Part shown: positions 1-64,000 of the stretch, in pieces
Layout of the letters: each line of letters starts with the position of its first letter
How positions within the stretch are numbered: position 1 is the stretch's first letter
Assembly: GCA_025782575.1 (NCBI GenBank)
Contig: JALGYY010000017.1
Coordinates: forward strand, 423,892-487,891
Reading direction: 5' to 3'
DNA: 64,000 nt
Origin: a bacterium
GTDB taxonomy: Bacteria; Orphanbacterota; Orphanbacteria; Orphanbacterales; Orphanbacteraceae
Notes under the pieces: model-generated
What the model was told of the DNA's origin: nothing
The model's database searches: none
Seen by the model: the letters and a program-made list of their open reading frames with translations, nothing else
Position numbers and translations under genes: made by a program

Positions 1-896
1 GCCTGATCCAGGTTCAGCGAAACGAATTTCGGCCCCAGCGCCTCGGTGTGAACCGTGTCGATCATCCAGGCTTCGCCGGTACGGACTGCATACTTGAGCT
101 GCCCGTTCGTGTGATCTCGATAGGCGATGTGCGGAGTACTTCCCCCATCAAGCACAAGCGAACAAGCCTGACCAAGAAACACCCCGCTCTCGATCGTTTC
201 AAAGGTCCAGACACCAGCGGTCTTCCGGCCATACTTCAGCTCCATCTCTTCGCCTGCACTGCTCCGATAGCTGATATGAACGTCCCCTGAAGCATCGACC
301 ACCACGCTCATGTCGAAGAGGACGCTGCTGTCCGGAATTGCTTCGAAGCTCCAGACTCCTCCCGACTTAACGGCATATTTCAGATTTCCCGGGTAATCAA
401 GGTAGAGAATGTGGACCTGTCCCGCGGCATCGAGGGCAAGCGCAATCGATCGGCCCATCTCCGCGGTGTTGTCGACCGTCTCGACCGCCCATACTCCCGA
501 CGATTTCCGTGCGTACTTGAGGGCGCTGTTCGTCTCGTCCCTGTATGCGATATGGGGATCACCTGAAGCATCGAGAGCGATGGCCGTGTTTCGCCCCGTG
601 AGACCGGTCGTGTCCGGGGTCTCCGTAATCCAGACCCCCCCCACCTGCCGGGCGTATCTGAGGTCACCACCTGAGTAAGCGTGATAGCTGATGTGAGCTG
701 AGTTCCCCGCATCGAGGGCGATCGACGTATATCCTCCTACCGATCCAACGGCGTCCACTGACTCGGTGGTGAAGAGAGTTGACGCTGCAGCGGCGTGAAC
801 GGCCCCCGTCGCCGCCAGGCTTGAAAAGCACGTAAGCGACAACAAGACGGGGAATGTGATCGGACTTGGGGGGCGGAAAGGTGCGATGTTCATCAT
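1..896 (-). CDS. Secreted repeat protein (beta-propeller-like), C-terminus beyond window edge
   Basis: I translated the minus strand by hand from the ATG at 896. The second in-frame ATG at 893 is an alternative. A GAGGGA ribosome site lies about 8 bases upstream. The product starts with a hydrophobic signal peptide (residues about 10-38, with an Ala-rich cleavage region VHAAAAS). It then holds at least five copies of a roughly 45-residue repeat of the form 'LKYA.k.gGvW..etvd....G..siaLDasG.pHIaYrd'. Repeats of this kind are usually predicted to form propeller blades in secreted proteins. The frame is open to base 1, so the gene continues outside the window and its C-terminal anchor or sorting domain is unseen. 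No catalytic motif is visible and the function is unknown. Extracellular or periplasmic location is inferred from the signal peptide. Confidence 0.75.
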   Translation of the reverse strand, partial: MMNIAPFRPPSPITFPVLLSLTCFSSLAATGAVHAAAASTLFTTESVDAVGSVGGYTSIALDAGNSAHISYHAYSGGDLRYARQVGGVWITETPDTTGLTGRNTAIALDASGDPHIAYRDETNSALKYARKSSGVWAVETVDNTAEMGRSIALALDAAGQVHILYLDYPGNLKYAVKSGGVWSFEAIPDSSVLFDMSVVVDASGDVHISYRSSAGEEMELKYGRKTAGVWTFETIESGVFLGQACSLVLDGGSTPHIAYRDHTNGQLKYAVRTGEAWMIDTVHTEALGPKFVSLNLDQ

Positions 897-1069
897 AGAT
901 CCGTCCCTCGCCATGGTGAATTCTTCGATCAGTCTACCACAATCCTCAATCACGACAGGAGATCATGGCCAATGTTGCCTTGATGGGTGACCGGTCCACG
1001 ATCATACTCACCCATGATGGAAGAGCGCCGTTAGACATAAGAAACGCAATCGACATGGAGGCGATCGGA

Positions 1070-1981
1070 ATGAGCAAATGCGCCGTGATCGACATGGGGA
1101 CCAACTCGATGAAGATGCGGGTGATGGCGATACTCCCCGGGGAGGCGAAAGTCCTAGCCGACAGAACAGTGATCACCATGCTCGGCGAGGGGATGCACGA
1201 AACGGGAGTGATCTCTTCGGACGCGATCGATCGAAACGTGGCTGCCGTTCTCGAGTTCGTACAGGAATTCCGTGACATTGGTGTCGGCGAAATCGTGGCT
1301 GTAGGCACGATGGCTCTCCGGACTGCGAAGAATGCAGGGGAGTTTATCGATCGAGTGAAGAGAGAGAGTGGCATTGTGGTTGAGGTGATCTCCGGCGAGG
1401 AAGAGGCTCGTCTTTCCTACCTGGCTGTTCTCTCAGGGCTAGGCATACCGGAAGGGAATGTCTGTGTCTTCGATACCGGTGGGGGGAGCATCGAATTCAT
1501 TTTCGGCGCGGATGACCTGATCAAGCGCCGCTTCAGCCTCGACGTCGGCTCCCGCCGACCGACAGAGGAGATCCTTCGATCTGATCCGGTTACCACGGAA
1601 GAGCAGGCGAAGTTCATCGGCTTTCTGGAAAAGGAACTGGGCGATCTGAAAGCCGGCGTTGACACTCTCGTCGGAATGGGGGGCACTGTTACCAGTATGG
1701 GAGCGGTCATGCTTGAAATGAAGGAGTACGATCCCGATCGAATCCAGGGACTGATCCTCCCCTTTGGTGAGGTGAACCGGCAGGTCGAAATGTATCGCGC
1801 TCTGACCATAGAAGAACGAAAAGGGACAGTCGGCCTGATGCCCAAGCGGGCGGACGTCATTCTCGCGGGCGCATCCATCGTGCTAACGGTGATGAAGATG
1901 ATCGGCGTTGAGCAGCTGACCATAAGCGACCGCGGACTTCGCCATGGATTGATGTATGATCGTTTTCAGCGGGGAGATTAG
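1070..1981 (+). CDS. Ppx/GppA family phosphatase
   Basis: The protein belongs to the exopolyphosphatase/guanosine pentaphosphate phosphatase family, with an ASKHA fold. It has about 303 residues, the short form consisting only of the catalytic Ppx-GppA domain without a C-terminal HD domain. Visible motifs are the first phosphate loop 'IDMGTNSMKM' near the start, 'SGEEEARLSY', the second phosphate loop 'VFDTGGGSIEF', and 'GMGGTVTSMG'. I chose the ATG at 1070 because GGAG lies at 1057-1060 and translation then begins with the conserved beta strand 'CAVIDMGTNS'. The frame is open further upstream to 965, but that extension matches nothing in the family. The expected activity is hydrolysis of polyphosphate or pppGpp; which substrate cannot be told from sequence. 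It is convergent with the next gene and probably monocistronic. Confidence 0.9.
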   Translation: MSKCAVIDMGTNSMKMRVMAILPGEAKVLADRTVITMLGEGMHETGVISSDAIDRNVAAVLEFVQEFRDIGVGEIVAVGTMALRTAKNAGEFIDRVKRESGIVVEVISGEEEARLSYLAVLSGLGIPEGNVCVFDTGGGSIEFIFGADDLIKRRFSLDVGSRRPTEEILRSDPVTTEEQAKFIGFLEKELGDLKAGVDTLVGMGGTVTSMGAVMLEMKEYDPDRIQGLILPFGEVNRQVEMYRALTIEERKGTVGLMPKRADVILAGASIVLTVMKMIGVEQLTISDRGLRHGLMYDRFQRGD

Positions 1982-2015
1982 ACGATTCGTAGCGAGCCAC
2001 CCGATCCTCACACCG

Positions 2016-2435
2016 CTATGATCCTGGCGTCCACCTCCGCGGCTCTATGCATCCTGTAACTGTCGGATGCCAGGGCAAGATATCTGCGACCATGGTCCCT
2101 TGAATCAGGATTGGATCCCGGGCGATGATATTTCGAGCCTGAGAGAGGCTTTCTGCCTCGATAATCCCGAAGAGCCCGCTGAAATCCTTGAACGGTCCTC
2201 CCGTTACAAGGATCTTCGACTCTTCCAATTCACCCATTAACAGAAAATGCCCTTCCACACCGGGTTGCTCGAGTGGTGGCGTCTCCCCCGACCATCCCGG
2301 GCCCGGACGATAGATAAAGACAAAATAGTCCATCGACGTCTCAACCGCTCCCGTGGTCGGCTCTTCGGCAGCACTTGCCACCGCGCTCCAACTCAGCAAA
2401 AGGCCACATATGACAACAGGTACATGGATTCTCAT
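2016..2435 (-). CDS. Secreted YciI-like (YCII domain) protein
   Basis: This is a 139-residue protein with a clear Sec signal peptide (hydrophobic residues about 5-22, ending ASA-AEE). A YCII/DGPF-like alpha-beta domain follows. Its signatures are 'YFVFIYRPGPGW', 'GHFLLMGELEESKILVTGGPF' split across strands, and 'AESLSQARNIIARDPIL'. YciI-fold proteins form ferredoxin-like dimers, and most have no assigned reaction. The export signal is unusual because typical YciI proteins are cytoplasmic. A GGAAGGGAGG ribosome site precedes the ATG. The gene is divergent from a TetR regulator. Its own promoter (2481-2510) is bracketed by two perfect inverted repeats, so repression by that TetR protein is likely. 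Confidence 0.8.
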   Translation of the reverse strand: MRIHVPVVICGLLLSWSAVASAAEEPTTGAVETSMDYFVFIYRPGPGWSGETPPLEQPGVEGHFLLMGELEESKILVTGGPFKDFSGLFGIIEAESLSQARNIIARDPILIQGTMVADILPWHPTVTGCIEPRRWTPGS

Positions 2436-2465
2436 TGCTTCCCTCCCTTCCTAGAGCAGACGACA

Positions 2466-2485
2466 ACCATACGCTTACGTATGGT
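2466..2485. promoter_or_regulatory. Palindromic operator O1 for the TetR regulator
   Basis: The sequence ACCATACG-CTTA-CGTATGGT is a perfect 8-base inverted repeat with a 4-base spacer. It overlaps the -10 hexamer of the promoter for the YciI-like gene. The half-site CGTATGG recurs exactly at 2519-2525 in the second operator. TetR dimers typically bind such dyads in divergent regions; binding here is inferred. Confidence 0.65.
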
Positions 2486-2510
2486 AACAAACTCTTCCAG
2501 GACTTGTCAA
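2481..2510 (-). promoter_or_regulatory. Sigma70-like promoter of the YciI-like gene
   Basis: On the minus strand a consensus -35 TTGACA lies at 2505-2510 and a -10 TACCAT at 2481-2486, with an 18-base spacer. This directs transcription toward 2435. The -10 is inside operator O1 and the -35 touches operator O2, the usual geometry of a repressed promoter. Confidence 0.6.
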
Positions 2511-2523
2511 TACGGTAGCGTAT
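2510..2523. promoter_or_regulatory. Palindromic operator O2 for the TetR regulator
   Basis: ATACG-GTAG-CGTAT is a perfect 5-base dyad with the same 4-base spacer as O1. Its right half-site extends to CGTATGGT as in O1. It covers the first possible start codon of tetR (2522), which argues that translation starts at 2540 and that the regulator controls itself. Confidence 0.55.
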
Positions 2524-2539
2524 GGTCTATCCTGACCGG

Positions 2540-3109
2540 ATGAAGAATCATCGGGCCAAGAAATCCCCACGGCTGACCCCCGAAATCTGGGCCGACGCGG
2601 CACTCGAGGCGATCGAACAAGGTGGGCTCTCCTCAGTTGCCGTCGAGCCCCTTGCAAGACTGCTCGGTGTGACCAAAGGGAGCTTTTACTGGCACTTCGA
2701 GAATCGTGATGCTCTGATCCGGGCAGCGATGCGCCAATGGGAAAAGCGAGCGATCCATGCCATTGCGGAAGCATCGCGGATCACCGACCCACGCGTTCGG
2801 CTACGAAGTCTGATCCTGTCGTCTGCAGACCGCACCACAGCAAAGCTCGATCTCGCGGTCAGCCTGGTCGCCGGTGATCCAAGGGTTCGGCCCTTCGCGC
2901 GCCGTGTAGACCGCCGATGGCTCGACTGGGCCGAGGCTGCCTATCGAGAGATGGGCCATACAAAGACTGATGCCAAACATTGGGCGCTCTCGGCATACTC
3001 GGCATACGGGGGGCTGATTCAGATTCTCCGCTTGAACCCGGACATCCTTAAGAGCAAACGCGCATGGGCACAGCATGCACGACACGTCGCCGGGATGCTC
3101 GTTCCGTAG
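2540..3109 (+). CDS. TetR/AcrR family transcriptional regulator
   Basis: This is a one-component repressor of about 189 residues. The N-terminal TetR helix-turn-helix is evident: 'IWADAALEAIEQGG', then 'VAVEPLARLLGVTKGSFYWHFENRDALI' read in parts, with the diagnostic GSFYWHF turn. The C-terminal ligand domain is divergent, so the inducer cannot be predicted. An ATG at 2522 is also in frame, but it lies inside operator O2. The 2540 start gives the usual basic N-terminus (KNHRAKKSPR). No ribosome site is visible at either start. A weak -35 TTGTCA at 2504-2509, 17 bases before TCTATC, would place the transcript start close to the ATG, so leaderless expression is possible. The likely target is the divergent secreted YciI-like gene. 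Confidence 0.88.
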   Translation: MKNHRAKKSPRLTPEIWADAALEAIEQGGLSSVAVEPLARLLGVTKGSFYWHFENRDALIRAAMRQWEKRAIHAIAEASRITDPRVRLRSLILSSADRTTAKLDLAVSLVAGDPRVRPFARRVDRRWLDWAEAAYREMGHTKTDAKHWALSAYSAYGGLIQILRLNPDILKSKRAWAQHARHVAGMLVP

Positions 3110-3512
3110 CGCGGTCTTCTCACCGGGATTCGTCGCGAGGGCTCGAAGTGCGTGGCGAGGCAACGGCTTGGGCGAGAAACCGCTGGAAGCGTATCGGAAA
3201 CTGCTCGTGAGCACAGGCGATCGTACCCCTCTGGAATACTTGTCGCCCGTTGCCGAGAGAAATAGTAAGGGTGCCCGATCCGCAGACATTCTGGTCTCGG
3301 CTCCGCTGGTCGACTTCTGCGCCGAGTTGCTGCGCGTAGCGCCGTCCGGTAGCGATCCTTTTCTGGCACTGGTTGATCTCCCGGAGCGTAGTCAAGTGAT
3401 CGCCGGCCTCAACTACTCTGGCTATGAAACCTATCGGAGGCTTGGGCCACCCGCGCCAAAGGGGGCGAGTGACAACTCAGCGAGAGCGATGTATCGTAAG
3501 AGAAAGGAATAG
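3075..3512 (+). CDS. Uncertain open frame between tetR and tex
   Basis: This 145-codon frame overlaps the end of the TetR gene by 35 bases and stops just before tex. It has no recognised domain, no signal peptide and no clear ribosome site. The opposite strand is also open over much of the same interval (for example 3120-3395), which weakens the case for either. The C-terminal third is basic (ending in MYRKRKE). It may be a small lineage-specific protein, a decayed gene or a repeat-derived sequence. I do not recognise it. The 410 bases between tetR and tex contain nothing else I can support. Confidence 0.25.
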   Translation: MHDTSPGCSFRSAVFSPGFVARARSAWRGNGLGEKPLEAYRKLLVSTGDRTPLEYLSPVAERNSKGARSADILVSAPLVDFCAELLRVAPSGSDPFLALVDLPERSQVIAGLNYSGYETYRRLGPPAPKGASDNSARAMYRKRKE

Positions 3513-3520
3513 AGGACAGC

Positions 3521-5695
3521 ATGACATCCGTCTCAACAACACTCCCGCCTCCCGAATACGCGAAGATCATCTCTACTGAGCTCATGATCCCGCAAAGTTC
3601 CGTTGACTCGGTCATCCGCCTTCTGGACGAAGGGTGCACAGTGCCATTCATTGCGCGCTACCGAAAAGAAGCGACTGGTGGAACGGAGGACGCCGCTATC
3701 GAGAAGACGATGGAGCACCTCGATTTTCACCGGTCGCTCAACGACCGGAAGCAGGCCATCCTCGACAGCATCAATGAAAAGGGCAATCTGACACCCGAAC
3801 TTCTGGCGAAAGTCATAAAAGCAACAACGCGAACGGCGCTGGAAGATCTCTATCTGCCATACCGACCGAAGCGCCGGACGAGGGCGACCATGGCGAAGGA
3901 GAAGGGTCTCCTGCCGCTTGCGGACCGCATGTGGGCTCAGTCAGATAGAGAGGGCGATCTGCAAATGATTGCAAAAGAGTTTGTAGATGCCGATAGAGGA
4001 GTCCCGTCTACCGATGACGCGCTCCAGGGTGCGCGTGACATTGTCGCGGAACAGATTACCGAGAACGCCGCATGGCGGGCGGCGGTTCGTCACCTGACAT
4101 CGACTAAGGGTTTCATGACTTCACGCGCGGCGCGCGGCAAATCGAAGGAAGAAAGCAAATTCCAGGACTACTACGAGTTCAGCGAGCCATTAAAGCGCAT
4201 TCCATCCCACCGCGTGCTCGCCATTCTGCGTGGTGAGAAAGAGGGATTCCTCACATATCGTATCGCGCCGGACCCCGAAAGCGCTCGTACATTGTTGAGC
4301 AATCGTGTTTTGGACGGACACTCTTCCATCTGGGAGCAGCAGATGCGCAAAGCATCTGACGACGCCTATGATCGTCTGCTGGCGCCGCAATTGCAAACGG
4401 AGATTCGGACAGAGCTCAAGTTGCAGGCGGATAGCGACGCGATTGATGTGTTTGCGACCAATCTTCGCGATCTGTTGATGGCACCACCATTCGGCGGGAA
4501 GACAGTCATGGCCATTGACCCAGGGTACAGGACCGGATGCAAAGTTGTCGTGCTCGGGCCAACAGGGCGGTTGCTCGACCACGGCGTTGTCTATCCCACG
4601 GTCCCTCGGAAAGACGTGGCGGGCACCGAGAAAGCCTTCGACAACTGGTTCGCCAGATTCCCCGACATCGAAGGTGTTCCGATCGGAAACGGCACCGGCG
4701 GCAGGGAGACATTGGCAATTGTTTCGCGCTATCTGAAAGCATCGCACCCCGGTGTAAGAGCGCTCACCGTTAACGAATCCGGGGCATCTGTTTACTCCGC
4801 ATCTCCGATCGCCCGCGAGGAACTCCCGGATCGCGATGTGACCGTACGGGGTGCCGTCTCGATCGGGCGCCGCCTGCAGGACCCGCTGGCTGAGCTTGTA
4901 AAGATCGATCCCAAATCAATCGGGGTCGGACAGTACCAGCATGATGTCGACCAGAAGCGATTGAAACAGAAGCTCGATTCCGTGGTGCAGTCATGCGTGA
5001 ACAATGTTGGTGTGGACGTCAATACGGCTTCGCCGGCACTACTTTCCTATGTTTCCGGCATCACGAGCAGAATCGCGAAAAACATCGTCGCCTATCGCGA
5101 TGAGTCCGGCGGCTTTGCAAGCCGAAAGGAATTCAGAAAAGTATCCGGTCTCGGAGCAAAAGCATTCGAACAGTCTGCCGGATTTCTACGTGTAAAGGGA
5201 GACACCGCCCTCGACAACTCCGCCGTACATCCGGAACGCTACAAATTGGTCGAGAAGATCGCTTCCGACCTGGGACACGAGGTCGATCAACTGATCGGGG
5301 ACAGCCAGTCGGTTCGCGCAATCGACATCCAGTCTTACGTCGACAATACGGTCGGGCTTTACACCCTCCAGGATATCGTCTCCGAACTCGAAAAGCCGGG
5401 CCGTGACCCCCGCAAGGATTTCGAAGCGGTGGAGTTCCTGGAAAGCGTGCAGGAACTGGAAGATCTCGAAAAGGGGATGGTGATGAACGGCGTGGTCACA
5501 AACGTGACAAAGTTCGGCGCATTTATCGATGTCGGCGTACATCAGGATGGCCTTGTTCATGTCAGCAAGATTGCCGATCGCTTCATAAGCGATCCGGCGG
5601 AAGTATTGCATGCCGGGCAGAATGTTCGGGTGCGGGTGATGGAGATTGACATCGAGCGGAAACGTATCAGTCTGAGCATTCGCGACGCGAACTGA
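3521..5695 (+). CDS. tex: Transcription accessory protein Tex (S1 RNA-binding)
   Basis: A full-length Tex protein (724 residues; the family is usually 700-780). The domain order is as expected. An N-terminal Tex helical region opens the protein and includes 'VPFIARYRKEATGG'. The YqgF/RuvC-like domain is around residues 325-450, with 'VMAIDPGYRTGCKVVVLGPTG' in pieces and 'PIGNGTGGRETLAIV'. A helix-hairpin-helix region with 'VDVNTASPALLSYVSGI' follows, and a C-terminal S1 domain with 'GMVMNGVVTNVTKFGAFIDVGVHQDGLVHVS' split over strands ends it. Tex binds nucleic acid and RNA polymerase and is linked to transcription-coupled processes and toxin expression in other bacteria. The start ATG is preceded by GAGGACA at good distance. 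It is convergent with the following kinase gene. Confidence 0.96.
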   Translation: MTSVSTTLPPPEYAKIISTELMIPQSSVDSVIRLLDEGCTVPFIARYRKEATGGTEDAAIEKTMEHLDFHRSLNDRKQAILDSINEKGNLTPELLAKVIKATTRTALEDLYLPYRPKRRTRATMAKEKGLLPLADRMWAQSDREGDLQMIAKEFVDADRGVPSTDDALQGARDIVAEQITENAAWRAAVRHLTSTKGFMTSRAARGKSKEESKFQDYYEFSEPLKRIPSHRVLAILRGEKEGFLTYRIAPDPESARTLLSNRVLDGHSSIWEQQMRKASDDAYDRLLAPQLQTEIRTELKLQADSDAIDVFATNLRDLLMAPPFGGKTVMAIDPGYRTGCKVVVLGPTGRLLDHGVVYPTVPRKDVAGTEKAFDNWFARFPDIEGVPIGNGTGGRETLAIVSRYLKASHPGVRALTVNESGASVYSASPIAREELPDRDVTVRGAVSIGRRLQDPLAELVKIDPKSIGVGQYQHDVDQKRLKQKLDSVVQSCVNNVGVDVNTASPALLSYVSGITSRIAKNIVAYRDESGGFASRKEFRKVSGLGAKAFEQSAGFLRVKGDTALDNSAVHPERYKLVEKIASDLGHEVDQLIGDSQSVRAIDIQSYVDNTVGLYTLQDIVSELEKPGRDPRKDFEAVEFLESVQELEDLEKGMVMNGVVTNVTKFGAFIDVGVHQDGLVHVSKIADRFISDPAEVLHAGQNVRVRVMEIDIERKRISLSIRDAN

Positions 5696-5731
5696 TCACG
5701 CTGGCGGAAGCACTTCATCCCTGGAGAGTAT

Positions 5732-8191
5732 CTACAACTCACTCAATTTCTTGTGCCATTCTGCTGCCTGCTGATCGTATCCCTTCCCAGGGTCAGCAGC
5801 TTGCCAGTCCTCGTACAGCTCCGCCAGACCGGTCAGGATTTCCTTTTCGTTTTTTGCTGTCGTTCCCGGTGCTTCGCCATAAATCGCATGCGCCTCCAGC
5901 AGATCGCTCTCCGCCGATTTGAATGATCCGATCGCCGAACGCGACCGACCCAATGTAGTCAGAATCGTAGCCAGGAAGTGCGCGAAATCTCCGACAAATG
6001 TCTGCCTCGCTTCAGCTTCCGCCGGTTCCAGAATTGCTATGGCCTGATCAGGCCTGTCCTTTTGAAGATACAGGGCTCCCATATTCTTGATCGCCGACAA
6101 TGTGTTCGGATGGTCATTGCCAAGCACCTCCCGATATCCCGCCAGCGCCTCATTGTAATAGCCAAGAGCCTCGTCAGGCTCGCCCATTGCCCCGAAAAGA
6201 AAACCCATGTTGTTGATCGAACGGAGTGTCTCCGGATGATCAGCTCCCAGCATGCGGCGCCGCCCCTCCATCGCCTCGCGGAGATAGCCTTCTGCCTCTT
6301 CGAGTCTCCCCATATGGACCAGCAATGTGCCTACATTGTTGATTGATGTCAGCGTAAGGGGATGATCGTCGCCGTTCACTCCACGATCGCCGGCCAGCGA
6401 CTCATGTAAATAGATAAGTGCCTCCTCTCGCTTGCCGAGCGATCGGAGGAGCTGGCCCATGTTGTTGATCGCTGTCAGCGTAGAGGGGTCATCGTTACCG
6501 AGTACACGGCGCTGGCCCTCCAACGCTTCGCGAAAATATGGTTCAGCTTCTTCGAGCTTGCCAAGTGACCAAAGCACGGTCCCCACATGACCGAGGGTTT
6601 GCAATGTAAACGGATGATCATCGCCGTACACTCGACTTTCGCCATCGAGCGCTTCGCGGGAATACAAGAGCGCCTCTTCATAATCATCCATAATCCAGAG
6701 CAGAAAGCCAATGTGCTTGATTGATTCCAACGTCTCCGGATGGTCATCACCCAGCGAGCGACGCTGGACCTCGACCGCTTCGCTGAAATAGGAATGGGCC
6801 TCCTCAAACTTGCCCATTTCTCTCAACAGAAGCCCCGTAGCCCGGACTGATCGAAGGGTCTCCAGATGCTCTTCGCCAAGCAACTGACGTCGGGTGGTGA
6901 GAGCGGACTCGTGCAGAGGAGCCGCCTCGGAATAAAGGCCGATATCGCGATAGATGTCACCGACAGTCTGTTCTAGAGCGGCTCGAATCAGCGGTTTTTC
7001 TGAGAATTCCTCCTCGATCGCCAGGGCCGCCCGATGGAGTACCTGCTTGTCGATAAGCTCGAGTGCAATACTGGTCGAGTTCGTGCGACGGAGAGTCCTT
7101 CCGAACGCCGCGAGAGTCGACTCCATTTCCTGAGGCGGGATTCCTTCCTCTTCAATGGCCGCCCGCAGCCGTTCTTCGATATTTTCGTAGAGCGCGCGCC
7201 CCATCTCTACGGCGTCGATGTCACCCAGCATGGATGCCTGAAATTCTGTAACCAGTCCCAGTTCCTCAGCACGTGAATGAGCTTCCGTCTGTGCCTTTTC
7301 CGCCGCCACCCGAAGTGCTTCCGCCCGCGAATACAGCACGCTCATCCAGATACTAAAGCCCGCGAGCATGACAAAAAGCACCCCCACAAACACGAATGGA
7401 GCTCTGTGCCGCGCGACCAGTTTTCGAAGCTGGTAGATCGCGCTCGGCGGACGGGCGAGGATCGGCTGATTCGTAAGATAGCGATCAAAATCGTTGCTCA
7501 GCGCCGCCGCACTCTGGTAACGGCGATTCGGCTCCTTCTCAAGAGCCTTCAGCACGATCGTTTCGAGATCCCCCCGCAATGCCCGCGAAATCGTACTCGG
7601 CCGCTTCGGCTCTTCTTCGCAGATTACCCGCACCGCTTCGTGCAGCATGCCCTTGTTCACATCGTACGGCAGCGAGTCAGTCAACATTTCATACGCGATC
7701 ACACCAAGCGAATAGACATCGGTCCGCACGTCGATCGTATCCGCATCTCCACGAGCCTGCTCCGGACTCATGTACGGAAGCGTTCCCTGAATCTGACCCA
7801 CTTCCGTCACCAGAGTTGTGACAGACAGGTCTGACTCGGTAATTTTCGCGAGACCAAAATCGAGGATCTTGGGGTGGCCGTCGGCATTGATCAGGATGTT
7901 GCTCGGCTTGAGATCCCGATGCATGACACCCCGCTGGTGCGCATAATTGATCGCATCGCAAATCGTACGAAACAGTTGGAGCCGCTCCGGAATCGATAAA
8001 CTCGCCTGCCGTACATGCTCCATGAGGGGGCGACCGCGTACCATCTCCATTGCAAAGAAATGCTCGCCATTGTCCGTACGGCCCGCTTCGTAGATCGCTG
8101 CAATCGACGGGTGCTTGAGCCGCGCCAGCGCCTGCCCTTCCCTTTGAAAGAGCCTGACCTGAAGCTCGTCGACGTACCGTCCGCCACGCAT
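5732..8191 (-). CDS. Ser/Thr protein kinase with TPR repeats, main fragment of a frameshifted gene
   Basis: This 819-codon frame holds most of a membrane kinase. It has 'HRDLKPSNILI', 'DFGLA' and 'GTLPYMSPEQ' of a Hanks-type catalytic domain. One transmembrane helix (around residues 270-290, 'VFVGVLFVMLAGFSIW') follows, then a long array of kinesin-light-chain-type TPRs with 42-residue spacing and recurrent 'GDDHP.TL' turns. The glycine-rich ATP loop and the N-terminus are in another frame at 8197-8532. Comparison with the paralogue at 13217 shows that the expected 'PKR.VALKV' strand, with the catalytic Lys, is encoded just upstream in this frame. A single base has therefore been lost near 8216-8221. 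The real gene is 5732-8532 (about 930 residues). TPR kinases of this type sense or scaffold at the cytoplasmic membrane. Either a pseudogene or a sequence error. Confidence 0.8.
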   Translation of the reverse strand: MRGGRYVDELQVRLFQREGQALARLKHPSIAAIYEAGRTDNGEHFFAMEMVRGRPLMEHVRQASLSIPERLQLFRTICDAINYAHQRGVMHRDLKPSNILINADGHPKILDFGLAKITESDLSVTTLVTEVGQIQGTLPYMSPEQARGDADTIDVRTDVYSLGVIAYEMLTDSLPYDVNKGMLHEAVRVICEEEPKRPSTISRALRGDLETIVLKALEKEPNRRYQSAAALSNDFDRYLTNQPILARPPSAIYQLRKLVARHRAPFVFVGVLFVMLAGFSIWMSVLYSRAEALRVAAEKAQTEAHSRAEELGLVTEFQASMLGDIDAVEMGRALYENIEERLRAAIEEEGIPPQEMESTLAAFGRTLRRTNSTSIALELIDKQVLHRAALAIEEEFSEKPLIRAALEQTVGDIYRDIGLYSEAAPLHESALTTRRQLLGEEHLETLRSVRATGLLLREMGKFEEAHSYFSEAVEVQRRSLGDDHPETLESIKHIGFLLWIMDDYEEALLYSREALDGESRVYGDDHPFTLQTLGHVGTVLWSLGKLEEAEPYFREALEGQRRVLGNDDPSTLTAINNMGQLLRSLGKREEALIYLHESLAGDRGVNGDDHPLTLTSINNVGTLLVHMGRLEEAEGYLREAMEGRRRMLGADHPETLRSINNMGFLFGAMGEPDEALGYYNEALAGYREVLGNDHPNTLSAIKNMGALYLQKDRPDQAIAILEPAEAEARQTFVGDFAHFLATILTTLGRSRSAIGSFKSAESDLLEAHAIYGEAPGTTAKNEKEILTGLAELYEDWQAADPGKGYDQQAAEWHKKLSEL

Positions 8192-8196
8192 TACCT

Positions 8197-8532
8197 TCAG
8201 GGCGACCGCCCGTTTCGGGACTGCTGCTCTGCCTCATACACGACACCAAAGCCACCCCGCCCCAGCTCGCCCTTAATCGTGTAGTCGCCGATCCTCCTGC
8301 CTGCGATCGGCTTCGGTGACACTGTGGATTCTTTCTCGCCTCCTCTTTCACCTGTCGGCGCACGAAAAACTTCTTTGCCTTTCGCGTGTGCCACAAGCAA
8401 CGACTCCACTTCCTTACGGAGATCGGTGTCATCACCACATATTTTGTCCAGATAGGAAGGCCGCTCTTCAGGCGAGCGATCGAGGCATTCGTAGAAGATC
8501 TCTTCCGAGGTTTTCCGGGGGGAGTCGTTCAT
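8197..8532 (-). CDS. N-terminal fragment of the frameshifted Ser/Thr kinase
   Basis: These 111 codons encode the first part of the kinase whose remainder lies at 5732-8191. A helical N-terminal segment includes 'EIFYECLDRSPEERPSYLD'. The start of the catalytic domain follows as 'IGDYTIKGELGRGGFGVVYEAEQQ', split here at the glycine loop GRGGFGVV. After EAEQQ the frame drifts to SRNGRSP and stops at TGA, while the +1-related frame reads PKRAVALKVM, matching the paralogue (PKRHVALKVI). The N-terminal helical module is common in planctomycete-type and FCB-type kinases. A TAAGAT -10 element ends six bases before the ATG, suggesting a leaderless transcript. Confidence 0.8.
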   Translation of the reverse strand: MNDSPRKTSEEIFYECLDRSPEERPSYLDKICGDDTDLRKEVESLLVAHAKGKEVFRAPTGERGGEKESTVSPKPIAGRRIGDYTIKGELGRGGFGVVYEAEQQSRNGRSP

Positions 8533-8538
8533 CGCCTG

Positions 8539-8547
8539 ATCTTAGCA
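8539..8547 (-). promoter_or_regulatory. Extended -10 element of the kinase gene, likely leaderless
   Basis: On the minus strand TGC-TAAGAT forms an extended -10 and is followed by CAGGCG and then the ATG at 8532. Transcription would start at or next to the initiator A. No Shine-Dalgarno sequence is present, which fits. The paralogue at 13217 has the same spacing. Confidence 0.45.
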
Positions 8548-8643
8548 TGATTCAGATGACGATATAAAGTGTATCCAGGGTCCCCAAGGGAGGAGGTCAG
8601 GCTCGAATGAGGGTGAGGGATAACGGCGACCGCGCCTAATCCT

Positions 8644-9801
8644 TCAGTACCCGTCCTCGTGACCGAGTGCGGTCAGAACCTCGCGGTCGAGCGCATAGAG
8701 GATGTCTTCCTGCTCAGAATAACGGCCATGTTTGAATCGGCGGGATTTCAGGCCGAGTTGCATCTGCTCACAGACTTTCCAGTCCTCGCGATTAGTCATA
8801 TCCCAGAACTTGACCGCCGACTGGAATCGATCCATTCGCTCGGCATCACGGATCGAATCGGGATGAAGCAGGAAGAAGCAGTCGTTCCGAATCCGATTGA
8901 TTCCTTCGGAGCGAATCCGGTGATAGAGAACAAAATCGGGGTGAGGCGAGAGGAGCAGATTGGGGAAAACGGAATAGTAGTGAACCCGCTTCAGGTCATC
9001 GCCTGTCACATTGCAAAGTGGCGGCCCTGCCGGACCACCGTCCATCGTCATTCCACCAACCTGATCGCGGAGCTCCATATGGCCGCCGATCACAGCACCT
9101 TTGATACAATCATGAACCGCGCCGCGGAACGGCGTCCACTTGGATAGAAGGGGATGAACGCCCGGGCAGTGGTAACACTCCTGGTAATTCTGGAGGATGA
9201 TCTTCCAGTTGCAGTTCAGCGTGTAATTCAGCTCGTGGGCGATTCGCAGGTTCTGTAATCCCCATGCCTCGAACTTACCGATCAGGGGGGCCAGTTCTTC
9301 TTCAAACAGGACTGGCTCTTCGGAAAGGTTAATAAATACAAAACCGCCCCAGAGTCCGATATGAACGGGGAAGAGATGGAAGTCCGATTTTTGAAAGCCG
9401 GCGCCCTCTTTCATCAGGGGGGCTACCTGAAGCGCCCCGGAAAGATCGTATCTCCAGGCATGGTACGGGCACTTGATCGAATCTGACTCGAACCTTCCCC
9501 GCTCCTTGTCGCAGATTCGCGTACCACGATGACGACAGACATTGAAGTGCCCATAGATCCTACCGTCGTCACCCCGAGTGACAATCACGCTCTCATCACC
9601 AACGGGGATTGTCAGATACTGCCGCGGCTCGGCGATCTCCTCTTCACGGCACGCCATGATCCATCGACGGTAGAAAATCTTCTCCAACTCTTCCTGATAG
9701 ATCGATTCCGATTGATAGTACTTGCGAGGAAGTGTGGGCATGAAGGGGGGGACTTCATAGTCGACACCACGCTTCTTGTAGTGGTCAGATTCCCTGTTCA
9801 T
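8644..9801 (-). CDS. Rieske non-heme iron oxygenase, alpha-type subunit
   Basis: The protein has about 385 residues, the size of ring-hydroxylating oxygenase large subunits and choline/glycine-betaine monooxygenase-like enzymes. The Rieske [2Fe-2S] ligands are complete: 'CRHRGTRIC' and 'CPYHAW', about 18 residues apart. The mononuclear iron site is recognisable from 'NYQECYHCPGVHPLL', giving two His ligands; the Asp ligand should be in the C-terminal third. Electron transfer would need a separate reductase, and none is adjacent. I chose the ATG at 9801 (MNRESDHYKK), which has GGCGGGA upstream; the frame opens at 9828. It lies alone between the kinase and a DUF2202 lipoprotein, so its substrate cannot be inferred from context. 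Confidence 0.88.
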   Translation of the reverse strand: MNRESDHYKKRGVDYEVPPFMPTLPRKYYQSESIYQEELEKIFYRRWIMACREEEIAEPRQYLTIPVGDESVIVTRGDDGRIYGHFNVCRHRGTRICDKERGRFESDSIKCPYHAWRYDLSGALQVAPLMKEGAGFQKSDFHLFPVHIGLWGGFVFINLSEEPVLFEEELAPLIGKFEAWGLQNLRIAHELNYTLNCNWKIILQNYQECYHCPGVHPLLSKWTPFRGAVHDCIKGAVIGGHMELRDQVGGMTMDGGPAGPPLCNVTGDDLKRVHYYSVFPNLLLSPHPDFVLYHRIRSEGINRIRNDCFFLLHPDSIRDAERMDRFQSAVKFWDMTNREDWKVCEQMQLGLKSRRFKHGRYSEQEDILYALDREVLTALGHEDGY

Positions 9802-9925
9802 AGTAATCCCGCCCGGCCGGTGGACCACGGAAAGATCGCCTGGTGCCCTGCGATGATAACATCATTTTCTGGTTCACGCTCAAGCACTCTGAGATCTCGA
9901 CCGTCTCCCGTCGGGACCGCAAGAA

Positions 9926-9951
9926 GAGGCCCCGTCAACGGACGAGGCCTC
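9926..9951 (-). terminator. Hairpin terminator after the DUF2202 lipoprotein gene
   Basis: GAGGCC at 9926-9931 pairs with GGCCTC at 9946-9951, with an inner CCGT/ACGG pair. Read on the minus strand the stem is followed by TTCTT. It lies 45 bases beyond the stop of the DUF2202 gene. The T tract is short, so it may be weak. Confidence 0.5.
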
Positions 9952-9995
9952 CTCGGGTGTCAGACCAGGTGATGCTTCTCTCCGGACGGAACCGG

Positions 9996-10775
9996 CTATG
10001 GGCGCCCCCCGTTGCCGCCGCTATTGCCGTTACCGCCACTGTTGGTGTTGCCGTAACTGCCACCGTTCCCGTTCTGACCGCTGCTCCCGTTACTGCCGCC
10101 TCTTCCCCCATTACCGCTCGGCTGCTGCTCCAGGCTGATAATCAGGTCGTATTCCTCCTGGCTCATGTAGACCGGGTCATAGGTTATACCGGTAGTTACA
10201 GACAGTACGTCGACAAAGGACCGAAGATGGTTTCCCGACCCGCGCAGCAGGTTTTCATAAACTGTTGCCACATCTTCATGGTCGGTTCTTGCAATGAACT
10301 CATCCAGATCCAGAATGTCCATCTCTTCAATCGCGCACCCGACTCGAATAGCCGCCTCGGCCGACTCCGCACCCTGGGCCACCAATTGATCGTAGAGGCC
10401 CTGCAGGATTACATTTTCAAAAACACCGATACCGTTATCGCCGACCGGATCGACGAGTTCGTAGTTATTGATGAGACCCAGCACCGCATCCATGTGACGC
10501 TGCTCGCTCTTCGAGATATTCAAGTGTACTGAGAGGCCCCAGACATCGTGCAAAGTGACATAGACATCATGGGCCAGCTTTTCCTCTTCCCGAATAAACA
10601 GCATGTCCGCGATCTCGGGATCGCTCAGATCCGATTGGATATTTTCACCGGGAGGAGTCTTCTCGAGAACCCCCGCCACATTGATTTCGTTGCTTGATTC
10701 AACCGGGTTTTCATTGCATGCACCTATGAGCATCGCCAGCATGCCCAGAACCATCAGTTGCACGATACGCTTCAT
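9996..10775 (-). CDS. DUF2202 (ferritin-like) lipoprotein with Gly/Asn-rich tail
   Basis: A 259-residue protein with a lipoprotein signal peptide (lipobox LIGAC, Cys at residue 20). A DUF2202 four-helix domain follows (about residues 50-205). Its hallmarks are 'LFIREEEKLAHDVYVTL', 'SEQRHMDAV' and 'GSGNHLRSF', rich in Glu/His pairs as in ferritin-like metal sites. Biochemical function of DUF2202 is not established; metal binding is inferred from these residues. The last 45 residues are almost only Gly, Asn and Ser, which is unusual and looks like a flexible or surface-exposed linker. AAGGAGA precedes the ATG. A terminator-like hairpin follows the gene. It appears to be transcribed alone. Confidence 0.85.
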   Translation of the reverse strand: MKRIVQLMVLGMLAMLIGACNENPVESSNEINVAGVLEKTPPGENIQSDLSDPEIADMLFIREEEKLAHDVYVTLHDVWGLSVHLNISKSEQRHMDAVLGLINNYELVDPVGDNGIGVFENVILQGLYDQLVAQGAESAEAAIRVGCAIEEMDILDLDEFIARTDHEDVATVYENLLRGSGNHLRSFVDVLSVTTGITYDPVYMSQEEYDLIISLEQQPSGNGGRGGSNGSSGQNGNGGSYGNTNSGGNGNSGGNGGRP

Positions 10776-11020
10776 GAGAATTCTCCTTGAGGTGACCCTG
10801 ATGAGAACAGGATGAATAGTTGGCGAACATCATTTGTGTAATGCAACGAACGTACCAGTCCGCTTCATTCTGGGGAGAGTTTGACAATTGCAATGTGTTA
10901 TTGATGTTACGAGCGTATAGAAGAAAGTAGCCTGTCCAGGTCTCTCTATGATTCGCATGAAACTGCGCCTGAACGCACGAAGCTCGCAGGTTTCTGCGCC
11001 CGGTTCCTGATCGGTGTCGG

Positions 11021-11853
11021 TCACCAGGAGACGGACAGACTACTGAAGATCCTCGGACCGGAGAGATCATAATAGTCGAGACTCGATTGCTGTTCTCTCC
11101 AGCCGGCTCCGATTCGGACTACGGACTTGATGCCGCTGCTCGCAGGGTACGTTCTTTCCGCGGCCAGCCACAGATCTGTCACAGTGTCTTCTCTCACCAT
11201 GCCCCCGGTTGTCCCTGGAAAGAGCAGCTCACCGTAATCGGATTTTCCGTATCCGCCCCCCCCTCTAACCAGACCTGCCACGGCACGAGAGTACGAATCG
11301 AGCTTTCAACGTAGCTGGTCGTGCTGGCGTAGGAATCGAGAATCGGACTGTCGTACAAATCATCCTGCACAAGATGGGGGAACCCGGAAAGTGACCAGCG
11401 TTGTGTGTAGGTTGTCTTGACGGCGACACGATCGTTGATGCCCTGTGAGATTCGCAGGCGCATCGTAAACCGACTGGCCGTTGGCGTACCGTCGGTTTCC
11501 CAAACCCGGATAGCAGCCGGGTCATTGAACCACTTCTTACCCAGACTGAGACGGAGGCCGAGAGTGGTTCGGCTCTCGCTGAATCGTTAAAACTCCGTAT
11601 TTATGTTCGTCTCCAGAAAGCTCTCCTCCGGTAGCTCGCCATACCGGCGGGAACGCCCTTACACGCTCCTTCGCCAGAGAAAATTGCCACTCAGATAGCG
11701 TTTGATGGAGACATAGGCGTAGCCTTCCCTCTGCTCATACGCATCGTAGTATTCATCGTGTTGACGGCCCGAGAGCTGGATGCCCGCGCCGATATTTCGG
11801 GTTACCAGCTGCCCAATTTCATGCGGAATTATCTCTACGTCAAGGCCTCGCAA
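11021..11853 (-). pseudogene. Broken outer-membrane beta-barrel gene, C-terminal part
   Basis: Joining frames gives a continuous alternating-residue barrel sequence. It includes 'GYAYVSIKRYLSGNFLW', 'TTLGLRLSLGKKWFND', 'VAVKTTYTQRWSLSGF' and a terminal 'GPRIFSSLSVSW' ending in an aromatic residue, as outer-membrane barrels do. It is interrupted by two in-frame TAA stops (11659-11661 and 11587-11589). A frameshift falls inside a run of eight C (11256-11263), after which the reading continues as 'GGYGKSDYGELLFPG'. No N-terminal signal region is found; the readable part starts near 11850. Both TAA codons could be CAA mutated by C-to-T. TAA serves as a normal stop elsewhere, so recoding is unlikely. 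Function before decay is unknown. Confidence 0.65.
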
Positions 11854-12072
11854 AAAGAGCCGTTCGGATGGCTTTACCTGACCCCCGCTCTGTTCACGAT
11901 TCTGAATTTGGACGACGGGTCGTTTAATCTCGTTCCGGAACTCAGTTACACAGGCGTCCGCAATCTCGAACTGCGATCCCGGCTCAGTTTTCTTTCCGGA
12001 GGCGACAGCACCGAATACGGAGACAAGATCAACGACTGGAAGATGGAGCTCCGTGCGCGCTACTTCTTCTAG
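11758..12072 (+). pseudogene. C-terminal remnant of a second beta-barrel protein
   Basis: This frame carries roughly 95 residues that look like the end of an outer-membrane barrel. It has 'LPNFMRNYLYVKAS', 'WLYLTPALFTILNLDDGSF', 'LVPELSYTGVRNLELRSRLSF' in parts, and a terminal 'ELRARYFF'. There is no signal peptide, and the first residues run antisense through the beginning of the minus-strand barrel remnant. It is therefore most likely the 3' end of a gene whose 5' part was deleted. The codons remain clean to the stop at 12072. No ribosome site is visible upstream. A short surviving expressed protein is possible but unlikely. Confidence 0.55.
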
Positions 12073-12189
12073 GGATGCATGGAGTTGACTTGCGCCACGG
12101 CGACATCCAATGCGCCGTCCCGCTCGACAAACAAGTATCCCGCAGGTAGAATCTCCGTTCCGGGATCAAGGGAGGACCATTCGGGACCA

Positions 12190-13101
12190 ATGATTCGGCA
12201 CCATGAACACGCGATGATCGATAAGAAAAAATGGGACGCGTGCATCGACACCGCCCATGGCGGGCTGGTCTATGGATATTCCTGGTATCTGGATGTCGTG
12301 TCCCCCGGGTGGGAAGCGCTGATCAGTGGAGACTACAACGCTGTGATGCCTTTGACTGCACGATCAAAATTCGGATTTCACTACCTCTTCCGGCCGTATT
12401 TCGCTCAGCAGTTGGGTGTTTTCTCTGCCGAATCCAGCCTCGACTGCTCCCCGTTCATAGAGAAAATCCCATCGCGATTCAAGCTTGCGGAAATCAGCCT
12501 GAATCAATGGAATAATTTTGACGGTAACCGGGGCGAGGTATCGAGTAATTCCAACTATGAACTGAACCTTGACAATAAATATAGCAGCCTTGTATCCGGC
12601 TACTCAAAAAACACCAGAAGGAACATAGCGAAGGCTCTCAAACACAAACTTCATGCGCGCGCGGAAGGCATGGACCTCGATGATTTAGTATTGCTCTTCA
12701 GGAGCGACAGAGGAGCGGCGTTGAGTAATCTGGGGTCAGAGTATTACGATTTACTCGCGCGGATAGAGCAAGTCTGCCGTCAACGGAATCGCACCGTAGC
12801 CTATGGCGTATTTACGGAGGAGGAGAAGTTGATCGCCGGGGCTCTGTTTCTCGTTTCCAAGGGCCGCGACATCTTCCTCTTCTCGGGGAACTCAAAAACC
12901 GGAAAGTCAACTGGAGCGATGCACCTTCTGATTGATACTTACATAAAAGATCATTCAGAAATGGGCAAATTACTCGATTTTGAAGGGTCCAATGACCCCG
13001 ACATGGCCAGATTCTACAGGGGATTCGGTTCTGAAGAACGGTCCTACCTGCGAGTTAAGTGGAATGATCTTCCCCGAATAGTCAAGTGGCTGAAGCGGTA
13101 G
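12190..13101 (+). CDS. FemAB/GNAT-like acetyltransferase-fold protein
   Basis: This is a protein of about 303 residues. Its N-terminal half ('AHGGLVYGYSWYLDVVSPGW', 'VMPLTARSKFGFHYLFRPYFAQQLG' in pieces) and C-terminal GNAT-like half ('VAYGVFTEEEKLIAGALFLV', 'GAMHLLIDTYIKDH', 'DFEGSNDPDMARFYRGFG') match a family of hypothetical proteins common in Bacteroidetes. These resemble FemAB aminoacyl- or acyl-transferases. The acceptor is unknown. The frame extends upstream to 12079, but family similarity begins near MIRHHEHAMIDKKKWD, so I start at 12190; 12214 is an alternative. The base composition looks more AT-rich than the neighbours (for example AATAAATATAG near 12577), consistent with acquisition from a lower-GC donor. 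The gene follows the barrel remnant and may be an isolated transferred gene. Confidence 0.8.
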   Translation: MIRHHEHAMIDKKKWDACIDTAHGGLVYGYSWYLDVVSPGWEALISGDYNAVMPLTARSKFGFHYLFRPYFAQQLGVFSAESSLDCSPFIEKIPSRFKLAEISLNQWNNFDGNRGEVSSNSNYELNLDNKYSSLVSGYSKNTRRNIAKALKHKLHARAEGMDLDDLVLLFRSDRGAALSNLGSEYYDLLARIEQVCRQRNRTVAYGVFTEEEKLIAGALFLVSKGRDIFLFSGNSKTGKSTGAMHLLIDTYIKDHSEMGKLLDFEGSNDPDMARFYRGFGSEERSYLRVKWNDLPRIVKWLKR

Positions 13102-13204
13102 CTGTTCGCCCGAACCGCCCCCCATCATTTGATCGAACGGCGGGGGGGCATTGCTCCTTCCGCCCCATTCTTTCTAACTAGTCGCCTCCACTCCCCATCT
13201 CCGC

Positions 13205-13210
13205 TATACT
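13205..13210 (+). promoter_or_regulatory. -10 element of kinase gene, likely leaderless
   Basis: TATACT ends six bases (CGCCTC) before the ATG at 13217, so transcription should begin at or beside the start codon. No Shine-Dalgarno sequence and no convincing -35 are present. The geometry equals that of the paralogous kinase at 8532. Confidence 0.4.
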
Positions 13211-13216
13211 CGCCTC

Positions 13217-15715
13217 ATGTCGACCCCGGATGAACGATCCCACCATCCCTCCGATCAGGATCTGACGCTCCAATCAGACAATGACGCTACGATCTCATCC
13301 GATGGGGGGGGCGGATCCCCGACCAGTTCACCCGATCCCGAATCGATCGGCCGGTATCGTATCCTGGGCAAGCTCGGCGAAGGGGGCATGGGCGTTGTCT
13401 ATGAGGCGGAACAGGAGAAGCCCAAACGCCACGTAGCTCTCAAAGTAATTCGAGGCGGGCGTTTCGTTGATGAGGTTTCACTGAAACTCTTTCAGCGGGA
13501 AGCGGAGACACTCGGTCGCCTCGAGCATCCCAATATTGCAGCCATTCATGAAGCGGGACGCTCAGAGGAGGGTCTTCATTTTCTCGCGATGGAGCTCGTC
13601 AGAGGTCCCACGTTTGATAAGTACCTCGAAGGCCGGCCCGACATCTTCTCGTCGAGCAACGAACTTCGTCACCGACTGGGCATATTTCGCACGGTCTGTG
13701 ATGCGGTCCACTATGCCCACCAGAAAAGCGTGATTCATCGGGACCTGAAGCCATCGAACATTCTGGTTGCGGAAAAAGAGGACGGAGAGATCCAGGTGAA
13801 GGTGCTCGACTTCGGGCTCGCCCGCATTGCCGACCCGGATGCGGAAGGGGGGAGCCTGTTAACCGAGGTCGGCACGATCCGGGGCACGCTCGCCTATATG
13901 AGTCCGGAACAGGTTCGGGGTGACGTCCACGCAATCGACGTTCGATCAGACGTTTACTCCCTCGGTGTCGTTCTCTATCAGATCCTGAGCGGCGCCCTCC
14001 CCTACGACACGAAGACAGGGTCGATCGTCGAATCGGCCCGCGTAATCATGGAGGAGTCTCCCGGATCGCTCCGAGAGGCGCTTGGCGGGCGATCAATCGA
14101 TCCGGATCTGGAAACAATCTGCCGGAAGGCGATGGAGAAGACCCCGAACGACCGATATGCGAGCGCTGCCGGGCTTCGGGGTGATATCGAGCGATATCTC
14201 GCCAATCAGCCGATTATTGCGCGCCCCCCGAGTACCGTCTACCAGATGAAGAAGCTGATCCAGAGGAACAAGTTCCCGTTCGGAGTGGCCGTCGGATTTG
14301 TTGCGGTCCTGATCGGCTTCGGAATCTGGATGAGCATTCTCTATCGTCAATCAGAAACAAACCTCGTGCGCGCGCTGGGAGCAGAGGCCGAGGCCGCCCT
14401 TGAAGCGGAGACGGCGACTCAGGTTTCGGATTTCATGATCGGTCTCTTCGAAGTATCCGAACCGAGCGAGGCCAGGGGAAATTCGATTACCGCCCGTGAG
14501 ATTCTTGATCGCGGCGCTGAAGAAATCAAAGAGGGTCTCGCCGATCAACCGCTCGTACAGGCACGAATGATGGGGACCATGGGGCGTGTGTACAGAGGGC
14601 TTGGCCTCTATCCCGAGTCACGCGCCCTTCTGGAGAGTGCGCTTTACTCCCGCGTCCAGGAGCTCGGTCCCGATCATGTGGAAGTCGCGAGCAGTCATTC
14701 GGAGCTCGGGCTAATCCTCGATTTCATGAAGGACTCCAGGCCTGCTAAAGAGCACTTCGATCAGGCACTCGCAATCCAACTCGCCACTCTAGGGGAAGAG
14801 GCGCTTCCCGTTGTGAGGACCCGTCTCCTCCTCGCCGGAGCTGCTCATGCCCTTGGTGATTATGAGGAATCCAGAATTCTCTATGAGAAAAACATCGCCC
14901 TTCTGGAAAAGGAACTCGGACCTGACTCAGATGAACTCAGCATTGCCCTGAATAACTACGGTAGCTTGCTCTGGTCACTGAAAGACGGCCGGACAATTCC
15001 GATCTACAAGCGGGCGCTTGCGATCATGGAAGACAATCTGCCCGAGGGACATCCACTAATCGCCGATGTACTCCAGAATCTCGGGGGGGCTGCATTGGAT
15101 AACGGGGACATCGAGGCTTCACGTGAGTACCGGACGCGCTCTCTTGCGATCCAGGAGAAAACACTCGGTCCGGATCACCCGGATGTACTTCAGAATCGTC
15201 TGAATCTCGGAATCTTTTTCGGCGAAACGGGTGAGCCGGAGAAGGCGATCGAGATTTTCGAAGAGGTTCTCGAACGCTGGGAGAGGGATCTCGGACCGGC
15301 CCATCCGGACGTCGCCCAGCTGGTATTGAACATCGGGTACACTCGAATTCAGCAAGGCAAGTTCGAAGCGGCCCTGCCGCTGATGGAACGCTCGTACAGT
15401 GATCGGAAGGCCATCTATGGTGAGAAACATCTGTCAACGTCACTTGCCATGTACCACCTGGCGAATATCTATCGTGAGCTGGGTGAGTACGAATCAGCAC
15501 GTCCGATTTATGAGCGCTTCATGGCGATTGATATAGAACTGCTCGGCCCCGACCACCCGGACATTGCTGAAGATTGCGCGGAGTATGCCCTTTTTCTGCA
15601 TGCGACCGGCGAGGATGAAGAAGCGGTGAAGTACGAGGCGCGAGCGACGACAATCCGCGAGAATGCGATGGCGGCGGCGAAGGCCGCAGCGGAATCGGCT
15701 ACCGGCGACCAATAA
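13217..15715 (+). CDS. Ser/Thr protein kinase with C-terminal TPR array
   Basis: An intact 832-residue membrane kinase. After a polar N-terminus the Hanks domain (about residues 50-340) shows the glycine loop 'GKLGEGGMGVVYEA', 'VALKVI' with the ATP Lys, 'HRDLKPSNILV', 'DFGLARI', and the activation/APE region 'GTLAYMSPEQVRGD'. A transmembrane helix ('FGVAVGFVAVLIGFGIWMSIL', cut here, about residues 355-378) separates it from a long series of kinesin-light-chain-type TPRs. These carry recurrent 'LGPDHPDV' turns and end in an Ala-rich tail. Kinase inside and TPRs outside the cytoplasmic membrane is the usual topology. It is a close paralogue of the frameshifted kinase at 5732-8532, even in the membrane segment. 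No operon partner is evident; an AraC-type regulator gene begins 55 bases downstream. Confidence 0.95.
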   Translation: MSTPDERSHHPSDQDLTLQSDNDATISSDGGGGSPTSSPDPESIGRYRILGKLGEGGMGVVYEAEQEKPKRHVALKVIRGGRFVDEVSLKLFQREAETLGRLEHPNIAAIHEAGRSEEGLHFLAMELVRGPTFDKYLEGRPDIFSSSNELRHRLGIFRTVCDAVHYAHQKSVIHRDLKPSNILVAEKEDGEIQVKVLDFGLARIADPDAEGGSLLTEVGTIRGTLAYMSPEQVRGDVHAIDVRSDVYSLGVVLYQILSGALPYDTKTGSIVESARVIMEESPGSLREALGGRSIDPDLETICRKAMEKTPNDRYASAAGLRGDIERYLANQPIIARPPSTVYQMKKLIQRNKFPFGVAVGFVAVLIGFGIWMSILYRQSETNLVRALGAEAEAALEAETATQVSDFMIGLFEVSEPSEARGNSITAREILDRGAEEIKEGLADQPLVQARMMGTMGRVYRGLGLYPESRALLESALYSRVQELGPDHVEVASSHSELGLILDFMKDSRPAKEHFDQALAIQLATLGEEALPVVRTRLLLAGAAHALGDYEESRILYEKNIALLEKELGPDSDELSIALNNYGSLLWSLKDGRTIPIYKRALAIMEDNLPEGHPLIADVLQNLGGAALDNGDIEASREYRTRSLAIQEKTLGPDHPDVLQNRLNLGIFFGETGEPEKAIEIFEEVLERWERDLGPAHPDVAQLVLNIGYTRIQQGKFEAALPLMERSYSDRKAIYGEKHLSTSLAMYHLANIYRELGEYESARPIYERFMAIDIELLGPDHPDIAEDCAEYALFLHATGEDEEAVKYEARATTIRENAMAAAKAAAESATGDQ

Positions 15716-15769
15716 TCCACTCTCCTGCTCAAATGAAACCCTTCCCGGCTCCGATCCGTCTTTGCTTAC

Positions 15770-16573
15770 ATGGTGAAACTGCGGGCAGAGATGAACCGGT
15801 ACCCGAGAGGGCACAACATGCCTTCCCACGTGGACGGCATTCGCCGTCTCAGCATCCTTATTTTCGGGGAGCAGAATGAGGCCCGGCGGGAGAAGACGGA
15901 ACACGCCCAGGTTGGAAGTGTCGCTCTGAAGGACCCTGAACTGGTTCACAGTAACCGGTTCGGAAACGACGGTACCACGATCGTATCCGTCATCCTCCCC
16001 GATGAGGCGCTTGATGCGCTCGGGCATCGACCATCAGGACTGCTCCCCTGGCAATGGCGACATGGGGGCCCGGACAGCCTGATAGGACTCCGGCTTGCAT
16101 CGGCACTCTGTCGGATGGACGGACCTGTAGTCGAGGATTGCCTCTACGTTCTTCTTGGAAGATTCGCCTCCCGCTCAGTCGAGATCGTCACTCCTGAGCC
16201 GGCGCGGCTTCTTCGCATTCGTGACCGACTGAATGAAGAGCCGGGACTTGCGCCGAGTGTTCGAAAGCTGGCTTCCGAAGAAGGTATCCATCCGGTATCG
16301 CTCGGGCGCGCTTTTCGCCGGACCTTCGGATGTTCGATCACACGTTACCGGCAGCGAGCGCGAGCATTTACTGTGGCTAGAGAGCTGGCCGCCGATGGTG
16401 AACCGCTCGTCGGAATCGCCGTGGATAGTGGATTTTCGGACCAAAGCCACATGAGCCGCGTTTTTCGTCGAGAGCTTGGCGTGCCGCCGGGTGCCTTTCG
16501 AAAATCTCTCCACCTCCACTCCCCATCCACCGGGTTGGAATCGTTCAAGACCGAATGGTCTGTGACGATCTAG
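15770..16573 (+). CDS. AraC family transcriptional regulator
   Basis: A 267-residue regulator. The C-terminal AraC DNA-binding domain (about residues 160-250) shows two helix-turn-helix units. The first is 'VRKLASEEGIHPVSLGRAFRRTFG'; the second is 'LVGIAVDSGFSDQSHMSRVFRRELGVPPGAFRK' (both quoted in part). The N-terminal sensor domain has no recognised cupin motif. Candidate starts are the ATG at 15770 and later in-frame ATGs (MNRYPRG, MPSHVDG); a good ribosome site is not obvious for any. It ends 46 bases before a beta-lactamase-family hydrolase gene on the same strand. Regulation of that gene, or of itself, is a reasonable guess only. Confidence 0.85.
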   Translation: MVKLRAEMNRYPRGHNMPSHVDGIRRLSILIFGEQNEARREKTEHAQVGSVALKDPELVHSNRFGNDGTTIVSVILPDEALDALGHRPSGLLPWQWRHGGPDSLIGLRLASALCRMDGPVVEDCLYVLLGRFASRSVEIVTPEPARLLRIRDRLNEEPGLAPSVRKLASEEGIHPVSLGRAFRRTFGCSITRYRQRARAFTVARELAADGEPLVGIAVDSGFSDQSHMSRVFRRELGVPPGAFRKSLHLHSPSTGLESFKTEWSVTI

Positions 16574-16618
16574 ACTTGTCCATGATCCTGATTACTCGAC
16601 GCTTACCCGGGAGGTACC

Positions 16619-18178
16619 ATGATCCAGTTCGGAAGACAACTGATTGCAATCGGGCTCTTGGCCCTGATGGCCGTTCCCCTCCTCGCAGACACGCGACCGG
16701 TCGCCGACGCGGAAGCGTTTCGTCTGGAAGCGTCTGAACTGCTCACCACGACACTCCGGAATCTCGAGGTAGTGCCCGGCATCATCATCGCCGTAGTAAT
16801 AGGGGATGAGGTCGTCCTGGCCGAGGGGTACGGCACTGCCGATCGGGAGAACGGAGTCCCCTCGACCGGCGAGACTATTTACTACATCGCCTCGGCAACG
16901 AAACCCTTCACCGCGCTCACTTCCGCGATTCTTGATCATCGAGATGTAATCGATCTCGACGATCCGCTCTCAAAACATCTTCATGGTACGACTCTGAACC
17001 GGGCGCTCACACCCGACAAGGTCAGACTTCGTGATCTACTCAGCCATACGTCGGGAATCAACAACAATCCAATCGCCACCCGGCTTGCATTCACGGGCGA
17101 GCACGATCCAGCCACTCTCTGGTGGCTTCTTGGAAAGAGCGAGCCGATGGAAGACGCCCCTCTCGGCACGTTCCGATACACCAACGTCGGCTACAATATC
17201 ATAGGTATGATTCTGGACCGCGAAACCGAAAAGCCATGGCAGGATCTTCTGCGTGACGAAATCTTTCAGCCGCTCGGCATGCACCGCACAACGGCATATG
17301 CGTCGCTCCCGAAACGCGAAGGCTGGCCGCAGGCGGCACCCTATTTCGGACTCCACCCTGACGGAATCCAGCGCCTCTATCTGCAGAAAACTGACGAAAC
17401 AATGCAGTCCGCCGGTGGGATGATGACAACGGCAGAGGATCTCGCTCAGTTTCTCGAACTCCAGATGAATGACGGGAAAGTAGACGGGCACCAGATAGTC
17501 CCCGCGAGCGTGATCCGACGGACCCATGAAAAACTGGCTGACGTCGATGAAGGGCGACCGCCGTTTGGTCAGAGCGGATACGGACTCGGGTGGTCACATG
17601 GCAGTTGGCAGGACAAAACCGTGCTCTATCATAACGGTGGCTTTGCAGGATTTTTCTCGACGATTTCGTTTATGCCCGAAGCGGGGATCGGCGTAGCCGT
17701 TGTCACCAATGAAGCGGCCATGGGAGGTCGACTGGCAGGGGCAGCTTGTGGTTGGGCCTACGACTGGTGGCTCGACACCCCGGAGGAGGATCGGTCAGCC
17801 GAGGCCATGATCACGCAGTTTGCGGATATGCGATCGCAAATCGTCGAGCGCGTAGGAATTGACCTTGCGAAACGTGCCGAGCGAGAGTGGCAACTCTCAC
17901 GTCCCAGGGAGGCGTATGCCGGATCCTACATGAATGAGCTCTACGGCACTGTCGACATCGAACTTCAGGAAGGTGAACTGGCCGTCGCCATCGGCAATCT
18001 TCATTGCATTTCGACCCCTTACACCAAGCCCGAAACCATGCCCATCGAGCTTGTGCCCGGACAGGGCGAGGTAATCGCGTTCGAGCTGGCCGAGGGCCGG
18101 GTGGAGCGCCTCATCTGGGACGATGATGTCTTTCAGCGGGTAAAGGACACCGCCGCAACTGAAGCCGGTTACAAGTAG
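16619..18178 (+). CDS. Beta-lactamase-family (class C-like) serine hydrolase, exported
   Basis: A 519-residue exported enzyme with a signal peptide (residues 1-23, ending LLADT). It has the three penicillin-binding-protein motifs: S-x-x-K in 'ASATKPF', Y-x-N in 'YTNVGYN' and the K/H-x-G equivalent 'HNGGF'. The serine hydrolase domain covers about residues 40-390. A C-terminal beta domain of the DUF3471 kind, about 120 residues, follows. Family members are D-alanyl-D-alanine carboxypeptidases, esterases or aminopeptidases; true beta-lactam resistance cannot be assumed. GGGAGGTACC gives a strong ribosome site for the ATG at 16619. It lies just downstream of the AraC-type regulator. Confidence 0.9.
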   Translation: MIQFGRQLIAIGLLALMAVPLLADTRPVADAEAFRLEASELLTTTLRNLEVVPGIIIAVVIGDEVVLAEGYGTADRENGVPSTGETIYYIASATKPFTALTSAILDHRDVIDLDDPLSKHLHGTTLNRALTPDKVRLRDLLSHTSGINNNPIATRLAFTGEHDPATLWWLLGKSEPMEDAPLGTFRYTNVGYNIIGMILDRETEKPWQDLLRDEIFQPLGMHRTTAYASLPKREGWPQAAPYFGLHPDGIQRLYLQKTDETMQSAGGMMTTAEDLAQFLELQMNDGKVDGHQIVPASVIRRTHEKLADVDEGRPPFGQSGYGLGWSHGSWQDKTVLYHNGGFAGFFSTISFMPEAGIGVAVVTNEAAMGGRLAGAACGWAYDWWLDTPEEDRSAEAMITQFADMRSQIVERVGIDLAKRAEREWQLSRPREAYAGSYMNELYGTVDIELQEGELAVAIGNLHCISTPYTKPETMPIELVPGQGEVIAFELAEGRVERLIWDDDVFQRVKDTAATEAGYK

Positions 18179-18219
18179 GGTACTCGAATCAAACACCCTA
18201 CCCATAACCTGGCAGGCGA

Positions 18220-19224
18220 CTACGGAGTAATCGCTTTGGAATAGATTTTGAGTGCTCGGAGTGTGCCGAGAAACGAGACTCCATTACCAAAGTTGGCTAC
18301 GCTTACATTCCGGTCTTCCCCGTGTTGCAGCACCACCTCTTTCGAGGCGATCTCGATACCATCCAGGAAGAGTCGTGCCGTTGTGCCGTCGTATGTAACC
18401 GTTCCCTCGTGCCATGTGCCCGGCACATATTTCGTATCGGTCGGGACGGTGCCGCCGTTGTTGTACATGAGCGCCACGGTGCTGTCGGTCTGAAGCCGGA
18501 TCCCGATCCACCGCCAGGAATTTCCGCCGACGAAGGCGGGGTGAAACAAATTATCATAGTAGTCATCCACAAGGAATTGCGCGGAGATGGTGAAATTCCC
18601 GAGGTTGAAACCATCCAACTCGGGTGTTGTAGCATGGCTCCGATCCGGACTTCCGCTCCCGATGTAGACACCGTTACTGTAGATTCCGCCATCCTGGAAG
18701 GGGACATTAGTCAGCTGGAAGCCACTCTGGTTGCCCGTGACATCGATCGTATCGCTGACCAGCGGGTAATAGGCGAGCAGCCTGTTGTCCACGGTATCGG
18801 TTGATGCCATCACGACATTGGAGAGATCGGACCACTGGTCCTTGTCGTCACTTGTTCTGAGCGCAAGGTAGTATGTGCCGGCAAGCTGGAGCCCTCCTAC
18901 CGTAAACGTGTCCGTCTCGCCCGGCTCTCCCGGAACAGGTTCGCCCGTGACCGGGTGGGCGCTCTCCCAGTTTTCCTCGGTCAGTGCTGACGCCGACCAT
19001 CGAAGATCGTACTCGTTGACAGATGAGCGTTTCGACGGATCATCAGGCGCCTTCCATGTGAGAGTAATTGTCGTATCGTCCACAGCGATCGCCGCAAGAT
19101 CGCTTACGGTAGAAGGTGGATTGTCCGTCGTACCACCCGTAGGTCCGTCGTCATCTCCACATCCTGCGTACAGCAGGATCGCAAGCATCATGAAAATCGG
19201 ACCGCGATTCCAGCTCATCATCAA
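18220..19224 (-). CDS. Lipoprotein with fibronectin III and LamG-like domains
   Basis: A 334-residue surface-type lipoprotein. The signal peptide has a lipobox ending YAGC at about residue 22, followed by acidic GDDDGP, a typical linker. A fibronectin type III domain (about residues 38-142) begins 'PSTVSDLAAIAVDDTTITLTW', split here. A concanavalin A/LamG-like domain (about residues 150-330) carries 'LAYYPLVSDTIDVTG', 'FTISAQFLVDD', 'WHEGTVTYDGTTARLFLDG' in parts, and 'LGTLRALKIYSKAITP'. LamG domains bind carbohydrate or protein ligands; the ligand is unknown. Several start ATGs (MMMSW) are adjacent. It is divergent from an LVIVD-repeat protein, so both are probably envelope or extracellular. 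Confidence 0.85.
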   Translation of the reverse strand: MMMSWNRGPIFMMLAILLYAGCGDDDGPTGGTTDNPPSTVSDLAAIAVDDTTITLTWKAPDDPSKRSSVNEYDLRWSASALTEENWESAHPVTGEPVPGEPGETDTFTVGGLQLAGTYYLALRTSDDKDQWSDLSNVVMASTDTVDNRLLAYYPLVSDTIDVTGNQSGFQLTNVPFQDGGIYSNGVYIGSGSPDRSHATTPELDGFNLGNFTISAQFLVDDYYDNLFHPAFVGGNSWRWIGIRLQTDSTVALMYNNGGTVPTDTKYVPGTWHEGTVTYDGTTARLFLDGIEIASKEVVLQHGEDRNVSVANFGNGVSFLGTLRALKIYSKAITP

Positions 19225-19404
19225 GCACTCTCCCTTTCAATGGTCAACACACAATTAATGGCCGGGAGCATTATCCACGCCCCGCAGATCAGAATCAATA
19301 CCGTTATCTGTGAACCGGATGTACAACAATCAGAAGATTCGTACTCCCCTGAGCAAGTTTCCCCGTAAAAACCCTCCTCCTGCCAGCTCAGCCAAACCAA
19401 TCCT

Positions 19405-19413
19405 TGGTATAAT
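19405..19413 (+). promoter_or_regulatory. Extended -10 promoter of the LVIVD protein gene
   Basis: TGG-TATAAT is a consensus extended -10. No good -35 is present, which such promoters do not need. Transcription would start near 19420, about 57 bases before the ATG at 19477. Confidence 0.55.
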
Positions 19414-19476
19414 TGGAGCAATTGTCTCCTCTACCACGATCGCCCTGTGTTGCTTATGAAAAAGCCGGAGGGAAGT

Positions 19477-20625
19477 ATGCACCCGAAGCTAAGCCTGCTT
19501 GCGATAATCGTATGCATTGTCCTGTTGTCACCCGCTGACATTAGGGCGGCCGACAGTCTGAGCTGTAACATGAATCTGCTATCCAATGTCGATACGAGGC
19601 CTAACGGCTATATCGACTGCTGGGGATTCGCCTCAGGCGGTGACGAGTACGCGATCCTCGCCTACAAAAGCGGCACGATTTTTTATCGTGTCACAGACCC
19701 GGTCAATCCTGTCGAGGTCGGATTCATGCCGGGTATCGCCACTAACTGGCGAGACATCAAGACCCACGGCGACTATGCGTATATCGTCACTGATTTTTTT
19801 GGCGGAAATATGCAGATCGTCGACATATCGAACCCGGAGAGCGTATTCCTCGCGAACACCTGGACCGGGATCTTTACGGCTCATAACGCCTTTCTTGATT
19901 CCGCTACTTCGCGGCTTTATGTGCTGGGGTCTGATCTCGGGAGCGGAGGACTCCGCATTCTCGACATCGGGACTGATCCTTTGAACCCGGTCGAGATCGG
20001 CTCGTGGGAAACGCGATACATTCACGATATTTATGTAGAAAATGATACTGCGTACGCCGCTTGTTATAACGCACAGGAGTTTTGGATTCTCGACGTCTCT
20101 GATCCGGCGAACATCGTCGATCTCGCTTCGGTAAACTACGGACATGGTTGTCACAGCACCTGGCTGATCGAAGACGATCACAACTATCTGCTGACTACAG
20201 ATGAGGAGAATCGCGGTCGGATCCGCTGCTGGGATATCAGCGACGTCACCAATATTACGCAGGTCTCAAGATACCGAAACCCCGGCCAATGGTTTACAGT
20301 CCACAACGTCTTCGTCGTCGGGAGCATGGCCTATATTTCCTACTATCAGGAAGGAATTCGTATGGTCGACTTCACGGATCCATTGAATCCGGTGGAAGTC
20401 GGTTTCTATGACACCCGTCCGGTCGAGGATGCCACTCTCTTCACGGGTGCATTCGGCGTCTACCCGTATCTGCCTTCCGGTAACATTATTGCCAGTGACA
20501 TGGTGACCGGGCTCTACATGCTGGAGATGGACCCCGTAGTCACCGGCGTAGGCGAGACGGCCGGATTTCTGCCCCGCCTCGCCACGGAAACGACCTGTCG
20601 ATCTTCGGCCCGAGCGGCCGCCTGA
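19477..20625 (+). CDS. Secreted LVIVD-repeat (beta-propeller) protein, C-terminus frameshifted
   Basis: The ATG at 19477 has a near-perfect GGAGGGAAG site, so it is preferred over ATGs at 19447 and 19456. The product has a signal peptide (to about residue 25). At least six LVIVD-type repeats follow, with motifs such as 'MQIVDISNPESVF', 'LRILDIGTDPLNPVEIGSWE', 'FWILDVSDPANIVDLASV' and 'IRMVDFTDPLNPVEVGFYD'. These repeats form propellers in secreted proteins of FCB-group and related bacteria; partners are unknown. In this frame the last dozen residues (TTCRSSARAAA) are junk. The expected FlgD-like C-terminal domain is readable in another frame from 20589 to 20783. The gene therefore carries an indel, probably with a short deletion, near 20590. 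Confidence 0.82.
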   Translation: MHPKLSLLAIIVCIVLLSPADIRAADSLSCNMNLLSNVDTRPNGYIDCWGFASGGDEYAILAYKSGTIFYRVTDPVNPVEVGFMPGIATNWRDIKTHGDYAYIVTDFFGGNMQIVDISNPESVFLANTWTGIFTAHNAFLDSATSRLYVLGSDLGSGGLRILDIGTDPLNPVEIGSWETRYIHDIYVENDTAYAACYNAQEFWILDVSDPANIVDLASVNYGHGCHSTWLIEDDHNYLLTTDEENRGRIRCWDISDVTNITQVSRYRNPGQWFTVHNVFVVGSMAYISYYQEGIRMVDFTDPLNPVEVGFYDTRPVEDATLFTGAFGVYPYLPSGNIIASDMVTGLYMLEMDPVVTGVGETAGFLPRLATETTCRSSARAAA

Positions 20626-20783
20626 TCCGGAATCTAATCCGCGGCCCGGAGTCAAGAGGGGAACATTCGGTTGTGTGGGACGGCCGAGATAACCGTGGCG
20701 AAAACGCGGCGAGCGGCGTCTACTTCTACCGTCTGAACACGGATGACACCGCCATCTCCCGCAAGCTCCATCTCGTCCGCTGA
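20589..20783 (+). pseudogene. Out-of-frame FlgD-Ig-like tail of the LVIVD protein
   Basis: In the third frame this stretch encodes 'NDLSIFGPSGRLIRNL', 'GEHSVVWDGRDNRG' and 'ASGVYFYRLNTDD', then a basic end at a TGA (20781-20783). This is the standard FlgD-Ig-like C-terminal module found on secreted proteins of this bacterial group and often linked to sorting. It has no start of its own and lacks the usual preceding NPFNP segment. It is the missing C-terminus of the upstream gene after a frame disruption. Confidence 0.65.
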
Positions 20784-20809
20784 TACCAAACGGGAGTGGA
20801 GTCTTTGCG

Positions 20810-20845
20810 CAGGCGGGGAGGAGATTCCTTCCCGCCTGTTGTGTT
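20810..20845 (+). terminator. Rho-independent terminator after the LVIVD gene
   Basis: CAGGCGGG (20810-20817) pairs with CCCGCCTG (20831-20838), extended inward by AGGA/TCCT. The stem is followed by TTGTGTTCC. It sits 27 bases after the out-of-frame stop at 20783, which supports the idea that the original gene ended there. Confidence 0.6.
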
Positions 20846-20970
20846 CCTACTTGTACGGCATTTGATTCTTACGTCCGGATGAGGGGGAAGCACTCACACC
20901 CCCCGTTTCGTGGTAAGCTGGCACAGGTTCTGAGGCTCATGCTACTGGTCGCCGGCCCCCGGAGGATCTC

Positions 20971-21744
20971 ATGCCCCCCGACACTCCTGCAGAAAACTGT
21001 GTTTACTGCGCCCGCCACTTGAACGAGCTGGAGCAGCATTTCGGCGACATCTGCTTTGACGTGCCATGTATCGAGAAGCGCCCTGAGATCGACTGGGGCG
21101 AAAAGCGTTCCGAATTGGCGAAGCATCTGGAAATACAAAGTCCCGAGTCTTTTCCGGTCGTTCTTGTCCCCCATCAGGAGAGGAATCCGGCCCCCCTTCC
21201 CGATGAACGCATAGCGAGTTTCCGAAACCACCTCGAAACCGTGGTCCGCAATGCACTCGATCCTGACTTCGAATATGATGACCTGACTCTGTTGGCCCAG
21301 AACCTGACCCCGGAGAGTATCGGATTCCCGCCCGGACTGACCAGCTGGATGGGACGGATCTGCACCGCCTGCCGGGGCCAATGCTGCGAGGCTGGTGGCG
21401 ACACGGCATTTCTTGATGTACCGACACTCAAGCGATTCGCCGCTCGACATCAGGAGATGAGCGCCGACCGGATTGTCGATTCCTATATGAGCAAACTTCC
21501 CGACCGGAATCTGGAAGGGGCGTGCGTCTATCAATCCGAAACCGGGTGCGCCCTCCCAAGGGAGGACCGCGCCGCGATCTGCAACTCTTACGAATGCGCC
21601 GGCCTCCGGACAGCCCGCCGGAACTGGGAGAGGTCCGGGACCGAGCAAGCTTTCGTTCTCGAGGAAGATGAGGAGATCGAGGATAAGGGGAAACGCCTAA
21701 TGGGCGCCTCTTTCGTCTGGCTTGACGAGCTTAAGCGGCTCTAA
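20971..21744 (+). CDS. YkgJ-like cysteine-cluster protein
   Basis: A 257-residue protein with no membrane segment and two cysteine regions. The N-terminus has 'CVYCARHL' and later 'ICFDVPC', a likely zinc site. The C-terminal half resembles the YkgJ/UPF0153 Fe-S or zinc cluster family: 'CTACRGQCCEAGGD', 'GACVYQSETGCALP' and 'AAICNSYECAGLR'. This gives a C-x2-C-x3-CC start and several downstream Cys. Binding of an iron-sulfur cluster or zinc is inferred from spacing; the reaction is unknown for the family. It is transcribed alone after a terminator. Confidence 0.72.
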   Translation: MPPDTPAENCVYCARHLNELEQHFGDICFDVPCIEKRPEIDWGEKRSELAKHLEIQSPESFPVVLVPHQERNPAPLPDERIASFRNHLETVVRNALDPDFEYDDLTLLAQNLTPESIGFPPGLTSWMGRICTACRGQCCEAGGDTAFLDVPTLKRFAARHQEMSADRIVDSYMSKLPDRNLEGACVYQSETGCALPREDRAAICNSYECAGLRTARRNWERSGTEQAFVLEEDEEIEDKGKRLMGASFVWLDELKRL

Positions 21745-21805
21745 TTCTGCAAAGGTCACTGTTTCGGGCCTTCCCGATCCGCCCCGAATTCCCTCTCCCG
21801 TTCAT

Positions 21806-21834
21806 TTGACGAATTCTTTCGTCACTTTCTGAAT
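21806..21834 (+). promoter_or_regulatory. Promoter of the BlaI/M56 operon
   Basis: A TTGACG -35 (21806-21811) is followed after 17 bases by CTGAAT (21829-21834), a weak -10. The whole spacer is occupied by the dyad at 21807-21824. Three GAATTC hexamers (21786, 21811, 21831) also fall around it. Confidence 0.4.
21807..21824. promoter_or_regulatory. Palindromic operator for the BlaI-type repressor
   Basis: TGACGAA-TTCT-TTCGTCA is a perfect 7-base inverted repeat with a 4-base spacer, placed between the -35 and -10 upstream of the BlaI-type gene. BlaI/MecI dimers bind dyads in their own promoters. The half-site here differs from the TACA/TGTA core of staphylococcal operators. Binding is inferred from position and symmetry. 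Confidence 0.6.
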
Positions 21835-21855
21835 TCCGATCGTCTTCTCTCCTTA

Positions 21856-21887
21856 GGGGGGCAATCCGCGGCGGAAACCGGCCCCCC
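21856..21887 (+). other. GC-rich leader hairpin before the BlaI-type gene
   Basis: GGGGGGC (21856-21862) pairs with GCCCCCC (21881-21887) across an 18-base loop. It ends a few bases before the AGGGAGAAGAGG ribosome site. There is no T tract. It could modulate translation or stability of the regulator message. Confidence 0.45.
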
Positions 21888-21899
21888 AGGGAGAAGAGG

Positions 21900-22289
21900 A
21901 TGGCACCGAGACAGCCGGGAATACCGACCGAAGGGGAACTGGAGATCCTGGGCGCCCTCTGGCGGCTCGGACCGGCGACGGTTCGTGAGGTCCTCCACGA
22001 TCTGCAGCGGGCCCGGGAAATCGGCTACACCACGGTCCTGAAGCAGATGCAGATCATGTTCGAAAAGAAGCTTCTAGAAAGAGATGAGTCTGTCCGCCCC
22101 CAGATCTACACCACCGTTCGGAGTGAGAAGCAGGTACAGAAAAAGCTCGTCGGTGATCTTCTGGACCGCGCGTTTCATGGATCGCCGGGGAACCTGATCC
22201 TCCAGGCATTGTCGACAAAAAGGGCGAGCCAGGAAGAGCGAAGAAGAATAAGAGAACTGCTCGATCGACTGGAAGGGGAATCAGGATGA
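21900..22289 (+). CDS. BlaI/MecI/CopY family transcriptional repressor
   Basis: A 129-residue winged-helix repressor of the penicillinase-repressor family: 'PTEGELEILGALWRLGPATVREVLHDL' (quoted in part) and 'GYTTVLKQMQIMFEKKLLERDE'. The wing and C-terminal dimerisation helix follow ('SKRASQEERRRIRELLDRLEGE'-like end). AGGGAGAAGAGG precedes the ATG. The stop codon overlaps the ATG of the next gene (ATGATG/TGA at 22286-22289), so repressor and protease are translationally coupled, as for blaI-blaR1. In that system the M56 protease inactivates the repressor by cleavage after a signal. A perfect dyad in the promoter suggests autorepression. Confidence 0.92.
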   Translation: MAPRQPGIPTEGELEILGALWRLGPATVREVLHDLQRAREIGYTTVLKQMQIMFEKKLLERDESVRPQIYTTVRSEKQVQKKLVGDLLDRAFHGSPGNLILQALSTKRASQEERRRIRELLDRLEGESG

Positions 22290-23709
22290 TGGCATTGCTC
22301 GGGGAAAATCTGCCCATTCTGCTCAGCTCATCCTTGCTCCAGAGGCTCGGCATCGCCCCCTTCTTGAATCGCTCGGCCAAAGCGCGGCTATCGGACTGGC
22401 AGCCGCGGCTGCTCTGGCGATCATCCCCGCGCGGTATTCGAACATCCGGTACAATCTAAGCGTGGCCGCGCTCTTCGCCATGCTGGCCACGCCGGTCATA
22501 ACATTCATTACGAGTTCCGGCACCGGCCTCCCTTCACGGGTGACCCCGATCTGGAGCGGGGCCCAGCAGCTGATTACTCCCTTCACCGGCTTGGATTCCG
22601 TCTCACTCACCGTCTGGACAGCCGCCGTCTGGGTTGTGGGAGCGACCTTCTTCGCGTCGAGACTTCTCCTCCGGTGGCTTCGCGCCGAGTATCTCAGACG
22701 GACGGGTCTGACCCAGGTGCCGGAGCAGATTCAAAGCCTAGCGAACAGGATCGCGACCCGCCTCGGCGTCAGACGCACATTCCGCCTCGTTCAGTCGGCG
22801 CTGACGGAGGTCCCCGCAGTGATCGGGTGGTTCCGGCCGGTCATTCTGATTCCCGTCGGCCTGCTGGAGAGGATCCCCCTCGTTCACGTCCGCGCTCTGC
22901 TGGCACACGAGCTGGCTCACATCAAACGAAACGACTATCTCGTTAATCTGCTTCAGACAATTGTGGATATCACCCTCTTCTATCATCCTGCGGCCTGGTG
23001 GCTCTCCGGGAGGATCCGGGAAGAGCGGGAGTACTGCTGTGATGACATCGCCGCGTCCCTATCCGGCGATTCGCTCGAATACGCACGGGCTCTCATGGAG
23101 CTCGAAGACTCCAGGCACAGGCCGGCCGAGCCGGTTATCGCATTGACAGGAGGTTCTCTAATGAATCGTGTACAAAGAATCGTCGGTAATCGTCATGCTT
23201 CACGCGGATCGATCGCGGCCCTGCTCGCGATTGCCATCACGGGCATAGTCGTCTCCACCGGCGTCGCGGCTGTCGTGGAGAAGCATTCTCTTGTAAGAGG
23301 ACACAACCTGTCCGGTGCCCACGAGCTACGGGAACTGGCGGTGGCACAGCGCAATCTGAAAAGTCATCAGGGGGCGATCAAGAAACTACGATTCAATCTA
23401 CAAGGCCTTCATAACAGAGTCATCGATTTGAGAAGCGGCCGCTCGCCGATCATTATCGATGACATGGAAATCGCGCCGATACCTCCGCTGCCACCGGACG
23501 TAGACATCTTCTTCCTCGACGATCAGGATGCTGTGCACGACATCAGGATCGATAGAGACCATGCGTTCAGTTGGAAGGGGCGTCACCCCGATTCCGCTCT
23601 ACATGAAATCGGACTGAAAATGATGACCGGCAGTATTTCGATCGATGACGCAATCGAGAAGCTAAAAGAACCGAAGAAAGAAAAAGAAGAGCAGCAAGAA
23701 AAGAAGTAG
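22286..23709 (+). CDS. M56 family (BlaR1-like) membrane metallopeptidase, one frameshift near the N-terminus
   Basis: The protease partner of the BlaI-type repressor. The zinc motif is 'LLAHELAHIKRND' (HExxH), with the third ligand region 'IREEREYCCDDIA'. There are several N-terminal transmembrane helices and one before the C-terminal tail (around 'GSIAALLAIAITGIVVSTGVAA', cut). The first ATG at 22286 reads MMALLGENLPILL and then loses frame. Adding one C to the CCCCC run at 22356-22360 gives 'GIAPLLESLGQSAAIGLA', joining smoothly to the long frame, which otherwise first shows an ATG at 22462. The C-terminal periplasmic part (about 130 residues, acidic and coiled) is not a penicillin-binding domain, so the signal is not necessarily a beta-lactam. 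The tail ends in KEKEEQQEKK. Confidence 0.85.
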
Positions 23710-23742
23710 GACAGTCGTGGGGCGCCCGCCCAGGGATGAGAG

Positions 23743-24399
23743 CTACTTCCCGATAGCGGGGCGCCCGGTCTCCCGCCGCCACTCATTCAGATAGGTGCGC
23801 CACCAGCGTGCCTTTTCGAGGCTCGGATCGTACTCTCCTCCGGGCATCAGATACTCCATCTGGCCCGGATGAGTCATGCCCATCCATTCACGGAACTCGT
23901 CCAGCCGGTCCGAGCGTTTCTCGCGCTCACTTTCTGATTCGATCAGAATTCCCTCGATCAGACCGTTCGCATCGAAGTAATAGGTTACGCGATAGTGCGA
24001 CGGGGAGCGTTCAATCAGTCTGAAATAATCATTGGTCTCCGTAACGAGCGCGGTGACCTGATTTCCCTCAGCGACAAACTCGCCCGCTTCCCCGGACGCC
24101 TGGAAGAACTCATCCCACTCCGCCCAGGGGCCTCCCCCGGATTCATGATCGATCTTCTTGCCCTCCCCCGTTTTCTCTTCGAACCAGATTCGAGGGGAGG
24201 GCGAAAGAAACCGGGCGGCCGTCCGAGAGTCATCCGCTGCACGGGCGGCACGGTACTCGAGGACATCCTGGACGAGCGTTCGGCTGCTCGAACAGGACAT
24301 GAGAAGAGCGAAAGCGCCCCAGATAACGGCGCAAAGCAAAACAAGACGAGCATGGTTCGCCCGCCTTGTTCGGCGATCAGATAACATCGATAGACTCAT
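23743..24399 (-). CDS. Putative lipoprotein of unknown function
   Basis: A protein of about 218 residues starting at the ATG 24399, which overlaps the dodecin stop codon (TGATG). The signal peptide has the core 'LVLLCAVIWGAFALLM' and lipobox LMSC, followed by SSS. The mature part ('YRAARAADDSRTAARFLSP', 'FVAEGNQVTALVTETNDYF', 'YFDANGLIEGILI') has an NTF2/SnoaL-like flavour, with a predicted cone-shaped fold. That is a pattern judgement and not a firm assignment. It is probably co-transcribed with dodecin. It is convergent with the M56 gene. Function is unknown; location is the inner face of the outer membrane or the periplasmic face of the inner membrane. Confidence 0.7.
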   Translation of the reverse strand: MSLSMLSDRRTRRANHARLVLLCAVIWGAFALLMSCSSSRTLVQDVLEYRAARAADDSRTAARFLSPSPRIWFEEKTGEGKKIDHESGGGPWAEWDEFFQASGEAGEFVAEGNQVTALVTETNDYFRLIERSPSHYRVTYYFDANGLIEGILIESESEREKRSDRLDEFREWMGMTHPGQMEYLMPGGEYDPSLEKARWWRTYLNEWRRETGRPAIGK

Positions 24400-24608
24400 C
24401 AATTGTCCAGGGTGAATCCGACCTTGATTACTACCTGCCATTCGGTGACCTTGCCTTCGTTGATGTGGCCTCGGGTCTCGACGACCTGGAGCCACCGCAT
24501 GTTGCGCACGGACTTGCCGGCAAGGTTTACGGCGGTCTGGACCGCTTCTTCAATCGAAGTCGGCGATGTACCGACCAGCTCCACGAGCTTGTATACATTG
24601 TCAGACAT
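24399..24608 (-). CDS. Dodecin (flavin-binding)
   Basis: A complete 69-residue dodecin: '[22 protein letters not shown]', then '[16 protein letters not shown]' with the Trp that stacks on the flavin ring, then '[14 protein letters not shown]' (quoted in pieces). Dodecins form hollow dodecamers that store or buffer flavins in the cytoplasm. AGGAGGTACT-type ribosome sequence precedes the start. It lies 26 bases after bioY and overlaps the next gene by three bases, giving a bioY-dodecin-lipoprotein transcription unit. Confidence 0.92.
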
Positions 24609-24634
24609 TCAGTACCTCCTCCCGCGTCACGGGA

Positions 24635-25219
24635 TTATCGCGATGAACGCCGGCCGATCAATTTCCATCCCGCGGGAAGAAGAGCAGCCGCCAGTAGAAT
24701 CTTTGCAACCGCTCCGGGTAAGAACGGGAAGCAACCGAGTGCAAGAGCACTTCCGAGTCCGGTGAAGGGGCAAAGCCACGTCACACCAAAGAAAAGAATG
24801 ACAGCCGTGCCGGCGGTCATGGAAACTACAGAAGACCAGAGCCTTCGATCCATCCCCCGCTCGGAGAGATAACCGACAAGCCAGGCCGCGGCGATGAACC
24901 CGACCAGATAGCCCCCTGTAGGTCCCAAGAGAATGGCGGGCCCGACCTTGCCGAGAGCGAAGACCGGAAGTCCGGCGATTCCCTCGACTACATAGGTCAG
25001 CAGGGCGAGAGCGCCGCGCCGGCTGCCGAGCAGAGCGCCCACCAGGAGGACACCGAATGTCTGTCCTGTAACCGGTACCGGGCTGAAAGGAAGCGGGATC
25101 GCCACCTGGGCACAGAGAGCGACAAGGACGCTCCCCGCCAGAATGAGCCCGATATTGTATGCTGCGGAGCGACGCCCGCTTGCCGGCGCCCATGCGTCTG
25201 CATAAGTCGTGTAGGTCAT
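24635..25219 (-). CDS. bioY: Biotin transporter BioY (ECF S component)
   Basis: A 194-residue membrane protein with about six hydrophobic helices. It carries the BioY signatures: 'VPVTGQTFGVLLVGALLGSRRG' (part), the 'YVVEGIAGLPVF' segment, and 'GPTGGYLVGFIAAAWLVG'. BioY takes up biotin alone or with the shared ATPase and transmembrane subunits EcfA and EcfT, which are not in this window. Two possible starts lie close together; MTYTTYADAW at 25219 is kept. No biotin-repressor box was recognised upstream. The downstream dodecin is unrelated metabolically except that both handle a cofactor. Confidence 0.92.
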   Translation of the reverse strand: MTYTTYADAWAPASGRRSAAYNIGLILAGSVLVALCAQVAIPLPFSPVPVTGQTFGVLLVGALLGSRRGALALLTYVVEGIAGLPVFALGKVGPAILLGPTGGYLVGFIAAAWLVGYLSERGMDRRLWSSVVSMTAGTAVILFFGVTWLCPFTGLGSALALGCFPFLPGAVAKILLAAALLPAGWKLIGRRSSR

Positions 25220-25319
25220 CGATGACTTCTCCAGGATCAGGTTGAGATAAAGGACAGCTGCCCGTTCCCCTCATTTTCGTGAATCAGTCGCCGGTGGGCA
25301 AGGGGAATCTGGCGGGGTC

Positions 25320-25973
25320 TCAGACCGAGTGGACAGCACTCAGGAATGCAGACAGTTTTTCTTCATCCAACCGGCCCTCGGTCCTTACTCCGGAGCAGAC
25401 GTCGACCATGAAGGGGCGGACCGTCTGGATCGCTTCCACCACGTTTTCAGGATTGAGGCCGCCTGCGAGAATCACCGGCTTGCTGATCTTTTCACGAATT
25501 TCCCGGCTGATCTCCCAGTTGTGCGTCCGGCCGGTCCCGCCCAGTTCCTTGACTTCCAGACCGGGGCTCCCGGAATCGAGGAGCACGGCATCGACAAAGG
25601 ACTCAACCGCCTGTGCCTCCGCCAGCGCCCGGGAACCGGTGACATGGACCACCTGGATAATGGAAACACCGGGAAGGCCGACTCGAAAATCTTCGTAGGT
25701 CCCTTTGTCCAGACGGTCCACCAACTGGATCGCATTCGTACAGCACCGGTTCTGCTGGCCGATGATCGACAGAGTGTCCTGCCGGCTGGTCAGGAGAAAC
25801 GTCGCTATGGGAGGGGGAATCCTGGCCGCCACATCCCTGATCCTGGTCTCGGGGATCGGCCCGGGACCGCTCGGCATGGTGGAAACGAACCCGAGTGCGT
25901 CGGCACCGAGGCGAATCGCCATTCCGGCTTCATGCACATTCTGAATGCAGCAGATTTTCGTTCGGATTCTCAA
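25320..25973 (-). CDS. Phosphoribosylanthranilate-isomerase-like (TrpF-like) protein
   Basis: A 217-residue TIM-barrel protein similar to TrpF. The catalytic Cys of the first strand is present, as 'TKICCI' where TrpF usually has KICGI. The general acid Asp is in 'AVLLDSG', and the phosphate loops 'GGTGRTHNW' and 'VILAGGLNPENV' are recognisable. The loop that normally carries the substrate Arg reads 'FVSTMPSGPGP' and has lost it. No other trp gene is nearby. This suggests a TrpF paralogue with altered substrate rather than the tryptophan enzyme, although genuine activity cannot be excluded. It stands between bioY and nadE on the same strand. Confidence 0.78.
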   Translation of the reverse strand: MRIRTKICCIQNVHEAGMAIRLGADALGFVSTMPSGPGPIPETRIRDVAARIPPPIATFLLTSRQDTLSIIGQQNRCCTNAIQLVDRLDKGTYEDFRVGLPGVSIIQVVHVTGSRALAEAQAVESFVDAVLLDSGSPGLEVKELGGTGRTHNWEISREIREKISKPVILAGGLNPENVVEAIQTVRPFMVDVCSGVRTEGRLDEEKLSAFLSAVHSV

Positions 25974-26041
25974 AAGAACCGCTCCCTGGGAATGGACACT
26001 CCGGCTGGGGGGGCACTCCCTGAGGGTACCACAGCGGGGCG

Positions 26042-27781
26042 TTAAAAGCGTCGGTCGGGAGAGTACCGGTTCGTGATCGGAACGCGCCGGTCCTTCCCGA
26101 AGGCTCTCGGCGTGATCTTGATGCCCGGCGGCGCCTGCCGACGCTTGTACTCGGCACTCCGTACCATACGGAGAATCTTGCGAATCATCTCTTCTTCGCC
26201 GAATCGTTCGATCACTTCTTCCTCGCTCTTGTCTCTTTCTATGAACGCCTCAAGAATGGCGTCAAGCTTTTCGTAGTCGGGAAGAGTGTCGCTATCTTTC
26301 TGACCAGCACGAAGTTCCGCGGTAGGCGGGCGTTCGATCGTGCTTTCGGGAATGAGTGGCTTTTTCGCATCGTAGTTTCTCCATTTTGCGAGCCGCCAGA
26401 CTATGGTTTTGGGTACGTCCTTGATCACCGCCAGCCCCCCCACCATATCACCGTAGAGTGTGCAGTACCCTACGGCCGATTCACTCTTATTTCCTGTGTT
26501 CAGCACGATCCAACCGAATTTATTGGACAGCGACATGAGCAGCGTCCCTCTGATCCGTGCCTGGATGTTCTCCTCGGTCACGTTCTCATCGGCCCCCTCG
26601 AAGGAATCGGCAAGCGCGTCCCGAATCGTCCGATCGATCGTTCCGATCGGGATCTCCAGAAATTCGATTTCGAGATTATCGGCGAGTACGCGCGCGTCGT
26701 TTCGTGTCTCTTCAGAGGTAAACCGGCTCGGCATGGTGACACCTACCACGTTCTCCGCGCCAAGGGCGTCCTGGGCGATCGCGGCGACGAGTGCCGAGTC
26801 GATTCCACCCGAAAGTCCGATCACAGCTTTCTGAAAACCGTTCTTGCGGAGATAGTCCCCTGTTCCGAGCACGAGCGCCCGATAGATTTCCCCTTCAACG
26901 GCTTCGCATACAGGAGGGCATGGGGCGGGAGGAGCTTCTTCCGATTCGGCCGATCCCTCTTCATCTGAACGCCTGATTCGAATGACATCGAAATTACAGA
27001 CAATACCTGCGGCCTTGGAATGATCTTCGGCCGGACCGTCCGGTCGATCGACGGCCGTCACATCCCAATAGAGCATCGCCTCTTCAAAGCGCCCGCACCT
27101 CGAAACAATCTCCCCTTCTGCCGAGACGACGACGCTCCCCCCGTCGAATACGATCTCATCCTGTCCGCCGATGAGATTCACGTAGAGAACCGGTGCACGA
27201 CTCTGCCGTGCTACTCGGGAGAGAATGCGGCGGCGGTCGTCGAACTTGCCGACGGCATAGGGGGAGGCGGAGAGATTCAATACAGCGTCGACCGAAGCGA
27301 CTGCAGAGCATACTGTCGGCAGCCGGTCCGCTTCCCAGGAGTCTTCACAGATGTGAAACCCGAGGCGAATCCCACCGATCTCGATCACCCCGCCCCTTTC
27401 GCCAGGTTTGAAATAACGCTTTTCGTCGAATACTCCGTAATTAGGAAGGAGGACCTTGTGGTAAATGCCTTGGATCTCACCACCCTGCAGAATCGCCGCC
27501 CCGTTGAATAGACCTTCGTCGGTCATGTGGGGGAAACCGACGGCCATTGCAATATCACCGGAGAGAGAGGCGAGCTTATCCACGGCGGCACGGCAATCAG
27601 AGACGAAACGGGGACGAAGCAATAGATCTTCGGGTGAATATCCTGAAACCGTGAGTTCGGGGAATGCGATGAGGTCGGCACCTTTACCTGCGGCGCGCTC
27701 TGTCCATTCGAGGACTTTCTCGCAGTTCCCCTTGAGATCGCCCACCGTGGTATTGATTTGAGCCAGGGCGATTCGAATCAC
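26042..27781 (-). CDS. nadE: Glutamine-dependent NAD+ synthetase
   Basis: About 579 residues in two domains. The N-terminal nitrilase-type glutaminase supplies ammonia, with the Glu in 'FPELTVSGYSPEDLL', the Lys in 'YHKVLLPNYGVFDE' and the nucleophile Cys in 'HICEDSWEAD'. The C-terminal synthetase has the PP-loop 'IGLSGGIDSALVAAIA' and 'NTGNKSESAVGYCTLYGD'. It converts nicotinate adenine dinucleotide to NAD+ using ATP and glutamine. I chose the GTG at 27781, with GGGGGAG five bases upstream, because 'VIRIALAQINTTVGD' is the normal family N-terminus. The open frame upstream to 27871 has no similarity. It is divergent from an SLC13 transporter. Confidence 0.95.
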   Translation of the reverse strand: MIRIALAQINTTVGDLKGNCEKVLEWTERAAGKGADLIAFPELTVSGYSPEDLLLRPRFVSDCRAAVDKLASLSGDIAMAVGFPHMTDEGLFNGAAILQGGEIQGIYHKVLLPNYGVFDEKRYFKPGERGGVIEIGGIRLGFHICEDSWEADRLPTVCSAVASVDAVLNLSASPYAVGKFDDRRRILSRVARQSRAPVLYVNLIGGQDEIVFDGGSVVVSAEGEIVSRCGRFEEAMLYWDVTAVDRPDGPAEDHSKAAGIVCNFDVIRIRRSDEEGSAESEEAPPAPCPPVCEAVEGEIYRALVLGTGDYLRKNGFQKAVIGLSGGIDSALVAAIAQDALGAENVVGVTMPSRFTSEETRNDARVLADNLEIEFLEIPIGTIDRTIRDALADSFEGADENVTEENIQARIRGTLLMSLSNKFGWIVLNTGNKSESAVGYCTLYGDMVGGLAVIKDVPKTIVWRLAKWRNYDAKKPLIPESTIERPPTAELRAGQKDSDTLPDYEKLDAILEAFIERDKSEEEVIERFGEEEMIRKILRMVRSAEYKRRQAPPGIKITPRAFGKDRRVPITNRYSPDRRF

Positions 27782-27795
27782 CGGACTCCCCCTTA

Positions 27796-27804
27796 ATGAT
27801 AGCA
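27796..27804 (-). promoter_or_regulatory. Extended -10 promoter of nadE
   Basis: On the minus strand TGC-TATCAT is an extended -10 fifteen bases upstream of the GTG start. No clear -35 is present. The short leader still leaves room for the GGGGGAG ribosome site. Confidence 0.4.
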
Positions 27805-27831
27805 GTCCCGAAACAGTCTGACCCCTCACCC

Positions 27832-27859
27832 TTGATTCGTCAACGCCGGGTGGTATTCT
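27832..27859 (+). promoter_or_regulatory. Promoter of the SLC13 transporter gene
   Basis: TTGATT (27832-27837) and TATTCT (27854-27859) are separated by 16 bases and point toward the ATG at 27898. Both hexamers match the consensus only in part. Confidence 0.35.
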
Positions 27860-27897
27860 CCCGGTAAGCATGCTTTGACACCGGAAGGGTTTCGCTC

Positions 27898-29658
27898 ATG
27901 ATCGTGGTACTCGCGCTTCTTGTCATATCGATCACGCTTCTCGTTACAGAGATGCTCACCATCGATATGGTCGGCATCGGCATCATACTTGTCCTCGCGT
28001 CGTTCGGCGTTCTGTCTCCCCACGAGGCAGTCGCCGGATTCTCCAGCCGCGCCGTGATTACCGTGGGTGCGCTCTTCATTGTGGGCGAAGGAATCCTGCG
28101 TACAGGGGCGGTCGGGTTCATCGCAAGACGGCTGGTGGACAGCTCGGGTGGCAGCTCGAAATCAATTCTCGCTCTCACAGTTGTATTCGTCGGAATTGTC
28201 TCCGCGTTTCTGAACAATACGCCGGTCGTGATCGTGTTCATTCCCCTCCTCCTCGGCGTAGCAAGTGAGCACAATATCTTCCCTTCCAAGATCCTGATCC
28301 CACTTTCCTATGCATCGATACTGGGCGGATCCTGCACGCTGATCGGCACATCCACCAATATCCTCGTGAGTACGGCGGCTGAATCTCATGGTCTTCCCCC
28401 GATCGGCATGTTCGAGCTGAGCGGCGTGGGCATCGTGCTGTTTATTGTTGGCGGCCTCTATATCGTAACAATAGGCCAGCGGCTTCTTCCTCAGCATCAC
28501 ACACTGACTACCGACGCGCCGGGGGGCAAGCTCCGGGAATTCGTCACCGAAGTGGAAGTGCTGCGAGGCTCCAAACTGGTGGGAAAAAACATTGAACGGG
28601 AGTTCGCTGAAGCGGGCCTCCGGCCGCTCGCGGTTGTCCGGGGAGAGCAGATGCACTGGCCACCGTTCGGCGATATCAGGATCCTGATGAACGATGTGCT
28701 CATTCTGCAGGGCACGGTTAATGAGATCGCCGGCCTCGAAGTCGAGGAGAAGGTTCGCGTCCTCCCCGACTGTATCGATGACACGCTGCGATTCGAACCG
28801 AAGTCGATGTCGTTCGTCGAACTCGTCGTTCCCCCCGGCTCTGACGCCTCGGGCCGGCAGATCGTCGAGTTAGGACTTCGCCGGCGAGCGCGGATCGTGC
28901 CGGTCGCCGTCATGAGGCGGGGACGCCACATCCGGGGAAAGATTTCTCAGCTCGCCCTCCGTCCCGGCGATGTCCTGCTCGCATTCGGCGAAGATGAAGG
29001 TGTGGCAGAAATCGCGCGGTCGGGTGAGTTTCTGCTCATGGAGGGGATTCACGAATCGTTCATTAACAGGAAGAAGGCGCCGATCGCGCTTTCGATTCTG
29101 GGATTCGTCATGCTCGGTCTTTCAAGCGGGTTTGTCTCCATGGAAGTAGCGGCTCTTTGCGGCGCTTTCTTCATGATCCTGACCGGGTGCCTCCGCCCCA
29201 AGCAGGCCTACGACGCCATCAATTGGCCGATTCTTCTGCTCGTGGCCGGGACGCTCGCACTCGGCCAGGCACTCGAGTCGACCGGGGCGGCTGCTCTGAT
29301 CGCGAAACCACTGGTGACGATCGGTCAGTCGTTTGGGCCATGGGTCGCACTTTCCGCCCTCTATCTGGCAACTTCGATCCTGACTGCCGTTCTTTCCAAT
29401 AACGCAACAGCCGTCCTGCTCGTTCCGATCGCGCTCAGCATTGCAGAGACGCTCGGTGTTAATTCACGCCCCTTCATCATAACTGTCGCATTCGCCGCGA
29501 GCGCCGCGTTCGCCACTCCCCTCGGCTACCAGACCAACCTGCTCGTCTACGGCCCGGGGGGCTACCGGTTCGGTGACTTTTTCCGGGTGGGGGCGCCGCT
29601 GACACTGTTGCTTTGGATCGTGGCTTCCGTTCTCATTCCGATTGTCTGGAAGTTTTAG
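27898..29658 (+). CDS. SLC13/DASS family transporter with two RCK_C (TrkA_C) domains
   Basis: A 586-residue membrane transporter. Two blocks of about five to six transmembrane helices carry duplicated 'NTP/NNA' hairpin motifs: 'SAFLNNTPVVIVF' with 'GGSCTLIGTSTNILV', and 'AVLSNNATAVLLV' with 'ATPLGYQTNLLVYG'. Between them (about residues 205-385) lie two TrkA_C/RCK-C regulatory domains ('VEVLRGSKLVGKNIER', 'LRPGDVLLAFGED'). This is the layout of bacterial SLC13/YbiR-type anion or sulfate carriers, usually Na+-coupled. The substrate is not readable from sequence; the cytosolic RCK_C insert suggests ligand gating. It is divergent from nadE and convergent with the HisKA-REC gene, 7 bases apart. 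Confidence 0.9.
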   Translation: MIVVLALLVISITLLVTEMLTIDMVGIGIILVLASFGVLSPHEAVAGFSSRAVITVGALFIVGEGILRTGAVGFIARRLVDSSGGSSKSILALTVVFVGIVSAFLNNTPVVIVFIPLLLGVASEHNIFPSKILIPLSYASILGGSCTLIGTSTNILVSTAAESHGLPPIGMFELSGVGIVLFIVGGLYIVTIGQRLLPQHHTLTTDAPGGKLREFVTEVEVLRGSKLVGKNIEREFAEAGLRPLAVVRGEQMHWPPFGDIRILMNDVLILQGTVNEIAGLEVEEKVRVLPDCIDDTLRFEPKSMSFVELVVPPGSDASGRQIVELGLRRRARIVPVAVMRRGRHIRGKISQLALRPGDVLLAFGEDEGVAEIARSGEFLLMEGIHESFINRKKAPIALSILGFVMLGLSSGFVSMEVAALCGAFFMILTGCLRPKQAYDAINWPILLLVAGTLALGQALESTGAAALIAKPLVTIGQSFGPWVALSALYLATSILTAVLSNNATAVLLVPIALSIAETLGVNSRPFIITVAFAASAAFATPLGYQTNLLVYGPGGYRFGDFFRVGAPLTLLLWIVASVLIPIVWKF

Positions 29659-29665
29659 GCCGCCC

Positions 29666-31339
29666 TTAGTTCTCCGCGCGGGTAAGAGCGATATGGATCG
29701 CTTTCTTCAGCTTCGCCAGATCGAACGGCTTGTAGAGAACGCCGACCACGTTAGGCTCCTGCTTGGCACGAACTGCGGAGTGGCTCGGATCGTAGCCGTA
29801 GGCGGTAATGAGGATTACCGGGAGGTCGGGCTTGCGCTCCATGAGCCCGGTGGCGACCTCATAGCCGTTCAATCGGGGCATTTTGATGTCGCTGATCACG
29901 AGATCGAAATCGGTCTCCGCCTGGTCTATGTGATCGAGTACCTCCTGCCCGTCCGACGCTTCTTCGACTGTGAATCCCTCTTTTTCCAGGATCTCCACCA
30001 GAAAGCGCCGGATATAGATCCGATCATCGGCTATGAGAACTCGAATCTCTCTATTCCTCGTCATTTCCTCGACACTCCTGTCGAGATCGAGCATCGATAC
30101 GCCGTCCACATAGGAAGTGGTGACATACTCTTTGCCCTTGGCCAGACGCTGGAGCTTCTCGGTCAGCTGGGCGATCCGATTTGCTTCCTCCTCGATCACG
30201 CGAAGCCGGTACTCTTCTTTGTCCACTTCTTTCCGGAGTCCCGCGTTACGAAAAATCCGCCTGACATCAGCGCTACGAAGAAAGCCCTGAGAAAGCTGCA
30301 CGGCGGACAGGATCGAAGAGAGGAAGTTGTTCACTTCGTGCGAGAACAGGGTGGCTACGTCGCTGACGGCAGCGATTTTCTGAGCTTTGAGCAGCTTCTC
30401 CTCGAGCCGGCGAATCGGACGGAGATCTTTGCAGACTCCGGCTGTCCCGATTTCCCGTCCCTCCCCATCACGCAGAATCGACGCAGAGAGCGAGACGGGG
30501 ATCGTCTCCCCCGCTTTGGTTCGCACCGTAATTTCCTGGCCGGCCAGCTTCCCGGCATCCTCTTCATCGCTCAATGATCGAAGTCCGAACATGACCTGCT
30601 TCGCCTCATCTTTCGATCCGTAGAGCGGTATGACAGATTGCCCGATAATCTCTTTCCGGGGATAACCGCTCAGCTTTTCCGCACCCTTATTGAACAGCTT
30701 TACTGTTCCGTCGCGATTCAGCGTGATGATGGCGTCCGGAATACTTTCGATGAGCGTCTCGAGATAGGCCCGCGTATCCTCTAGACGGGACCGTAGAATG
30801 CTCGTTTCGATCGTGACCGCGGCTTCCCTCGCGAAGAGCTCCAGAATACGGAGAGATGCCGCCGTGGGGCGCAGTCCGTCAAAAGGGTCATCCACGGAAA
30901 GAGTGCCGAGAACCTGGCCTCTCCTCCCTTTCAAGGGGATCACCAGCAGATCGTCGGGATGCCAATCGATGAAATCAGTCCCCAGACGACGGCTCGGCAA
31001 CGCATCTTTCAGGACTTCCTGCGCGGTCTGATCCTCATGGGGGATGAAGTAGGATTCCCCGATCCTGTATCGATCATGGAGCAGATTTCGGCGTTCTTCG
31101 GGAGTCAGGAGCGGCTTCGACTTGATCAGCTTCAAGTCGTCTTCGTCCACACCGGCCGAACCGATCTGGATCACGTTCCAGTTGTCGTCGAGAAGAGAAA
31201 TCAGGGCGCGACGGAACGTGTGGGCTTCCAGAACACCTGCCGCGATTTCATCAAGCTGGGATTGGAGATTGTCAAGAACCTGAAGCCGGGCGGCTACGCG
31301 GAGAAAGACTTCATATTTTCGTTGTGGCGAGTCCGGCAT
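29666..31339 (-). CDS. GAF-PAS-HisKA protein with C-terminal receiver domain, no HATPase
   Basis: A 557-residue signalling protein. An N-terminal GAF domain (about 25-185, 'LLVIPLKGRRGQVLGTLSVDDP' in part) is followed by a PAS domain (about 190-315, 'IPDAIITLNRDGTVKLFNKGAEKLSGY' in part). A HisKA-like helical hairpin (about 325-405) has the phospho-acceptor-like 'FSHEVNNFLSSIL'. A complete receiver domain (about 430-555) has acidic 'IADD', the phosphorylatable Asp in 'LVISDIKMP' and Lys in 'YKPF'. The N, G1 and G2 boxes of a histidine-kinase ATPase domain are absent between HisKA and receiver. It cannot autophosphorylate by the usual route, so it may be a phosphorelay intermediate or dimerising response regulator. 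It starts 15 bases after ftsY on the same strand, with GGGAGG as ribosome site. Confidence 0.85.
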   Translation of the reverse strand: MPDSPQRKYEVFLRVAARLQVLDNLQSQLDEIAAGVLEAHTFRRALISLLDDNWNVIQIGSAGVDEDDLKLIKSKPLLTPEERRNLLHDRYRIGESYFIPHEDQTAQEVLKDALPSRRLGTDFIDWHPDDLLVIPLKGRRGQVLGTLSVDDPFDGLRPTAASLRILELFAREAAVTIETSILRSRLEDTRAYLETLIESIPDAIITLNRDGTVKLFNKGAEKLSGYPRKEIIGQSVIPLYGSKDEAKQVMFGLRSLSDEEDAGKLAGQEITVRTKAGETIPVSLSASILRDGEGREIGTAGVCKDLRPIRRLEEKLLKAQKIAAVSDVATLFSHEVNNFLSSILSAVQLSQGFLRSADVRRIFRNAGLRKEVDKEEYRLRVIEEEANRIAQLTEKLQRLAKGKEYVTTSYVDGVSMLDLDRSVEEMTRNREIRVLIADDRIYIRRFLVEILEKEGFTVEEASDGQEVLDHIDQAETDFDLVISDIKMPRLNGYEVATGLMERKPDLPVILITAYGYDPSHSAVRAKQEPNVVGVLYKPFDLAKLKKAIHIALTRAEN

Positions 31340-31354
31340 GGCCGGGGCCTCCCG

Positions 31355-32248
31355 CTATTCCAAAAGCGCTTGAACGAATTCCTTCGGGGAGAACTCCATC
31401 AGGTCGTCGGCCCGCTCACCGACCCCGATGTAACGAACTGGAAGATCTACTTCCTGTCGTACAGCGAGAACCATGCCTCCTTTGGCAGTGCCGTCCAGCT
31501 TCGTCAAGATCAGACCGTCAAGTTCCACGGCCTCGTGAAACAGTCTGGCCTGAGAAAGGGCATTCTGCCCGATTGTCGCATCGAGTACAAGAAACGTTTC
31601 CTGAGGATATTGATCACCCTGTTTCTGGAGAACCCGCCTGATCTTCTTGAGCTCATCCATGAGATTCGAACGGGTCTGGAGGCGGCCGGCGGTGTCGACG
31701 ATCAACACGTCCATGTTTCGGGCGATCGCCGCCGAGAGTGAGTCATAGGCTACGGACGCCGCGTCCGCACCGCGCTCCTGGCTGATCACATCGACGCCGC
31801 TTCGCTCCCCCCAGATCTGAAGCTGCTCGATCGCCGCCGCCCGATAGGTATCGGCCGCAGCGAGAAGAACGGATTTGCCTTCCCCGGCATACTTTGACGC
31901 CAATTTCCCGGCAGTCGTCGTTTTTCCGGAACCGTTCGTGCCGACCAGCAGAATGACATGGGGGCCACCGGTAGTGATCGGTGGCCGCTCACCGTTTTCC
32001 CCCTCCCCTTCCAGGATACGGAGCATCTCCTCTTCGAGAAGCTGCCACCGGTCGCCGTCCTGGCCTTGGATGCTCTTGATGAGGCGGTCCGCAGCAAGGA
32101 TTCCGACGTCACCCTGCAACAGTACTGCTTCGAGTTCTTCCCGTAGTTCTTCAGGATCCTGCCTGGTTACCGCACTCTTCAGGGAATTAACGAGGCCGCT
32201 TCTCGTCTTCTGCAGGCCCCGTTTCAGATTGACGAAAAAGCCGGCCAT
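31355..32248 (-). CDS. ftsY: Signal recognition particle receptor FtsY
   Basis: A 297-residue FtsY consisting of the NG domain only, without the long acidic A domain. The GTPase motifs are G1 'GTNGSGKTTTAGKLA', 'ADTYRAAAIEQL', 'DTAGRLQ' and 'TKLDGTAKGG', and the C-terminus has 'YIGVGERADDLMEFSP'. FtsY docks the SRP-ribosome complex at the cytoplasmic membrane for co-translational insertion. The ATG at 32246-32248 overlaps the smc stop codon (TGATG), giving coupled translation. The smc-ftsY order is widely conserved in bacteria. Confidence 0.97.
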   Translation of the reverse strand: MAGFFVNLKRGLQKTRSGLVNSLKSAVTRQDPEELREELEAVLLQGDVGILAADRLIKSIQGQDGDRWQLLEEEMLRILEGEGENGERPPITTGGPHVILLVGTNGSGKTTTAGKLASKYAGEGKSVLLAAADTYRAAAIEQLQIWGERSGVDVISQERGADAASVAYDSLSAAIARNMDVLIVDTAGRLQTRSNLMDELKKIRRVLQKQGDQYPQETFLVLDATIGQNALSQARLFHEAVELDGLILTKLDGTAKGGMVLAVRQEVDLPVRYIGVGERADDLMEFSPKEFVQALLE

Positions 32249-35200
32249 CAGGAAGCCACCTGGGCGCTGCCCCCCTGGATCGAACGGATTGCCTCATCTT
32301 CGTTTTCCACAGCTTCATCGCCCAGCCGGACGGAGACGACGCGCGACACTCCCGACTCCTGCATCGTCACACCATAGAGATAGTTGGCTGCTTCCATGGT
32401 CTGGCGGTTATGGGTAATCACGACGAATTGCGTGCGCTTACCGAAGCGTTTGACCATCTCGAGAAAGCGGCCGACGTTGGCATCGTCGAGCGGTGCATCG
32501 AGCTCGTCCAGAATGCAGAACGGGCTCGGTTTCTCGAGGTAGAGTGCGAACAGAACCGAGATAGCAGTCAGAGCCCGCTCCCCTCCTGAGAGAAGCGCGA
32601 TTCTCTGGGCACGCTTCTGGCCCGGTCTGGCGACGATTTCGAGATCGCTTTCGAGCGGATTCGCCTCGTCCACCATGATCAGGTCCGCTTCACCCTCCTG
32701 GAAGAGAGTGCGGAATACCTCGCTGAAGTTCTTCCGTACTTTCTGAAAAGTATCGAGAAAGAGGGAGCGTGCCTTCAAGTCGACCGCCGCCACCGTTTCA
32801 CGGAGCGAATCGCGCGCCTGAATCAGATCTTCCTCCTGCTCCGTCAGGAATTCATAGCGGTCATTTTCTTCATCGAACTCGTCAAGCGCTACCAGATTGA
32901 CGGGCCCGAGTCGCTTCACCGATTCGCGAAGTGTATGGAGCTCTTCCTTCATTTCCGCCTCTGTCCTGTCTGCTACAGAATCCACATCAATGTCCGCCTC
33001 GCGGATCTCCGTCTCGGACAGGCCGAATTCTTCCTCGACTCTCTCGAGCAGATTGATCCGCCCGATCCCGATCTCCTGAAGCCGCATTTCGAGGGCGTGC
33101 ATCTCCTCGGCGTAGGCCTCACGCGCCTTTCGGTCACCACGTGCCGATTCACTCCGCTCACGAATCTCATCGGAGATCCGGTTCACGAGAACCAGAACTT
33201 CGTCACGGATCTCTGTTTCCCGCTCCTTCTTTTCGCTCAGTCCGGCTTCCTCTTCTTTCAAGCCGGAAACAGTGGCTGCAATCTCCTGAAGGGTAGTCGC
33301 GAACTGCTCCCGATCATCCTGCTTCCGGCCGATTTCTTCGGTGAGTTCGGTCTCTCGCCGCTCGAGCGAATGTACTTCAGATTCGAGAGAACGAAGCCTC
33401 CCTTTCATTTCGGCCAGTGCCACCTGGGCAGCGGTAAGGATCTTGCGCGATTCTTCGCGCTTCATTTCAAACTCGACCATTTCCGCTTCGATCTCACGAA
33501 GCGATCGATCGGCTTCATTTCCATGGGCGCCGATCGACTCGAATTCCTTACTCACTGTCGAGATTTGGGTACGCAGCCTCCCCTTCTCTCGGGTGATCTC
33601 CTCGATCTCGATCCGGACACGGCCGATCGCCTCCCGCCCCTTCCCGAGTGCGGTGTGAATCCTTTCTTTGCCCCGTGCGGCCTCTTCCGCCCGCGACACG
33701 GATTCATCGAGCGTTCGGATCAGCTGATCCCGCTCGATTCGATTGCGATCGAAGCTCTCGTCGAGGTCCCGCTTCCGGATTTCTCCCTTCTTGAGATCCA
33801 CGGTAACACCGCTCAGCTCCTCTTCGATTTCGCTGATACGGGAGCGTCGCTCGAAGATTCCCATGTGATCGCCCGTGCTTCCGCCTCCGAAGAGAAGGCC
33901 GGGGTAGCGAGCCCCCTCACCGGCCGGAGTTACGAACCGGAACAATCGATATCGTTCTTCGTGGGCGAGGGCGCGGGCCGTGTCCATGTCGTTTACGAGG
34001 ATGACTTCACCGAGAAGGAATCGGATCACGTCTTCAGTCGCCTCGCCGGAACGGACAAACTGCGATGCGGAACCGATCACGCCCGGGCGGTTCTTGAGAT
34101 CATCGGGCATTTCATCATGGAGCAACCGGAATCGATCACGGGGCAGGAGCGTGGCCCATCCCTTCTCCCCCTCCCTCAGAAAACGGAGCAGTTCGAGAGC
34201 ATCCGCCTCCTCCGAAACAACAACACATTGGAGCGCATCGCCTATTGCATTCTCGAATGCAGGAAGATACTCGGCAGGCTCGACGTCCATTAATTCGCCG
34301 ACCACACCGAGCACCGAATCTTTCCCGTGCTCGTCGGTCAGAAGCGTTCGGACACCATGTCGATAGCCTTCGAATTCATCGCGAAGGCGAGTCAGGAGTG
34401 CAAGAGTCGATTGGAGAGATTCCTTCTTCCCCTGAAGTAGAATGACCTTTTCAGAAACCTCCGCCCGCTCGGTTCGAAGCTGCTCGAGATCGAGTTCAGC
34501 CTGGTCTCTCTCCTCCCGGAGCCGCGTGACCTCCCTGGAACGCTCCTTCGCCAGCTCAGCCGCCCGCCGTTCCTGTGCCTCATGCGGTTCGTTTTCCGCT
34601 TCGAGCGCGCCTAGCTGGCTTTTCAGTCTCTCATCCCGCGTTTCAAGACTCTTGAGCGCCGTTTCCAGATTCCCGAGTTCATTCCGCTTATCCGACTCCC
34701 CTCGAAAAAGATCGAGTGCCACCTGTTTCTTTGCGAGCAGGCGATCCTTTGCCTTCTCCACTTCGGACTGCACCGCCGCATTCTGATCCCGTCGCCCGAG
34801 AAGGCCCGCCTCTGCCTCTTCAATCTGCTTAGACGCCTCGTCTCTCTCGGCAAGTTTGGCCTGGCGCGACTCGACCGTTTCACGGATACGGGCATTCGCT
34901 TCCTCGATCTCCCGCTCGAGTCGGGCCCTTCGTTCGCTGATCCCCGATGTTCGCTCTTCAAGGACGAGCTGACTACTCGCGATCCGTTCGATCCGGCCCA
35001 GTGTGATATCGAGCGCGTTTTGGGCGGTCTTCAATCCTTCCTCGCGACTCCGAAGATTGAGGGTCTCCTTCTCCACCTCGGCGTCCAATCCCGCCAGCCG
35101 TCCGGAGATCTCTTCGTGACGGTCTCGAATGCTGTCGAAACGCGCCCGTTTCTCATCGCTCTCACCGGCCAGGCGTTCGAGTTCCAGCCTCCCTCCCGCA

Positions 35201-35886
35201 AGTGCGAGCAAGCGGATCGAATCGCTCAATTCATTGTAGCGGTTCGCTTTTCCGATCTGACGTTTGAGCGAGCGGACACGCTTCTCCACTTCGGCGACAA
35301 TGTCTCGAATACGTACGAGGTCCCCCTCCGTAGCGTCGAGACTGCGGAGGGCGGCTTTCTCCTGGGTTTTGTACTTCATGATGCCGGCCGCCTCTTCGAG
35401 CATGATGCGAAGGTTCGTCGATGTATTGCCGAGAAGCTGATCGGTCATGCTCCTCTCCATTACGGTATAGGCGGAACTTCCGAGCCCTGTATCCATCAGG
35501 AGGTTGCGAATATCCTTCAACCGACAAGGGTTCTTATTGATGAGATATTCGGAGAGGCCCGAGCGATAGACTCGGCGGGTCACCTTGATTTCGGCGTAGT
35601 CGATCGGGAAAGCATGCGTATCGTTCGAGAGCACGAGGGAAACCTCGGCCATTCCGAGCGGCCGCCGGGTTCGCGTACCGTTAAAAATAATATCGTCCAT
35701 CGTCTCCCCACGGAGGAGACGGGGATTCTGCTCTCCAAGCACCCATCGAATGGCGTCGGAGATATTGGATTTGCCGCACCCGTTGGGTCCGATAACACAG
35801 GTCGTGCCTTCGCCGAACGCCACGGTGATTTTATTCATGAATGACTTGAAGCCGAACAGTTCAATTCTCTTTAGAAACATCCCCAC
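32248..35886 (-). CDS. smc: Chromosome segregation protein SMC
   Basis: Full length at 1212 residues (typical 1150-1200). The N-terminal head has Walker A 'GPNGCGKSN'. Two long coiled coils (about 165-510 and 670-1020) flank a hinge with the Gly-rich 'YRHGVRTLL' to 'LLFGGGST' region. The C-terminal head has the ABC signature 'LLSGGERALTAISVLFALY' and Walker B 'FCILDELDAPLDDANV'. SMC compacts and segregates chromosomes with ScpA and ScpB, which are not here. MGMFLKRIELFGFKSF is the standard start; MFLK, two codons later, is an alternative. Upstream on the same strand lies a SPOR-domain protein 24 bases away, and downstream ftsY overlaps. Confidence 0.97.
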   Translation of the reverse strand: MGMFLKRIELFGFKSFMNKITVAFGEGTTCVIGPNGCGKSNISDAIRWVLGEQNPRLLRGETMDDIIFNGTRTRRPLGMAEVSLVLSNDTHAFPIDYAEIKVTRRVYRSGLSEYLINKNPCRLKDIRNLLMDTGLGSSAYTVMERSMTDQLLGNTSTNLRIMLEEAAGIMKYKTQEKAALRSLDATEGDLVRIRDIVAEVEKRVRSLKRQIGKANRYNELSDSIRLLALAGGRLELERLAGESDEKRARFDSIRDRHEEISGRLAGLDAEVEKETLNLRSREEGLKTAQNALDITLGRIERIASSQLVLEERTSGISERRARLEREIEEANARIRETVESRQAKLAERDEASKQIEEAEAGLLGRRDQNAAVQSEVEKAKDRLLAKKQVALDLFRGESDKRNELGNLETALKSLETRDERLKSQLGALEAENEPHEAQERRAAELAKERSREVTRLREERDQAELDLEQLRTERAEVSEKVILLQGKKESLQSTLALLTRLRDEFEGYRHGVRTLLTDEHGKDSVLGVVGELMDVEPAEYLPAFENAIGDALQCVVVSEEADALELLRFLREGEKGWATLLPRDRFRLLHDEMPDDLKNRPGVIGSASQFVRSGEATEDVIRFLLGEVILVNDMDTARALAHEERYRLFRFVTPAGEGARYPGLLFGGGSTGDHMGIFERRSRISEIEEELSGVTVDLKKGEIRKRDLDESFDRNRIERDQLIRTLDESVSRAEEAARGKERIHTALGKGREAIGRVRIEIEEITREKGRLRTQISTVSKEFESIGAHGNEADRSLREIEAEMVEFEMKREESRKILTAAQVALAEMKGRLRSLESEVHSLERRETELTEEIGRKQDDREQFATTLQEIAATVSGLKEEEAGLSEKKERETEIRDEVLVLVNRISDEIRERSESARGDRKAREAYAEEMHALEMRLQEIGIGRINLLERVEEEFGLSETEIREADIDVDSVADRTEAEMKEELHTLRESVKRLGPVNLVALDEFDEENDRYEFLTEQEEDLIQARDSLRETVAAVDLKARSLFLDTFQKVRKNFSEVFRTLFQEGEADLIMVDEANPLESDLEIVARPGQKRAQRIALLSGGERALTAISVLFALYLEKPSPFCILDELDAPLDDANVGRFLEMVKRFGKRTQFVVITHNRQTMEAANYLYGVTMQESGVSRVVSVRLGDEAVENEDEAIRSIQGGSAQVAS

Positions 35887-35910
35887 CTCCCGGGAAAGAA
35901 CATCCGCCGC

Positions 35911-37623
35911 TCAAGAAGAGACACGGACCACGAGTGCGTAAGTGAGCTGGAATCTTTCCTTTACTTCTTCTGAGAAGCGATAGGCTTCCGACCGGGAAGA
36001 AAACCTGCCGAGAATGATACGGTGCCAGATTCCCTTGCCCGGCACGTCGGCGACCATGATGGTTACCGTCACTCCGGCATCCGAATAATGCTTTGAAGTT
36101 TCAACGGCTTCGGCATTGGTTGGAAATGACTCCACATGAACGCCGTACAGCTTCTGACCCGCAGGAGGGGGCGTACGCCGGACCGACTTTTCCTGGACAA
36201 TCGACTGTTCGCCGGTTCCGCCCGCCTGACCTGTCGTCCCCTTGTCGACCGACTCGGCAACAGGCGGCTTTACGGCAGACCGGGCGGCAGGCTTCTCGGT
36301 TTTCGGCTCTTCGCGAACTGAAGCGGTGACGACCTCCGAAGTCTTGACGTCAGGAGTCTTCGCCTCCGACTCAAGAGCGGCCTCTCGAATCGGGGAGGGG
36401 TCATCCGGCAACTTCGTCTCTTCCCCCTCAGCCGCGATAGACTTAGACGGCTTCTGGACGGCGGGAGAGATGGTACCAGTCGTCACCGTGGCCGGTTCCC
36501 TGCCGGCTAACCGGGTCCCACCGGTGGGCAGCTCGAATCGATCCCGCATGAAAACGAAGGACAGCAGCAGACCGGCCACGACGCAGACCGCCACAAACCC
36601 GAGCGCAATCCGGCCAAGGGGTAGCTTCGCCTTCTCATTGGCTCCGGAACGAATGGAGGGGCTCTTGCCGGCCGAGGCCGTACGGGGAGATGGACGGGAT
36701 GATTTCGGCCTGGTCGTTGAAGGGGGCGCAGCGCCTTTCCCGCTTCGTGCGGCCCTAGCCGGCGCATCAGCCGCCGGGCCATCAGTTTTCTCTTTCGAGA
36801 CAGAGGCTCCTGCTCCGGCCGGCATACCCGATACAGCAGACTCTGTTTCGGCTGATTCCCCGGCAGAAGCGGGGAAACGCGGCTGATCGCTTTCGGGAAG
36901 CGTCTCTCTCGGCGCGCCGATCATTCCTTCTACCTGATTCTCTTCCACATTTCCGGCAACAGCGCCCGCCAGCGTGATGGATGTCACCCGTCCCACCGGC
37001 AACTGCTCTCTCAAGTCGCTGAGATTGTCTTTCTCGCCAAGGATCACAAGCGTTCTGTCTGCCCGGCGAAGCAAAGGCGATACCGCACCCGTCTCGCTCT
37101 TCAGCGGCGCGGCGATCAGCACGAACGGAGCCTGCTCACGTAGTGTGTTCAAGACTGCGTCCACGTCATTTTCCAGGAAGAAGTCGATCGGATTGGGAGG
37201 GGGCGATCCGACGGTGATGACCTGCATGCGGTCATCGGATGTCTTTCGAAGGGTCGCCTCGACAGAGGATCCCCAGAGCACCATATCGGTGAGACCTTCA
37301 TCCGGCTGGTAGGGGAATGGCTTCTGCAGAGCCGGCTCATCGAAGCAGGCATCGACGAGGAGCACTTTGGAGCGCTTCATGGCCGCCCGGGCGAGACCGA
37401 CAGCGGCGACGATCCCCTCGTAACCCGACCCCGCGAGAGCGACAAACAGCAATCCCGGCATTCCACCGGTCTTCTCGAGGCCCGTAAACACACCGTCCAG
37501 AAACATTTCGAGATCCGGATCAAGCGGTCTGTCGATCGCAATGGATCCGGAAGGCATGCCCCGGGTCACCACACCACCCAGATCGATCACCGAAGTTACT
37601 TCAGAGTCGGTGTCGTGCTTCAT
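35911..37623 (-). CDS. Degenerate ParA/BY-kinase-like domain fused to a C-terminal SPOR domain
   Basis: About 570 residues from the ATG at 37623 (GGAGCAGGG just upstream). The frame is open to 37752, but that part runs into the selA end. The N-terminal domain (about 55-235) follows the MinD/CpsD pattern: 'LFVALAGSGYEGIVAAVGLARAA' (part), 'VLLVDACFDEPALQKPF', 'VLIAAPL'. The Walker A lacks the GK[ST] residues, so nucleotide binding is doubtful. A low-complexity Ala/Pro/Ser linker leads to one transmembrane helix ('GRIALGFVAVCVVAGLLLSF', about 340-360). A periplasmic linker then leads to a SPOR domain (about 490-565, 'YGVHVESFPTNAEAVETSKHY' in part). SPOR domains bind denuded peptidoglycan at division sites. 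Placement between selA and smc suggests a role linking chromosome organisation and division; this is inference. Confidence 0.75.
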   Translation of the reverse strand: MKHDTDSEVTSVIDLGGVVTRGMPSGSIAIDRPLDPDLEMFLDGVFTGLEKTGGMPGLLFVALAGSGYEGIVAAVGLARAAMKRSKVLLVDACFDEPALQKPFPYQPDEGLTDMVLWGSSVEATLRKTSDDRMQVITVGSPPPNPIDFFLENDVDAVLNTLREQAPFVLIAAPLKSETGAVSPLLRRADRTLVILGEKDNLSDLREQLPVGRVTSITLAGAVAGNVEENQVEGMIGAPRETLPESDQPRFPASAGESAETESAVSGMPAGAGASVSKEKTDGPAADAPARAARSGKGAAPPSTTRPKSSRPSPRTASAGKSPSIRSGANEKAKLPLGRIALGFVAVCVVAGLLLSFVFMRDRFELPTGGTRLAGREPATVTTGTISPAVQKPSKSIAAEGEETKLPDDPSPIREAALESEAKTPDVKTSEVVTASVREEPKTEKPAARSAVKPPVAESVDKGTTGQAGGTGEQSIVQEKSVRRTPPPAGQKLYGVHVESFPTNAEAVETSKHYSDAGVTVTIMVADVPGKGIWHRIILGRFSSRSEAYRFSEEVKERFQLTYALVVRVSS

Positions 37624-37645
37624 CCCTGCTCCATCGGCAGCCCGT

Positions 37646-39058
37646 TCAAGATCGAGCCGCCTGAGCCGCCTCGGCGATTGCATCGGCGACCAACCCGAGT
37701 TCGTCCGCAAAGATGGTCCGCGGATCGATCCATACCTTGTCATTTCGGACACGAACGATCACAGGCGGATCCTGCATGCGAAGCCGCCGGGCAATATCCT
37801 CCGGCCTGATCCCATCGAAGACCAATCCCAACAGGATGGTCGCCATCGGAGGCTGGCCGATCGCTCCGCCCCCCGCCTCGGATTCCCCCTCGGTGATTTC
37901 TATATCCACCTGGAGGCCGTCCCGGGCGAGAAGCTGATCGCGAAGCGCGTCAGCGTCTTCCCTTATATCGCGGAAAGGCCGGGAAATCAAACGCAAAACG
38001 GGAATCTGCTCCCTGGCTCGGGGCTCATCCAGATAGCGGAGAAGAGTCGCTTCCAGCAAGGCGATCGTGACCTTGCCCGGACGGACGGCACGGAGGACGG
38101 GGCAGGAGCGGATTTTCTCCACAGTCTCCCGCCTCCCCACGATCAGCCCCGCCTGGACTGAACCGAGCAGCTTGTCACCGCTCATCATGATGACATCGGG
38201 TCCGGCCCGAAGTTCGCTTGCCACGGGGGGCTCCCCCCCCTCGCCGACCGGCAGAAACGCGCCGCTCCCAAGGTCATAGAGGAGAGGTATCCCCGCCTCC
38301 CGGGCCACTTCGGCCAGCTCGCCCGTGTCGACCTTCGCGGTGAAGCCTTCCTGCCTGAAATTCGAGAGGTGGACCTTGAGAATCGCGCCGGTTTCCGGTT
38401 TCAACGCACGCCTGTAGTCATCGAGATGGGTCCTGTTCGTGGTCCCGACCTCGACGAGCTTCGCCCCGCTTGCCTCCATGATCTCAGGGAGCCGGAAACT
38501 CCCCCCGATCTCGATCAGCTCGCCCCTGGAAACGATCACTTCCCTTCCCCGAGCAACGGCATGGAGCGTGGTGAGAAGGGCGGCCGCGCAGTTATTGACT
38601 GCCAGCGCCATCTCTGCCCCGGTCAGATGGCAGAGGAGTCGCGAAACGTGGTCATGCCGGGATCCCCGCTTCCCATCTTCCAGGTCGTATTCCAGGTTGG
38701 AGTAACGCTCGGCGATCATGCGGGCATGATCAAATGCCTCGGGGGCGATCGGCGCCCGGCCCAGATTAGTATGGATCACGATACCGGTGGCATTCACCAC
38801 CCGTCTGAGGGAAGGCCGCATGTATCGAGCGACTTCGCCGGCGATCGATTCCACATACGTCTCGGGAGAGCTTATGCGATCCGGATCAGGGCCCCCTCCC
38901 GCGAGAAGCTCTCTTCTGACTCCGTCCAGCACCTTCCGGATCGAACCGACAACGATCGCCCGAGGGTACTTTTCGATCAGCTCTTTCACGACGGTTGACT
39001 CGAGCAGGAGATCAGTTGAAGGGAGGTGCCTCAATCGGGATGATGGATCGGTAGACAT
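37646..39058 (-). CDS. selA: L-seryl-tRNA(Sec) selenium transferase SelA
   Basis: About 470 residues, normal for SelA. 'VVNATGIVIHTNLGRAPI' marks the N-terminal region. The PLP-binding Lys is in 'MMSGDKLLGSVQAGLIVG', with 'LYDLGSGAF' before it. It converts Ser-tRNA(Sec) to Sec-tRNA(Sec) using selenophosphate, so the genome should also encode SelB, SelC and SelD; none is in this window. I start at the ATG 39058 (MSTDPSSRLRHLPS). The longer frame to 39130 begins with the -35 hexamer of the promoter described below and cannot be translated from that transcript. It heads a unit that continues into the SPOR protein, smc and ftsY. Confidence 0.93.
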   Translation of the reverse strand: MSTDPSSRLRHLPSTDLLLESTVVKELIEKYPRAIVVGSIRKVLDGVRRELLAGGGPDPDRISSPETYVESIAGEVARYMRPSLRRVVNATGIVIHTNLGRAPIAPEAFDHARMIAERYSNLEYDLEDGKRGSRHDHVSRLLCHLTGAEMALAVNNCAAALLTTLHAVARGREVIVSRGELIEIGGSFRLPEIMEASGAKLVEVGTTNRTHLDDYRRALKPETGAILKVHLSNFRQEGFTAKVDTGELAEVAREAGIPLLYDLGSGAFLPVGEGGEPPVASELRAGPDVIMMSGDKLLGSVQAGLIVGRRETVEKIRSCPVLRAVRPGKVTIALLEATLLRYLDEPRAREQIPVLRLISRPFRDIREDADALRDQLLARDGLQVDIEITEGESEAGGGAIGQPPMATILLGLVFDGIRPEDIARRLRMQDPPVIVRVRNDKVWIDPRTIFADELGLVADAIAEAAQAARS

Positions 39059-39101
39059 GGCATGACTCGGCGTGGGTCCATGTGAAGTTGATGACCATCT
39101 C

Positions 39102-39130
39102 AATTTATCAGAGGGGGCGTGGGGGGTCAA
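39102..39130 (-). promoter_or_regulatory. Sigma70-like promoter of the selA-SPOR-smc-ftsY unit
   Basis: On the minus strand TTGACC (39125-39130) is followed after 17 bases by TAAATT (39102-39107). The transcript would start near 39095, some 37 bases before the selA ATG at 39058. The preceding gene dcd ends at 39170. Confidence 0.6.
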
Positions 39131-39169
39131 CAGGTGCCGATCGCAGGAAGACCGTAATGATGGAACAAT

Positions 39170-39733
39170 TCAGATTTTCGGCGGGGTAACCTCTCTCTGC
39201 GCCTGGTATCTGCCCTGTTTGTCCTTGTACGATGTCTCACAGGGCTCATTCCCCGCTAGAAAAAGCAACTGGGCGATTCCTTCGTTCGCGTAGATTCGGG
39301 CTGGCCGGGAATTCGTATTGACGATCGAAATCGTGGCATGCCCCTCCCAGTCCGGCTCAAACGGGGTCACATTGACCAGGATCCCCGCCCGTGCGTATGT
39401 CGACTTGCCATAGCAGATCGTAATCACGTCGCGGGGTATCCGGAAATACTCGACCGTCTTTCCGAGGACCATCGAGTTCGGAGGAATGACGCAGATTTCG
39501 GTGTCGATCATTTCATAGAGGGACTCGTCGATCGATTTGGGATCGACAGGCTCCGAAGGAGCCGCCACGGGTTCGCGGCTCACGCGGAACTCGCCGCCAA
39601 TTCGAAAATCATAGCCATATGCAGATAGACCGTACGAAATGACCCCCTCCCGCTTCTTACCTTCGGCGAACGGTTCGATCATCCCGTGTTCGATCGCCAT
39701 TCGCCGAATCCACTTATCGGAATAGGCGGCCAC
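39170..39733 (-). CDS. dcd: dCTP deaminase
   Basis: A 187-residue trimeric deaminase of the dUTPase fold: '[13 protein letters not shown]', '[29 protein letters not shown]' (in part, with the catalytic Glu in PFEPDWEGH) and 'EGIAQLLFL'. It converts dCTP to dUTP, the precursor of dTMP. Whether it also has dUTPase activity (the bifunctional form) cannot be decided. The start is a GTG at 39733 with AGAAGGAGA upstream. It lies 20 bases after the PP-loop enzyme gene on the same strand, so the two are likely co-transcribed. Confidence 0.94.
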
Positions 39734-39753
39734 TTCTCTCCTTCTCAGTTTGA

Positions 39754-40797
39754 TCAGGCATGCACACCGAGCAGAATCGACTCTTCCCGCGCCATAGGAG
39801 CCACTTCGAGCAGACGATCTTCGTCGCCTTTCTGTAATCGAATCGGGACAAGCGTGTCGAGCTTTCCTTTGCCGTAAGACGCCGTAATGGCCGCCCCCAT
39901 CAACAGGTCCTGTTCAGTCGGCTCGCCAAGAAGCAAAGCGACAGGCCCGGACAGATCCTCCGCCTCCAGTCTCCAGCCGATACGGCGATGGAAGTGAAGA
40001 AACCGGCATTCCCCTTCGTCCCTCGCGACGATCAGCTTGGCTGTTGGAGAAATGCGGAAGTGCCGGCCCGTCTTCAAAAGAAAGATCTCTTCCCGCTCCA
40101 GGCGCTCATCCATTCCGCCCGGCCGGTGTTCGAAAAGATCCCTTAGACGTTCGGCGAATGACTTGTCTACGAGAGAACAGCAGCCGCCGGCAGGACTCGG
40201 GTAATCGGTAATACCGAGCTCTTCCGCAATACGCATCTGTACTTTCCGACCCCGCCCGACAATGTCGAGGAGCTTCTCCCTGTCCACCCAGCCCTTCTGC
40301 TCGGGAATGCTCGGTTCGAGCAGTTTGGCTGAAAGCGGCCGGAGGAGCAGACCTTCGAGATTGCTTTCTTTCTCGAGCATGCGAAGCGCCGCGCGATACT
40401 GGGACATCGGCCTCTGCCCCATGACCTCACCGGTAAAGACGAACTCGGCTCCCCGCTTCACCCGCATCTCTCCCGCAAGCGAAAGCATCTTGCTCCGACA
40501 ATCGAGACAAGGGTTGAAAGCGGAGCCGTAACCATGCTTGGGCTTGGTCAGGACATCCCAATACTGGTCGTAAATATCCACCATCTCGACGGCCACGCCG
40601 AGAGCCTCGCCCGCTTTCAGCGCGTCGTGGCGGTAGACCTCTCCGGGAGTCTTTCGGATTTTCTCCTGTGTGTCAGACAGGCAGAAACCCGTGTTGAAAT
40701 TGACTGCGAGAACCTCGATCCCCTGATCCATCATCATCTTGACAGCCAGGGTCGAGTCCAGCCCGCCGGAGAGGAGCCCGATTGCTTTGACTCCCAT
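39754..40797 (-). CDS. PP-loop ATPase of the ThiI/MnmA-like tRNA thiolation group
   Basis: A 347-residue enzyme. The ATP pyrophosphatase loop '[16 protein letters not shown]' is at the N-terminus. '[12 protein letters not shown]' and '[11 protein letters not shown]' supply conserved cysteines. The C-terminal ~100 residues ('[19 protein letters not shown]') resemble the NFACT-R/DUF814 RNA-binding domain. Proteins of this arrangement occur in delta-proteobacteria and related phyla. They are usually annotated as tRNA thiouridylases, but they lack the THUMP domain of ThiI and the MnmA C-terminus. The sulfur acceptor position is unknown. AGGAGGTCTT precedes the ATG. It is 8 bases after the dehydrogenase gene and probably in the same operon with dcd. 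Confidence 0.8.
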
Positions 40798-40805
40798 AAG
40801 ACCTC

Positions 40806-41987
40806 CTATAGTGCCGCGATGATCGCGTCCGTCATCTGCTGCGTGGTGGCCGCTCCTTCGTCGATCGCCTGGGCGGATCCACGAAGACGCTTCATATCAT
40901 ACGTCTGTACCTTGCAATCGGCGACAACGCCACCGACCGCGTCACGAATCTTCTTTGCAGTTGCCCTCTCGCCGATATGGTCGAGCATCATGCAACCGGT
41001 AAGAATCATTGCCATCGGGTTTACGATCGAAGGCTCGAGAGCGGCATACTTGGGCGCACTCCCATGAGTCGGTTCGAAGATCGCGCACTTCTCGCCGATA
41101 TTCGCGCTGGCCGCGAAACCGAGGCCGCCGACAAGCCCTGCAAAACCATCGGACACAATGTCACCGAACATGTTCCCCGAAACGATCACTCCGTATATTT
41201 CCGGATTCTTGGTGAGCCACATCATCTGGGCGTCGATATTGGTATCCCAGAGATCGATTCCCGGATAGTCGGCTGCGATGTCCTTGCCGACCGAGAGCAT
41301 CATCCCCGAAGTCTCACGGATGACATTCGGTTTCTCGCATACGGTGACATTGCTGTACCCGAATTTCTTGGCATACTCGAACGCTGCGCGGACGATCCGT
41401 TCGCAGGCGCCCCTCGTGAAGATCCGGGTCGACACGGCGAGATCTTTTCGCGGAGCGGATGCGAAATTCTTCATCTTCGGGTGGGTCATGAGAGCGTCAT
41501 AGACCTGGTCCGGAGGGTTGGTCCACTCCACGCCACCGTAAAGACCCTCGGTATTCTGGCGGAAGATCACGGTGTTCACTTCCGGCTCATCGATGCCGCC
41601 GTCCCTGGTTCGACGCACGAAGTTCAGGGGGTTTCCAACGAACGAAATACAGGGGCGGATCGAAATGTCGAGATCGAAGTACTGTCGGAGTTTCACAATG
41701 GGACTGTAGTAAGTAAAGCCCTTGTCTCGAAGAGAGGGATCGAGTTCCTCGGTTGCTTTGTCCTTAGGTTTTGATGTGATGGCACCGAAAAGACCGATCG
41801 GGTGTTTCTCCAGCAATTCGATCGTTCGGTCTGGCAGCGGGTTCCCCTCGGACTTCCAGAACTCCCAGCCAATATCTCCATGCACCCACTCAGCCTCGAA
41901 TCCGGCCGCTCCGAGAACGCGGATGGCTTCGGGAAGAACGACCTGGCCGATCCCGTCTCCCGGGAGTGCCACGATGGTTCGCTTCAA
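40806..41987 (-). CDS. Isocitrate/isopropylmalate dehydrogenase family protein
   Basis: About 393 residues of the beta-decarboxylating dehydrogenase family. Signatures are '[20 protein letters not shown]' at the N-terminus, substrate-binding '[14 protein letters not shown]', the conserved Lys/Asn in '[13 protein letters not shown]', the metal Asp region '[20 protein letters not shown]', and the NAD-binding '[10 protein letters not shown]'. Isocitrate, isopropylmalate or homoisocitrate are possible substrates. The absence of leu genes nearby slightly favours isocitrate, but this is not decisive. The start is a TTG at 41987 with AGGAGGAAG five bases before it; the frame is open to 42239 without any family similarity. 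It begins a likely operon with the PP-loop enzyme and dcd. Confidence 0.88.
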
Positions 41988-42072
41988 GGGACTTCCTCCT
42001 GCTTGCAGGCGGTCCGGCCGCCATTTTTCGAGTGAAATCTGGTCGATCACCGACACAGGCGATCTAATGGAT

Positions 42073-42102
42073 AGTGTACTGTTTTTGGCGTCGTGGGGCC
42101 AA
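42073..42102 (-). promoter_or_regulatory. Possible promoter of the dehydrogenase operon
   Basis: On the minus strand TTGGCC (42097-42102) and TACACT (42073-42078) are 18 bases apart, upstream of the TTG start at 41987. Each hexamer matches four of six consensus bases. The 200 bases between 41988 and 42189 show nothing else I can name. Confidence 0.35.
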
Positions 42103-42189
42103 CCGAATCGGGTGCTTCGGGCGATCGGTGCTACCGTGTGTACTGGCCCGTGAGGGATTCTACAGACAGAATACCGACAAAAGTCAGCG

Positions 42190-43974
42190 CTATAAGCGGG
42201 GTGTAATCGTAAGCGTCTTCCCACGGGAAAAGGCGTCACGCAGGCCCTGAAGCAGTGCCTCGAACTGCGGGTAGGGCGGGGCGTCCGGCGGGCAACTCTC
42301 GAGTGTCTCGATCGCCTCTTTCACCCGGCCCTGATAATTCTGGGCGACCGCCAGCCTGAAATAGATCTCCCGATTCTCCGAGTCGGCTTCCAGTATGCGC
42401 CTGTACAGAAGCTCCGCTTCTCGATAGCTCCCGCTCAGGATACGAACCGATGCACGGCCCTTGAGAGCGGGCAGGTAGCCATCCATTTCGTCGATGGCTC
42501 TACCGAACTCAGCTTCGGCCTTCTCGATATTCTCCGCCTGAAGCGACAGAAAACCCTGGTGTGTGTAGAACTTGGCTCGCTGCCGCCGATTGAACTTCGC
42601 CACCTCTTCTTTGGGATCGGGAAGTCCTTCGAAGGAATCCTTCATCTTCCGGCCCGAAGAAATATAGCCGAGCGCCGCCAGCCGCGCTTTCTGCTCTTCG
42701 CCGATCGCCCCCATCACGGTCTCGACTTGCTTGACAAGCGATTCGTCCCGCAGATGTTTCCGCATGATTTTTCCGAGGCGGATCGCCGCCGGATTCTCAG
42801 GGTCGTAGAGATTCACCGTCTCGTCCGGATCGCCTCTCATGTCATAGAGTTCGCGTTTCGGCGCTTCGATATACTTCCATTTCAGGGTCCGGATCGATCG
42901 GGTGGGGCTCCACCCATAATGAAAATAGCCTGAAAACGCTTCGGAGTACACGGGGACCTCATCGAATTCGTCCTCTCGAAGTATCGCTCCCAGGGAACGG
43001 CCGTCAATCGGGTAGGGTGGCTCGAGCCCCATCAGTTCCGTAATGGTCGGCAGGATATCAATATTGCGAACGAACTTGCTCGTCCGCCTGCCCGGGGTGA
43101 CCCGTCCCGGATACTTGATGATCAAGGGAGTTCGAATTGTTTGATCATAAACAAAGAACCCATGCTCGGCCTCCCCGTGATCGCCGAGACTCTCACCATG
43201 GTCCCCTGACAGCACGACAAGAAGATCATCCGCAATGCCATCGTGCCTGAGACCTTCGAGCAGGCGGCCGATTTCGCGGTCGGTGAACGCCACCTCCCCC
43301 TCGTAGTTTCGCCCTTGGTACTGCTGCTGAAACGGCGGAGGAGGATCGTACTGCGAATGAGGGTCGAAGTAGTGCAGGAACAGAAAAAACGGCTTCTTCC
43401 GCCCCCTATCGACCCACGCGAGAGCCCGATCCGTCACTTCATCGGCCCGCCGCTCGAGACCGGCGCCGAGTGCGATTCCGGATTTCTTCATCGCCCCGGA
43501 GAATACCGTCATTTCCTCGGGAAACGAGTCATCGTAGTGGTCGAATCCTTGAGACAGATTTCGTTCTTCGGCGAGAACGGTCGAGCCGAGAATCGCTCCC
43601 GTCCGATATCCCGCCGATTGAAATATTTCGGCCATCGTCGTGAACTGACCATGAAGATCCATGTCATTCGCGCGCACCTGGTGCCGGTAGGGATAGAGAG
43701 ACGTCATCATCGTACACATCGAAGGGAGAGTATAGGCTGCCTGCGAGAACGCGTTTTCGAACAGCATCCCTTCTGAGGCAAGGCGGTCGATCGAAGGCGT
43801 TCTGACCAGAGTGGAACCGTAACACCCGATGCGATCCAGACGGATCGTGTCGATTACGATAAAGAGGACACTCGGTCCATCCGGCACCGACCGGCCGCAT
43901 GCCATGCCCGACAGAATCCCGAGAAGAATGAGAGCATATGCCCGTTGAATCGCTCTCCTGTACCGTCCTTTCAT
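42190..43974 (-). CDS. Sulfatase-fold lipoprotein with TPR tail (third of three)
   Basis: A 594-residue protein with a lipobox (SGMAC, Cys about 26). The alkaline-phosphatase/sulfatase domain (about 35-400) has the first metal Asp in 'FIVIDTIRLDRIGCYG' and the later 'GDHGESLGDHGEAEHGFFVYD'. The nucleophile segment reads 'YTLPSMCTMMTSLYP'. Compared with sulfatases (C-x-P-S-R), Thr82 occupies the Cys position and Met the Arg position, so it cannot form formylglycine. Thr nucleophiles are known in this superfamily (EptA, LtaS), so phospho-transfer or phosphodiester cleavage is likelier than sulfate hydrolysis. Three to four TPRs follow (about 460-580). Its ATG overlaps the previous gene's stop by four bases. 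Confidence 0.85.
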   Translation of the reverse strand: MKGRYRRAIQRAYALILLGILSGMACGRSVPDGPSVLFIVIDTIRLDRIGCYGSTLVRTPSIDRLASEGMLFENAFSQAAYTLPSMCTMMTSLYPYRHQVRANDMDLHGQFTTMAEIFQSAGYRTGAILGSTVLAEERNLSQGFDHYDDSFPEEMTVFSGAMKKSGIALGAGLERRADEVTDRALAWVDRGRKKPFFLFLHYFDPHSQYDPPPPFQQQYQGRNYEGEVAFTDREIGRLLEGLRHDGIADDLLVVLSGDHGESLGDHGEAEHGFFVYDQTIRTPLIIKYPGRVTPGRRTSKFVRNIDILPTITELMGLEPPYPIDGRSLGAILREDEFDEVPVYSEAFSGYFHYGWSPTRSIRTLKWKYIEAPKRELYDMRGDPDETVNLYDPENPAAIRLGKIMRKHLRDESLVKQVETVMGAIGEEQKARLAALGYISSGRKMKDSFEGLPDPKEEVAKFNRRQRAKFYTHQGFLSLQAENIEKAEAEFGRAIDEMDGYLPALKGRASVRILSGSYREAELLYRRILEADSENREIYFRLAVAQNYQGRVKEAIETLESCPPDAPPYPQFEALLQGLRDAFSRGKTLTITPRL

Positions 43975-45686
43975 CGCGGTAATCCTGCCGCTTCCCGTGC
44001 CGCTCCATAGGCCCGCAGATAGTGCTCATTCGACGGCTCATTCTCCACGCACTCAGCGAGCAGCTTGACAGCCTCATGAAACCGGTTCTGTACCATCAGG
44101 CTGGCCGCCAGATTCGCTTTGTGCTCCAGGTTTTCGGTGTCCAGTCGGATGGCCCTCGTGAACAGCTCCTCCGCCTCTTTGCCACGGCCGGCGATCAGAT
44201 GAATCCGGGCGAGGTTCTCGACTGCGACCAGGCTATTCGGGTCCATGAGGAGAGCGCCATCCAGGAACTCCCGCGCCTTTTCGAATTCACCGGCCTCGAT
44301 ATGAGGATGAGCGAGGTTCGCAATCAGGTTAGCCTGCAACCGATTGTTGAATGCCTCCATTTCATCCTTCGGATCGGGGAGGTCGTTCCCTGCCCAAGGC
44401 ACATCAACAAGCGCTTCGAGCCTTCGGAACTGCTCTTCATCCAATTGACCGATACCGGTTCCCCTGTCGGGCTGGGCACGTTCGTGGCGCATGCGCGAAT
44501 TCATGATCTCCTCCAGAACTTTTCCTACTACATGCCCCGGTTCGTAAATGTTGTCGAGTTCGAGCGGGTCGTTGTCCAGGTAATAGAGCTCCTTTCGCGG
44601 AGCATCAACGAACTTCCACACTTCCGTCCGGATCCCCCGCACCGGACTCCAACCATAGCCGAAGTAACCGCGGAGCGCTTCACTGTAGGCGGGCGCCTCG
44701 CGGATATCTTCCCCTCGAAGTGCCGGAACGAGGCTCCTTCCTGCGATGTAGCCGCGTAGGGTCAGTCCGCAGATATCGGCGAGGGTAGGCAATACATCGA
44801 TCGATTGAACAGTACGATTGACGACCACACCTCCTTCAAAGGCGGCGGGATAGGAAATGAGAAACGGTACCCGTACGGTCGTATCGTAAACGAAGAATCC
44901 ATGCTGAGGCTCAAAGTGGTCGCCAAGGCCTTCCCCATGGTTCGCGATCACCAGGACGATAGTATTTTTGCGAATGCCGGCCTCAGATAGCCCGGCGAGC
45001 AACCGGCCGATCTGAGAATCGGTGTAAGCCACCTCTCCCTCATAGGGCTTTCCGGCGTATTCGACATCGAAGGGCGGCGGCGGGTCATAAAGGGAATGAG
45101 GATCAAAATAGTGGACCATCATAAAGAAAGGCCCTTCGGTCGAAGCGAGGATCCACGAAAGAGCCCGGTCTGTGACATTCGAAGCCCGCCTCTCCGAGTG
45201 CCGCCCCGGGCCGATCCGGGCCTGTCGGAGAGACCGGTTGAAAACGTTCATGGAATCGGGGAAGTCGTCTTCGTAGTGATCGAATCCTTGCGTGAGCCCT
45301 CTTTCCCGATCGAGTAAGGCCGAACCGACGACAGCACCTGTTCGATACCGGGCATCCCGGAAGACCTCGGCGATGGTCGTTACATCCTCGCGCAGGTCCA
45401 TGTCATTGTCCCGGACCTGGTGCTGGTAAGGATAGAGGGAGGTCAGAATGGAACAGATCGAAGGGAGCGTCGAGGACGCCTGCGAAACCGCGGCATCGAA
45501 TCGAGTTCCTTCAACGGCCAGACGATCGAGTACGGGCGTTCGAACGTTCTTCGCGCCGTAGCAGCTGACACGATCGGCCCGGAGAGTGTCGATAATGATC
45601 AGCAGCACGTTCGGCCGGACGTCACGCTCCCCCGAACAGGCGAGCCCGGCAAGTACCATCAGAATCAACACGGCTGCTCTTCTCAT
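43971..45686 (-). CDS. Sulfatase-fold lipoprotein with TPR tail (second of three)
   Basis: A 571-residue paralogue of its neighbours on both sides. The lipobox LAGLAC ends at about residue 17. The nucleophile region is 'SSTLPSICSILTSLYP' with Thr73 in the Cys position and Ile in the Arg position. This copy differs in the second metal motif, 'IANHGEGLGDH', where Asn replaces the metal-binding Asp found in the two flanking copies, so it may be catalytically weak or inactive. The C-terminal TPRs (about 465-560) contain 'EAEELFTRAIRLDTENLEHKANL' in part. Both ends overlap neighbouring genes by four bases, so the three proteins are made from one message in coupled fashion. Confidence 0.84.
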   Translation of the reverse strand: MRRAAVLILMVLAGLACSGERDVRPNVLLIIIDTLRADRVSCYGAKNVRTPVLDRLAVEGTRFDAAVSQASSTLPSICSILTSLYPYQHQVRDNDMDLREDVTTIAEVFRDARYRTGAVVGSALLDRERGLTQGFDHYEDDFPDSMNVFNRSLRQARIGPGRHSERRASNVTDRALSWILASTEGPFFMMVHYFDPHSLYDPPPPFDVEYAGKPYEGEVAYTDSQIGRLLAGLSEAGIRKNTIVLVIANHGEGLGDHFEPQHGFFVYDTTVRVPFLISYPAAFEGGVVVNRTVQSIDVLPTLADICGLTLRGYIAGRSLVPALRGEDIREAPAYSEALRGYFGYGWSPVRGIRTEVWKFVDAPRKELYYLDNDPLELDNIYEPGHVVGKVLEEIMNSRMRHERAQPDRGTGIGQLDEEQFRRLEALVDVPWAGNDLPDPKDEMEAFNNRLQANLIANLAHPHIEAGEFEKAREFLDGALLMDPNSLVAVENLARIHLIAGRGKEAEELFTRAIRLDTENLEHKANLAASLMVQNRFHEAVKLLAECVENEPSNEHYLRAYGAAREAAGLPR

Positions 45687-47461
45687 TGCGCCTGTGTCGA
45701 AGCCGGGTCGAAGTTGAATTGAAAATGGAACTGCACCGTGTCCCCAGCATCCCGCGCATCAATCAGGATATCCAGGGATCGCTGAAAACGCATGTCTCCG
45801 GGGGCATCCACCACACACCGCTCAAGGATCTCGATCGCTTCATCCGAGCGGCCCAGGTTGGTAACGGCAATCGCCAGGTTTCCCTGGTAGGCGGTATTAG
45901 TGGTATCGGTAGCGACCAACCGATGGTAGTACTTCTCCGCCTCGGCGTACCGGCCGGTCAGCATCATGGTCGCCCCGTAGTAGATCAACGCGGGAGGCAG
46001 GGCCGGATTCAGTTCGAGCGCCTGATCAAGCAGGACGAGCCCCTCATCGTAGCGTTTGGCGGCCAGAAGAGGACGGGATGTAGACGCCAGTCTCTTGGCC
46101 ATCTGATTGTTTCGAAACTGGAGCACTCCCACTTTGGGATCGGGAAGATTCGAAAACGATTCACGAATCGAACGTTTGCCCGTGGTGATATAACCGAGCG
46201 CCTCCAGTCTCTCTCTCTGGGCATCCCCGATGTCGGCGGTTTCCGGTTCCACTTGCTTCACCGACTTTTCGGCGCGCAGGTGACGGGTCATTTCCGCAAC
46301 CAGTCTCTCAGCAGTGTCGGTTTCAATATCGTAGAGATTCCGGAGCTCCCCGGGATCGGCCTGCACATCGTAGAGCTCCCGGTCAGGAACCTCGACATAC
46401 TTCCAGCGATCCGTGCGAATCGAACGGGCTGGGCTCCATCCGTAGCCAAAGTAACCGAGAAAAGCCTCGCTGTATGCCGGTTGCGGCTCCCACTCCCCTC
46501 CCTGAAGAAGGGGCAAGAGGCTCCGCCCCCTGATTTCTTCGGGCGGGACGAGGCCGGTAAGGTCGCAGATCGTCGGCATCAGATCGATTAGATTGACGAG
46601 CCGATTCTCCACCCGGCCTTCCGGCACATGGCCGGGGTATCGAATCAAAAGTGGCACATGAATCGTCGACTCATAAACGAAGAAGCCGTGCTCCGCCTCG
46701 AGATGTTCACCCATACTCTCCCCGTGGTCCGCGGCAAGGACCACGATCGTCTCGTTTCCCCGTCCCGTCTTTCCGAGCGCTGCGAGCAGTCGATCGATTT
46801 GCGCGTCCGTATACGCCACCTCACCGTCGTATGGTCGCCGAGGGTATCGGTGCTGAAACGGAGGAGGGGGATCGTACTTGGCATGGGGATCGAAATAGTG
46901 GGCAAACAGAAAGAATGGTTCATCTGCGTTCTCTTCCAGCCACCGGATTGACAGATCGGTCACATCCACCGCCCGCCGCTGCGCTCTATCGCCGAGGGCA
47001 ATTCCGTTTTTTCGCAGAAGATCACTGTAGACCGTCAGCGATTCGGGAAAATCGTCGTCATAGTAATCGAAACCCTGGGACAGGTTTCGGTCTGCTGCAA
47101 GGACGGCAGAACCAAGAACAGCTCCGGTTCGGTAGCCCGCACTCTGGAAGACCTCGGCGAGAGTGGTGAAACTGTCGTGCAGATTGGTCTGATTGTTTCT
47201 CACCTGATGTTCATATGGATAGAGAGAAGTCATGAGCGAAGTGAACGAAGGGAGTGTAAACGCCGCTTGTGTGAATGCGGCGCTGAATCGAGTCCCTTCA
47301 CGAGCGAGCTGGTCAATCCCGGGGGTCGCCACTCCCTGGGCCCCGTAGCAGGAAAGCCTGTCGGCGCGGAGAGTATCCACTACGATCAGGAGTACATTCG
47401 GACGCACCGGTCCCCCGCCGCATCCGACCATGAGGACGATGAGAAACGCCAGTCGCTTCAT
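45683..47461 (-). CDS. Sulfatase-fold lipoprotein with TPR tail (first of three)
   Basis: A 592-residue lipoprotein with a short signal peptide (lipobox LMVGC, Cys14) and Gly linker. The sulfatase-fold domain has the metal motif 'LIVVDTLRADRLSCYG', the nucleophile segment 'FTLPSFTSLMTSLYP' (Thr69 for Cys, Phe for Arg) and 'ADHGESMGEHLEAEHGFFVYES', cut here. TPRs follow at about 460-570 ('EGLVLLDQALELNPALP', 'EAEKYYHRLVATDTTN'). AGGAGG directly abuts the ATG, and TAGCAT ends six bases before it, so a leaderless start is possible. It is the promoter-proximal gene of the three-gene unit and is divergent from the amidase. Likely a periplasmic or surface hydrolase or transferase; the substrate is unknown. 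Confidence 0.85.
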   Translation of the reverse strand: MKRLAFLIVLMVGCGGGPVRPNVLLIVVDTLRADRLSCYGAQGVATPGIDQLAREGTRFSAAFTQAAFTLPSFTSLMTSLYPYEHQVRNNQTNLHDSFTTLAEVFQSAGYRTGAVLGSAVLAADRNLSQGFDYYDDDFPESLTVYSDLLRKNGIALGDRAQRRAVDVTDLSIRWLEENADEPFFLFAHYFDPHAKYDPPPPFQHRYPRRPYDGEVAYTDAQIDRLLAALGKTGRGNETIVVLAADHGESMGEHLEAEHGFFVYESTIHVPLLIRYPGHVPEGRVENRLVNLIDLMPTICDLTGLVPPEEIRGRSLLPLLQGGEWEPQPAYSEAFLGYFGYGWSPARSIRTDRWKYVEVPDRELYDVQADPGELRNLYDIETDTAERLVAEMTRHLRAEKSVKQVEPETADIGDAQRERLEALGYITTGKRSIRESFSNLPDPKVGVLQFRNNQMAKRLASTSRPLLAAKRYDEGLVLLDQALELNPALPPALIYYGATMMLTGRYAEAEKYYHRLVATDTTNTAYQGNLAIAVTNLGRSDEAIEILERCVVDAPGDMRFQRSLDILIDARDAGDTVQFHFQFNFDPASTQAQ

Positions 47462-47604
47462 CCTCCTATGCTAGCCCCAATTTTCCAATAAATCCCGACC
47501 AAAATCGCGCCATGATCATTCATGATCTTGCGGCCGGCGAATCGAACCGGGTCGGAATCAGTTTTTTGGCGGGATGTAAGCGGATCCGTGCTACGTTTCG
47601 CGCC

Positions 47605-49866
47605 ATGAGCCGCATGAACAGAGCCATGACCATTTTCCTGGAGCGAATCGATAGGCGCAGCCTGCTCCCCCTCGCGATCTCTCTTGTCTTCGTGTTCGCA
47701 TGCGGTACCCCTCCTCCTCCCCCCATCGTGTCACCGATCGATCATCTTTACGAGACCATGCTGGACCGGCAGGCCGATTTCGATCTGACAGCTGTTGAGG
47801 GACGCACCATTGTGATCGACCCAGGGCATGGCGGACAGTTTGCCGGAACGACGGGTCGGGACGGCCTGAAGGAGAAAGATGTTAATCTGGGCGTCGCTCT
47901 CTATCTATGGGGACTCCTGAATGACGCGGGAGCTGATGTCTATCTTACAAGAAGTGTGGATCGGGATTTCCTTGACGGCGACCAGGGGGGATCGCTGACA
48001 CGAGATCTTGCAGCCCGCGTGGTGGTGGCGGACTCTGTGGACGCCGATCTCTTTCTCTCGGTGCATCACAACGCCAGGGCCGATACGAACCGGGACTGGA
48101 ACCGGATTGAGACATACTATCCGGCGGACGACCCCGGCCCGTCCATCGACGCGGCCCGGCAGATCAATCACTCCCTTCTTCGAAACCTCGGAATCGCGGA
48201 CGGCCGCATTATGCCCGGTAATTTCTATGTCTTGAGAGAGAACTCTTCCCCGGCCGTGCTCGGCGAGTCGTCGTACCTGTCCCATCCTCCTATTGAGAGA
48301 AAACTGTTGCTCGGGGAGAAACGACGTCTCGAAGCGGAGGCTTATTTTCTGGGGATCGTGAGCTACTTCGCATCCGGGATTCCGAAAGCGAGAATCGGCA
48401 CTCCTCCCGAGCGCGTCACCCATCCTGACGAGATGTTGCTCGAGGGGCTGGTGGAAGATGAATTCGGCGGGTCCGGTATCGATCCTACTTCCGTGCGGGC
48501 CACACTCGATGGGGAGCCACTCCGAATACGCTATCAATCATGGCGGAAGACCGTGCGGGCACCACTCCCGCCCGGCCTCTCCCCCGGAGAGCATACGATT
48601 ACCCTGGAAGGGCGAAATCGCAATGGGAACGCCAGTCGTCGGGCGATCAGGAAGTTTCGTGTCGATCTCCCGCCCGTAAGTGTGGCGTTGTCAGCCGTAA
48701 GCGTGCCCGGGGGGGATCCGCCGGTGCTGATCATTGCACGCCTCTGGGATGAGCGAGGATTACCGATTGCAGACGGTACGGTCATTCGAGTGGACGATCG
48801 CGACCGGGGAGTAGTGACGCGTAACGGCGCCTGCCGGATCTCGTGGCCCGACCGGAATCCCCCCCCCTCACTGCATCTCTCCGGCCAACGGTTCTCCCTC
48901 GTCGCCCCACTGGCAGCCGAAGACGTGGAAGCTACGGAAGGGTGCCTGTTCGTTCATGACGAAAGCCACCTTCCCGTTCAGGATGCCGCCGTCTGGTTGA
49001 ACGGCAGATGGGTGGGCCTGACACGGCCTGGCGGTTGGCTTCCGTTCGATGAGCCTCCCGGCCCTCTTGATCGCATCCGGATTACCGCTCCCGGTTATCA
49101 GAGCACGCTCGCAATTCCGAGCGGTCCGGCCGTAGTAACGAAGCTGAATTCGATTGTTCGCTCTCCCTTGCAGGGCAAGACGATACTCATCGACCCCGAA
49201 GGGGAAGATTCAGGCTCACCGATTCCCGAATCCTCACGTGCCCTCGACATGGCGAGGCAGCTCGCCGAGATGGTCCGATGGTCCGGCGGGGTTCCCGTAC
49301 TGAGCCGTCAAGGCCCGACCGTCCCTCCCGCCGCTCAACGGGTGCCGATCGCTAACCGGGTTCATGCCGACTATTGGATCACCATCGGCTTCGGTGAGAG
49401 CTTTGCCGTAACCTGCTTCCCAGGGAGCCGGGAGGGAACACCGGCAGCGGCGGCAATCGGTCAGCACCTGCGCAAGCGATTCGGCGAGACGGTTCGGATC
49501 AACACTTCCGCCGAAACAGTCCTCCGCGATACCCCCTGCCCGGCAGTCCGTGTCACCATCCCCCATACGGGTGATCAGCCGATTGAAACCGCGCTACTTC
49601 GCGAAACCGCGCATGTCATCATCGAGGCACTCGGGGAACGGCTCACCGGCCCGGACAGCTGGAAGGGATCGATCAAGCTCCGTTCGCTCGCCCCCGGCGC
49701 TCTCATTCGGATCGATGACGAGGTGACATTTCAGAGCTGGAGGGCCGACTCGCTAATTATCGACTTACCGGCCGGCACACACTCTGTCCATGTCGAGACG
49801 GGGAACAACTGGAAGGAACACGAAGTCACGGCAAACGGAATGCGAGTGATCGACCTTGGAGAATAA
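47605..49866 (+). CDS. N-acetylmuramoyl-L-alanine amidase lipoprotein with a second, inactive amidase domain
   Basis: About 753 residues from the ATG at 47605 (nearby ATGs at 47614 and 47626 are alternatives; no clear ribosome site). A hydrophobic stretch ends in lipobox VFAC (Cys about 33), followed by a Pro-rich linker. Amidase_3 domain 1 (about 68-265) has the zinc ligands and catalytic residues: His in 'IDPGHGGQ', Glu in 'LKEKDVNL', His in 'LSVHHNA' and Glu in 'GESSYLSHP'. Beta-sandwich segments follow. A second domain (about 525-680, 'KTILIDPEGEDSGSPIPESS' in part) aligns with the amidase fold but lacks the zinc His residues. A C-terminal PEGA-like module closes the protein ('LRSLAPGALIRIDDEV'). 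Domain 1 should cleave the amide between muramic acid and the peptide stem. Confidence 0.85.
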   Translation: MSRMNRAMTIFLERIDRRSLLPLAISLVFVFACGTPPPPPIVSPIDHLYETMLDRQADFDLTAVEGRTIVIDPGHGGQFAGTTGRDGLKEKDVNLGVALYLWGLLNDAGADVYLTRSVDRDFLDGDQGGSLTRDLAARVVVADSVDADLFLSVHHNARADTNRDWNRIETYYPADDPGPSIDAARQINHSLLRNLGIADGRIMPGNFYVLRENSSPAVLGESSYLSHPPIERKLLLGEKRRLEAEAYFLGIVSYFASGIPKARIGTPPERVTHPDEMLLEGLVEDEFGGSGIDPTSVRATLDGEPLRIRYQSWRKTVRAPLPPGLSPGEHTITLEGRNRNGNASRRAIRKFRVDLPPVSVALSAVSVPGGDPPVLIIARLWDERGLPIADGTVIRVDDRDRGVVTRNGACRISWPDRNPPPSLHLSGQRFSLVAPLAAEDVEATEGCLFVHDESHLPVQDAAVWLNGRWVGLTRPGGWLPFDEPPGPLDRIRITAPGYQSTLAIPSGPAVVTKLNSIVRSPLQGKTILIDPEGEDSGSPIPESSRALDMARQLAEMVRWSGGVPVLSRQGPTVPPAAQRVPIANRVHADYWITIGFGESFAVTCFPGSREGTPAAAAIGQHLRKRFGETVRINTSAETVLRDTPCPAVRVTIPHTGDQPIETALLRETAHVIIEALGERLTGPDSWKGSIKLRSLAPGALIRIDDEVTFQSWRADSLIIDLPAGTHSVHVETGNNWKEHEVTANGMRVIDLGE

Positions 49867-49890
49867 GTAACCGGACGGGATCCGGACTGC

Positions 49891-50391
49891 TCAGTCCGTT
49901 CCGATATTGCCGAAGTCTTCCGGTGGGAGATCACGGAGGAAGCGGCGTAGATTCTCCGCTTCTTCTTCCTCGTTCAGCTCTCGTGTCAGCCCGTCTACCT
50001 CTTTGAATAGATTCCGATCGACGAAAATGGGTGACTTGGCACGAAGGGCGAGTGCGATCGAATCGGAAGGCCTCGCGTCCACGGAAACAACCTCCTCCTC
50101 ATCCCTGTTCAAAAGAATTTTCGCGAAGAATGTGCTTTCTTCGAGCTCGGTAATGAGGATCTTGTTCACCCGGCCGCCAAGACCGTCGACGAGAGTCTTC
50201 ATGAGGTCGTGGGTGAGTGGGCGCTGGAACTTCTTACCTGCAAGCTCCATGGCGATGGAACTCGCTTCGGACGGGCCGATCCAGATCGGCAGGACTCTTG
50301 TCCCGCCGATTTCCTGCAGGATCACGACAGGGGACTTGCTTCGCTCATCGAGAGCCAGACCGCTGACCTTTACTTCGATCATTTCGGGCAC
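49891..50391 (-). CDS. Bifunctional nuclease family protein (DUF151)
   Basis: A 166-residue protein of the bifunctional nuclease/DUF151 family: 'VSGLALDERSKSPVVILQE', 'LPIWIGPSEASSIAMELAG', 'RPLTHDLMKTLVDGLGG' and 'VSVDARPSDSIALALRAKSPIFVD' (in parts). Family members have been reported with DNase and RNase activity, and the fold is cytoplasmic. The C-terminus has an acidic Glu-rich helix (LNEEEEAENLRRF). It is the last gene of the long minus-strand series, 21 bases after the PPIase gene, and converges with the amidase gene. Confidence 0.9.
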   Translation of the reverse strand: MPEMIEVKVSGLALDERSKSPVVILQEIGGTRVLPIWIGPSEASSIAMELAGKKFQRPLTHDLMKTLVDGLGGRVNKILITELEESTFFAKILLNRDEEEVVSVDARPSDSIALALRAKSPIFVDRNLFKEVDGLTRELNEEEEAENLRRFLRDLPPEDFGNIGTD

Positions 50392-50412
50392 GGCGGCTCC
50401 TCCTGTGCGTTA

Positions 50413-51600
50413 TCAGTTCGTCTCGAACTCCGGCGGCTCCTGCCCCATGTTCTGGAGCATCCAAGTGGCGGAGTCCCTGAGATCCTCCGGACAGTCTTCC
50501 CGGTCGAGAACCGTTTGAAATGCGTCCCGCGCGAGATCGAAATCGTTCAATTCCTCGGAATAGACAAACCCGATCATGAACTGCGCTTCCATGGCGTGCT
50601 CGTCCCCAGGATGATCCTGAACGATCTCCTTGTAGTACTTAATACGAGTTCGGGGATCGCTCGTCAACTGTGCCATCTCAAATAATTTCTTTGCCAGCTC
50701 TCGTTTCTTTTCGTCTTTCGGATTTTCGATCGCGATATCGGCCAATCCCGTGACCGGAAAAATCTCGACACCGAACTTGTCCCGGATGTGAGCGACCTTC
50801 TCATTCCGAACCTTATTGGAGAAATCTTTCGCGAATGTTCTGCGGATGGTCGATTTCATCTTGTCGAATGGAAGATAGCCCTCGGGGATTCGCTCGGTGA
50901 CCGTAAATACATGAAATCCCCTACCTGTCCTGACGACAGGGGAAAGGGTCCCGATGGTGAGCGAATCGATGCACTTCATCATGTCGAAGGAAGCGCCGAC
51001 GAGCGGAATGAGAGATGAATTCTCCGCCACGGGTCCGATCTTGCCGGCACGCTTGGTGGTCGGTTCGTCTATGCAGTAGTCGGCGACGATCTGATTCCAT
51101 TTCGCCCCCCCGGCCAGCAGACCGCGGACCATTTCCGCCTCTTTCTCAGTTCCGAGTACAACCTGGGTCACTACGGATTGGTTCGGTACCCGGAAGTTAG
51201 TCTCGATGTTCTCATCGTAATAGGATCGGAGATCGTCGTCGTCCATGTTGGTATACGGAAACACTTCACGCTCATAGTAGGCACGGATCAGAATACGGCG
51301 GCGTTCTTCGTCGATCAGCCGGAGAACTTCGAGGTTCTTATCCAAGCCGATTTCCAGAGCAGCCAGTAAAAAGGCCTCCTCGTCGATGAGACCTTCGAGA
51401 AGGCGATCACGTCCCTCAGGCGATTCGAATTCAGCGCGTATCTGAGGCGGCATGTCAGCGAGACGACTTTCAATCATATCCCGCGTAATGGTTCGGTCCC
51501 CCACCTTGGCGATGACGACACCTTGTCTTTTGGATACGTCTCCGCCACACCCGGCCAGAACCCCGAACGCCACTATCAGAACGAGAAACAGACGGCCCAT
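50413..51600 (-). CDS. PpiC/SurA-type peptidyl-prolyl isomerase lipoprotein
   Basis: About 395 residues from the ATG at 51600 (GGAGAGCA upstream; the frame opens at 51621). The lipobox VLAGC is followed by GGD. A SurA-like N-terminal helical region ('ITRDMIESRLADMPPQIR') precedes a parvulin PPIase domain (about 130-240, 'VTQVVLGTEKEAEMV', 'GPVAENSSLIPLVG', 'TGRGFHVFTVTERI'). A C-terminal helical region resembling TPRs has 'HAMEAQFMIGFVYSEE'. Such lipoproteins assist folding of exported and outer-membrane proteins. The parvulin core lacks some usual active-site residues as far as I can judge by eye, so chaperone action may dominate. It is co-directional with rplI, 31 bases downstream of its stop. 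Confidence 0.82.
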   Translation of the reverse strand: MGRLFLVLIVAFGVLAGCGGDVSKRQGVVIAKVGDRTITRDMIESRLADMPPQIRAEFESPEGRDRLLEGLIDEEAFLLAALEIGLDKNLEVLRLIDEERRRILIRAYYEREVFPYTNMDDDDLRSYYDENIETNFRVPNQSVVTQVVLGTEKEAEMVRGLLAGGAKWNQIVADYCIDEPTTKRAGKIGPVAENSSLIPLVGASFDMMKCIDSLTIGTLSPVVRTGRGFHVFTVTERIPEGYLPFDKMKSTIRRTFAKDFSNKVRNEKVAHIRDKFGVEIFPVTGLADIAIENPKDEKKRELAKKLFEMAQLTSDPRTRIKYYKEIVQDHPGDEHAMEAQFMIGFVYSEELNDFDLARDAFQTVLDREDCPEDLRDSATWMLQNMGQEPPEFETN

Positions 51601-51631
51601 TGCTCTCCAGACTCCTCTCACGAAAGTAAGG

Positions 51632-52075
51632 TCAGCTCTTAACGACCCATACCTTGATGCTGCAATCGATATCCTTGTGCAGCTTGACCGGGACCGTATA
51701 CACGCCCAACGTCTTGATCGGTTCGTCGAGCAGGATCAGCCTCTTGTCGATTTCGTATCCCTGGGCGCGAAGGAGCTCCTCGATATCGCTCGAAGTGACC
51801 GATCCGAAGAGACGATCTTCTTCCCCGACCTGGACGGTCGCGGTGACTGACACCTTCCCGAGTTTCTTACCGAGACGATCCGCATGGCGGCGCGTCTTGT
51901 GCTCGCGCACGTCCCGGAGCTTGCCCTCTTCGGCCAGCATCCGAAGGTTCCCCTCGTTGGCTTCAACAGCGAGTTTTCTCGGAACCAGGTAGTTCCTGGC
52001 GAACCCGCGCGCCACATTGATCTTGTCTCCCCGTACACCGAGGCTTTCCACATCTTCTCTCAAAATGATCTTCAT
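51632..52075 (-). CDS. rplI: 50S ribosomal protein L9
   Basis: A 147-residue L9: 'MKIILREDVESLG', the N-terminal RNA-binding 'VARGFARNYLVPRKLA', the long connecting helix and a C-terminal domain ending 'LHKDIDCSIKVWVV'. It binds 23S rRNA near the base of the L1 stalk. The ATG at 52075 is preferred to a TTG one codon earlier because GAGGGC lies eight bases upstream. That site is part of the preceding DUF2232 gene, which ends at 52079, so the two are translationally coupled. The order rpsF-ssb-rpsR-DUF2232-rplI is widespread. Confidence 0.97.
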   Translation of the reverse strand: MKIILREDVESLGVRGDKINVARGFARNYLVPRKLAVEANEGNLRMLAEEGKLRDVREHKTRRHADRLGKKLGKVSVTATVQVGEEDRLFGSVTSSDIEELLRAQGYEIDKRLILLDEPIKTLGVYTVPVKLHKDIDCSIKVWVVKS

Positions 52076-52078
52076 CAA

Positions 52079-53050
52079 TCAGCCCTCGCTTTCGCGGTCT
52101 CCACCAGATCTCGGATCCGGCTCATTTTCAAGTCTCCTGAAATCGAACCAGGTATCCAATAACCCCATCAGTGCCGTCGCACCCAGGAAGAATGGCGGTA
52201 CCAGAAGGATCGCCGCCATATAGAATAGCACCCGTTGCCACAGGGCCACCTGCCTTCGCCGGAAGTTCCACGCCAGCATCGCCAGCCCCTGCGCGAAAAA
52301 TACAGCCATCGCGAAAAAGGCCACGTTCCAGCCGACGTCCTGTACGGCTCCGCGCCCCGCCAGTACGAGCGAGAGGCCGACCGCCAGAAACCAAACAAAG
52401 CCGAACGGTACGCGCCATGAGGAGAACGGGGCGAGAGCGACACCTCCGATCCCCAGTCGTCCCAATGTCGTCGACATCACTCCATAGACAAATGTCGTAA
52501 GCGCCGACAGCCAGAGATACAGAGCCGCCGGCGCGATTGTGAGCATTCCCTCCACGAGAGTCCGGGAGAACCGCTCCATGAAGGCGATCGTGTCGGCATC
52601 CCTCGCCAGCCCCTGATTCGAGGTCAGGCTCGCCGCCACTAGGCCCTCTACAATCAACTCCCGCTCTTCGCCCACGGGCGGATTCGCGAAGAGAAAGACG
52701 GCCACGAGGAGGTAGGGGAGAGATGCTTCACTGATTGCCAGTATCGGCCTGAGCCCGATCTTCACCGCTCGAGCCAGAATCAAGCCGCTCACCGCAACTG
52801 GTAACGCAGTCTGAAGAGACTCTCCCAGCTCGCCGGTGAATACCACACGTAGAGTAACACCGGCAATACCCGCGAGGATCGCCCATCGGGGGTCCACCCG
52901 GTACAGGAGGACAAGAGCGATGGGAGCCCAGAGCCTCCCGAGCAGATCGAGAAGCGAGCCGCTCCCGACTCCGGCGACCAGGAGCGATCCGGCGGCGAGA
53001 AATACCCAGACCGGAGGTAACGGCCGACGAACAGGTGCCCCCTCCGTCAT
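52079..53050 (-). CDS. DUF2232 integral membrane protein
   Basis: A 323-residue protein with about eight hydrophobic helices spread over its length ('VWVFLAAGSLLVAGVGSGSLL', 'LPYLLVAVFLFANPP', 'LTTFVYGVMSTTLG', 'LLVPPFFLGATALMGLLD', some cut). DUF2232 proteins (YybS-like in Bacillus) are almost always encoded between rpsR and rplI, as here, but have no established function. The C-terminus is polar and acidic. A cytoplasmic membrane location is certain from hydrophobicity; the role is not. Confidence 0.85.
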   Translation of the reverse strand: MTEGAPVRRPLPPVWVFLAAGSLLVAGVGSGSLLDLLGRLWAPIALVLLYRVDPRWAILAGIAGVTLRVVFTGELGESLQTALPVAVSGLILARAVKIGLRPILAISEASLPYLLVAVFLFANPPVGEERELIVEGLVAASLTSNQGLARDADTIAFMERFSRTLVEGMLTIAPAALYLWLSALTTFVYGVMSTTLGRLGIGGVALAPFSSWRVPFGFVWFLAVGLSLVLAGRGAVQDVGWNVAFFAMAVFFAQGLAMLAWNFRRRQVALWQRVLFYMAAILLVPPFFLGATALMGLLDTWFDFRRLENEPDPRSGGDRESEG

Positions 53051-53062
53051 GCGCCGATTCCC

Positions 53063-53299
53063 TTACTCCCCGACGTAAGGAATCAGTGCCATCTGCCGGG
53101 CCCGCTTGATGGCCCGGGTCACCGCCCGCATATCTTTGGCTGACAGGCGGCAGATCCGCCTCGGCACGATCTTACCTCTGTCGGTAATGAACCGCCGGAT
53201 CAGTCTCTCGTCCTTGTAGTCGACCTCTTTCCCTTTTTCAAGGTTCAGCCGACGTACCCGGCGCCGATCCCTCCGATCCTGAAACTTGCGCATTTCCAT
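53063..53299 (-). CDS. rpsR: 30S ribosomal protein S18
   Basis: A 78-residue S18 with the core '[19 protein letters not shown]' and '[29 protein letters not shown]' (in parts). A basic N-terminus extends it. S18 pairs with S6 on the platform of the small subunit. The Cys in 'RRICR' is not part of a full zinc ribbon. GAGAGGGAAATT precedes the ATG. It is separated from ssb by a 140-base gap containing two strong hairpins, unlike the tight spacing elsewhere in this operon. Confidence 0.97.
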
Positions 53300-53345
53300 A
53301 ATTTCCCTCTCCCCGAGTTTCGGACACGGCGTGATCTACACCGCG

Positions 53346-53368
53346 GCTCAGCGCTCCAGGTGCTGAGC
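53346..53368 (-). other. Hairpin in the ssb-rpsR intergenic region (proximal to rpsR)
   Basis: GCTCAGC (53346-53352) and GCTGAGC (53362-53368) form a perfect 7-base stem with a 9-base loop. No T tract follows. It may be a regulatory leader element or RNA processing site ahead of rpsR. Confidence 0.45.
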
Positions 53369-53390
53369 AACCCGCCACGGGCGTTCACCG

Positions 53391-53422
53391 GGTGCCGGCG
53401 GGATGACTTTCCCGCCGGCACC
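53391..53422 (-). other. Very strong hairpin just after ssb
   Basis: GGTGCCGGCGGG (53391-53402) pairs perfectly with CCCGCCGGCACC (53411-53422) around an 8-base loop. It begins 18 bases after the ssb stop. The absence of a T tract on the minus strand argues against a classical terminator. Partial attenuation or protection of the upstream message is possible. Confidence 0.55.
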
Positions 53423-53439
53423 GGCTCTTCGACCTGTGG

Positions 53440-53877
53440 CTAGAATGGAACGTCGTCGTCATCGTTCGATGAAGTACTACTACCGGCCGCCTCAGGCTCT
53501 GGCGGGGGCGAATCGAACGATCCGGACGACTCCCGTTTGTCAAGGTTCTGGACGCTCGCTGCGTTGACCTCGATCGTGGTCCGCTTCTGCCCTTCCTGAG
53601 TTTCCCAGGACCGACTCTGAAGCCTACCCTCCACAAATACGGCACTCCCCTTCTTCAGGGTCTGGGAGAGCCTCTCTGCCAACTGCTGCCACGCGACGAT
53701 ATCGATGTAGCAAGTGTCATCTCGCCATTCACCGCTCTGGTCACGAAAGCGTCTGTTCACGGCAAGGCGAAAATTGAGCACCGCCGCGCCGGACGGCGTG
53801 TACCGTGATTCCGGATCACGGGTAAGCCGCCCCATCAGGAGGACCTTGTTCAAAGTTCCCAACCTCACATCCGCCAT
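53440..53877 (-). CDS. ssb: Single-stranded DNA-binding protein
   Basis: A 145-residue SSB with an OB fold: 'LNKVLLMGRLTRDPESRYTPSG', 'AVLNFRLAVNRRFRD', 'YIDIVAWQQLAERLSQTLKKGSAVFVEGRLQSRSW' (in parts). The C-terminus ends in the acidic tip DDDDVPF, which recruits replication and repair proteins. I chose the ATG at 53877 over the GTG at 53880 because GGAGGGG is then five bases upstream. Its place between rpsF and rpsR is the conserved bacterial arrangement. Confidence 0.97.
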   Translation of the reverse strand: MADVRLGTLNKVLLMGRLTRDPESRYTPSGAAVLNFRLAVNRRFRDQSGEWRDDTCYIDIVAWQQLAERLSQTLKKGSAVFVEGRLQSRSWETQEGQKRTTIEVNAASVQNLDKRESSGSFDSPPPEPEAAGSSTSSNDDDDVPF

Positions 53878-53904
53878 CACATCCCCTCCTTTTCCGTCCG
53901 AGTC

Positions 53905-54519
53905 CTACTCGGACTTTGTCTCTTCTGCGCTGTCCGAAGCGGGTGCTTCGACCGGCGCCTCTGCCGCGGAGGCCTCCTCCGCCGGCTTTGCCTGCTCCTG
54001 CTCTGCAGGAGCACTCTCTATCGGCTTTTCAGCCGGTGTTTCCTCAGACGTTTCCACCGGTTTCCTCGGTGGCGCCGGACGATCGTCGTCATAACGTCTC
54101 GGTGGCGCCGGACGATCGTCGTCATAACGTCTCGGTGACGAATGGCCATACGACGGCCGTCCGCCGTGACGTCCACCATAACCGGAACTCTCATCCGCTA
54201 CTGCCGGTCCGCTCATCATCGGTCCATCGGGATGCTTGTCCTTGCGAAGAACCAAGTAGCGGAGTACCGACTCGTTCAGTTTCAAGCTTCTCTGCAGAGG
54301 CCCGATCTGGCTCGGATCCGCGTCATAATAGAAGACCGCGTAATAGCCGTCAGAGTTCCCCTGGATCTCATAGGCGAGTCTTCTGCGACCGACCTTCTCG
54401 ACCAGGTGCATGGAGCCTTCACCTGCTTCGATGAAGCTCGTTATCTTTTCAATTTCCTTTTCGATCTCCTGGGCTTCCGGACTCGGATCCAGGATGACCA
54501 TTGTCTCGTACTTGGCCAA
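53905..54519 (-). CDS. rpsF: 30S ribosomal protein S6 with long acidic C-terminal extension
   Basis: The first 95 residues are a normal S6 ('YETMVILDPSPEAQEIEKEI', 'GRRRLAYEIQGNSDGYYAVFYYDADPSQIGPLQRSLKLNESVLRYLVLR' in parts). About 110 further residues form a low-complexity tail: Tyr/Gly/Arg-rich, then two copies of RYDDDRPAPPR, then Ala/Glu/Pro-rich. Typical S6 proteins have 95-140 residues, so the tail is unusual. It is encoded partly by a perfect 33-base tandem repeat. The start is a TTG at 54519 with GAGGTAAGG upstream. It follows hppA by 15 bases. Confidence 0.95.
   Translation of the reverse strand: MAKYETMVILDPSPEAQEIEKEIEKITSFIEAGEGSMHLVEKVGRRRLAYEIQGNSDGYYAVFYYDADPSQIGPLQRSLKLNESVLRYLVLRKDKHPDGPMMSGPAVADESSGYGGRHGGRPSYGHSSPRRYDDDRPAPPRRYDDDRPAPPRKPVETSEETPAEKPIESAPAEQEQAKPAEEASAAEAPVEAPASDSAEETKSE
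54067..54132. repeat. 33-base tandem repeat inside rpsF
   Basis: Two identical 33-base units (54067-54099 and 54100-54132) encode the duplicated Arg-Tyr-Asp3-Arg-Pro-Ala-Pro2-Arg segment of the S6 tail. Identity at DNA level indicates a recent duplication. Confidence 0.9.
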
Positions 54520-54534
54520 CCGACCTTACCTCCT

Positions 54535-56568
54535 CTAGACGAAGATGGGGGCGAGAACAAGCGATACGACCGACATCAGCTTGATCAGAATATTCAATGA
54601 CGGCCCGGCCGTATCTTTGAAGGGGTCACCGACCGTGTCGCCGACCACTGCCGCCTTATGAGCGTCGGAACCCTTGCCACCGTGGGCTCCGGCTTCGATA
54701 TATTTTTTGGCGTTGTCCCATGCGCCACCCGAATTCGCCATGAAAATCGCGAGAACAACACCGGAGACTGTCACACCTGCGAGCAGCCCACCGAGGACGG
54801 CCACATCAATCAGACCGACCACGACCGGGGTAATGATCGCGAGCAGTCCGGGGAGGATCATCTCACGAATCGCCCCGCTCGTCGAGATATCGACGCACCG
54901 AGCGTAATCAGGCTCCCCGGTCCCATCCATGATCCCCGGGATTTCGCGGAACTGGCGCCGCACTTCTTCGATCATTTTGAATGCGGCTTTGCCCACGGCG
55001 CGGATCGACATGGATGAGAATAAATAGGGCATCATGCCGCCTAAGAGAAGACCGACCATGATTTTCGGCTCAAGCAGGTTCAAACCGGCCTCCTGGAGCC
55101 CCACCTTAGTGGTAAAGGCGCTGAACAGAGCGAGCGCGGTCAATGCGGCTGAACCGATGGCGAAGCCTTTGCCGATTGCAGCCGTTGTGTTTCCGACAGC
55201 GTCGAGCTTGTCCGTCCTCTCACGCACTTCCGGACCGAGTTTGGCCATCTCGGCAATGCCACCTGCGTTGTCGGCAATCGGCCCATAGGCGTCGACTGCC
55301 AACTGAATCCCGATTGTCGAAAGCATTCCGAGAGCGGCCATCGCGATGCCATATAGACCGGCCTGCCCGTAAGCGAGCAGAATCGCCCCACCGATCACGA
55401 TCACTGGAAGAGCGGTCGACTGCATGCCGAGAGCAATGCCGCCGATGATATTCGTTGCCGATCCGGTTTTGGAGTCTTCCGCGATACTCCTGGCGGGGCC
55501 TCTCGATTCCGAAGTGTAGTATTCGGTTATCAGGCCGATCAGGATACCGGCGACGAGACCGCCCACCGTAGCGATGAAGACGCCCAGGGCGTCTGCTGAC
55601 GGCAGGAATCGATTGATAATGAACCAGCTCGCCACAAGCATCGCCCCGCCTGCGCCGAACGTGCCGATATTGAGCGCCGCCTGAGGATTGCCCCCTTCCT
55701 TCGTTCGTACGAAGAACGTGCCGAAGATCGAGACTAGAATCCCGACGGCAGCCAGGATCATCGGAAGAATCACCGGGGCCAGGACGTCCTCATAACCCCG
55801 GTTCACAGCGAACGCGGCGCCGAGAACCATGCCTCCCACGATCGAACCGACGTAGGATTCGAAGAGGTCAGCGCCCATTCCCGCCACGTCACCTACGTTA
55901 TCGCCTACGTTGTCGGCAATCGTGGCCGGATTCCGCGGATCATCTTCCGGGATGCCCGCTTCGACTTTGCCGACCAGGTCGGCACCTACATCGGCCGCCT
56001 TGGTATAGATTCCGCCACCCACACGTGCAAAGAGCGCAATCGAGCTGGCGCCGAGACTGAATCCGGCGAGAACGGAGAGCATCCGATCCAGCTCCCAGTT
56101 GAAGCTGTTCTGATAAATAAGAAAGAGCCCGCTTAGCCCCAGAATGCCGAGACCGGCCACACACATCCCCATTACGGTGCCACCGCCGAACGCAACCATG
56201 AGCGCCTGGGATAGGCTCTTTCGTGCTGCGTTAGCTGTCCGAACGTTGGCCGCAGTCGCCACGCGCATCCCGAAAAATCCGGCGAGCGCCGAAGCGAATG
56301 CGCCGACAAGAAACGAGAGTGCAACGAGCGGATGAGTGTCATCCCCTTTGGAAAACAGGGCGAGAAGAATTGCCGCCACGATGACAAAGGGGATCAGGAC
56401 TTTGTATTCACGAAAGAGAAACGCCATCGCACCATCTCGGGTGTACCCGGCGATCTTCTTCATTTCCTCAGTCCCTGCGTCCTGCTTGTTCACCCACATG
56501 GATCGCCACCAGGCGAAAAGCAGGGCAAGCACACCGGCCGCAGGTACGAGAAGCAAACTGCCTGACAT
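54535..56568 (-). CDS. hppA: Membrane-bound ion-translocating pyrophosphatase (K+-dependent type)
   Basis: A 677-residue integral membrane enzyme with about 16 helices. The catalytic loops are present: '[19 protein letters not shown]', '[22 protein letters not shown]' and '[18 protein letters not shown]' (parts), and the C-terminal '[15 protein letters not shown]'. It hydrolyses pyrophosphate and pumps H+ or Na+ outward. The segment '[14 protein letters not shown]' has Ala where K+-independent enzymes have Lys, so this is of the K+-dependent class, which contains both Na+ and H+ pumps. It sits between pth and rpsF, an uncommon place, and probably shares their transcript. Confidence 0.96.
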
Positions 56569-56597
56569 ATAGATCGCGCCTTTCCTCCGTCAGAATC

Positions 56598-57152
56598 TCA
56601 CCGATTGAAGACGCCCATGGCCCGCTCCGGCCCCTCCGCGATCCAGAATCGGACGCAGAGAACAGCCCTCTCGACCATTTCGTCTACAATCTCACGTTCA
56701 TCTTCCGGAAAGGGCCGAAGCACGTAGTCGGCCCAGTTATCCTCGCCCAGAGGCGTCCCGATACCGAGACGCAATCGGGGAAACTCCGAACTACCCAATG
56801 CCTCGATTATCGAACCGAGGCCCTTTTGACCACCATCCCCACCCGCCCGCCGGAATCGAATCCGGCCCAGCGGGAGGTTGATATCATCCGACAGAACGAG
56901 CAGATCGTCCTGTTCGATTGAAAACTCATCGACGAGCGGAGCGACCGCACGGCCGCTCCGATTCATATATGTGAGCGGTTTGACTAGGAGCGCCCTCTTC
57001 CCCGCGATCCGTGAACCCCGGAACTGAAGGGTCGCCCGATCCTCGAAGATCGCATCGGCTCCCGCAAGCGCGTCAATTACTCGAAACCCGATATTGTGCC
57101 TGGTCTCTTCGTATTCGGGTCCAGGGTTCCCGAGTCCGATAATGGCCAGCAT
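56598..57152 (-). CDS. pth: Peptidyl-tRNA hydrolase
   Basis: A 184-residue Pth: 'AIIGLGNPGPEYEETRHNIGFRVID' (in part, with the catalytic His in TRHNIGF), 'VKPLTYMNRSG', 'SDDINLPLGRIRFRRAGGDGGQKGLGS' (in parts, catalytic Asp) and 'RLRLGIGTP'. It frees tRNA from peptidyl-tRNA dropped by stalled ribosomes. The prs-rplY-pth order is the common bacterial arrangement. Confidence 0.97.
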   Translation of the reverse strand: MLAIIGLGNPGPEYEETRHNIGFRVIDALAGADAIFEDRATLQFRGSRIAGKRALLVKPLTYMNRSGRAVAPLVDEFSIEQDDLLVLSDDINLPLGRIRFRRAGGDGGQKGLGSIIEALGSSEFPRLRLGIGTPLGEDNWADYVLRPFPEDEREIVDEMVERAVLCVRFWIAEGPERAMGVFNR

Positions 57153-57190
57153 CGATCAATTGACCCGGAGAAACGACACCATTAACGGCA

Positions 57191-57871
57191 TCACTCGCTT
57201 CCGGAATCTTCCTCTTTCTTCTCGTCGGCGGCAGCCTCTTCGCCTTCCGCAACCGGAGCTTCTTCGCCCTCGGCCAGCTCTGCGGCTTCCACTTCCGGCT
57301 CTTCTTCCAGGCGCGCGACATGAACACTGACAACCACGACATCTTCGCTGGTCAGGAATTCCTCATCGCCCTGTTTCTTGAGATCCGCCACATGAATGGA
57401 GTCACCGATGCTCAGTTCCGAGATTTCAAGAGTGTAACTCTCGGGAATATCAGCGGGCAGGCAAAGAATCTCGACCTCACGTGTGACTACGGCGAGTACG
57501 CCGCCGAAGGTCTTGACCCCCACAGGTTCGCCCTCGACCACTATGGGAACGGTTACATTGTAACGCCTTGTCATGTCGACCTTCAGGAGGTCGCAATGCT
57601 TGATCACTCGGGTGATCGGATGGCGTTGCACCTCACGGAACACGGTTTTCACCGAACTGTCCGTCCCTTCGATAGCGAGATCGATCAGGAGAGTCGTTCC
57701 GTGGGCCTGCCTCATGACAGGAGCCAGCGTCTCTTCATCCAGTTCGAGGAGTTCGGCCTCCCCTCCCATGCCATAGAGGACCGCAGGGATCCTGCCTTCC
57801 CGGCGGGCCTGTTTCACCAGGCTGTTCTTGCCCTTGACCCGTCGTTTCGCGCTCAGACTTGCTTTCTGCAT
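57191..57871 (-). CDS. rplY: 50S ribosomal protein L25/general stress protein Ctc
   Basis: A 226-residue long-form L25 (TL5/CTC). The N-terminal 5S-rRNA-binding domain has 'NSLVKQARREGRIPAVLYG' and 'RHPITRVIKHCDLLKVD'. The C-terminal TL5 beta domain has 'VPIVVEGEPVGVKTFGGVL' and 'IPESYTLEISELSIGDSIHV'. The acidic tail (EEEPEVEAAELAEGEE onward) is longer than usual, echoing the S6 tail in the same operon. CAGGAGATGAG precedes the ATG. Confidence 0.96.
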   Translation of the reverse strand: MQKASLSAKRRVKGKNSLVKQARREGRIPAVLYGMGGEAELLELDEETLAPVMRQAHGTTLLIDLAIEGTDSSVKTVFREVQRHPITRVIKHCDLLKVDMTRRYNVTVPIVVEGEPVGVKTFGGVLAVVTREVEILCLPADIPESYTLEISELSIGDSIHVADLKKQGDEEFLTSEDVVVVSVHVARLEEEPEVEAAELAEGEEAPVAEGEEAAADEKKEEDSGSE

Positions 57872-57916
57872 CTTCTCATCTCCTGGGGGGGGTTCATTCC
57901 CCGGACGGCCGCCCCG

Positions 57917-58849
57917 TCACTCGACGAAGAGCGAACTCACCGATTCTTCTCGGTGGATTCTCTGAATCGCTTCACCGAGCAGTTCGGCCACGCTGAGAAT
58001 CCTGATCTTTTTGCTTTCACCCCTGAACGGGATCGTGTCGGTTACCACGATCTCACGTATCACCGACGAATCGAGCCTGTCGATGGCGGGGCCGGAGAAC
58101 ACCGGATGGGTGCACGCCGCATGAATCTCCCGAGCGCCCTCATCTTTCAGCTTCGCTGTGGCGGCCACAATCGTTCCCGCCGTATCGATGAGGTCGTCGA
58201 CGATTAAAACGTTCTTATCCTTTACATTACCGATCACATGATAGACCTCGGCCACATTGGCTTCCGGTCGTCTCTTGTCGATGATGGCAAGGTCCGCACC
58301 GAGCCGTTTGGCATAGGCGCGAGACATCTTGACACTTCCAATATCAGGCGCCACCACGACGAGATCGGCAATCGGATTCGCCTGGTAGTACTTGATCAGC
58401 ACCGGCGCCGCATACAGGTGGTCCATCGGGATGTCGAAAAATCCCTGGATCTGGCTCGAATGCAGATCCATCGTGAGCACTCTGTCGGCCCCTGCCACCG
58501 TAATCAGATTGGCGACTACTTTCGCAGTAATCGCCACACGGGGCTGATCTTTTCTGTCCTGGCGGGCGTATCCGAAATAGGGGACGACCGCCGTAATCCT
58601 TCTCGCCGACGCGCGTTTCAACGCATCGATCATCATGAGAAGGGTGAGCAGATTTTCGGCGGGCGAATTGGTCGGCTGCACGACAAAGGCGTCTACGCCT
58701 CGGGCGTTTTCTCCAACCTGAACGAACACCTCACCGTCAGCGAATTTTCGGATCTGCATTGCGGCGAGGGGTAATCCCATGGATCGCGCAATCTGTCTCG
58801 ACAATTCCTGATTGGCCTGGCCCGAAAATACCTTGCATGCACCAGACAT
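57917..58849 (-). CDS. prs: Ribose-phosphate pyrophosphokinase
   Basis: A 310-residue PRPP synthetase: 'CKVFSGQANQELSRQIA', the ATP-binding 'YFGYARQDRK', the flexible catalytic loop 'AIIDKRRPEANVAEV', and the PRPP-binding 'VLIVDDLIDTAGTIVAA'. It makes PRPP from ribose-5-phosphate and ATP for nucleotide, NAD and amino acid synthesis. The ATG at 58849 has GGAGGCAGA upstream. The longer open frame to 58924 starts with the promoter hexamers described next and cannot be translated from that transcript. First gene of the prs-to-rplI series. Confidence 0.97.
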   Translation of the reverse strand: MSGACKVFSGQANQELSRQIARSMGLPLAAMQIRKFADGEVFVQVGENARGVDAFVVQPTNSPAENLLTLLMMIDALKRASARRITAVVPYFGYARQDRKDQPRVAITAKVVANLITVAGADRVLTMDLHSSQIQGFFDIPMDHLYAAPVLIKYYQANPIADLVVVAPDIGSVKMSRAYAKRLGADLAIIDKRRPEANVAEVYHVIGNVKDKNVLIVDDLIDTAGTIVAATAKLKDEGAREIHAACTHPVFSGPAIDRLDSSVIREIVVTDTIPFRGESKKIRILSVAELLGEAIQRIHREESVSSLFVE

Positions 58850-58894
58850 TCTGCCTCCGCGGACCACTCGGGCTCCGAAAACCACAGACTTGGA

Positions 58895-58924
58895 ATTATA
58901 GTGAAGCAATCGGGAGGGGGTCAA
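58895..58924 (-). promoter_or_regulatory. Strong sigma70-like promoter of the prs operon
   Basis: On the minus strand TTGACC (58919-58924) and a consensus TATAAT (58895-58900) are 18 bases apart. Transcription would start near 58888, leaving a leader of about 40 bases before prs. The next promoter candidates inside the downstream series were not evident, so this may drive prs through rplI. Confidence 0.7.
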
Positions 58925-58952
58925 GAGAAACTCTTACCTGCGGGCGCCGTGA

Positions 58953-59609
58953 TCAGGCGTCGGGCCGGGCCGGACTGACCCGATAGGTACACCGCCTTCC
59001 ACCGCTCAGAATATGCTCCTCCCGGCAGATGTCCAACTCATTTCCCAGAACTGCCTGAAAAAGCTCCAGTTCCCCCCTGCAGAGGCCCCGGCATGAATCC
59101 GCCGCTACACAAATGGGGCAGTGATTCTCGATCAGGAGCCAGGTACCGTCCTCCTGGCGACTCGACTCGGCCATGTAGCCTTCGTCTCGACGGATTCGAG
59201 CCAGGGCTTCGATTCGATCTCCGGTGGAGGCATCAGGCGGGATATGCTGTCTGTAGCGCTCTTCCAGCGCCCGGTTACGTTCGGCGACGAGCCGGCCCAG
59301 GCCCTCTTCGCCGAAAGCGGAGCGAACAGCCTCGATGAGGCCGAGCGAAAGGTCAGCGTGGCTGTCAGGAAAGCGGGATCTCACGTTTTCGTTGTTCTGG
59401 AGACGCCAACGACGGCGGGGACGGCCCACTTTCCCCTTCTCCTCATCAAATTCCACAAAACCGTCCTCTTCCAGGACGGAGAGATGCTGCCGCACCGCCA
59501 TGGCGGTTACTCCGAGCAACCGGGCCATTCGAGCCACAGTCGATGGTCCCCGCATCTTGAGCTCCAGCAGGATGCGCTCTTTGGCTTCTGACATCGGTGA
59601 ATGACTCAT
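58953..59609 (-). CDS. SufR-like winged-helix regulator with Fe-S-type cysteine motif
   Basis: A 218-residue regulator. The N-terminal winged helix ('ILLELKMRGPSTVARMARLLGVTAMAVRQHLSVLEEDGFVE' in parts, then 'GRPRRRWRL') is of the DeoR/ArsR-like type seen in SufR. The C-terminal half holds 'NHCPICVAADSCRGLC' and later 'LDICREEHI' and 'RRCTYRV'. The C-x2-C and following Cys match the pattern that binds an iron-sulfur cluster in SufR. It probably senses Fe-S status or oxidative stress. It is divergent from a VOC-family gene, with a perfect AT-rich palindrome between, and lies between tRNA-Gln and prs. There are no suf genes in the window, so its regulon is unknown. Confidence 0.82.
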   Translation of the reverse strand: MSHSPMSEAKERILLELKMRGPSTVARMARLLGVTAMAVRQHLSVLEEDGFVEFDEEKGKVGRPRRRWRLQNNENVRSRFPDSHADLSLGLIEAVRSAFGEEGLGRLVAERNRALEERYRQHIPPDASTGDRIEALARIRRDEGYMAESSRQEDGTWLLIENHCPICVAADSCRGLCRGELELFQAVLGNELDICREEHILSGGRRCTYRVSPARPDA

Positions 59610-59669
59610 AGTGTGTGATTATAAGTGGGCGGGATAGAAAAAGCAAGCATTCGCTTGACTAATATTAAC

Positions 59670-59683
59670 AAAGTATATACTTT
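59670..59683. promoter_or_regulatory. Palindrome between the SufR-like and VOC genes
   Basis: AAAGTATATACTTT is a perfect 14-base palindrome in a strikingly AT-rich 60-base stretch. TTGACT (59654-59659) lies just upstream on the plus strand and TATACT (59675-59680) is within the palindrome, so the site overlaps a probable promoter for the VOC gene, although the spacer would be only 15 bases. It is a candidate operator for the SufR-like protein. Confidence 0.5.
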
Positions 59684-59734
59684 TCTTATTAAGCAGCGGA
59701 TCACATATGGAAACCCAAAAAGAGGAGAATGAAC

Positions 59735-60157
59735 ATGGCCGTCAGACATCTCGACCACCTGAATCTAAGTGTGAACGATTTTGATGAGACAGTGGCTTGG
59801 TATGGCCGGGTTTTCGGATTCGAGCTCGTAGAAGAAACGGTAACCGACGGGGTCCGGTGGGGAGTGATCCGTTCGGGGGATGCCCTCCTCTGTATATACG
59901 AGCATGGGGACCGCGAATACTTCGACCGGTTTCAGCTGGCCGACCGAAAACAGCATGGCCTCGCCCACTTCGCACTCCGGATCGACGATCCGGACGGCTG
60001 GCTCGAGATCGCACGCCGTGAAAACCTCACCATCAACTATGACGGCGAAATCACCTGGCCCCACTCCCGAAGCTGGTACATCAACGATCCGACCGGCTAC
60101 GAAATTGAAGTGGTGAGATGGCAGAACGACACGATCGCCTTTGATCCGATTCGGTGA
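59735..60157 (+). CDS. VOC family (glyoxalase/dioxygenase fold) protein
   Basis: A 140-residue protein of the vicinal oxygen chelate superfamily: 'LDHLNLSVNDFDETVAWYGRVFGFE' (in part) with the first metal His, 'HGLAHFALRIDDP' with the second, and 'NDPTGYEIEVV' with the terminal Glu. This is one complete VOC module pair. The reaction (isomerase, dioxygenase or resistance binding) is not predictable. AGAGGAG lies seven bases before the ATG at 59735, making it better than the ATG at 59729. It is divergent from the SufR-like regulator and likely controlled by it. Confidence 0.85.
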   Translation: MAVRHLDHLNLSVNDFDETVAWYGRVFGFELVEETVTDGVRWGVIRSGDALLCIYEHGDREYFDRFQLADRKQHGLAHFALRIDDPDGWLEIARRENLTINYDGEITWPHSRSWYINDPTGYEIEVVRWQNDTIAFDPIR

Positions 60158-60176
60158 GTGGCCTGTCTATTGATTG

Positions 60177-60248
60177 CTGGGGCGGGAGGACTCGAACCTC
60201 CGAATGCGGATGCCAAAGACCCGTGCCTTACCACTTGGCGACGCCCCA
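60177..60248 (-). tRNA. tRNA-Gln (anticodon TTG)
   Basis: Read on the minus strand, the acceptor stem TGGGGCG pairs with CGCCCCA. The D-arm is GCCAAGTGGTAAGGC, the anticodon loop CTTTGGC gives anticodon TTG at positions 34-36, and the T-arm has GGTTCGAGTCC. The discriminator base is G. The CCA end is not encoded. It follows spoVG, as in several bacteria where spoVG, tRNA-Gln and prs are clustered. Confidence 0.95.
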
Positions 60249-60291
60249 AGCAAAGAATTGCGACCGGAGATGCGGTGGATGGCCCGAGACT

Positions 60292-60576
60292 TCAGATCGC
60301 CGCCTCAGGTACGGCTTCGAGCTTCGCCAGCTCTTCGCGATACATCCCGATCACCTTGTCTTCGATCTTGTCTCGCATGGTGTTATTAATCGGGTGGGCG
60401 ATGTCCTGAAAGCTGCCGTCCGGGCGCCGCCGGCTTGGCATGGCAACGAAAAGTCCCTTGTTCCCCTCGATGACCTTCAAGCCTCGGATAACGAAGCAGT
60501 CGTCGAAAGTAATGCTGGCAAATGCCTTCAACTTGTCATCTGTTCGGATCGTTACGCGTACCTCTGTGATTTCCAT
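60292..60576 (-). CDS. spoVG: Septation protein SpoVG
   Basis: A 94-residue SpoVG: '[38 protein letters not shown]' (in parts), '[23 protein letters not shown]' and the C-terminal helix. SpoVG proteins bind nucleic acids and affect septation and envelope genes in Firmicutes and spirochaetes. The ATG at 60576 is the family start; the frame to 60639 overlaps the ispE end and has no similarity. It lies 28 bases after ispE and 43 bases before the tRNA. Confidence 0.94.
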
Positions 60577-60604
60577 CCTGCTCACCCCCCTGGGCCCGGC
60601 GGAG

Positions 60605-61489
60605 CTAAACCGTTGAGCTGTCATGCAATCGAAAACCACAGCTCATAGGGCGGACGACAGTAGTGATTCGGCTGTCGTCAAACTCAAGGGCCAATCGCCC
60701 CGTATCGAATTCCTCATCTGCAAGAAGCCCGAACAGCGATGGTCCGCTTCCGCTCATCATCGCATGGCCGGTGCAATAACCGGTCAAGCGATCCCTCGTC
60801 TCCCGGACCAGGGGGTAAGCAGGAAGGACCGCGTCTTCCAGTCGATTATGCCCGTCAGCGACGAAAGCGGCGACGACGTCATCGCTCATCGTGATAGTCC
60901 TCATACTAGGGAAGCTGGAATCGCTTGTCAATCGCAAACGATCTAACTCTTTGTAGGCAAATGTACTACTCACCTGAATGTCCGGCGTTACAAGCAGAAA
61001 TCGCAAAGATCGATCGATCGCAGGGAGAGGCTCGACTCTTTCGCCGCGCCCTCTGCAGAGCGCCGTTCCTCCGTGAAAGAAAAACGGCACATCCGAGCCG
61101 AGAGTGAGCCCGATCCGGGCCAGGTCCTCCCGTGGCGCACCGAGTTCCCAAAGTATGGCGAGAGCGTGAAGGGCGGCGGCCGCATTGGTACTCCCCCCCG
61201 CAAGGCCGGCCGACGACGGAATCTTCTTTTCGATGTGAATCGAAGCCCCCGGAACAGTGCCACTCTCTCTAACGAGTGCCTTCGCTGCCCGGTAGACGAT
61301 ATTATCCGGCCCATCCGGGACGAGCGGATCGGAGCAGGTGACTTCGATGGACCCGGCAAGTGTCAGACTGAGTGTGTCGGCGAGGGAGATCGTCTGCATC
61401 ACGGTTTCAATTTCGTGATACCCGTCCGGCCTCGTCTCACCCACTTCCAGATAGAGATTGAGCTTGGCGTAGGAATCGATGCGAATCAA
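60605..61489 (-). CDS. ispE: 4-diphosphocytidyl-2-C-methyl-D-erythritol kinase
   Basis: A 294-residue GHMP kinase of the MEP isoprenoid pathway: '[26 protein letters not shown]' (in part), the ATP loop '[19 protein letters not shown]', '[21 protein letters not shown]' (in part) and '[11 protein letters not shown]'. It phosphorylates CDP-methylerythritol. The start is a TTG at 61489 with GAGGCGCCG upstream. It lies 7 bases after a UbiA-type prenyltransferase gene, a fitting neighbour because that enzyme uses a polyprenyl phosphate made from this pathway. Confidence 0.96.
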
Positions 61490-61496
61490 CGGCGCC

Positions 61497-62384
61497 TCAG
61501 AGGAGATAGAGTATTCCGATCATCGTGGCGCCCCAGAGTACGATGTTGATCATCATGGGATTATCTGAGAGAAGCGCCTCGGCCGGATTTCCCCCCTTCC
61601 CCTTCTGAAGAACCAGATACATGTATCGAAAAAGCCCATAGACAACGAACGGTACGGTGTAGATCAACCGGTCAGTACCGAACTTCGCCACCGTATCGGG
61701 CCAGATCGTGTAGAGCGAATAGGAGAGAACGGTCGTGCCTGTCGTCACTGAAATGATGTGATCGATCAGGTCGGTGGAGTATTTATCCATCACTTCACGT
61801 GTATTGGAAGCGTCGCTCTGAAGAAGTGTGAGCTCACTCCTCCTCTTGCATACGGCCAGAAAAAGCGAAGCGAAAAACGTACAGACCAGCAGCCACGGCG
61901 AAAGAAGAACATCGGGGTCGACCGGGCGAAGCGCTTCCACGCCGGCGATTGCCCGAATGAGAAACCCGATCGAAATCGAAAGGACATCGAGAATGACCAT
62001 GTGCTTCAGACGAATGGAATAAAAGATATTGAGAACGAAATAGATTGATACGGCGATGCCGAAACCGGGCCAGAGAAGATACCCTCCCCCGATGGCGATC
62101 CCTGCGAGAAACACGATGCCGATCCAGGCAGCGGGGACGGGAAGAGCGCCCGAAGCGATCGGTCTGTTGCGCTTGACCGGATGGCGGCGATCCTTCTCTC
62201 TGTCCATCAGATCGTTGAACAGATAGATGCTGGACGCGATCGCGCAGAAGAGCGCGAATCCGATGACCGCCCGATAGACGAACTCTGCTTCGAAAAAGTG
62301 GTGGGAGAAGACGACGCCCGCGAAGAGAAGTACGTTTTTCGTCCATTCACGAGGCCGGATCGAGCGGATGAAGGGACCGATCAC
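61497..62384 (-). CDS. UbiA-family decaprenyl-phosphate phosphoribosyltransferase-like enzyme
   Basis: A 295-residue membrane protein with about nine helices. It has the two Asp-rich motifs of the UbiA superfamily: 'YLFNDLMDREKDRRHPVKRNRPI' (in part) near residue 55-75 and 'DVLSISIGFLIRAIAG' around 140-155. The 'RPREWTKNVLLFAGV' N-terminus is characteristic of the decaprenyl-phosphate phosphoribosyltransferase group (Rv3806c-like). That group attaches PRPP-derived phosphoribose to a polyprenyl phosphate to make ribose or arabinose donors for envelope glycans. The start is a GTG that overlaps the udk stop by four bases. The nearby prs would supply PRPP. Confidence 0.86.
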   Translation of the reverse strand: MIGPFIRSIRPREWTKNVLLFAGVVFSHHFFEAEFVYRAVIGFALFCAIASSIYLFNDLMDREKDRRHPVKRNRPIASGALPVPAAWIGIVFLAGIAIGGGYLLWPGFGIAVSIYFVLNIFYSIRLKHMVILDVLSISIGFLIRAIAGVEALRPVDPDVLLSPWLLVCTFFASLFLAVCKRRSELTLLQSDASNTREVMDKYSTDLIDHIISVTTGTTVLSYSLYTIWPDTVAKFGTDRLIYTVPFVVYGLFRYMYLVLQKGKGGNPAEALLSDNPMMINIVLWGATMIGILYLL

Positions 62385-63013
62385 GCCTCCCCCCCACCCG
62401 ACAGGATCGATCGAATGCGGGCGAGGATCATGTCGATCGCTACCTGATTCCGCCCTCCCCGGGGAACGATGACATCGGCATAGCGTTTTGATGGCTCCAC
62501 AAACTGCTGGTGCATCGGTTTGACTGTCTTCAGATACTGCTCGATAGCGGCCGGTATCGTCCTTCCCCGGTCACGGATATCACGCTTCAACCGTCGAATC
62601 AGCCGCTCATCTTCGTCGCAATCCACGTAGATTCTGATGTTCATGCGATTCCGGAGCTCCGGATGATCGAGTACCAGTATCCCCTCCAGAAGAATGATGA
62701 GGGCAGGAGCGATTTTGACGGTTTTTTCGGTTCTCGTGTGTGTGACGAAGCTGTAAACGGGCCGTTCCACGCCTTTCGCATTGCGCAGGTCGTCCAGGTG
62801 CTGGATCAGAAGGCGATTATCGAATGCCGAAGGATGATCGTAGTTGATATCAGCCCGCTCTTCTAATGAGAGAGTACCCTGATCCCGATAATAGGCATCG
62901 TGACTCAGGCAGGAAACGCTCTCTCCTGCGAGTTCCCGGGCGAGACGGGCGGCGAGTGTGGTCTTGCCTGACCCGGTGCCCCCGGCGATTCCGATAACCA
63001 CAGGGCTAGGCAC
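62381..63013 (-). CDS. udk: Uridine kinase
   Basis: A 210-residue P-loop kinase: 'VIGIAGGTGSGKTTLAARL', 'SHDAYYRDQGTLSLEERADINYDHPSAFD' (in parts), 'LLEGILVL' and 'RLKRDIRDRGRT'. It phosphorylates uridine and cytidine in pyrimidine salvage using ATP or GTP. The start is a GTG at 63013. It is followed by the UbiA-type gene with a GTGA overlap and preceded by the SMR gene 13 bases upstream, so it belongs to the same transcription unit. Confidence 0.94.
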   Translation of the reverse strand: MPSPVVIGIAGGTGSGKTTLAARLARELAGESVSCLSHDAYYRDQGTLSLEERADINYDHPSAFDNRLLIQHLDDLRNAKGVERPVYSFVTHTRTEKTVKIAPALIILLEGILVLDHPELRNRMNIRIYVDCDEDERLIRRLKRDIRDRGRTIPAAIEQYLKTVKPMHQQFVEPSKRYADVIVPRGGRNQVAIDMILARIRSILSGGGEA

Positions 63014-63026
63014 GGTGCCACTCTCC

Positions 63027-63383
63027 TCAGGAACGGGATACGAGGAAAACGCCGACGCAGATTACGAGCGTACCCAGAATCCTGTTGAAATCGACATCCT
63101 CCTGAAAGAGGAATCGGGATGCCACGACCACGACCACATAGCTGATCGAGACCATGGGGTAGGCCCAGCTCACTTCCACCCGGGAGAGAACGATCATCCA
63201 GACGAGCGCGGAGAGGCCATACAGAATGAATCCGGCAAGCACATAAGGATTCGTGAAAGCATTGACCAGACTGCTGAGATTCTGCATCCGAATCGGGCCG
63301 AATGAGTTCATGCCATGTTTCAAAGTGAGTTGGCCGATCGAGCCCAGGGAGACACAGAAGAGGATCATGATCAGATTCTTCAC
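63027..63383 (-). CDS. EamA/SMR-type small membrane transporter subunit
   Basis: A 118-residue protein with four hydrophobic helices ('LIMILFCVSLGSIGQLTL', 'VLAGFILYGLSALVWMIVL', 'SWAYPMVSISYVVVVVASRFLF' cut, 'ILGTLVICVGVFLVS'). The 'GQLTLKHGM' and 'AYPMVSISYV' motifs are typical of EamA/SMR-like proteins such as ArnE/ArnF-type flippases. Given neighbouring UbiA-type and sugar transferase genes, translocation of a polyprenyl-linked sugar is plausible but inferred. The start is GTG at 63383 with AAAGGAAG upstream. Confidence 0.82.
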   Translation of the reverse strand: MKNLIMILFCVSLGSIGQLTLKHGMNSFGPIRMQNLSSLVNAFTNPYVLAGFILYGLSALVWMIVLSRVEVSWAYPMVSISYVVVVVASRFLFQEDVDFNRILGTLVICVGVFLVSRS

Positions 63384-63486
63384 GGGCGATCTTCCTTTCG
63401 TCGATCAATATCAGACCGGCACCATACCAACTATAGATTGGTGATGGTAACGGACGTCCGGCGAAGGGCGCAAGCGTGAATATCGC

Positions 63487-64000
63487 CTAATGTTCGTTAC
63501 CTGCGGAGTGGCGGATCACATGACGGAATGTAAGCGCGAGGATCCGGACGTCGAACAGAATAGACCAGTTTTCGACGTAGAAGACATCATAGCGCGTACG
63601 TTCTTCGATCGAAGTGTCTCCCCGGAGGCCGTTCACCTGTGCCCAGCCGGTCATGCCGGACTTCACCCGATGTCGGTCGAAGTAGCGGGGCACTCTCTCC
63701 TCGAACTGTTTGACGAAGTAGGGACGTTCCGGCCTCGGACCGACGAGAGACATCTGACCGGCGACGACATTGACGAGTTGAGGGAGTTCATCCAGGCTCG
63801 TCCGTCTCAGAAAACCGCCCACTCTGGTGAGCCGCGTGTCTCCCTTGCCCGACCAGACCGGACCCGAGGCCGCCTCAGCGTTCACGATCATAGAGCGAAA
63901 CTTCAGGATTCGAAAGACGCGACCATCCCGGCCGATCCGGGTCTGCACATAGAAGACCGGTCCGCGGGAATCGATACGGATCAAGAGCCCGATCAGGAGA
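63487..64000 (-). CDS. Polyprenyl-phosphate sugar-1-phosphate transferase, C-terminal part (partial)
   Basis: The frame is open to the window edge, so the N-terminus is missing. What is present is the C-terminal catalytic domain of bacterial sugar transferases (WcaJ/PglC-like): 'DSRGPVFYVQTRIGRDGRVFRILKFRSM' (in part), 'LTRVGGFLRRTSLDELPQLVNVV' (part), 'SLVGPRPERPYF' and 'KSGMTGWAQVNGLRGD'. It transfers a sugar-1-phosphate to undecaprenyl phosphate to start exopolysaccharide or O-antigen repeat synthesis at the inner membrane. A 103-base gap separates it from the SMR gene downstream. Confidence 0.95.
   Translation of the reverse strand, partial: LLIGLLIRIDSRGPVFYVQTRIGRDGRVFRILKFRSMIVNAEAASGPVWSGKGDTRLTRVGGFLRRTSLDELPQLVNVVAGQMSLVGPRPERPYFVKQFEERVPRYFDRHRVKSGMTGWAQVNGLRGDTSIEERTRYDVFYVENWSILFDVRILALTFRHVIRHSAGNEH

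Follow-up and report, generated by a model that had tools for sequence, protein, structure and literature searches.

What is the function of three adjacent genes encoding proteins of the sulfatase fold, all with a threonine in place of the formylglycine (FGly) cysteine? The genes lie on the minus strand at 42190-47461 of the window, by which we mean the whole stretch of 64,000 nucleotides that was analysed, and their three open reading frames are intact (Table 1). As an earlier note on this DNA had proposed, neighbouring genes overlap by four bases, and both junctions read ATGA. The proteins are indeed paralogues with a sulfatase domain and a TPR tail: pairwise identities between S1, S2 and S3 are 45-52%, and all three match PF00884 in Pfam (E-values of 7e-44 to 6e-54), as well as PF16347 (SGSH_C) and several TPR models. 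GC content by codon position is similar in the three genes, which therefore look maintained.

Table 1. Features of the three-gene set (window coordinates).
Feature	Position	Strand	Remarks
First gene, S3	45683..47461	-	592 aa; signal peptide, permissive lipobox Cys14, Thr-type sulfatase fold, TPR tail
Middle gene, S2	43971..45686	-	571 aa; same architecture as S3 and S1; metal-ligand Asp replaced by Asn
Last gene, S1	42190..43974	-	594 aa; same architecture as S3 and S2; T82, D258, H259 and H271 all kept
Thr69 codon, first gene (predicted nucleophile)	47255..47257	-	start of helix 69-78 in the model
TPR tail, first gene	45746..46138	-	model helices 442-572; seven helices
Asn249 codon AAC, middle gene	44940..44942	-	Asp in 53 of 53 relatives
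ATGA start/stop overlap, first and middle genes	45683..45686	-	
ATGA start/stop overlap, middle and last genes	43971..43974	-	

The PF00884 domain begins around residues 20-34, right after the signal peptide; it leaves no room for an N-terminal transmembrane domain, which was found in none of the three proteins. The lipobox claimed earlier is present under a permissive PROSITE-like pattern (Cys14, Cys17 and Cys26) and absent under the strict pattern [LVI][ASTVI][GAS]C. At the start of the first gene (47455-47470), AGGAGG directly abuts the ATG, unusually close for a Shine-Dalgarno sequence, and an in-frame stop lies just upstream.

The nucleophile motif reads TLPSF in the first protein (T69), TLPSI in the middle one (T73) and TLPSM in the last (T82). 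The C/S-x-P-S-R modification motif is thus absent from all three, and FGly cannot form, as the earlier note had concluded. The calcium-binding pattern [DE]-[DQ] of FGly sulfatases (PMC5066984) is not found either: near the N-terminus, Asp is followed by Thr (IDT or VDT) in all three chains. A cysteine at position +5 of the motif was considered as an alternative nucleophile and rejected, since it occurs only in the middle and last copies and is Thr in the first.

When the family profile is aligned with E. coli EptA by HHalign (probability 97.9), T69 falls on the EptA nucleophile, and residues D29, H193, D245, H246 and H258 of the first protein on the five EptA metal ligands. A threonine nucleophile with EptA-like metal ligands is thereby well supported. 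In MCR-1, to which we carried over the EptA numbering by motif, the two zinc sites are formed by Glu246, His395, Asp465, His466 and His478 (PMC5175174). All five ligands and the threonine are present in both the first and the last copy; in the middle copy one Asp is missing. Among the sampled homologues, the fourth ligand is always His in Thr forms and always Asn in Cys forms; phosphonate monoester hydrolases (PMHs) and the arylsulfatase of E. faecium, EfAS, combine Cys with His (PMC12421950).

We predicted the structures of the first and middle proteins. The AlphaFold2 model of the first, built with 21 sequences, has a pLDDT of 87.7, and in it a helix begins at T69. Its top Foldseek match is a PMH (E-value 1e-26); S1 sulfatases and more PMHs come next. 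Over the whole sequence, too, the proteins score far higher with sulfatases than with EptA or LtaS, with about 20 bits for the NCBIfam EptA model against a cut-off of 561, and 18-27 bits for LtaS against a cut-off of 970. Together, the Foldseek matches and the EptA alignment point to a scaffold like that of PMHs and sulfatases, equipped with catalytic residues like those of a phosphotransferase.

Among known systems, the closest fold belongs to the PMHs and FGly arylsulfatases (4uph; EfAS, 9koq), which have the D...D-H metal ligands of the triplet but a Cys-derived FGly instead of its Thr. In EptA, MCR-1 and LptA the nucleophile and the five metal ligands align with the triplet, although overall similarity is low; EptA has an N-terminal transmembrane domain, whereas the triplet has a short signal peptide, an SGSH_C-like C-terminal part and TPRs. 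LtaS shares the Thr nucleophile and the D-H metal motif, but it is a five-TM protein and its score is very weak.

The main oddity of the set, missed by the earlier note and new here, lies in the middle copy: an invariant metal-ligand Asp is replaced by Asn. Among 53 relatives, 38 alignment columns reach a conservation of 93% or more. Neither the first nor the last protein departs from any of these; the middle protein keeps 35, with Asn249 at the metal-ligand position and the LGY linker deleted. The middle gene is free of stops and frameshifts, its product sits on the longest of the three branches in the tree, and its model shows the same fold (pLDDT 87.2). The codon was read from one genome of the species, and AAC at 44942-44940 may be a sequencing error.

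In EfAS, none of the variants D311N, H312A, D20N and C61A retains activity on sulfate, phosphate or phosphonate substrates (PMC12421950). We equated D311-H312 of EfAS with the DH of the triplet by motif and by alignment of the first protein to PMHs. The lost metal-ligand Asp and the dead EfAS equivalent make the middle copy a probable pseudoenzyme. It recalls PbgA (YejM, LapC), in which the superfamily fold has also lost its metal site; PbgA, however, is a membrane protein that lacks several ligands, whereas the middle copy lacks one.

We put at roughly 60% the probability that the three proteins are tandem paralogues from a widespread, uncharacterised branch of the alkaline phosphatase superfamily that uses a threonine nucleophile. 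They would be exported, probably lipid-anchored enzymes acting on phosphoesters at the cell envelope, with the first and last copies active and the middle copy inactive. Most likely they belong to the phospho(di)esterases or phosphotransferases with a Thr nucleophile; transfer of lipid headgroups is conceivable, hydrolysis being just as likely. A search for a close homologue that has been characterised found none, which counts against this assignment, as do the lack of pathway genes nearby and the better overall scores with sulfatases. In the literature covered, no characterised TPR-fused protein of the Thr type was found.

The chemistry and the cell location are inferred, and from homology we propose a mechanism along the following lines. 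In the first protein, predicted to be active like the last, the threonine would be activated by a divalent metal with Asp29, Thr69, Asp245 and His246 as its ligands, and would then attack the phosphorus of a phosphoester. The resulting phospho-Thr intermediate would be resolved by water or by an acceptor, and His193 and His258 may hold a second metal, as in MCR-1 and EptA.

A more elaborate proposal makes the set a hetero-oligomeric complex for lipid-headgroup or phospho-transfer, held together by the TPRs, in which the middle copy would have no catalytic role and would serve for regulation or substrate binding. In its fullest form, the middle protein would regulate or scaffold its two catalytic paralogues through the TPRs, and the set would modify a phosphorylated component of the envelope. 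Both forms are improbable. Translational coupling of the genes, the TPR tail kept in all three proteins and the intact middle gene, whose losses at conserved columns are confined to one metal ligand and the short linker, are consistent with a complex. Coupling, however, is explained by tandem duplication alone, and at this locus the relatives have a single copy or no copy at all.

The locus itself is an Eisenbacteria block conserved in the family, with rplI, a PpiC-like gene, a bifunctional nuclease gene and a divergent amidase gene on one side, and isocitrate dehydrogenase, a ThiI-like gene, dcd and SelA on the other. Between the amidase and isocitrate dehydrogenase, the genome of the window (G000) has three sulfatase-fold genes, G004 (the same sequence as L026, Candidatus Eisenbacteria Dive96_bin2.117) and G002 have one each, and G003, G005 and G006 have none. 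In G002, isocitrate dehydrogenase is absent from that place. With 3, 1, 1, 0, 0 and 0 copies, the locus is single-copy or empty in the relatives and the triplet appears as a lineage-specific tandem set. A conserved operon partner of the sulfatase genes was considered and rejected, since synteny showed these genes to be optional inserts between the divergent amidase and isocitrate dehydrogenase. Three irregularities of the neighbouring genes are recorded here. The isocitrate dehydrogenase frame is over-long as listed (40806-42239); its likely start is a TTG at 41987, with AGGAGG at 42000-41995, and about 200 bases separate it from the sulfatase genes. The selA homologue of G004 is split across two frames (L026:10895-12306), perhaps by a frameshift or an assembly error. 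In G002 (L110:2927-7526), the divergent amidase gene is duplicated in tandem.

No lipid or glycan pathway genes were found beside the triplet at the locus. Other Thr-type clusters of the genome (C47, C11 and C34) give no shared pathway, their neighbours being a mixture of PEPCK, HlyD, Band 7/NfeD, ETF and HisRS. A recent triplication unique to this genome was also considered but is not favoured, as the three copies do not come together in the tree. In the larger tree the first copy falls with the relatives' single copies (97/96), a grouping that the smaller tree does not resolve, and monophyly of the three copies is not rejected (p-AU of 0.07). An independent tandem run of three Thr-type TPR sulfatase-fold genes, with the motif TLPAH, lies on a Sedimentisphaerales (Planctomycetota) contig (L029:199-6866): tandem arrays of this type recur.

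It is also improbable that the proteins are sulfatases working without FGly. The superfamily is promiscuous, and among solved structures S1 sulfatases and PMHs are the nearest in sequence and fold. However, the classical Cys, the Arg, the second Asp of the DD pair and the Asn ligand are all replaced, and formation of FGly from Thr has never been shown (PMC5066984). Nor is there much likelihood that all three are non-catalytic binding proteins in the manner of PbgA/YejM, a fold without a metal site (PMC4973235), as the lost ligand of the middle copy could suggest, since no catalytic or metal residue is missing from the first and last copies.

How particular is the threonine to these genes? A profile search of the genome gave 45 PF00884 matches, and we aligned together the 42 that cover the domain. 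At the nucleophile position, Thr is found in 40 of them, Ser in one, Glu in one and Cys in none; 35 keep the complete Thr/D/D/H/H/H set. The genome encodes five FGE-family (PF03781) domains, yet no full-length PF00884 protein with a Cys nucleophile. After TLPS the residue is mostly His, hydrophobic in many proteins and Arg in none. The protein with Glu (L095; G000:C34:26900-29800) also has Thr-Thr for the Asp-His metal motif, and is likely another pseudoenzyme of this genome.

Beyond this genome, Thr occurs in 24 of 24 homologues from other genomes of the phylum and in 21 of 27 from named genomes of other phyla (Cys in 5, Ser in 1), in both cases among sequences picked by similarity to the triplet, so that these percentages are not unbiased. 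Thr had already been noted in 30 of the 59 PF00884 seed sequences of Pfam, where the Thr type was described as a large uncharacterised fraction (PMC5066984). Thr-containing PF00884 proteins annotated as sulfatase-like hydrolase/transferase in Acidobacteriota, Planctomycetota, Coatesbacteria, Eisenbacteria and others share the Thr nucleophile and the D-T, DH and HG motifs. Many have TPR tails, as do those closest to the triplet, and most have His after TLPS; the Eisenbacteria clade of the triplet has F, I or M, like several other subfamilies.

From the counts in the genome, the phylum and the seeds, the threonine is not particular to the triplet. The missing Arg of the motif, correctly pointed out earlier, is as general as the threonine in this genome and phylum, and neither marks out the three genes. 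The reading of Thr for Cys was likewise correct as sequence, but it is already known and general, and the idea of an undescribed system is not supported: the Thr type prevails in this genome and had been described in PF00884 before.

The genome thus holds a large expansion of an uncharacterised PF00884 class, and nearly all annotated 'sulfatases' in the lineage cannot be FGly sulfatases. With a census devoid of Cys, sulfatase counts based on PF00884 would falsely suggest degradation of sulfated polysaccharides. The triplet itself offers a handy pair of predicted-active proteins, together with a natural Asp-to-Asn variant, from this large Thr class.
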